Origin: Actinomycetes bacterium
GTDB lineage: Bacteria; Actinomycetota; Acidimicrobiia; Acidimicrobiales; RAAP-2
Length of the DNA: 34,412 nucleotides
Assembly: GCA_021838005.1 (NCBI GenBank)
Contig: JAKCEK010000002.1
Span: forward strand, 1 to 34,412
Direction of reading: 5' to 3'
Made by a program: the position numbers and the translations under genes. Below, one piece after another: positions 1 through 34,412 of the stretch (the stretch's first letter is position 1; the number at the start of each line of letters is the position of its first letter). The notes beneath the pieces were generated by a model, which saw only the letters and a program-made list of their open reading frames with translations, was not told the origin of the DNA and did no database searches.

Positions 1-168
1 CGCTTCATAGACTACCTCTACACGTCCTTCGCCAACGGCACCAGCTTCGCCCCGGCGGACGCGATGCCCCTGTCGCCGGTGGCCAAGCTGCTCTTCCTCG
101 GGGAATCGCTGGTGTCGCTCGCGACGATCGCGATCGTGGCCGCGCGCGCCGTCAACATCCTGCGTTAG
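1..168 (+). CDS. C-terminal end of a membrane protein (5' truncated by window); possibly DUF1345-like
   Basis: Frame 1 is open from base 1 to TAG at 166-168: RFIDYLYTSFANGTSFAPADAMPLSPVAKLLFLGESLVSLATIAIVAARAVNILR*. Hydrophobic C-terminal helix. Family assignment is from memory of similar tails. Confidence 0.6.
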   Translation, partial: RFIDYLYTSFANGTSFAPADAMPLSPVAKLLFLGESLVSLATIAIVAARAVNILR

Positions 169-1562
169 GGGGACTTGGGCAGGAGGCGGCCGAGGAGGGC
201 CCCGGCTCGGCTCGGTCGACCCGCGGTCTCCTCGACCCGGTCAGCCCGGGCCCCGAGGGAGAGTCCGACGTTGATGCCGACCCAGCGCAGCGGCTCGACC
301 TCCCAGCGCCGCGGGCGATGGTGGACGAAAGGCAGTCGGGTGAGGTCGGTCTCCTCCTCCGGGGTCGCGATGAGGTCGGCGAGCGCGCGCCCGGCGACGT
401 AGCTCAACACCACGCCGTCGCCGGTGTAGCCACCGGCGCTGGCGAGTCCCGACTCGGGGTCGAAGAGGACCGAGGGGGAGAGGTCGCGCGGCATCGCGAG
501 CGGCCCGCCCCAGCGATGGGTCAGCCCGGCGTCGAGGTCGGGGAAGAGGTCGTGCAGGGTCTGCTCGAGCAGGGCGAAGACCCGCGGGACCTCGTCGAAT
601 CGCTCCTCGACCGCCGAGGCGAAGTGGTAGGGGGCGCCCCGACCACCGAAGGCGATGCGGTCGTCGGCGGTGCGCTGGCCGTAGATGATCATGTGGCGAT
701 CGTCGGCGAAGGTCTCACGACCGGCGAAGCCGACGCTCGCCCAGAAGGCGGGGCTCAACGGCTCGGTCGCCACCATGAGCGAGTAGAGCGGGGCGACGGT
801 GCGTCGCTCGCCGGGCAGGCTCGGGGTGAAGGCCTCGGTGGCGCGCACGACGACGTCGGCGTGGATCGTCCCGCCCGCGGTGACCGCCGTGGCTCGGCGC
901 CGGCCGCGACGGCCCAGGACGCGGGTGACCCGCGTGTTCTCGAAGATCCGCACCCCGTGGCGCTCGGCGGCCTCGGCCAGGCCCCGGACGAGGCGGGCCG
1001 GTTGGACCCGCGCGCAGTGGGGTGTGTACAGCGCGCCGCGCGCGCCGTGCACGCGCGCGCGTGCGGTGAGGTCGTCGCCCTCGAGCCACACGAGGTCCTC
1101 CTCGGTGTCCCCGAGGTCGCGCGCCTGGGCCAGCTGGGCGCGCAGGCGTGACTCTTGGACCTCGCTGCGCGCGAAGGTGAGCGAGCCGCCCTTGAGGTAG
1201 TGCGCGTCCACGCCGTCCTCGTCCAGCGCCGCGCCGAGCTCGTCGACCGCGCGGCGCAGCACCCCGCGCAGCACGTCGAGGTCCTCGCGGCCGGCGCGTT
1301 CGACGACGGCCTCGTCGTTCAGGGGATACAGGGCCGTGGCCCAGCCCCCGTTGCGCCCCGAGGCGCCGAAGCCGCACACGGCCTGCTCCACGACGGCGAC
1401 CGACAGCCCGGGGTCGCGGCGCACGAGCTCGCGGGCGCACCACAGCCCGGTGAAGCCCCCGCCGACGACCACGACGTCGACGTCGAGGTGGTCGGCGAGG
1501 GCGGGCCGGGCGTCGACGGGGCGCTCGAGGCCGTCCCACCACAGGGAGCGCGGTGGGCGCAC
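165..1562 (-). CDS. FAD-dependent oxidoreductase (DAO family, gamma-glutamylputrescine oxidase-like)
   Basis: Dinucleotide-binding motif VDVVVVGGGFTGLWCARELVRR, FGASGRNGGWA, C-terminal GGYTGDGVVLSYVAGRALADLI. Start set at GTG 1562 (VRPPRSLWWDG), just downstream of the aminotransferase stop, rather than the longer ORF. Confidence 0.85.
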   Translation of the reverse strand: MRPPRSLWWDGLERPVDARPALADHLDVDVVVVGGGFTGLWCARELVRRDPGLSVAVVEQAVCGFGASGRNGGWATALYPLNDEAVVERAGREDLDVLRGVLRRAVDELGAALDEDGVDAHYLKGGSLTFARSEVQESRLRAQLAQARDLGDTEEDLVWLEGDDLTARARVHGARGALYTPHCARVQPARLVRGLAEAAERHGVRIFENTRVTRVLGRRGRRRATAVTAGGTIHADVVVRATEAFTPSLPGERRTVAPLYSLMVATEPLSPAFWASVGFAGRETFADDRHMIIYGQRTADDRIAFGGRGAPYHFASAVEERFDEVPRVFALLEQTLHDLFPDLDAGLTHRWGGPLAMPRDLSPSVLFDPESGLASAGGYTGDGVVLSYVAGRALADLIATPEEETDLTRLPFVHHRPRRWEVEPLRWVGINVGLSLGARADRVEETAGRPSRAGALLGRLLPKSP

Positions 1563-1564
1563 GG

Positions 1565-2986
1565 CTAGAAGTTCAGTGCGGCGGCGCCGGTGAAGACCTC
1601 GCGCAGGATGCCGACCATGACGTCGATGTCCTCGCGGGTGCACACGATCGGAGGGGCCAGCTGGACGACGGGGTCACCCCGGTCGTCGCTGCGGCAGATG
1701 AGCCCCCGGCGGAACATCTCCTTGGAGACGTAGCCGCGCAGCAGCCGCTCGGCCGACTCGCCGCTCCAGGTCTCCTTGGTCGCCTGGTCCTTGACGAGCT
1801 CGACGCCCCAGAAGTAGCCGGTCCCGCGCACGTCGCCGACGATCGGGATCTCCTTCAGGGCCTCGAGGCTGTCGCGGAAGTAGTCCTGGTTCGCCAGGAC
1901 GTTGTCGAGGAGCCTCTCCTCCTCGACGATCCGCAGGGTCTCGAGCGCCACGGCGCACGACACCGGGTGGCCCGACCACGTGAAGCCGTGAAAGAAGGCG
2001 GTCTCGTCGTGCTGGAAGGGCTCGGCGACCCGGTCCGAGACGATCATCGCGCCCAGGGGGGCGTAGCCGGCGGTGAGGGCCTTGGCCGCGGTGATGATGT
2101 CCGGGACGTAGTCGTACTTCTGGCCACCGAACCACGTGCCGATCCGCCCGAAGGCGCAGATCACCTCGTCCGAGACGAGCAGGACCCCGTAGCGGTCGCA
2201 GATCTCGCGCACCGCCCGCCAGTAGCCCGGCGGCGGGGTGAAGCAGCCCCCCGCGTTCTGGACCGGTTCGAGGAAGACGGCGGCGACGGTCTCGGGACCT
2301 TCGCGCAGGATCGCCTCTTCGATCTGCTGGGCCGACCAGAGGGCGAACGCCTCGGGGTCGTCGCCGTGGACCGGCGCGCGATAGAGGTTCGTCGCGGGGA
2401 CCTTGACCGCCCCGGGAACGAGGGGCTGGAAGGGGTCGCGGTACGAGTCGAGCGAGGTGATGGTCAGTGCGCCCATCGTCGTGCCGTGGTAGGCGACGTC
2501 GCGGCTGATCACCTTGTAGCGGTCCACGTCGCCGCGGATCCGGTGGTACTGGCGCGCGAGCTTCCACGCGCTCTCGTTGGCCTCGGCGCCGCCGGTCGTG
2601 AAGAACACCCGGTTGAGGTCGCCCGGGGCGAGGGCCGCGAGCCGCTCGGCGAGCTCGATGGCCCGGGGGTGGGCGTAGGTCCACAGCGGGAAGAAGTGGA
2701 GCTCGTTCATCTGGCGGGCCGCGACCTCGGCGATCTCGGGCCGGCCGTAGCCCAGCGTGTTGGTGAACAGCCCCGAGAGACCGTCGATGTACTCGGTCCC
2801 GTTGGCGTCGTAGACCCGGGTGCCCTTGCCGCGGACCATGATGGGGATCTCGTGCAGCTCGTCGTAGGCGCCCATCCGTGACATCTGCAGCCAGAGGTGG
2901 CGCCGAGCCCGCTCGGAGTAGCCGTGGCTCGGATGCCTCTCGTCGGCAACGGCGATCCCGTCGGTGATGGTGTCGTTCAATGTCAC
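1565..2986 (-). CDS. Class-III PLP aminotransferase (putrescine/diamine:pyruvate aminotransferase-like, SpuC type)
   Basis: GLFTNTLGYGRPEIAEVAARQ, FFTTGGAEANESAWKLARQYH, LLVSDEVICAFGRIGTWFG, ITAAKALTAGYAPLGAMI (PLP lysine). GTG start 2986 overlaps the upstream lrp stop as GTGA. Confidence 0.88.
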   Translation of the reverse strand: MTLNDTITDGIAVADERHPSHGYSERARRHLWLQMSRMGAYDELHEIPIMVRGKGTRVYDANGTEYIDGLSGLFTNTLGYGRPEIAEVAARQMNELHFFPLWTYAHPRAIELAERLAALAPGDLNRVFFTTGGAEANESAWKLARQYHRIRGDVDRYKVISRDVAYHGTTMGALTITSLDSYRDPFQPLVPGAVKVPATNLYRAPVHGDDPEAFALWSAQQIEEAILREGPETVAAVFLEPVQNAGGCFTPPPGYWRAVREICDRYGVLLVSDEVICAFGRIGTWFGGQKYDYVPDIITAAKALTAGYAPLGAMIVSDRVAEPFQHDETAFFHGFTWSGHPVSCAVALETLRIVEEERLLDNVLANQDYFRDSLEALKEIPIVGDVRGTGYFWGVELVKDQATKETWSGESAERLLRGYVSKEMFRRGLICRSDDRGDPVVQLAPPIVCTREDIDVMVGILREVFTGAAALNF

Positions 2987-3507
2987 TTGGTCCCCCAGGC
3001 GTAGGTCTGCTTGGCTAGTTTCAGGTACACGAAGGTCTCGACCTCGGTCACGCCCGGAATCGAGCGGATCGAGTCGTTGAGGAGGTGCACCAGGGCGTTG
3101 TCGTCCCCGGCGATCACCTCGGCGATGATGTCGAAGCTGCCGGCCGTCATCACGACGTAGTTGGCCTCCTCGATCGCCGCCACCTTGTCCGCCACCAGCC
3201 GCACGTCCCCGTGGACGCGAATACCCACCAGCGCCTCCCGGCCGTAGCCGAGCTGGAGCGGGTCGGTGATCGCGACGATCTGCATGACCCCGGTGTCCCG
3301 GAGCCGCTGCACGCGTCGACGCACCGCGGCCTCGGAGAGGCCGACCTCGACGGCGAGGGCGCCGTAGGCGCGACGACCGTCCGCTTGCAGGAGCGTGATG
3401 ATCCTGCGGTCGAGGTCGTCGAGCGCTGCCGGGCCCCCACTGGCGGGGTCTGGGGCCGGGCGTTCGACGCCCGAGCGGCCCTTGCGCGGTGATTTGGCTG
3501 CTGGCAT
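2983..3507 (-). CDS. Lrp/AsnC-family transcriptional regulator
   Basis: LDDLDRRIITLLQADGRRAYGALAVEVGLSEAAVRRRVQRL (HTH) followed by an AsnC ligand domain (VMTAGSFDIIAEVIAGDDNALVHLLNDSIRSIPGVTEVETFVYL). ATG 3507 with GGGGGTAAG upstream. Confidence 0.93.
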   Translation of the reverse strand: MPAAKSPRKGRSGVERPAPDPASGGPAALDDLDRRIITLLQADGRRAYGALAVEVGLSEAAVRRRVQRLRDTGVMQIVAITDPLQLGYGREALVGIRVHGDVRLVADKVAAIEEANYVVMTAGSFDIIAEVIAGDDNALVHLLNDSIRSIPGVTEVETFVYLKLAKQTYAWGTK

Positions 3508-3556
3508 TGGACTTACCCCCGCGCGGTGATGTGGCCACCGTGCAACGGATATGGCG

Positions 3557-3562
3557 AGCATA
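3557..3562 (-). promoter_or_regulatory. Candidate extended -10 (TGCTATGCT) for the lrp-aminotransferase-oxidase operon
   Basis: TATGCT on the minus strand, preceded by TGC, about 50 nt upstream of the lrp ATG, in the divergent intergenic region. Confidence 0.45.
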
Positions 3563-3700
3563 GCAGGCCACGGCGACGGATACCGGCGTGATATTTCGAT
3601 AATGCGACTGTTTTCACAATCTCGGTTTGCGCCGGTCCGGGGCCATCTGGCAGAGTGGCGAGTGACGCCGCGAGGGGGCGGCGCGAGCCAAGGAGACAGC

Positions 3701-5128
3701 ATGCGTCGTCTGGAGAACTTCATCGGTGGCGAGTCGGTAGCGCCCTCCAGCGGCCGCTACGTGGAGTTGCTCAGCCCCGTCACCGGACAGCCCTTCGCCG
3801 AGGCGCCGGTGTCCGATGAGAAAGACGTCGACCGGGCCTTTCGGGCCGCCGCCGGCGCGTTCACGGCGTGGCGGCGCACGACGCCGTCCCAGCGCTCGCT
3901 CCTGCTCTTGCAGATCGCCGACCTCATCGAGGCGCGCAAGGACGAGATCGTCGCGATCGAGGCCGAGAACACCGGCAAGATCGTCGCCGTCACGTTGGCC
4001 GAGGAGATCCCGCCGATGGTCGACCAGATCCGCTTCTTCGCGGGCGCCGCGCGACTTCTCGAGGGACGCGGGGCGACCGAGTACATGGAGGGCATGACGA
4101 GCTACGTCCGGCGCGAGCCCGTCGGGGTGTGCGGCGCGGTGACCCCGTGGAACTACCCGATGATGATGGCGACCTGGAAGTGGGCACCCGCGCTCGCGGC
4201 GGGCAACACGATGGTCCTCAAGCCCAGTGACACCACCCCCGCCTCGACTCTGTTCATGGCCCAGCTCATGGCCGAGGTGCTGCCGGCCGGGGTCTTCAAC
4301 GTGATCTGCGGCGACCGCGACACCGGTCGGGCCCTCGTCGAGCACCCCACGCCCGCGATGGTTTCGATCACCGGGTCGGTGCGCGCGGGGAGCGAGGTCG
4401 CGTCCTCGGCCGCCCAGGGTCTCAAGCGTGTCCACCTCGAGCTCGGGGGCAAGGCCCCGGTCGTCGTCTTCGACGACGTCGACGTCGAGGCGGCCGTCGA
4501 GGCGATCGCCATCGCCGGCTACTTCAACGCGGGTCAGGATTGCACGGCCGCGACGCGCGTGCTGGCCGAGGCGGGCGTCTACCGAGACTTCGTCGACGCC
4601 CTGGCCGAGGAGGCCCGCCAGACGGTCGTCGGCGCGCCCGAGGACGAGGACGCCTTCGTCGGGCCGGTGAACAACGTCAATCAGTTCGAGCGGGTCACGG
4701 GCTTCTTGAACCGCCGCCCGCCCCACGCCACGGTCGTTACCGGTGGCGAGCGCGTGCGTGACGCCGGCTACTTCCTCTCGCCGACCGTCGTCGCCGACCT
4801 CCACCAGGACGACGAGATGATCCAGAACGAGATCTTCGGCCCGGTGATCACGGTCCAGAAGTTCACCGACGAGGCCCAGGCGGTGGAGTGGGCCAACGGC
4901 GTCGACTACGGGCTCGCGTCCTCGGTGTGGACCCGGGACCACTCGCGCGCGATGCGCATGACCCGCGACCTCGACTTCGGCTGCGTGTGGGTCAACACCC
5001 ACATCCCCCTCGTGGCGGAGATGCCCCACGGTGGCTTCAAGCGCTCCGGCTACGGCAAGGACCTGTCGGTGTACGGCTTCGAGGACTACACGCGCATCAA
5101 GCACGTGATGCACAACATCGAGTTCTGA
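3701..5128 (+). CDS. Aldehyde dehydrogenase, gamma-aminobutyraldehyde dehydrogenase-like
   Basis: ATG 3701 with AAGGAGA SD. GVCGAVTPWNYPMMMATWKWAPALAAGNTMVLKPSD, LELGGKAPVVVFDDVDVEAAVEAIAIAGYFNAGQDCTAATR, EMPHGGFKRSGYGKDLSVYGFEDYTRIKHVM. Confidence 0.93.
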   Translation: MRRLENFIGGESVAPSSGRYVELLSPVTGQPFAEAPVSDEKDVDRAFRAAAGAFTAWRRTTPSQRSLLLLQIADLIEARKDEIVAIEAENTGKIVAVTLAEEIPPMVDQIRFFAGAARLLEGRGATEYMEGMTSYVRREPVGVCGAVTPWNYPMMMATWKWAPALAAGNTMVLKPSDTTPASTLFMAQLMAEVLPAGVFNVICGDRDTGRALVEHPTPAMVSITGSVRAGSEVASSAAQGLKRVHLELGGKAPVVVFDDVDVEAAVEAIAIAGYFNAGQDCTAATRVLAEAGVYRDFVDALAEEARQTVVGAPEDEDAFVGPVNNVNQFERVTGFLNRRPPHATVVTGGERVRDAGYFLSPTVVADLHQDDEMIQNEIFGPVITVQKFTDEAQAVEWANGVDYGLASSVWTRDHSRAMRMTRDLDFGCVWVNTHIPLVAEMPHGGFKRSGYGKDLSVYGFEDYTRIKHVMHNIEF

Positions 5129-5174
5129 GTGTCCAGTGGGTGCGGGGCACCCGGAGAGTGAGAGGTGATCGACG

Positions 5175-6293
5175 ATGATCATCGGAGTCGTGACCGAGAT
5201 CAAGACCGACGAGGGGCGTGTCGCCCTGACGCCGGCGGGGGCGAGGGAGCTGACCAGCCTCGGCCACCGCGTGCTGGTCGAGCGGGGCGCGGGCCTCGGC
5301 TCGTCCATCCCCGACGAGCAGTACGCGGCGAACGGCGCGACGCTCGTCGAGCGGGCCGACGACGTGTGGGCCGAGAGCGACATGGTGCTCAAGGTCAAAG
5401 AGCCGGTCGCCGAGGAGTACCACCGCCTGGCGGCCCGCGAGGGCCAGGTCCTCTTCACCTACCTGCACCTGGCCGCCAGCCGTGAGTGCACCGACGCGCT
5501 CGTCGCGGCCGGCAACGTGGCCATCGCCTACGAGACGGTGCGCCTCGCCGACCACAGCCTGCCCCTCCTCGCGCCGATGAGCGAGGTGGCCGGCCGGATG
5601 GCCCCGATGATGGGGGCGCACCACCTCATGCGCCCGGGTGGCGGCCACGGGACGTTGGTCTCGGGGGTCCCGGGAGTGGCGCCGGCCAAGGTCGTGATCA
5701 TCGGTGCCGGCGTGTCGGGTATGTCGGCCGCGACGATCGCCCTGGGGCTGCACGCCGAGGTGACGGTCCTCGACAAGAACCTCGAGCGGCTGCGTCACGT
5801 GGACACCGTCTTTGACGGCCGGGTGGCGACGTTGGCGTCGTCGGTCCTCTCCATCGAGGAGTCCTGTCTCGGGGCCGACGTCGTGATCGGCGCCGTGCTG
5901 GTGGTGGGCGCGCGAGCCCCCAGGCTCGTCTCCAACGACCTCGTGGCGCAGATGAAGCCGGGCTCGGTGCTCGTCGACATCGCGGTCGACCAGGGCGGCT
6001 GCTTCGAGGCGACGCGGCCGACGACCCACTCCGACCCGGTCTTCGCCGTCCACGATTCGATCTTCTACTGCGTGGCCAATATGCCCGGGGCCGTCCCGGC
6101 GACCTCGACCCGGGCGTTGTCGAACGCGACCCTGCCCTACGTGGTCGAGTTAGCCCAGCGCGGCTGGCGCGGCGCGGTAGCGGGCGACGCGGCCCTCGCC
6201 GAGGGCGTCAACGTGGTGAACGGGCGCGTGACCTACGGGCCCGTCGCGGAGTCCCTCGGTCTGGACTACACCCCGCTCGACTCGGTGCTCTAG
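5175..6293 (+). CDS. ald: Alanine dehydrogenase
   Basis: MIIGVVTEIKTDEGRVALTPAGARELTSLGHRVLVERGAGLGSSIPDEQY, KVKEPVAEEY, LAPMSEVAGRMAPMMGAHHL, VVIIGAGVSGMSAATIALGLHAEVTVLDKN, VDIAVDQGGCFEATRPTTHSDPVF. Confidence 0.97.
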   Translation: MIIGVVTEIKTDEGRVALTPAGARELTSLGHRVLVERGAGLGSSIPDEQYAANGATLVERADDVWAESDMVLKVKEPVAEEYHRLAAREGQVLFTYLHLAASRECTDALVAAGNVAIAYETVRLADHSLPLLAPMSEVAGRMAPMMGAHHLMRPGGGHGTLVSGVPGVAPAKVVIIGAGVSGMSAATIALGLHAEVTVLDKNLERLRHVDTVFDGRVATLASSVLSIEESCLGADVVIGAVLVVGARAPRLVSNDLVAQMKPGSVLVDIAVDQGGCFEATRPTTHSDPVFAVHDSIFYCVANMPGAVPATSTRALSNATLPYVVELAQRGWRGAVAGDAALAEGVNVVNGRVTYGPVAESLGLDYTPLDSVL

Positions 6294-6502
6294 TCGTCGA
6301 GGTACGGACAGTGGCGACAGCCGCTGGAACAGCACTCGCCGCGCGCCAGGTGGGTGGCGGCCGTGAGGACGCTCAGCCCGCTCAACGGGTCGCGGTAGGT
6401 CGGCTCACCGGCGCGCACGGCCGCCTCGTGCGCGGCGAGGATGACGTCGTAGTCGGGTCTCGAGGGGTCGAGCCGCGACCGGTGGGGCACCGGGACGCTC
6501 AC
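6290..6502 (-). CDS. Small Cys-rich protein, DUF5522-like (70 aa)
   Basis: GTG 6502 overlaps the QOR stop (GTGA). Protein VSVPVPHRSRLDPSRPDYDVILAAHEAAVRAGEPTYRDPLSGLSVLTAATHLARGECCSSGCRHCPYLDD*, with a CCxxGCxHCPY C-terminal motif. Confidence 0.8.
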   Translation of the reverse strand: MSVPVPHRSRLDPSRPDYDVILAAHEAAVRAGEPTYRDPLSGLSVLTAATHLARGECCSSGCRHCPYLDD

Positions 6503-7449
6503 CGCGGCGCCACGGCGAGCACGATCTTGCCGAACTTGCCGGGCCGGGCGAAGGCGTCGTAGGCGCGGGCCGCCTCGCGGACGTCGACCACCTCGGCGAC
6601 GGGCACCCGGAGCGCGCCGTCGCGCCACCGCGGGCCGAGATCGCGCGCGACGCGCCCGACCACCTCGGCCTTTTCGGTGCGCGTGCGACCGCGCAGGGTG
6701 GACCCGGTGAGGGTGAGTCGTGAGCCCATGACGGCGAGCAGGTCGAGCTCGACCCGAGAGCCCGAACCCACCCCAACGACCAGAATCCGCCCGTGGGCCC
6801 GCACCCGGGGCAGGACCGCGGGCAGCGTCGCCGCGCCGACGAGCTCGAGGACAACGTCGACGGGCTCGATCGCGGCGAGGCCGTCCGCGACCACCGTCTC
6901 GTCGGCCCCGAGGGCGCGCAGCGCCTCGTGGTGGCGCCCGTCACGGGTGAGGGCGACGACCGTCGCGTCGAGGGCCCGGCCGATCTGGACGGCCGCGCAG
7001 CCCACCCCGCCCGCGGCCCCGGTGACGGCCAGTCGCTCGCCCGAGGTCAGCGCGCCCTGGGTGACGAGGGCGTCGTGGGCGGTGCAGAAGGCCTCCGGGA
7101 AGCCCGCGGCCTCGACGAGCTCGACGCCCTCGGGCACCGCGAGGAGGTGCTCGACCGGCACGGCGCAGTGCGTCGCCTGGGCGCCCCCGCCGGTGAGCGC
7201 GGCGACCCGCCGTCCCACCCACGTCGCGTCGACTCCGTCGCCCACCGAGACGACCCGCCCGGCGAGCTCGAGGCCGGGCACGTCGGCGGGCACGCCGGGC
7301 GGGGCGGGGTAGCGGCCACGCCTTTGGAGGAGGTCCGCGGCGTTGAGACCGGCGGCCGCCACCTCGACCACGACGTCACCCGGACCGGGTACGGGGTCGG
7401 GCCGCTCGCGCCAGTCGAGGACTCCGTCGTCGATGACGAGGGCGAACAC
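6499..7449 (-). CDS. NADPH:quinone oxidoreductase / zinc-type alcohol dehydrogenase-like (MDR family)
   Basis: AAGLNAADLLQRRGRYPAPPGVPADVPGLELAGRVVSVGDGV, TGAAGGVGCAAVQIGRALDATVVALTR, ARPGKFGKIVLAV. Confidence 0.93.
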   Translation of the reverse strand: MFALVIDDGVLDWRERPDPVPGPGDVVVEVAAAGLNAADLLQRRGRYPAPPGVPADVPGLELAGRVVSVGDGVDATWVGRRVAALTGGGAQATHCAVPVEHLLAVPEGVELVEAAGFPEAFCTAHDALVTQGALTSGERLAVTGAAGGVGCAAVQIGRALDATVVALTRDGRHHEALRALGADETVVADGLAAIEPVDVVLELVGAATLPAVLPRVRAHGRILVVGVGSGSRVELDLLAVMGSRLTLTGSTLRGRTRTEKAEVVGRVARDLGPRWRDGALRVPVAEVVDVREAARAYDAFARPGKFGKIVLAVAPR

Positions 7450-7496
7450 GCGCCCAGCGTAGGGGCCGCGCCGACCGGGGCCGCTAGGGTCCGACC

Positions 7497-7979
7497 ATGA
7501 CTATCTACGACGCACCCTTGCGCACCCTCTCGGGCGAGCCGACCTCGCTCGAGCCCTACCGGGGACGTCCCGTCCTCATCGTGAACGTGGCGTCCCAGTG
7601 CGGCTTGACCCCGCAGTACGAGGGACTCGAGCGGCTCCACGAGGGCTACGCGGATCGGGGCTTCAGCGTGCTGGGGTTCCCGTGCAACCAGTTCGGCGCC
7701 CAGGAGCCGGGCACCGCCGAGGAGATTCAGACGTTCTGCTCGACGACCTACGGCGTGACCTTCCCGCTCTTTGAGAAGGTCGAGGTCAACGGCGAGGGCC
7801 GTCACCCGCTCTTCGAGGAGTTGAGCGCCGTCGCTGACGGCGAGGGCTACCGGGGCGACGTCCGCTGGAACTTCGAGAAGTTTCTCGTGTCGGCCGACGG
7901 CTCCGTCCAGCGCTTCGCCCCCCAGGTCACCCCCGAGGACCCGATCCTCGTGGCCGCGATCGAGGCCGCCCTCTCCTAG
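7497..7979 (+). CDS. Glutathione peroxidase (cysteine type)
   Basis: VLIVNVASQCGLTPQYEGLERLHEGYADRGFSVLGFPCNQFGAQEPGTAEEIQTFC and VRWNFEKFLV. The catalytic position is Cys, with no in-frame TGA. Confidence 0.96.
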   Translation: MTIYDAPLRTLSGEPTSLEPYRGRPVLIVNVASQCGLTPQYEGLERLHEGYADRGFSVLGFPCNQFGAQEPGTAEEIQTFCSTTYGVTFPLFEKVEVNGEGRHPLFEELSAVADGEGYRGDVRWNFEKFLVSADGSVQRFAPQVTPEDPILVAAIEAALS

Positions 7980-8887
7980 ACGGGTAGCGGCCTCTCGACC
8001 AGCGCCTGAGTGGGCGTGAAGCCGCGCCCGCGCCAGAACCGCTCGACCCGGGGGTCGACGGTGCGCCAGTTGACTTCGGCGACGACGTGGCCCGCCCGCC
8101 GGGCCCGTTCGAGGACGGACTCGACGAGCGCGGTGCCGAGACCGCGTCCGCGCCGATCCGGGTCGACCGCGACCGCGCTCAGGTGGACCGCGGGCGCGCG
8201 GCTGCCGCGGCGTGGGGCGAGGGGCATCACCACGGCCTGGGCGAGCGCACGGCCCCCGAGCTCGGCGATGAGGTAGTCGATGTCGGGGTCTTCGAGCAGC
8301 GAGGCGACCTCGTCGCGCCGCTCCTGCTCGTCGGGCGGCCGTCCACCCGGCGGGTCGCCCCACCGGTCGAGGGTGAGGGCCGTCTCGAGGTCGCCGGGCC
8401 CGGCGCGGCGCAGGTCGAAACCCGCCGGTGTGCCCCGGTCGGCCGGGAACGAGAGCGCGCGCACGCCCCGGCGGGCGCTGAGGGTCGCCCCGCACGTCGC
8501 CCACGCGTCCACCTCGGTGGGTTCGTCGTACACCCAGGCCGCGTAGCCGCTCGCCCCCGCGTCGCGCCAGACGGACGCCGCGGCATCGAGCAGTCCGCGG
8601 AGCACGGCGGGGTCGTCGAAGCTCGCCCCGTCGGGGGGGATCCAGGCCCGGCGCTGGGTCCGGTCGATCATTGTGGTCACGAGGTGGCCGACGACGCGCC
8701 CCCGGGAGCGCGCCACCCACGCCGGGGTGACGGCGGAGACGACGGCGCGCAGCTCGTCGTGATCGAGCGTCCCCACGAGCGCGGTGCTGCGCGCCGCCGC
8801 CGCCGCCACGCGGGCTTCGACCCGCGCGCACACCGCGTCCACGTCGCGCGGACCGAGCGGGCGCACTCTCACGGGCTCACGGTACAT
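7976..8887 (-). CDS. GNAT-family N-acetyltransferase (probable double GNAT domain)
   Basis: From MYREPVRVRPLGPRDVDAV to VHLSAVAVDPDRRGRGLGTALVESVLERARRAGHVVAEVNWRTVDPRVERFWRGRGFTP. Start chosen at ATG 8887 rather than the longer ORF start, which overlaps the divergent HAD gene. Confidence 0.85.
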   Translation of the reverse strand: MYREPVRVRPLGPRDVDAVCARVEARVAAAAARSTALVGTLDHDELRAVVSAVTPAWVARSRGRVVGHLVTTMIDRTQRRAWIPPDGASFDDPAVLRGLLDAAASVWRDAGASGYAAWVYDEPTEVDAWATCGATLSARRGVRALSFPADRGTPAGFDLRRAGPGDLETALTLDRWGDPPGGRPPDEQERRDEVASLLEDPDIDYLIAELGGRALAQAVVMPLAPRRGSRAPAVHLSAVAVDPDRRGRGLGTALVESVLERARRAGHVVAEVNWRTVDPRVERFWRGRGFTPTQALVERPLPV

Positions 8888-8909
8888 CGGGGTGTGCAAG
8901 GGTCTTGGG

Positions 8910-9566
8910 GTGACCCTGCGCGCGACGCTGTTCGACATGGACGGGCTCCTCCTCGACTCCGAGGTGCTCTGGCACCGCGCCGAACACGTGGTCTTCGGGC
9001 GACTCGGGGTCGTCCTGCCCGCGGACCTGCGCGCGACCAAGGGGATGTTCGTCGACGAGGTCGTGGCGTACTGGCGCGCGCGCCAGCCCTGGCACGGGCC
9101 GAGCGACGCGGTGGTGGTGGCCGAGCTCCTCGAACGCGTGGGCGAGCTCGTCGAGGCGGAGGGCCGCCTGCTGCCGGGCGCCCTGCGGGCCCTCGACCTG
9201 GCCGAGGCACGAGGTCCGCTGGCCCTCGCGAGCTCGACCCCCACCGCCCTCATCGAACGCTGCCTCGACCACTTCGGCCTGCGTGGGCGCTTCGGGTCGA
9301 TCCACTCGGCCGAGGACGAGCCCTACGGCAAGCCCCACCCGGGCGTCTTCTTGAGCGCGGCCGCGGCCCTCGGCGTCGAGCCGACGCAGTGCCTGGTGGT
9401 CGAGGACTCGGCGGCCGGGGTCCTCGCCGGCAAGGCCGGGCGCATGACGGTCGTCGCGGTGCCCGCGGCCGAGGATCGCGGGGCGCCGGCGTACGCCCTC
9501 GCGGACCTCGTCCTCGCGTCCCTCGGGGAGCTCGAGCCGTCGTGGCTCGACGCCCGCTTCGCCTAG
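8910..9566 (+). CDS. HAD-superfamily hydrolase (beta-phosphoglucomutase/phosphatase-like)
   Basis: VTLRATLFDMDGLLLDSEVLWHRAE (DxD motif), LALASSTPTALIERCLDHFGLRGRF, KPHPGVFLSAAAALGVEPTQCLVVEDSAAGVLAGKAGRM. Start GTG 8910; GTG 8892 is an alternative. Confidence 0.92.
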   Translation: MTLRATLFDMDGLLLDSEVLWHRAEHVVFGRLGVVLPADLRATKGMFVDEVVAYWRARQPWHGPSDAVVVAELLERVGELVEAEGRLLPGALRALDLAEARGPLALASSTPTALIERCLDHFGLRGRFGSIHSAEDEPYGKPHPGVFLSAAAALGVEPTQCLVVEDSAAGVLAGKAGRMTVVAVPAAEDRGAPAYALADLVLASLGELEPSWLDARFA

Positions 9567-10027
9567 AGGGGCTTGGTGAAGAGCAGGGAGTTCGGGTGGG
9601 GCGTGGCGCCCTCGGGGTACGCCGCGACTTCCACCCAGCCCTCGCGGCGGTAGAAGGCGATGGCCTCGGGCTGACGCGGTCCCGTCTCGAGATAGAGCCG
9701 GGCGAGGCCCGCGTCGCGCGCGCAGTCCTCGACGGCCGCCATGAGCCGAGTGGCGACCCCGTGGCGGCGCCGGTCGGGGCGCACCCAGAGGCGCTTGACC
9801 TCGCCGAGGGCGTCGTCGGGATCGCCGATCGACCGAACGCCCGCCCCGCCCACGAGCGCGCCGTCGTCGCGCGCGACGACAAAGAGACCGCCCGGGGGCT
9901 CGTACTCCTCGAGCGCTTCGCGCAGCGTCGTGCGCTCGTAGCGTCGGGCGAGCTCGTCGAGGGCCGCGAGGTAGAGGCTGCGCGCGCCGTAGCCCGTGAC
10001 CGGCTCGCGCTCGACCGTGAGGGGCAT
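9563..10027 (-). CDS. GNAT-family N-acetyltransferase
   Basis: LGEVKRLWVRPDRRRHGVATRLMAAVEDCARDAGLARLYLETGPRQPEAIAFYRREGWVEV. Confidence 0.92.
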   Translation of the reverse strand: MPLTVEREPVTGYGARSLYLAALDELARRYERTTLREALEEYEPPGGLFVVARDDGALVGGAGVRSIGDPDDALGEVKRLWVRPDRRRHGVATRLMAAVEDCARDAGLARLYLETGPRQPEAIAFYRREGWVEVAAYPEGATPHPNSLLFTKPL

Positions 10028-10094
10028 CGCGCCACCCTAGGCGTCGGGCCCGCAGGGGCCCTTCAGTACCATGGGTGAACCCCGAAGGAGTCCC

Positions 10095-13000
10095 ATGTTC
10101 CGTCCGCTCAGTCCCGAGTTCGACTTCGTCGCCCTCGAAGAGGCCGAGCTCGCCCGCTGGAGGGCCAACCGGGTTTTCGAACGCTCCATGGACGTGCGCG
10201 AGGGTCGCCCGTCGTGGGTCTTCTACGAGGGTCCGCCCACGGCCAACGGCAAGCCCGGCCTCCACCACGTCTGGGCCCGCGTCTACAAGGACCTCTTCTG
10301 CCGGTACCGCACCATGCGGGGCTACTACGTCGCCCGCCGCGCCGGCTGGGACACCCACGGCCTGCCCGTCGAGGTCCAGGTGGAAAAGCAGCTGGGCATC
10401 TCGGGCAAGAAGGCGATCGAGGAGGAGGTCGGGATCGCCGAGTTCACGCGGCTGTGTCGTGAGTCGGTCCTCGTCTTCGTGGGCGAGTTCGAGCGGCTCA
10501 CCGAGCGCATCGGCTACTGGACCGACCTCGAGCACGCCTACTACACCTTCCACCCCTCCTACGTGGAGTCGGTGTGGTGGCACCTGAAGCGCCTCTTCGA
10601 CGCCGAGCTGCTCTACGAGGACCTCAAGGTCGTGCCGTACTGCCCCCGGTGCGAGACGGCGCTCTCCTCCCACGAGCTCGGCCAGCCCGGCGTCTACTAC
10701 GACGAGGTCGACCAGAGCTGCTTCGTGCGTCTTCGCCTCGTCGACGCGCACGGCCGCGACGACCTCGGCGGGGCGACCCACCTCGCGGTGTGGACGACGA
10801 CGCCCTGGACCCTGCTCGCGAACGTCGCGGTGGCCGTGAACCCGGTCATCGAGTACGCCGTCGTGGGGGGGACGGTCGTCGCGCGCGACCTGGTCGAGGC
10901 GGTCGTCGGCGAGGGAGCGATTGTCACCGCCACATTCTCGGGCACGGCCCTGCTCGGACTGCACTACGAGCGGCCCTTCGACGACGTGGCGATCCCCGCG
11001 GGCGCGGAGTGCTGCGTGGTCGTCGCGGCCGACTACGTCACGACCGAAGACGGCACCGGGCTCGTGCACCAGTCGCCGGCCTTCGGTGAGGTCGACCGCC
11101 AGGTCGCGCGCGAGAACGGCCTACCCACCCTCAACCCCGTCGGCCCGACGGGCGCCTTCACCAGCGCCGTGGCCTGGCTCGAGGGCGTCGGTGTGCGCGA
11201 GGCGAACCCGGCGATCAACGATGAGCTCGAGCGTCGCGGCCTGCTGATCCGGCGGATGGACTACGCCCACTCCCTGCCGCACTGCTGGCGTTGCGACACC
11301 GTCCTCATCTACTGGGGCAAGCCCAGCTGGTACGTCGCGACGAGCCGGTTGAAGGACCGGCTCATCGCCGAGAACGCGGCGGTCGACTGGCATCCCGGCT
11401 ACATCCGCGAGGGCCGCATGGGTGAGTGGCTCGAGAACAACGTGGACTGGGCGCTCTCGCGCGACCGTTACTGGGGGACGCCCCTACCGATCTGGCGCTG
11501 CGGCGACGGGCACCTGCACTGCGTGGGCTCGCGCGACGAGCTCAGCGCCCTCGCGGGCCGGGACCTGCGCCACGTCGAGCCCCACCGGCCCGAGATCGAC
11601 GAGGTCGTCTTCGACTGCCCGGTCTGCGGGTCGCTCGCGCGTCGCGTCGAGCCCGTGATCGACGCGTGGTTCGACTCCGGCTCGATGCCGGCCGCTCAAG
11701 TGGGCTACCCTCACGCGCCGGGCAGCACCGAGGCCTTCCGCTTCCCCGCCCAACTCATCGCGGAGGCCATCGACCAGACGCGCGGCTGGTTCTACTCGCT
11801 GCTCGCGGTCAACACCCTGGTCTTTGGGCGCAGCCCCTACGAGCACGTGCTCTGCCTGGGCCACATCGTCGACGAGACGGGACGCAAGATGAGCAAGTCC
11901 CTGGGCAACGTGATCGATCCGTGGGAGGTCCTGTCGACTCGGGGCGCCGACGCGCTGCGCTGGTGGATGTTCTCCCAGGGCTCGCCGTGGACCTCGACGC
12001 GCACGAGCCTCGGGGCGATCGACGGCGCGCTTCGAGAGACGCTGGCCACCCTGTGGAACACGGTGAGCTTCTTCACGACCTACGCGTCGCTCAACGGCTT
12101 CGATCCGCAGGACCCGGCTGTCGTTGCGGCGGGTGAGCGAACGGCGATCGACCGGTGGGTCCTCTCGCGCACCGAGGCGGCCACCGAGGCCGTGACGGCC
12201 GCCCTCGACGGCTACGAGCCCCTCGCCGCGGCCGACGCGCTGCGCGAGCTCGTCGACGACGTCTCGAACTGGTACGTGCGACGCAGCCGCCGCCGGTTCT
12301 GGCGCACCGACCCCACCGCGCCGCGCGCGGACTCCCTAGCCGCCCAGGCGACGCTGCTCGAGGTATTGCGCCGGGTGACGTTGCTGCTCGCGCCCCTGTG
12401 TCCGTTCCTCGCCGACCGGCTCTACCACGAGCTGTTCGAGGTGGCCGACGAGGACTCGGTCCACCTGGCCGACTGGCCGGTGGCCGACCCGTCCCGGCGC
12501 GATCAGGTCCTAGAGGACTCCATGGCCGTCGCGCGCCGGCTCACCTCGCTCGGGCGGGCCGCGCGGGCCGAGGCCGGCGTGCGGGTGCGTCAGCCCCTGT
12601 CGCGGGCCCTGGTCTTCCTCCCGCCGGGCACGCCCCGGCCGCCGGTGGGGATCGTCGAGGACGAGCTCAACGTCGACCGCCTCGACTTCGGCGGCGAGCT
12701 GGCCGAGGTGCTCGACTTCGCGCTCGTGCCCAACTTCCGCAGCGTCGGCCCACGTCTGGGCGAGGCCGTCAAGGAGCTGCGCGGGGCTCTCGCGGCCCTC
12801 GAGCCCGTCGCGGCCGCCGAGGCCCTCGAGTCGGGTCGGCCGGTGACGGTCACCCTCGGGGGTGCGTCGGTGACGCTCTCGAGCGAGGACGTGGAGCTGA
12901 GGGTGAGCGGGCACGGCGGCTTCGCCGTGTCGCGCGACCGGGGCGAGGTCGTCGCTCTCGACCTCGCCCTCGACGAGGGCCTGGTGCGCCGCGGCCTGGC

Positions 13001-13229
13001 GCGCGACGTCGTGCGCCAGGTGCAGGACCTGCGCAAGGCGTCGGGCCTCGAGGTCTCGGACCGCATCGTGCTGCGGGTCACGGGACTCGACGACCTCGCC
13101 GAGGAGTTCGCCTCGATCGCCCTCGAGGTGCTCGCCCTCGAGGTGCTCGACGTCGCCGGCGAGGGGGAGGGGAACCGGCTCGAGCTCGACGACGGCCGCG
13201 ACGCCCGGGCCTGGATCGCCCGCGTCTAG
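10095..13229 (+). CDS. ileS: Isoleucyl-tRNA synthetase (eukaryote-like/type-2 IleRS architecture)
   Basis: ATG 10095 with [67 protein letters not shown], the CP1 editing segment [28 protein letters not shown] at about 11880-11909, and a long C-terminal domain (1044 aa total). Confidence 0.97.
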   Translation: [1044 protein letters not shown]

Positions 13230-13702
13230 GGGGTGAGGGGCTCGCCCAGCTTGGCGAGCAGCGCGCTCAGCGCGACGCGCTCGTCCTCGCTGAGCCGCGC
13301 CGCGAGCTGACGGTCGAGGAATCCGAGGTGCACGGCCAGCGCCTCGTCGAGGCGGCCGTTGCCCTTGGGGGTGATGGCGACGTAGACCGCCCGGCGGTCG
13401 TTGGGGCAGCTCTGGCGGGTCACGAGGCCGGCCTCTTCGAGCCGATCCACGAGGCGGGTCGTGCCCCCGGTCGAGTGGACGATGGCGTCGGCCATCTGGC
13501 TCATCTTGAGGCGCCCCTCGTCGCTGCGGCGCAGGCGCAAGAGCACGTCGAACCACGCCAGAGGGAGCCCGCACTCGGCCTCGAGCGCGGTGGCGAAGTC
13601 GCGCGAGAGGCGGGCGTTGGTCTCGGTGAGCAGACCGTAGAGCAGGACCCGCTCGTCCCCCGAGGGGCAGGCCGCGGCGTCGATGGTCACGAGAGACAGC
13701 AT
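13226..13702 (-). CDS. MarR-family transcriptional regulator
   Basis: LAWFDVLLRLRRSDEGRLKMSQMADAIVHSTGGTTRLVDRLEEAGLVTRQSCPNDRRAVYVAITPKG (winged HTH). ATG 13702 shown; GTG 13690 is an attractive leaderless start 7 nt after TATGCT. Confidence 0.93.
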   Translation of the reverse strand: MLSLVTIDAAACPSGDERVLLYGLLTETNARLSRDFATALEAECGLPLAWFDVLLRLRRSDEGRLKMSQMADAIVHSTGGTTRLVDRLEEAGLVTRQSCPNDRRAVYVAITPKGNGRLDEALAVHLGFLDRQLAARLSEDERVALSALLAKLGEPLTP

Positions 13703-13704
13703 AG

Positions 13705-13730
13705 CAGAATAATTGATAAATCTGATTCTG
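13705..13730. promoter_or_regulatory. Candidate MarR operator 1 (CAGAAT-N14-ATTCTG)
   Basis: Perfect 6-bp inverted repeat in the marR/yceI divergent region, next to the putative marR -10. Confidence 0.45.
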
Positions 13731-13731
13731 C

Positions 13732-13761
13732 TTGACAAATATCTTCGTGAGCAGATATACT
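13732..13761 (+). promoter_or_regulatory. yceI promoter: TTGACA (13732-13737)-N18-TATACT (13756-13761)
   Basis: Consensus -35 and near-consensus -10 hexamers with 18-nt spacing in an AT-rich island upstream of yceI. Confidence 0.8.
13739..13758. promoter_or_regulatory. Candidate MarR operator 2 (ATATCT-N8-AGATAT) overlapping the yceI -10/spacer
   Basis: Perfect 6-bp inverted repeat, 20 bp overall, within the -35/-10 spacer and running into the -10. Confidence 0.6.
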
Positions 13762-13795
13762 AGGGCCAACCGCAACACCCACCCAAGGAGACCCC

Positions 13796-14356
13796 ATGAC
13801 CACCGCCCCCTCTACCACCCAGCTGCCGGTCGCCGGCGTCTACACCATCGACCCGGTCCACAGCACCGTCGGCTTCGTGGTGCGCCACCTGGTCGCGGCC
13901 AAGGTCCGCGGACAGTTCAACGACTTCGCCGGCACCATCACGGTGGGCGAGACCTTCGAGACCTCCAAGGCCGAGGCGACCGTCCAGGCCGCCTCGATCA
14001 CGACCAACAACGAGATGCGCGACAACCACCTCAAGAGTGGCGACTTCCTCGAGATCGAGACCTACCCCACCCTCACCTTCGCCTCGACCGGGCTCACCGC
14101 CAAGGGCGATAACCGCTTCGAGCTGACCGGCGACCTCACCCTCAAGGGCGTGACCAAGTCGGTCACCTTCGACCTCGAGTACCTCGGCTCGGGCACCGGG
14201 ATGGCCCCCGGCTCGACCGTCGCCGGCTTCGAGGCCCGCACCGAGATCGACCGGCGCGACTTCGGCGTCAACTTCGAGGGCGCCCTGGAGAACGGCACGA
14301 TCGTCGTGAGCAACAAGGTCACGATCGAACTCGCCATCGAGGCCTCCAAGGCCTGA
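13796..14356 (+). CDS. YceI-family protein
   Basis: GVYTIDPVHSTVGFVVRHLVAAKVRGQFNDFAGTITVGE, DNHLKSGDFLEIETYPTLTFASTGL, FEARTEIDRRDFGVNF. SD AAGGAGA. Confidence 0.96.
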   Translation: MTTAPSTTQLPVAGVYTIDPVHSTVGFVVRHLVAAKVRGQFNDFAGTITVGETFETSKAEATVQAASITTNNEMRDNHLKSGDFLEIETYPTLTFASTGLTAKGDNRFELTGDLTLKGVTKSVTFDLEYLGSGTGMAPGSTVAGFEARTEIDRRDFGVNFEGALENGTIVVSNKVTIELAIEASKA

Positions 14357-14365
14357 CCTCCCGTC

Positions 14366-14403
14366 ACGACGCCGGGCCGGGGGAGACCTCGGCCCGGCGT
14401 CGT
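14366..14403 (+). terminator. Strong GC hairpin downstream of yceI
   Basis: Perfect 14-bp stem ACGACGCCGGGCCG / CGGCCCGGCGTCGT with a 10-nt loop, starting 9 nt after the yceI stop. No T tract follows, so termination efficiency is uncertain. Confidence 0.6.
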
Positions 14404-14416
14404 TACGATGGACGCC

Positions 14417-14581
14417 GTGAGCGATCCCGAGACGACTCCGGCCGAGCCCGCCCACGGCCACGGCGTGCGCTCGAGCCTCGGCGTGCTGGGGGCGCTGGCC
14501 ACGATCTTCTCGGTGTGGTGGTTCGCCCTGCGCCCGCGGCGTCGCTCCTCCGACGAGGACGCCACCCCCTCGTCCGACTGA
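14417..14581 (+). CDS. Small single-TM protein (54 aa), not in the supplied ORF track
   Basis: GTG 14417: VSDPETTPAEPAHGHGVRSSLGVLGALATIFSVWWFALRPRRRSSDEDATPSSD*. TACGAT at 14404-14409 sits 7 nt before the start. One TM helix followed by RPRRR. ATG 14408 is an in-frame alternative. Confidence 0.5.
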   Translation: MSDPETTPAEPAHGHGVRSSLGVLGALATIFSVWWFALRPRRRSSDEDATPSSD

Positions 14582-14591
14582 CCGCTCGGCC

Positions 14592-15836
14592 GTGGTGCCC
14601 ACTTCGCTTCGGCCGCTGCGCCACCGCAGCTTCGCCCTGGCGCTCTCGTCGTCACTCGTCTCGTCGGTCGGCACGTGGATGCAGAGCGTGGCCCTCGGCA
14701 TCTACCTCACCGAGCGGACCCACAACCCGATCTGGCTGGGGGTCCTGACCGCCGCGGCGTGGTTGCCGGCCGTGGTGGGCGCCCCGGTCGGGGGCGTCGT
14801 CGCCGATCGCTGGAGCCGCCCGCGCTGGATCCAGGCGAACAACCTCGCGTTGACCGTCGTGGCGAGCGCCCTCGCGGTGCTGGCCCTGACCCATCACCTC
14901 ACGCCGCTGTGGGCGTGCGCCCTCGCGACCCTCGACGGCTTGTGCTCGTCGGCGTCGTGGGCGGCGTGGCAGTCGCTGCTGCCCGACCTCGTCGGGCCGG
15001 ACGAGGTGCTCGCCGCGGTCTCGCTCTCGTCGGCCCAGTTCAACCTGGGGCGGATCATCGGCCCGGTGGTGGCGGCCGTGGCCCTCGCCGCGGGCTCGGT
15101 CGAGGCGTGCTTCGCCGCCAACGCCGTCTCGTTCCTCGCCGTGCTGGTCGCCTTCGCCTTCGTGCGCGCCCCCGCGCGCCCCCGACCCGAGGGTCGGGTC
15201 CGGATCGTCGCCGAGACGCTGGACGGCGCGCGGCGCGCCTGGTCGGTGCCGGGCTGTCGAAACCCGATCGTGGCGATCGCGGGCCTCGCGGTCCTGGCCA
15301 GCCCCTTCATCACCCTCGTGCCGGCCATGGCGATCCTGGTGCTGCACGCCGGTGCGCGCGGCACGGGCCTGCTCGTGACCGCCCAGGGCGTCGGGGCGGT
15401 CGTCGGCGCGTTCGTCCTGCCCTCGGTGGCCGCGCGCACGTCGCGGGTCGCCGTCCTGGCGGGCTCGGTGGTCGTGCTCGTGGTGGTGCTCGCCCTCTAC
15501 GCTCTGGCCCCGTCACTCGAGCTCGCGGCGCTGGCGATGGTCGTGATCGGCGGCAGCTACATGGGGACAATGACCGGGCTCAACGCGTCGGTCCAGATCC
15601 ACGCGCCCACCGCCGAGCGCAGTCGGATCATCTCGCTCTACAACCTCTCGCTGTCCATCTTCTTCCCGATCGGCTCGCTCGCCCAGGCGACCCTCGCCCA
15701 CCACTTCGGGGTGCGCGCGGTGACCGTGGCCGGTGCGGCCGCCGTGGCCGTGGGGCTGGTCCTCGTGCGGGTGGGCGCGCCGGGGTTCTGGCGGGCGATG
15801 GGCCCGGCCGAGGTCGTGACGGCGCTGGCAGACTGA
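14592..15836 (+). CDS. MFS transporter (MFS_3/EntS-like)
   Basis: VPTSLRPLRHRSFALALSSSLVSSVGTWMQSVALGIYLTERTHNPIWLGVLTAAAWLPAVVGAPVGGVVADRWSRPRWI, multiple TM segments. Confidence 0.92.
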   Translation: MVPTSLRPLRHRSFALALSSSLVSSVGTWMQSVALGIYLTERTHNPIWLGVLTAAAWLPAVVGAPVGGVVADRWSRPRWIQANNLALTVVASALAVLALTHHLTPLWACALATLDGLCSSASWAAWQSLLPDLVGPDEVLAAVSLSSAQFNLGRIIGPVVAAVALAAGSVEACFAANAVSFLAVLVAFAFVRAPARPRPEGRVRIVAETLDGARRAWSVPGCRNPIVAIAGLAVLASPFITLVPAMAILVLHAGARGTGLLVTAQGVGAVVGAFVLPSVAARTSRVAVLAGSVVVLVVVLALYALAPSLELAALAMVVIGGSYMGTMTGLNASVQIHAPTAERSRIISLYNLSLSIFFPIGSLAQATLAHHFGVRAVTVAGAAAVAVGLVLVRVGAPGFWRAMGPAEVVTALAD

Positions 15837-15840
15837 GGGC

Positions 15841-17205
15841 ATGCCCTTCGTCGCCGTCAACCCGTACACCGAGGAGGAGATCTCCCGCCACGACGCCTTC
15901 GACGCCGCCCGCCTCGAGGCGGCCCTGGCCGGGGCCGCCGAGGGCTTCCGCGCCTGGCGCGCGTCGTCCTTCGCCGAGCGCGCCGAGGTCATGAACCGCG
16001 TCGCCGAACTGCTCGAGGCCGAGTATCCCGTCGCGGCGGAGCTCATGACGAGCGAGATGGGCAAGACCTTCTCCGCCGCGAAGGGCGAGGCGATGAAGTG
16101 CGCCCTCACGATCCGCTACATGGCCGAGCACGTGGAGTCGATGCTCCTGCCCGAGTCGCTCGCCACGGCCGGGTCGCGCAGCGGCGTGCGCTACGAGCCT
16201 CTCGGGGCCGTCTTCGCGATCATGCCCTGGAACTTTCCCCTGTGGCAGGTGGTGCGGATGGCCGCCGGGACGCTCATGGCCGGCAACGTCGTCGCCTTCA
16301 AGCACGCGCCCAACGTCCCGGGGTGCGCCCTCTACCTCGAGGATCTGTTCGCGCGCGCGGGCGCCCCCCGAGGGGTGGTGACGAACCTCTTCGTCGAGCT
16401 CGACCAGGTCCCCACGGTGATCGCCGACGACCGCGTCGCCGCCGTCACGATCACCGGGTCGGAGAGGGCGGGCCGCGCCGTCGCCCAGCTCGCCGGGGCG
16501 AGCCTCAAGAAGTGCGTTCTCGAGCTCGGTGGCGCGGACCCCTTCATCGTCACGGGCTCGGCCGACCTGGGGCTCGCGGTCGCCTCGGCGGTGAGTGCGC
16601 GCGTGCAGAACAACGGTCAGGCCTGCATCGCGGCCAAGCGCTTCATCGTCGTGCGCGAGCGCGCGGCGGAGTTCCTCGACGCCTTCGTCGAGGCCATGGG
16701 GGCCGTCGCGATGGGTGACCCGATGGACGCCTCGACCACCCTCGGGCCACTCGTCTCGCGCGCGCAGCGCGACCTGCTGGCGGCCCAGGTCTCGAGCTCG
16801 CTCGAGCGCGGGGCCCGGGCGCTCGTGGGCGGGGCGGTGCCCGCGGGCCGGGGATTCTTCTACCCGGCCACCGTGCTCGTCGACGTCCCGGCCGACGCCC
16901 GGGCCGCCACCGAGGAGCTCTTCGGTCCGGTCGCGGTGGTGCTCGTCGCGGCGGACCTCGAGGACGCCGTCGCCGTCGCCAACGCGACGCCCTGGGGACT
17001 CGGCGCCTCGGTGTGGAGCTCGGACCCCGACGAGGTCGACCGCGCGATCGAGACCCTGGAGGTCGGGATGGTCTTCGCCAACGCCGTGGTCGCCTCGATG
17101 CCCGAGCTGCCCTTCGGCGGGACCAAGCGCTCGGGCTTCGGGCGCGAGCTCTCGGTCCTGGGCGCGCGCGAGTTCGTCAACGCCAAGTCCTTCTACGTCG
17201 CGTGA
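15841..17205 (+). CDS. Aldehyde dehydrogenase, NAD-dependent succinate-semialdehyde dehydrogenase-like
   Basis: MPFVAVNPYTEEEISRHDAFD, MPWNFPLWQVVRMAAGTLMAGNVVAFKHAPNVPGCA, LELGGADPFIV, NNGQACIAAKRFIV (catalytic Cys), LPFGGTKRSGFGRELSVLGAREFVNAKSFYV. Confidence 0.92.
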   Translation: MPFVAVNPYTEEEISRHDAFDAARLEAALAGAAEGFRAWRASSFAERAEVMNRVAELLEAEYPVAAELMTSEMGKTFSAAKGEAMKCALTIRYMAEHVESMLLPESLATAGSRSGVRYEPLGAVFAIMPWNFPLWQVVRMAAGTLMAGNVVAFKHAPNVPGCALYLEDLFARAGAPRGVVTNLFVELDQVPTVIADDRVAAVTITGSERAGRAVAQLAGASLKKCVLELGGADPFIVTGSADLGLAVASAVSARVQNNGQACIAAKRFIVVRERAAEFLDAFVEAMGAVAMGDPMDASTTLGPLVSRAQRDLLAAQVSSSLERGARALVGGAVPAGRGFFYPATVLVDVPADARAATEELFGPVAVVLVAADLEDAVAVANATPWGLGASVWSSDPDEVDRAIETLEVGMVFANAVVASMPELPFGGTKRSGFGRELSVLGAREFVNAKSFYVA

Positions 17206-18356
17206 CCACCTACTACTTCGACCACGCCGCTTCCGCCCCCCGTCGTGACGCGGTGAACGCGGCGATGGCGCCCTGGCTCCACGGGGTGGTCGCGAACCCC
17301 TCGGGCGCCCACCACGCCGCGCGCGCCACCCAGCGCGCCCTCGAGGACGCGCGCGAGGTCGTGGCTACCCACCTCGGGGCGCGTCCCGGCGAGGTGATCT
17401 TCACCGCCGGGGGCACCGAGTCGTGCCAGTTGGCCCTCGCGGGGCGGGCCCTGTGGGCGCGGCGCACGCGAGGCCGGGCCCGTCTCGTCGTCTCGGCCGT
17501 CGAGCACCACGCCGTGCTCGACGCCGCCGACTGGGCCGCCCGGGCCCTGTCCGGGGTCAGCGTCGCGCGCGCGCCGGTCGATCGCGACGGACGGGTGAGC
17601 GCCGAGGGCCTCGCCCGGCTCCTCGACGAGGACGTGGCCCTGGTCTCGGTGATGACGGCCAACAACGAGACCGGTGTCCTCGAGCCGCTCAACGTGGTGC
17701 GCGACGCCGCGGCCCACGTACCCGGGTGCGCGACCCACACCGACGCGGTGGCCGCGGCGCCGTGGCTGGACCTCGCCCGGGCGACGGCCGGGTTCGACCT
17801 CGTGTCGGTGTGCGCCCACAAGATCGGCGGACCGGTCAACGCCGGGGCTCTCGTCGCGCGCGGCGGGGTCGGGCTCGACCCCCTCGTGCCCGGGGGCGGC
17901 CAAGAGCGCGGCCGTCGTGGCGGCACCGTCGACGTCGCCGCCGCGGTGGGGCTGGCCGTGGCCCTCGAGTGCGTCGCGCGCGAGCGCGCGGGCGTCGCCG
18001 AGCGCGTCGGAGGCTACCGCGACCGGCTCGGGGCCGCGCTCGGGGCCATCGGCGGGGTGCGCGTCACGGCGGGCGACGCCGCTCGCCTCCCCGGCACCGT
18101 TCACCTCACAATCGAGGGCGTGGCGAGCGACGAGCTGCTCTTCGTGCTGGATCGGGCCGGGGTGTGCGCGTCGGCGGCGGCCAGCTGCTCGAGCGGCGCG
18201 AGCGGTCCGAGCCACGTGCTCGCCGCGATGGGGGTCGACGGGGCTCGCGCGCGCGGGTCCCTGCGGCTGTCGATGGGAGCCGAGACGACGAGCGACGAGG
18301 TCGACGCGGTGATCGGGCTGGTGACCGCGGCGATCGAGCGTCTGCGGAGCGTCTGA
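17202..18356 (+). CDS. Cysteine desulfurase (NifS/IscS-like)
   Basis: GTG 17202 overlaps the preceding stop (GTGA). TYYFDHAASAPRRDAVNAAM, GEVIFTAGGTESCQLAL, CAHKIGGPVNAGALV (PLP Lys), VCASAAASCSSGASGPSHVLAAMG (Cys loop). Confidence 0.95.
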   Translation: MTTYYFDHAASAPRRDAVNAAMAPWLHGVVANPSGAHHAARATQRALEDAREVVATHLGARPGEVIFTAGGTESCQLALAGRALWARRTRGRARLVVSAVEHHAVLDAADWAARALSGVSVARAPVDRDGRVSAEGLARLLDEDVALVSVMTANNETGVLEPLNVVRDAAAHVPGCATHTDAVAAAPWLDLARATAGFDLVSVCAHKIGGPVNAGALVARGGVGLDPLVPGGGQERGRRGGTVDVAAAVGLAVALECVARERAGVAERVGGYRDRLGAALGAIGGVRVTAGDAARLPGTVHLTIEGVASDELLFVLDRAGVCASAAASCSSGASGPSHVLAAMGVDGARARGSLRLSMGAETTSDEVDAVIGLVTAAIERLRSV

Positions 18357-18377
18357 GGGCCCTGGCAGACTGGGTCG

Positions 18378-21463
<3,086 letters not shown>

Positions 21464-21484
21464 GCCCTCAGTAGGGTGGGGCCG

Positions 21485-23308
21485 ATGGCGCAGTTCCCCA
21501 ACGGACACGTGGTCGCCGGCCGCTACCGCGTGGCCGAGCTGCTCGGGGTCGGCGAGGTCGCCGAGGCCTACCGGGCCGAGGACCTCTCCTTGCACCGCAC
21601 CGTCGTGGTCAAGGCCCTCGCCCCCGGTCTCGCCGCGCACGAGACGGTGCGCCGGGAGTTCCGCACCCGCATCGTGCGCGCCTCGTCCCTGAGCCACCCC
21701 CACCTGCCCCGGATCTACGACGGGGGCCAGGAGCACGGGGCGATCTTCGTGGTGGGCGAGTACCTCGCGGGCGGCTCGCTCGAGGACCGGCTGGCCCGCG
21801 GGGTACGCCTCTCGATCGACGACGGCGCCCGCCTGGGCCGCGACGTCGCGGGGGCCCTCGCCTACCTGGCCGAGCACGGCTTCGTGCTCGGCGACCTCTC
21901 ACCGGGCTCGTTGATCTTCGACGGCGACGACCGCGTCCGGGTCGGCGACCCGACCCTGGCGAGCCTGGCTGACCCCTACCGCGAGCGGCTCTCGGCCGAG
22001 ACGGCTCGCTACCTCTCACCCGAGCAGGTCCGGGGCGAGGCGCCCGACGACAAGAGCGACGTGTACGCCCTCGCCCTGGTCCTGTTCGAGGCGGTGACCG
22101 GCGAGCCGGCCTTCCCGGGCGTGGCGGCCGACGCGGTGGCCCAGGCGCGCCTCACCCAGCCCCTCCCGGTGCGCGTCGAGCTCGGCACCCTCGACATGAT
22201 CCTGGCCCAGGCCACCGTGCCCGACCCGCTGCTGCGCCTCGACGCGGGCCAGTTCGCCCAGCGCCTCGGGGCGGTCGCCGGCGACCCGGCGCCCGCGGCC
22301 GTGCCGCGGGCCGCGGCGCGCCTGCCCCTGCTGGCCCAGGTCGAGCCGACGGCCCCGCGACGATCCATCGGCTTCAACGCCCCCTCCGCCAGTGAGGTCG
22401 CCTCGACGCCGGTCTCGAGCGGCCCGACGTTGCGCCCGCGCCAGGATCTCGGCCCGGGACTCAGCGCCGGGCGGGTGGTGAGCGGGCGCACGCCCCACTT
22501 CTCGTACGGTCTCGAGCCGCCGCGCCCGCCGGCGCGCCCCACCCGCTGGGGGCTGATCGCCGTCGCGATGCTGCTCGTCGTCGTGGCCGTCGGCGCCGGC
22601 GCGGCGTGGAAGGCCGGCCTCTTCGCGCGCAGCTACGCGGTGCCGGACCTGGTGGGGGCCTCGCTCAGCGCCGCGGCCGCCCAAACGGCCCCCCTGCACT
22701 TCAGCGTCGACGTGACCGGGCGGACCCACTCGACCCGCGTCTCGAGCGGCCACGTCGTCTCCCAGTCGCCCGCCCCGGGCACGACGATGAAGTCGGGTTC
22801 GACCATCTCGGTGGTGCTCTCGCAGGGCGCGGCCCTCGTCTCAGTGCCGCGCAACGTCGTCGGACGGGGCTGCGCCGGGGCGACCCACGAGCTCACGTCG
22901 CTCCACCTGCGCGTGAGCTGCCCGGCCTCGGCGGCGCTCTACTCGTCGAGTCTGCCCGCGGGCGACGTCGTCGCGGTCATCTACCACGGTACGCGCAACC
23001 CCCTCGCGGTCCCGGCCGGTGCGTCGGTCGTCCTGGCCCTGTCCCGGGGTCCGAACCCGGCCAGCACCACCACCTCGACGATCGCCCCGACGACGACCAC
23101 GACGTCCGCCGCGCGGCGACGCGCTGTGCCCAACGTCGTGGGCGACGACTACGCCCAGACCTACGCCGCCTTTAAGAAGGCGGGGCTCTACTTCAGCACC
23201 TCGGGCCACCTCGCGGGCACCACCACGTGGACCCGGGTCATAAGCGAGACGCCCGCCGCCGGAACCCTCGTGCCCTTCAAGTCGACCGTCTCGCTCGTCG
23301 TCCGGTGA
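21485..23308 (+). CDS. PASTA-domain Ser/Thr receptor (pseudo)kinase
   Basis: N-terminal kinase fold (GRYRVAELLGVGEVAEAYRAED...VVVKAL...SPEQVRGEAPDDKSDVYALALVLFEAVTGEPAFPG), a TM helix (WGLIAVAMLLVVVAVGAGAAW) and three PASTA-like repeats (YAVPDLVGASL..., VSVPRNVVGRGC..., RAVPNVVGDDYAQ...). Several catalytic motifs are degenerate. Confidence 0.93.
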   Translation: MAQFPNGHVVAGRYRVAELLGVGEVAEAYRAEDLSLHRTVVVKALAPGLAAHETVRREFRTRIVRASSLSHPHLPRIYDGGQEHGAIFVVGEYLAGGSLEDRLARGVRLSIDDGARLGRDVAGALAYLAEHGFVLGDLSPGSLIFDGDDRVRVGDPTLASLADPYRERLSAETARYLSPEQVRGEAPDDKSDVYALALVLFEAVTGEPAFPGVAADAVAQARLTQPLPVRVELGTLDMILAQATVPDPLLRLDAGQFAQRLGAVAGDPAPAAVPRAAARLPLLAQVEPTAPRRSIGFNAPSASEVASTPVSSGPTLRPRQDLGPGLSAGRVVSGRTPHFSYGLEPPRPPARPTRWGLIAVAMLLVVVAVGAGAAWKAGLFARSYAVPDLVGASLSAAAAQTAPLHFSVDVTGRTHSTRVSSGHVVSQSPAPGTTMKSGSTISVVLSQGAALVSVPRNVVGRGCAGATHELTSLHLRVSCPASAALYSSSLPAGDVVAVIYHGTRNPLAVPAGASVVLALSRGPNPASTTTSTIAPTTTTTSAARRRAVPNVVGDDYAQTYAAFKKAGLYFSTSGHLAGTTTWTRVISETPAAGTLVPFKSTVSLVVR

Positions 23309-23589
23309 GCCGCTGCGACCTCTGCGAGGCGGCGGTGGTGACCCGGCGCTACTACGAGGACGAGCGGTGCTGGATCGCCGACTGCGAGATCTGCCGGGTG
23401 CCGATGGTCGTGTGGCGCGAGCACGACCCCGATCCGCCCGACGAGGTGCGCGAAGCCCTGCACGAGGCCCTCGCCCGCGTGGCCGAGGCCGCCTTCGAGG
23501 GAGGGCAGTGGCGCCTCGACGACCACATGCGCAACATCCCCGACCACTACCACGCCCACGCCCGACCGCCCACGTTCGGGCGCCGCTAG
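23305..23589 (+). CDS. Small Cys/His-rich protein (94 aa), HIT-like
   Basis: GTG 23305 overlaps the kinase stop as GTGA. VSRCDLCEAAVVTRRYYEDERCWIADCEICRVPMVVWREHDPDPPDEVREALHEALARVAEAAFEGGQWRLDDHMRNIPDHYHAHARPPTFGRR*. Confidence 0.75.
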   Translation: MSRCDLCEAAVVTRRYYEDERCWIADCEICRVPMVVWREHDPDPPDEVREALHEALARVAEAAFEGGQWRLDDHMRNIPDHYHAHARPPTFGRR

Positions 23590-23627
23590 CGGTCTCGGTA
23601 CACTCGGCTCTGAGCCAAGGAGAACCC

Positions 23628-24503
23628 ATGGGAGCCCTCGACGGACGCGTCGCTGTCATCACCGGAGCCGGACGGGGCATCGGGCGCGAGCACGCCCTGC
23701 TCTTCGCCGCCGAGGGCGCACGCGTGGTCGTGAACGACCTCGGCGCGGGGCTCGACGGCTCGGGCGGCGCGGAAAGCGCCGCCGAGGAGGTGGCGGCCGA
23801 GATCCGCGCGATGGGCGGAGAGGCGATCGCCAACCACGACGACGTCGCCACGTGGTCCGGGGGGGAGGCACTCGTCGCCGCGGCGGTGGAGGCCTTCGGC
23901 GACCTGCACGTGCTCGTGAACAACGCGGGGATCCTGCGAGACCGGGTGCTCGTGAACCTCTCGGAGGACGACTGGGACTCGGTCGTGCGGGTCCACCTGA
24001 AGGGACACTTCGTGCCGCTGCGCTTCGCCGCGGCCCACTGGCGCGAACGGGCCAAGGCCGGCCACGAGGTCGCGGCCGCGGTGGTGAACACCTCGTCAAC
24101 CTCGGGCCTGCTGGGTAACGTCGGCCAGTCGAACTACGGCGCCGCGAAGGCCGGGATCGCGGCCCTCACCGTGATCGCCGCCGAGGAGCTCGGCCGCTAC
24201 GGGGTCCGGGTCAACGCCATCGCCCCGGCGGCGCGCACCCGGATGACCGAGTCGACCCCGGGGCTCTCGGACTACGTCGTCAAGCCGGCCGACCCGGCCG
24301 CCTTCGACGTCTGGGACCCCGCCAACGTCTCGCCGCTCGTGGCGGCGCTGTCGACCGCGACGTGCCCGATCACCGGCCACGTCTACTTCGTCCAGGGTGG
24401 GACCGTGCGGCTCTTCCAGAACTGGACGATGACCGAGACCCTGGAGAAGGGGGACCGATGGGGGGTCGCCGAGCTGGCCAGCCGACTGGGCGAGCTCGGC
24501 TAG
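23628..24503 (+). CDS. Short-chain dehydrogenase/reductase (MFE/hydroxyacyl-CoA dehydrogenase-like)
   Basis: VAVITGAGRGIGREHALLFAAEGARVVVNDLGAGLDGSG, LVNNAGILRD, NTSSTSGLLGNVGQSNYGAAKAGIAALT (YxxxK). SD AAGGAG. Confidence 0.95.
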   Translation: MGALDGRVAVITGAGRGIGREHALLFAAEGARVVVNDLGAGLDGSGGAESAAEEVAAEIRAMGGEAIANHDDVATWSGGEALVAAAVEAFGDLHVLVNNAGILRDRVLVNLSEDDWDSVVRVHLKGHFVPLRFAAAHWRERAKAGHEVAAAVVNTSSTSGLLGNVGQSNYGAAKAGIAALTVIAAEELGRYGVRVNAIAPAARTRMTESTPGLSDYVVKPADPAAFDVWDPANVSPLVAALSTATCPITGHVYFVQGGTVRLFQNWTMTETLEKGDRWGVAELASRLGELG

Positions 24504-26104
24504 TCCGGGCGCGCCGGGCGCGCCGCCACGACCTCGGCGCCCTCCTCGACCCGAGCGAGGACCCCGGTTCGACCGCCCTCGGCGCCCTCGGCACCGAGGC
24601 GGGCAGCGACCTCAACTGGTGGGCGCTGTTGCACCGCCGGGTGCAGGCGCGCGCGGGGGCCTCGACCCGTCACGCCTGGTGGGTCCTGTGGGCCCTGCTC
24701 GCCGGCCTCTTCGCCCTTAACTTCACCTTCACGGTCTTCGTCGTGGCCCTGCCCACGGTCGCCCGTCAGCTGCACACCTCGGTGGGCACCCTGACCTGGA
24801 CGATGGTCGGGCCCCTTCTCGCCTACGGCCTGGCCGCCCCCCTGCTCGGAAAGACCGGCGACGTCGTCGGTCACCGGCGGCTCTACCTGGTGGGTCTGTC
24901 CGGCGCGCTGGTCGCGGCCGCCCTCACGGCGCTCAGCCACGACGTCGCCACCCTCATCGCCGCGCGCACCCTCGACGGGGTCCAGGGCGCCGCCACCGGC
25001 ACCGCGTCGGGGGCGCTGGTGAACGCCGCGTTCTCGCGCGAAGAGAGGGTGAAGGCGCTGGGCTGGTGGAGCCTCGTCGGGGCGGGGGGGCCGGTGATCG
25101 GGGTGTCGCTCGGCTCGCCGATCATCCAGGCGTTCGGGTGGCGGACGCTCTTCTGGCTCCAGCTCGGGCTCCTCGTGGTCGCCCTGGTCGTGGTCGCTCT
25201 CCTCTTGCCGCCCCCGTCGAGCGTGGCCGGGGCGCAGGCGGCCCGTCGGGCCGCGGCCCGCGCCGAGCTGCGGGCCCTCGACTGGGTCGGCTCGGTCGCC
25301 CTGTCGCTCGCCGTCACGCTCGTGATGCTCGGTCTCTCGATCGGCCCCGCCGTGGGCTGGGCCGCCCCGGTGACCCTCGGCGCCTTCGTGGGGGGCGCCG
25401 CCGGCGTCGCGCTCTACGTCGTGCGCCTGCGCACGGCGGCCAACCCGCTCATCCCGGCGCGCTACTTCACCCGGCGCAACTTCCTCGGTCCACTGGTCCT
25501 GCGCGCCACGGCCAACTTCGCGTACTTCGGGGGTTTCTTCCTCTTCCCGCTCATGATGGAAGAGGCGTACCACTACAGCGTCACCGGGGCTGGGGGGCTC
25601 GCCATCGCCCGCCCCCTCGTGTTCGCGCTGAGCTCCCCGGTCGCCGGCTACGTGGCCTACCGGATCGGGGAGCGCACCGGCGCGGTCGTGGGTGCGGCCT
25701 CGCTCGTGGCCTCGATGGCGCTGTTCGCCACCCTGGGCACGGGGTCGAGCCCGTGGACGATCGGGCTCGCCCTGGCTTTGTCGGGGCTCGCCATGGGGGT
25801 GGCCCTGCCCTCGTCGAGCTCGGTCATGGCGAGCGAGGTCGAGGAGCACGAGTTCGGGGTGATGTCGGCCGCCCAGCTGCTGGCGATGCAGGTCGGCGAG
25901 GTCGCCGGGATCGAGGTGCTCGAGACCCTCCAGCAGGGCCTGGTGCGGAGCCGACACCTCGGCGCGCACGCCGGCGCGGCGGCGTGGCTCTCGACGTTCC
26001 AGACCCCCTTCGTGGTGGGGGGCGCCGTCGCCCTCGTCGGGCTCGGGGCGGCGCTCGCCGTGCGCTCGGTCGCGCGTCAACCCCTCGGGTGGTCGGAGGC
26101 GTAG
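24458..26104 (+). CDS. MFS transporter (DHA2-type multidrug efflux-like)
   Basis: WWVLWALLAGLFALNFTFTVFVVALPTVARQLHTSVGTLTWTMVGPLLAYGLAAPLLGKTGDVVGHRRLYLVGL and many further TM segments. Start uncertain: ATG 24458 with GGAGAAGGGG upstream overlaps the SDR gene by 46 nt. Confidence 0.88.
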   Translation: MGGRRAGQPTGRARLVRARRARRHDLGALLDPSEDPGSTALGALGTEAGSDLNWWALLHRRVQARAGASTRHAWWVLWALLAGLFALNFTFTVFVVALPTVARQLHTSVGTLTWTMVGPLLAYGLAAPLLGKTGDVVGHRRLYLVGLSGALVAAALTALSHDVATLIAARTLDGVQGAATGTASGALVNAAFSREERVKALGWWSLVGAGGPVIGVSLGSPIIQAFGWRTLFWLQLGLLVVALVVVALLLPPPSSVAGAQAARRAAARAELRALDWVGSVALSLAVTLVMLGLSIGPAVGWAAPVTLGAFVGGAAGVALYVVRLRTAANPLIPARYFTRRNFLGPLVLRATANFAYFGGFFLFPLMMEEAYHYSVTGAGGLAIARPLVFALSSPVAGYVAYRIGERTGAVVGAASLVASMALFATLGTGSSPWTIGLALALSGLAMGVALPSSSSVMASEVEEHEFGVMSAAQLLAMQVGEVAGIEVLETLQQGLVRSRHLGAHAGAAAWLSTFQTPFVVGGAVALVGLGAALAVRSVARQPLGWSEA

Positions 26105-26121
26105 CCGGTAGTGTGGTCGCG

Positions 26122-26868
26122 ATGTCGGCCGAGGTCCTCCCTGGTTGTGAGCCCTTCGCGCACGCGGGCTCGCCCGACGGCGTGCTGGTCCTGCACGGCT
26201 TCACCGGGAACCCGACCTCGATGCGCCCGCTCGCCGAGGTCGTCGCCGCGGCCGGCTACAGCGTCGAGCTGCCCCGCCTGCCCGGACACGGGACGAGCCT
26301 CGAGGACATGGTCGCCACCCGCTTCGAGGACTGGCTCGGTGAGGCCGAGGCCGCCTACGAGCGGCTCGCGGCCCGGGGCGGGCGCGTCGGGGTGGTGGGC
26401 CTCTCGATGGGCGGAACGCTGGCCGCCCGGCTCGCCGAGACCCACGACGTCGCCGGCGCCGCCCTCATCAACCCGCTGGTGAAGTCCCAGCCCGAGGTGC
26501 TCGAGGGGATCGGCCAGCTCCTCGAGGCCGGGCTCGAGACGGTCGAGGCGATCGGCTCGGACATCAAGCGCGAGGGGACGCGCGAGCTCAGCTACGACGC
26601 CACGCCGCTCGCGAGCGCCTACAGCCTCTTTGGCGCCCTCGCCGAGGTCGAGGCCGACCTCGCGCGCGTCACCTGCCCGGTGCTGCTGCTCTCGAGCCGC
26701 GAGGACCACGTCGTCCCGCCCGAGAACGGTGACCTGCTGGCCGAGCGGGTGACCGGCCCCCTCGAGCGGATCTGGCTCGAGGACTCCTACCACGTGGCGA
26801 CCCTGGACAACGACCGCCACCAGGTCGAGTCGGCGGTCACGGCGTTCCTCGCTCGGGTCCTCCACTGA
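26122..26868 (+). CDS. Alpha/beta hydrolase (carboxylesterase/Est30-like)
   Basis: [49 protein letters not shown] nucleophile elbow, [16 protein letters not shown] (Asp), [10 protein letters not shown] (His). Confidence 0.93.
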
Positions 26869-27167
26869 TGGAGCGGCTCTCGCGCGCCGAGGTGGCCAAG
26901 GTGGCCCGTCTCGCCCGCATCGCCCTCGACGACGTCGAGCTCGAGCGCTTCACCGACCAACTGGCTCAGGTCCTCGAGCACGCGCGCGACCTCGAGGCGC
27001 TCGACCTCGCCGGCGTCGCGCCGACGGCCCATCCCCACGGGCTGATCAACGTGGTGCGCGACGACGAGGTCCGCGCCAGCCTCGACCGGGCCGAGGTCCT
27101 CGCCCAGGCGCCCGACGTCGTCGAGGACCGCTTCGCCGTGCCGCGGATCATCGGCGAGGCGCCGTGA
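26868..27167 (+). CDS. gatC: Asp-tRNA(Asn)/Glu-tRNA(Gln) amidotransferase subunit C
   Basis: [74 protein letters not shown]; overlaps the hydrolase stop (TGATG). Confidence 0.96.
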
Positions 27168-28579
27168 ACGCCCTGGAGGTCGCCGCGTCGGTGCGCGCGG
27201 GCGCGACCACCGCCGTCGAGGTCGTCGCGGAGTGCCTCGAGCGGGTCGCCACCCGCAACGCCGAGCTCAACGTCTTCATCCACCTCGACGCCGAGGGAGC
27301 CCTCGCCTCGGCCGCGCGGGTCGACGAGCGCGTCGCCGCCGGCGCGTCGTTGCCGCTCGCCGGGGTGCCGGTGGCGCTCAAGGACAACCTCTGCGTGCGC
27401 GGCCAGCCGACCACGGCCGGCTCGCGCATCCTCGCGGGCTGGCGCCCACCCTACGACGCGACGGTCGTGGGGCGGCTCGCCGGCGCCGGTGCCGTCGCGC
27501 TCGGCAAGGCCAACATGGACGAGTTCGCGATGGGCTCGTCCACCGAGACCTCGGCCTACGGGCCGACGCGCAACCCGCTCGACCCCACGAGGGTGCCCGG
27601 GGGATCCTCGGGTGGTTCGGCGGCGGCCGTCGCCGCGGGGATGGTGCCGGTCGCGCTCGGCTCGGACACCGGCGGCTCGATCCGTCAGCCGGCCGCGCTC
27701 TGCGGGCTGGTCGGGGTGAAGCCGACCTACGGGCTCGTTTCGCGCTACGGGCTCATCGCCTTCGCGAGCTCACTCGACCAGATCGGCCCCTTCGCCCACA
27801 CCGTCGCGGAGGCCGCCCTCGTCCTCGAGGTGATCGCCGGCCACGACCCCCTCGACACGACCTCGCTGCCCGAGCCGGCGCCGGAGCTCTCGAGCCACCT
27901 CGACGACGGGGTGGCCGGGCGACGGGTCGGCCTGGTGCGCGAGCTCGTCGAGGGCGCCGACCCCGAGGTCCTCGACGCGGTGCGCCGGGCGGCCGAGACC
28001 CTCACCCGCGCCGGCGCCACCGTCGAGGAGGTCTCGATCCCCGAGATCAAGCTCGGCCTCTCGGCCTACTACCTCATCGCCCCGGCCGAGGCCTCGAGCA
28101 ACCTCGCGCGCTACGACGGGGTGCGCTACGGGCTGCGCGTCGACGGCCCCGACGTCGAGGCGATGAACGTCGCGACGCGCACCGTCGGCTTCGGCGACGA
28201 GGTGAAGCGCCGGATCATGCTCGGCACCTACGCCCTGTCGGCCGGCTACTACGACGCCTACTACGGCCAGGCCCTCAAGGTGCGCACGCGCATGATCGAG
28301 GCCTTCGCGCGCGCCTACGCGCGCGTGGACACCCTGCTCGGGGCGACCGCGCCCTCGGTCGCCTTCGCGCTCGGGGCGAAGACCCAGGACCCGCTCGCGA
28401 TGTACCTCTCGGACGTCTTCACCATCCCGACCAACCTGGCCGGCGAGGCCGCCGTCAGCGTCCCCTTCGGTGCCGGCGAGGGCGGCCTGCCGATCGGGGT
28501 CCAGCTACTCGGCCCGGCCCGCAGCGAAGCGCGCCTGCTCGCCGCGGCCCGGGTCCTCGAGGCCGAGGGGGGGCGATGA
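27164..28579 (+). CDS. gatA: Asp-tRNA(Asn)/Glu-tRNA(Gln) amidotransferase subunit A
   Basis: [69 protein letters not shown] (amidase signature). Confidence 0.97.
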
Positions 28580-30006
28580 GCCTGCCCGAGGGCTGGGAGA
28601 TGGTCGTGGGGCTCGAGGTCCACACCGAGCTGCGCACGGCCACCAAGCTCTTCTGCGGCTGCGCCAACGCCTTCGGCGCCGAGCCCAACACCCAGACCTG
28701 CCCGGTCTGCCTGGGGCTGCCCGGCTCGCTGCCGGTGCTCAACCGTCGGGCGGTCGAGCTCGCGATGGCCATCGGCCTGGCGCTGCACGCCACGGTGTCG
28801 CCCTCGACCTTCCACCGCAAGAACTACTTCTACCCCGACATGCCCAAGGACTTCCAGATCAGCCAGTACGACCGGCCGATCAACGCCGGGGGCCACCTGG
28901 ACCTACCCGACGGCTCGCGCGTGGGTATCGAGCGGGCCCACCTCGAGGAGGACACCGGCAAGTCGACCCACCTCGGGGGGACCGGGCGCATCCACGGCGC
29001 CGAGCGCTCCCTCGTCGACTACAACCGGGCCGGCGTGCCGCTGGTGGAGATCGTCTCGGCCCCGGACCTGCGCTCGTCGGCCCAGGCCCGCGCCTACGCC
29101 GCCGAGCTGCGAGGCATCCTCATGGCCACCGGTGCCTCCGACGGACGCATGGAGGAGGGCTCCATGCGCATCGACGCCAACGTCTCGGTTCACCGGGTCG
29201 GCGAGCCCTTCGCGACGCGCTGTGAGCTGAAGAACCTCAATTCGCTGCGCAGCCTGCAGCGGGCCATCGACTACGAGGCCGATCGCCAGTACGCGCTGGT
29301 CGCCTCGGGCGGCGTCGTGCGCCAGGAGACCCGTCACTGGGACGAGGACCGCGGGGTCACCTCGACGATGCGCGTCAAGGAGGAGGCCGACGACTACCGG
29401 TACTTCCAAGAGCCCGACCTCGTCGAGCTCGACCCCGCGCCGGCGTGGGTCGAGGCGGTGCGCGCCGGGCTCGGGCCGATGCCGGCCGAGCGCCGCGCGC
29501 GCCTCGCGGCCCTGCTCGGGACCCCCTCGCCCGCCCAGTTCGACGCCGTCGAGACGGTGGTCGACCTCGGGGTCGACGACCACGTCGACGCCGCGATCGC
29601 CGCGGGCGTCGAGCCCGACCGGGCGATCGCCCGGGCGGCCAACGAGCTCGCCGGCGACCCCCACGAGCGCGCGGGGCTCACCCCCGGGGCCTTCGCCGCG
29701 ACGCTGCGCCTCGAGCAGTCGGGCGACCTCTCGGCCACCCAGGCGAAGACCGTGCTCGCGACGCTGGCGCTCTCGGGTGGCGATCCCGCGGCCGTCGCCC
29801 GCGAGCTCGGCTTCGAGCGCATGGCGAGCGGCGAGCTCGAGTCGCTCGTGGACCGTCTGATCGCCGAGCACCCCGAGGAGTGGGGTCGCTACCGCGAGGG
29901 CGACGACAAGCTCGCCCAGTTCTTCACCGGCCAGGTGATGCGGGCCACTCGCGGCCAGGCCGACGGCAAGGCCGTCGTCGAGGTGCTGCGCGCTCGCCGG
30001 GGCTGA
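28576..30006 (+). CDS. gatB: Asp-tRNA(Asn)/Glu-tRNA(Gln) amidotransferase subunit B
   Basis: [75 protein letters not shown]-terminal YqeY-like domain. ATGA overlap with gatA. Confidence 0.98.
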
Positions 30007-30065
30007 GCCCGCCGCCGTCACCCGGGACCGCCGGGGGCCGGGCGGGCCCTCCCTAGTATCGAGCG

Positions 30066-31745
30066 ATGGACCGCCACCCCACCCCCCGCTCCACCGCCGT
30101 CACCCTGGGAGCGGAGAGGGCGCCCGCGCGCGCGATGCTGCGCGCGATGGGCCTCACCGACGACGACATGGTCAAGGCGCAGGTCGGCGTGGCTTCCAGC
30201 TGGAACGAGGTCACCCCCTGCAACCTGCCGCTCGACCGGCTGGCCGATCGGGTGAAAGACGCCGTGCGCGAGGGCGGGGCCGTGCCCTTCGAGTTCGTCA
30301 CGATCGCGGTCTCCGACGGCATTTCCATGGGTCACGAGGGGATGCACGCCTCGCTCGTCTCGCGTGAGGTGATCGCCGATTCGGTCGAGACGGTCATGCA
30401 CGCCGAGCGCTTCGACGCGATGGTCACCCTCGCCGGCTGTGACAAGAGCCTGCCGGGCATGCTCATGGCGGCGGCACGCCTCGACGTGCCGGCCGTCTTC
30501 CTCTACGGCGGGACGATCCTGCCCGGCCACCTCGACGGTCGGGCCCTCGACATCACGTCGGTCTTCGAGGCCGTCGGGGCCCACGCCGTGGGCCAGATGA
30601 GCGACGCAGAGCTGCGGGCGATCGAGTGCGCCGCGTGCCCGGGCGAGGGGAGCTGCGCGGGGATGTTCACGGCCAACACCATGGCGAGCGTGGGTGAGGC
30701 CCTCGGGATGTCGCTGCTCGGCAGCGCCTCGGTGCCCTCGGTCGACCCGCGCCGTGACGCGTACGCGGCGGCCTCGGGACGGGCCGTCCTCGGCCTGCTC
30801 GACGCCGGGATCTCCGCCCGGCGGATCCTCACCCGAGAGGCCTTCGAGAACGCGATCGCCGTCGTGATGGCCCTCGGCGGCTCGACGAACGCCGTGCTGC
30901 ACCTGCTCGCGATCGCCCACGAGGCGCGCGTCGAGCTCGCCCTCGACGACTTCAACACGATCGCGGCGCGCGTCTCGCACATCGCCGACACCAAGCCCCA
31001 CGGCCGCTACCACATGAGCGACCTCGACCGGGTCGGTGGGGTGCCCGTGGTCATGGCCCATCTGCTCGAGCGTGGCCTGCTGCACGGCGAGGCGATGACC
31101 GTCGCGGGCACCACGCTCGCCGAGGCCCTCGACGCCTACCACGCGCCGGGACCCGACGGCGACGTCGTCCACGACCTCGACCACCCGATCCACCTCCAGG
31201 GGGGGATCGTCGTGCTCAGGGGGACCCTCGCGCCCCGGGGGTCCGTCGTCAAGGTGGCCGGCCTCGATCAGCTGCGCTTCGACGGGCGGGCCCGGGTCTT
31301 CGACGGCGAGGTCGCCGCCATGGAGGCGATCCTCGCGGGGTCCATCGAGCCGGGCACTGTCCTCGTCATCCGCTACGAGGGCCCCAAGGGCGGGCCGGGG
31401 ATGCGCGAGATGCTCGCCATCACCGGGGCCCTCAAGGGCGCGGGCCGCGGGGGGGACTGCGCCCTGGTGACCGACGGGCGCTTCAGCGGGGGCACCCACG
31501 GCTTTTGCGTCGGCCACGTCGCGCCCGAGGCCGTCGACGGCGGGCCGATCGCCCTCGTCGAGGACGGCGACCGCATCGTGATCGACGTCGAGAGCCTCTC
31601 GATCGACCTGGACGTGGACGAGTCCGAGCTCGCGACGCGCGCCGCGCGCGTCGTCGCGCCGGCGCCGCGTTACACCACGGGTGTCCTGGAGAAGTTCGCG
31701 CGCCTGGCCCAGGGCGCCGAGAAGGGCGCGGTGACCAGCCGTTAG
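30066..31745 (+). CDS. ilvD: Dihydroxy-acid dehydratase
   Basis: [113 protein letters not shown]. Confidence 0.98.
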
Positions 31746-31749
31746 GGGG

Positions 31750-31778
31750 TTGTGCGCGGCGGGGGGAGCCCCTAGACT
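31750..31778 (+). promoter_or_regulatory. ilvBNC promoter: TTGTGC (31750-31755)-N17-TAGACT (31773-31778)
   Basis: Hexamers with 17-nt spacing in the ilvD-ilvB gap, 7 nt upstream of a GTG that opens a leader ORF. Confidence 0.6.
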
Positions 31779-31785
31779 CGCGGTC

Positions 31786-31833
31786 GTGAGGAGCCGCCGA
31801 CTGTCCCTGGTAGTAGGAGACCGGCGCCTCTAG
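31786..31833 (+). CDS. Putative ilvB attenuation leader peptide, (V/M)[14 protein letters not shown] (15 aa)
   Basis: GTG AGG AGC CGC CGA CTG TCC CTG GTA GTA GGA GAC CGG CGC CTC TAG, Leu/Val rich with two consecutive GTA codons, 23 nt upstream of an intrinsic terminator in front of ilvB. Confidence 0.7.
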
Positions 31834-31855
31834 TCACGTCTCGACGTTGCACCGG

Positions 31856-31883
31856 AGGCCTCCCGAAAGCGGGAGGCCTTTTT
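31856..31883 (+). terminator. Intrinsic terminator/attenuator in the ilvB leader
   Basis: Perfect 10-bp stem AGGCCTCCCG / CGGGAGGCCT with a 4-nt loop (AAAG) and a TTTTTGTTT tract, 27 nt upstream of the ilvB start. Confidence 0.88.
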
Positions 31884-31910
31884 GTTTACCCCGACCACCG
31901 AAGGAGCCCC

Positions 31911-33619
31911 GTGGAACTCACCGGAGCCCAAGCCCTCATCAAGAGCCTCGAGCACGAGGGGGTCGAGGTCATCTTCGGCCTGCCCGGTGGAGCGATCCTG
32001 CCGGTCTACGACCCGATCCTCGACTCACCGATCCGTCACATCCTCGTGCGCCACGAGCAGGGGGCCGGCCACATGGCCGAGGGCTACGCCCTCGCGACCG
32101 GCCGACCGGGGGTCGCGATGGTCACGAGCGGGCCCGGGGCGACCAACATCGTCACCCCGATCGCCAACGCCCACATGGACTCGACCCCCCTCGTCGTGGT
32201 GACCGGCCAGGTGGCTCGGGCCTCCATCGGCACCGACGCCTTCCAAGAGTGCGACATCACCGGGATCACGATGGGCATCACCAAGCACAACTTCCTCGTG
32301 TCGTCGGCTCGCGAGATCCCCCGGGCGATCGCCGCGGCCTTCCACCTGGCCACCACCGGCCGACCCGGGCCGGTCCTCGTCGACCTGCCCAAGGACGTCG
32401 CCCAGTCGACCATGGAGTGGTGGTATCCCGCGGGCGTCGAGGAGCTCGACCTGCCGGGCTACCGGCCGCTCGTGGGGGTCGACGAGGGCGAGCTCGAGCG
32501 CGCCGCCGCCCTGCTCGCGACCTCGGAGCGGCCGGTCCTCTACGTCGGCGGCGGGGTCTTGAAGGCCCGGGCCCACGAGCAGCTGCGCGCCTTCGCCGAG
32601 CGCACGCGCATCCCGGTCGTCACGACCCTCATGGCCCGCGGCGCCTTCCCCGACAGCCACGAGCTGGCCCTCGGCATGCCCGGGATGCACGGCACCTACG
32701 CCGCGGTCACCGCCTTGCAGCGGGCCGACCTCCTGCTCGCGCTGGGCACGCGCTTCGACGACCGGGTGACCGGCAAGGTCTCGGCCTTTGCGCCCTCCGC
32801 CAAGGTCGTCCACGTCGACATCGACGCGGCCGAGTTCAACAAGATCCGTCACGCCGACGTCGCGGTGCGTGCCGACGCCGCGGGCGCCCTCGGCGCGCTC
32901 GAGGAGATGGGCGCGGCCCCGGCGAACCTCGACGTCTGGTGGAAGGAGATCCGCACCTGGCAGGAGAGCTACCCGCTCACCTACGACCCACCGGCCGAGG
33001 CGGGGCCGCTGCGCCCCCAGCACGTCATCGAGTCGATCTACGCGGCCTCACCGGGCGGCACCGTGGTCGCGGCGGGGGTGGGCCAGCACCAGATGTGGGC
33101 CTCGCAGTTCTGGCGCTTCGAGGAGCCGGGCACCTGGATCAATTCGGGGGGCGCGGGGACCATGGGCTTCGGCGTGCCGGCCGCCATCGGGGCGAAGGTC
33201 GGACGACCCGAGCGCACCGTGTGGTGCATCGACGGCGACGGCTGCTTCCAGATGACCGCCCAGGAGCTCACCACGGCGCGCGCCGAGGGCATCCCGATCA
33301 AGGTGGCCATCCTCAACAACGCCTACCTGGGCATGGTCCGCCAGTGGCAGGAGATGTTCTACGAGGAGCGCTACAGCGAGGTCTACCTCAACGCCGACCT
33401 GCCCGACTACGTGAAGTGGGCCGAGGCGATGGGCTGCGTGGGGCTGCGGGCGCGCACACCCGCCGAGATGCGCTCGGTCATCGAGGAGGCCAACGCCGTC
33501 AACGACGTGCCCGTCGTGGTGGACTTCCGCACCGACGCCACCGAGAAGGTCTTCCCGATGGTCGCGGCCGGCGCGAGCAACGACGACATCATGGTCCACC
33601 CCTCCCAGAGGGTTCGCGC

Positions 33620-33623
<4 letters not shown>
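31911..33623 (+). CDS. ilvB: Acetolactate synthase large subunit
   Basis: [93 protein letters not shown] (ThDP motif). GTG start with GAAGGAG SD. Confidence 0.98.

Positions 33624-34412
<789 letters not shown>

Follow-up and report, generated by a model that had tools for sequence, protein, structure and literature searches.

The window, that is, the whole 34,412-nucleotide stretch of DNA analysed here, carries an isoleucyl-tRNA synthetase gene (ileS) whose class I HIGH signature reads Gly-Leu-His-His (GLHH). Its product is very probably the housekeeping type 2 isoleucyl-tRNA synthetase (IleRS2) of an uncultured acidimicrobial actinobacterium, a member of the GXHH subclade that should be both active and mupirocin hyper-resistant. 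Direct observation covers the motif and where it lies, the clade, the single copy and the intactness of the rest of the enzyme; catalytic competence would follow from the characterised homologues, and mupirocin hyper-resistance of the protein is strongly suggested by analogy. The features concerned are the following:

10071-13229, forward strand: ileS, isoleucyl-tRNA synthetase type 2, 1,052 amino acids (TIGR00392, Pfam, translation)
10095, forward strand: alternative ATG start of ileS, giving a product of 1,044 amino acids
10085-10090, forward strand: AAGGAG, probable ribosome binding site of the 10095 start, as read from the sequence
10257-10268, forward strand: GLHH, the HIGH signature in swapped G-X-H-H form, residues 63-66 (sequence, alignments, model)
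10794-10808, forward strand: TTTPW, residues 242-246, in the CP1 editing domain (no variation among 25 aligned sequences; aligned with reference IleRSs)
11067-11096, forward strand: CP1 editing residues H333 to D342, both invariant in the 25 aligned sequences (aligned with reference IleRSs)
11886-11900, forward strand: KMSKS, the second class I signature, in canonical form, residues 606-610 (sequence and alignment)

The gene is complete, consisting of one long open reading frame without internal stop, and its product scores 836 bits against the TIGR00392 ileS model (cut-off 621), with Pfam matches to tRNA-synt_1, Anticodon_1 and DUF5915. Translation probably begins at 10095 rather than 10071, because AAGGAG lies close upstream of the former; residue numbers are nevertheless counted from 10071, and the 10095 start moves them by eight. 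A search of the window returned no T-box or other Rfam element upstream of ileS at the gathering threshold. The flanking genes examined, which encode aldehyde and alanine dehydrogenases, a GNAT protein and a MarR protein, are ordinary, and a mobile or antibiotic-cluster setting was rejected on these grounds.

An earlier note on this DNA had proposed that GLHH replaces HXGH in an otherwise intact type 2 enzyme, and had called for an alignment with the IleRS families, a look for HXGH elsewhere, a phylogeny and a search for a second ileS. The replacement is borne out by codons, alignments and predicted structure. The codons GGC CTC CAC CAC encode GLHH at residues 63-66, or 55-58 from the 10095 start, and the tetrad aligns exactly on HVGH in the IleRS2 structures 1ile (Thermus) and 8c8u (P. 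megaterium), and likewise on the GVHH engineered into 8c8w, with a gapless alignment to T. thermophilus 1ile over the 20-residue stretch around the motif. An AlphaFold2 model (mean pLDDT 87) places GLHH after strand 51-53, where helix 64-82 has its tip; this helix is the first in the catalytic fold, and the site is the HIGH position. Scanning the DNA for H-x-G-H codons across the gene revealed no canonical HXGH elsewhere. GLHH has the G/AXHH form, in which Gly or Ala comes first and the last two residues are His. The remainder of the enzyme is intact, as had been claimed: KMSKS, TTTPW, H333 and D342 are all present and invariant or nearly invariant among the 25 aligned sequences.

Phylogeny, sequence and predicted structure agree that the enzyme is an IleRS2, in line with the type given in the earlier note. 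In a 54-enzyme tree, a quick LG+G4 reconstruction with the motif columns removed and several open forks, IleRS1 and IleRS2 were split with 100% SH-aLRT support and the query fell with IleRS2, apart from the IleRS1 references. Within IleRS2 it is nested among actinobacterial GXHH enzymes, and it is this grouping that assigns it to the GXHH subclade; one larger group unites them with the canonical IleRS2 of P. megaterium and Thermus. The nearest solved structure, both by sequence (E 2e-247) and by fold (Foldseek rank 1), was 8c8w, whose description names a HIGH motif mutant that is hyper-resistant to mupirocin. The best structures by either measure were 8c8w, 8c8v, 8c9d and 8c8u, with IleRS1 structures far lower, and an IleRS1 reading was rejected by tree and structure comparison alike. 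The motif of 8c8w, a P. megaterium IleRS2 mutant, matches that of the query letter for letter except for the X residue, but its GVHH was engineered in the laboratory, whereas GLHH here is natural, and overall identity is 39% (Foldseek alignment). T. thermophilus IleRS2 (1ile) is 48% identical (Foldseek alignment) and has the same catalytic and CP1 domains, but carries canonical HVGH.

The variant itself is known. Brkic et al. 2023 report G/AXHH in 86 of 163 bacterial IleRS2 and in none among IleRS1 (PMC10485003), and the earlier note's statement on mupirocin-resistant natural GXHH enzymes was accurate. The same paper gives a mupirocin Ki of 6.6 mM for D. radiodurans IleRS2 (ALHH) and a millimolar Ki for the S. 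griseus enzyme; restoring HVGH lowered Ki 823-fold, and two canonical enzymes that were given GVHH showed a Ki about 200- to 400-fold higher (PMC10485003). Engineered GVHH on other backbones reached Ki values of only 35 and 460 uM (PMC10485003), and the exact level of resistance therefore depends on the backbone. The third His is described there as sitting where the catalytic first His normally does and, by modelling, as clashing with mupirocin (PMC10485003). Applied to the query, the third-position His would take the catalytic role usual for the first His of HXGH, owing to displacement of the motif-bearing helix in IleRS2, and the same bulky residue would clash with mupirocin, so that the enzyme would be expected to be active yet hyper-resistant, with a Ki in the sub-millimolar to millimolar range. 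The query shares with the G/AXHH enzymes of S. griseus and D. radiodurans (ALHH) the swapped signature, the enzyme type, the retained KMSKS and, very probably, the status of sole housekeeping copy; it differs in having Gly first and Leu as X and in its uncultured acidimicrobial host, none of which is a qualitative difference. It is a further member of the published variant and introduces no new principle.

Only one gene in the host genome, a 1.85-Mb draft that is 95% complete in 213 contigs, lies above the ileS cut-off. Two further class I matches were rejected as a second ileS, being valyl- and leucyl-tRNA synthetase. With no second IleRS found in this genome at that completeness, in answer to the search called for earlier, the GLHH enzyme is very probably the housekeeping enzyme, with a small reservation for the draft state of the genome. 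This bears on the alternative that the protein is impaired or repurposed and that another IleRS does the housekeeping, an idea prompted by the Gly in place of the first His of HXGH, a change damaging in several class I enzymes according to PMC10485003. The single copy comes close to refuting it, the catalytic and editing residues are invariant among the 25 aligned sequences, and natural GXHH/AXHH enzymes are active, that of D. radiodurans with a kcat of 45.5 per s (PMC10485003); we regard such an impairment as highly improbable.

The relatives support the main reading as well, and speak against an artefact or a newcomer. They comprised 80 named loci, mostly from Acidimicrobiaceae and other actinobacterial metagenome-assembled genomes, plus Nocardiopsis and others. 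GXHH was found in 77 of the 78 that cover the site, and also in five of five genus members and three of three family members sampled. Selection was by similarity or by even draws, and these samples are no census. A sequencing or assembly error, conceivable in a draft of 213 contigs, has a negligible chance of explaining GLHH and is already refuted, as independent assemblies 93-95% identical share the tetrad and scores of more distant relatives have the same form. Judged by these relatives, GXHH is the norm in the query's lineage, and the motif was probably inherited within it rather than recently acquired. Recent mupirocin selection or a mobile MupA-like resistance gene would be the contrary explanation, and plasmid-borne IleRS2 do exist (staphylococcal MupA; in Rhodococcus opacus, a plasmid gene with GTHH), but GXHH occurs in every sampled genus and family member and the flanking genes examined are ordinary. 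Staphylococcal MupA and MupB likewise belong to type 2 and are less sensitive to mupirocin; MupA, however, is a copy encoded on a plasmid, with about 37% identity to the query, and the query misses the cut-offs of both NCBIfam exception models (730.8 and 692.2 bits versus 1900 each), so that a MupA/MupB-like acquired gene was rejected. Recent acquisition is accordingly very unlikely. An ancient ileS transfer between lineages may have occurred, since the IleRS2 of some order- and class-mates belongs to a separate branch that has HYGH and about 38% identity, which makes the order mixed for IleRS2 type; this mixture fits the multiple ancient ileS2 transfers proposed earlier (PMC4861432).

With this gene, the published active-site variant linked to resistance is extended to an uncultured group of actinobacteria, some of whose relatives come from peat and similar soils, and it is fixed there in the only IleRS. 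Many environmental bacteria would then be hyper-resistant to mupirocin intrinsically, as a background trait and not a clinical acquisition.

Several other unusual IleRS signatures occur among the sequences compared, and those with [GA]VHT, HYGN or HLGT, together with the Rhodococcus opacus plasmid gene, make better leads than GLHH itself. The one named relative that covers the site without GXHH, from Acidimicrobiaceae bacterium palsa_552 (L036), has KLHH, with Lys first in the swapped motif of an otherwise ordinary enzyme. Six loci of class-mates (L125, L169, L170, L173, L222 and L223, in genomes G178, G227, G268, G215, G306 and G315) encode [GA]VHT for HXGH together with EMHGS for KMSKS, and in those aligned EQVRLWF replaces DQTRGWF. 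The gene is full-length and the only one over the ileS cut-off in G178, G227, G268, G215 and G306; in G315 a contig end truncates it. L169 forms a long branch basal to all other IleRS2 in the 54-enzyme tree. Should these be active synthetases, a single enzyme could have both defining class I motifs replaced, and might in this way resist inhibitors that mimic the adenylate.

Many class-mates have an IleRS2 with HYGN, the fourth His being replaced by Asn (L174, L175, L178, L179, L195, L197-L199, L204, L205, L207-L213, L216, L217, L219, L220 and L224), and HFGN and HFGT occur in L123 and L203, respectively; the passages of PMC10485003 consulted do not name the HYGN variant. It is possible, although we lean slightly against it, that Acidimicrobiia and their relatives rewrote the IleRS signature in several ways, as GXHH, as HYGN and as sole-copy [GA]VHT with EMHGS. 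Three actinobacterial IleRS1 (L129, L130 and L131) carry HLGT, with Thr for the fourth His of HXGH. The KMSKS signature varies as KASKS, KASKR or KMSKH in otherwise normal IleRS2 (L040, L046, L049, L186; L069, L072, Nocardiopsis loci). Finally, the Rhodococcus opacus plasmid NZ_CP095404.2 bears, at 445673-448828 (4911-8066 of L189), a GTHH/KMSKH ileS adjoining NRPS genes (AMP-binding, condensation, carrier protein) and an LLM oxidoreductase; judged by its sequence context, it may well confer self-resistance to an inhibitor of IleRS.
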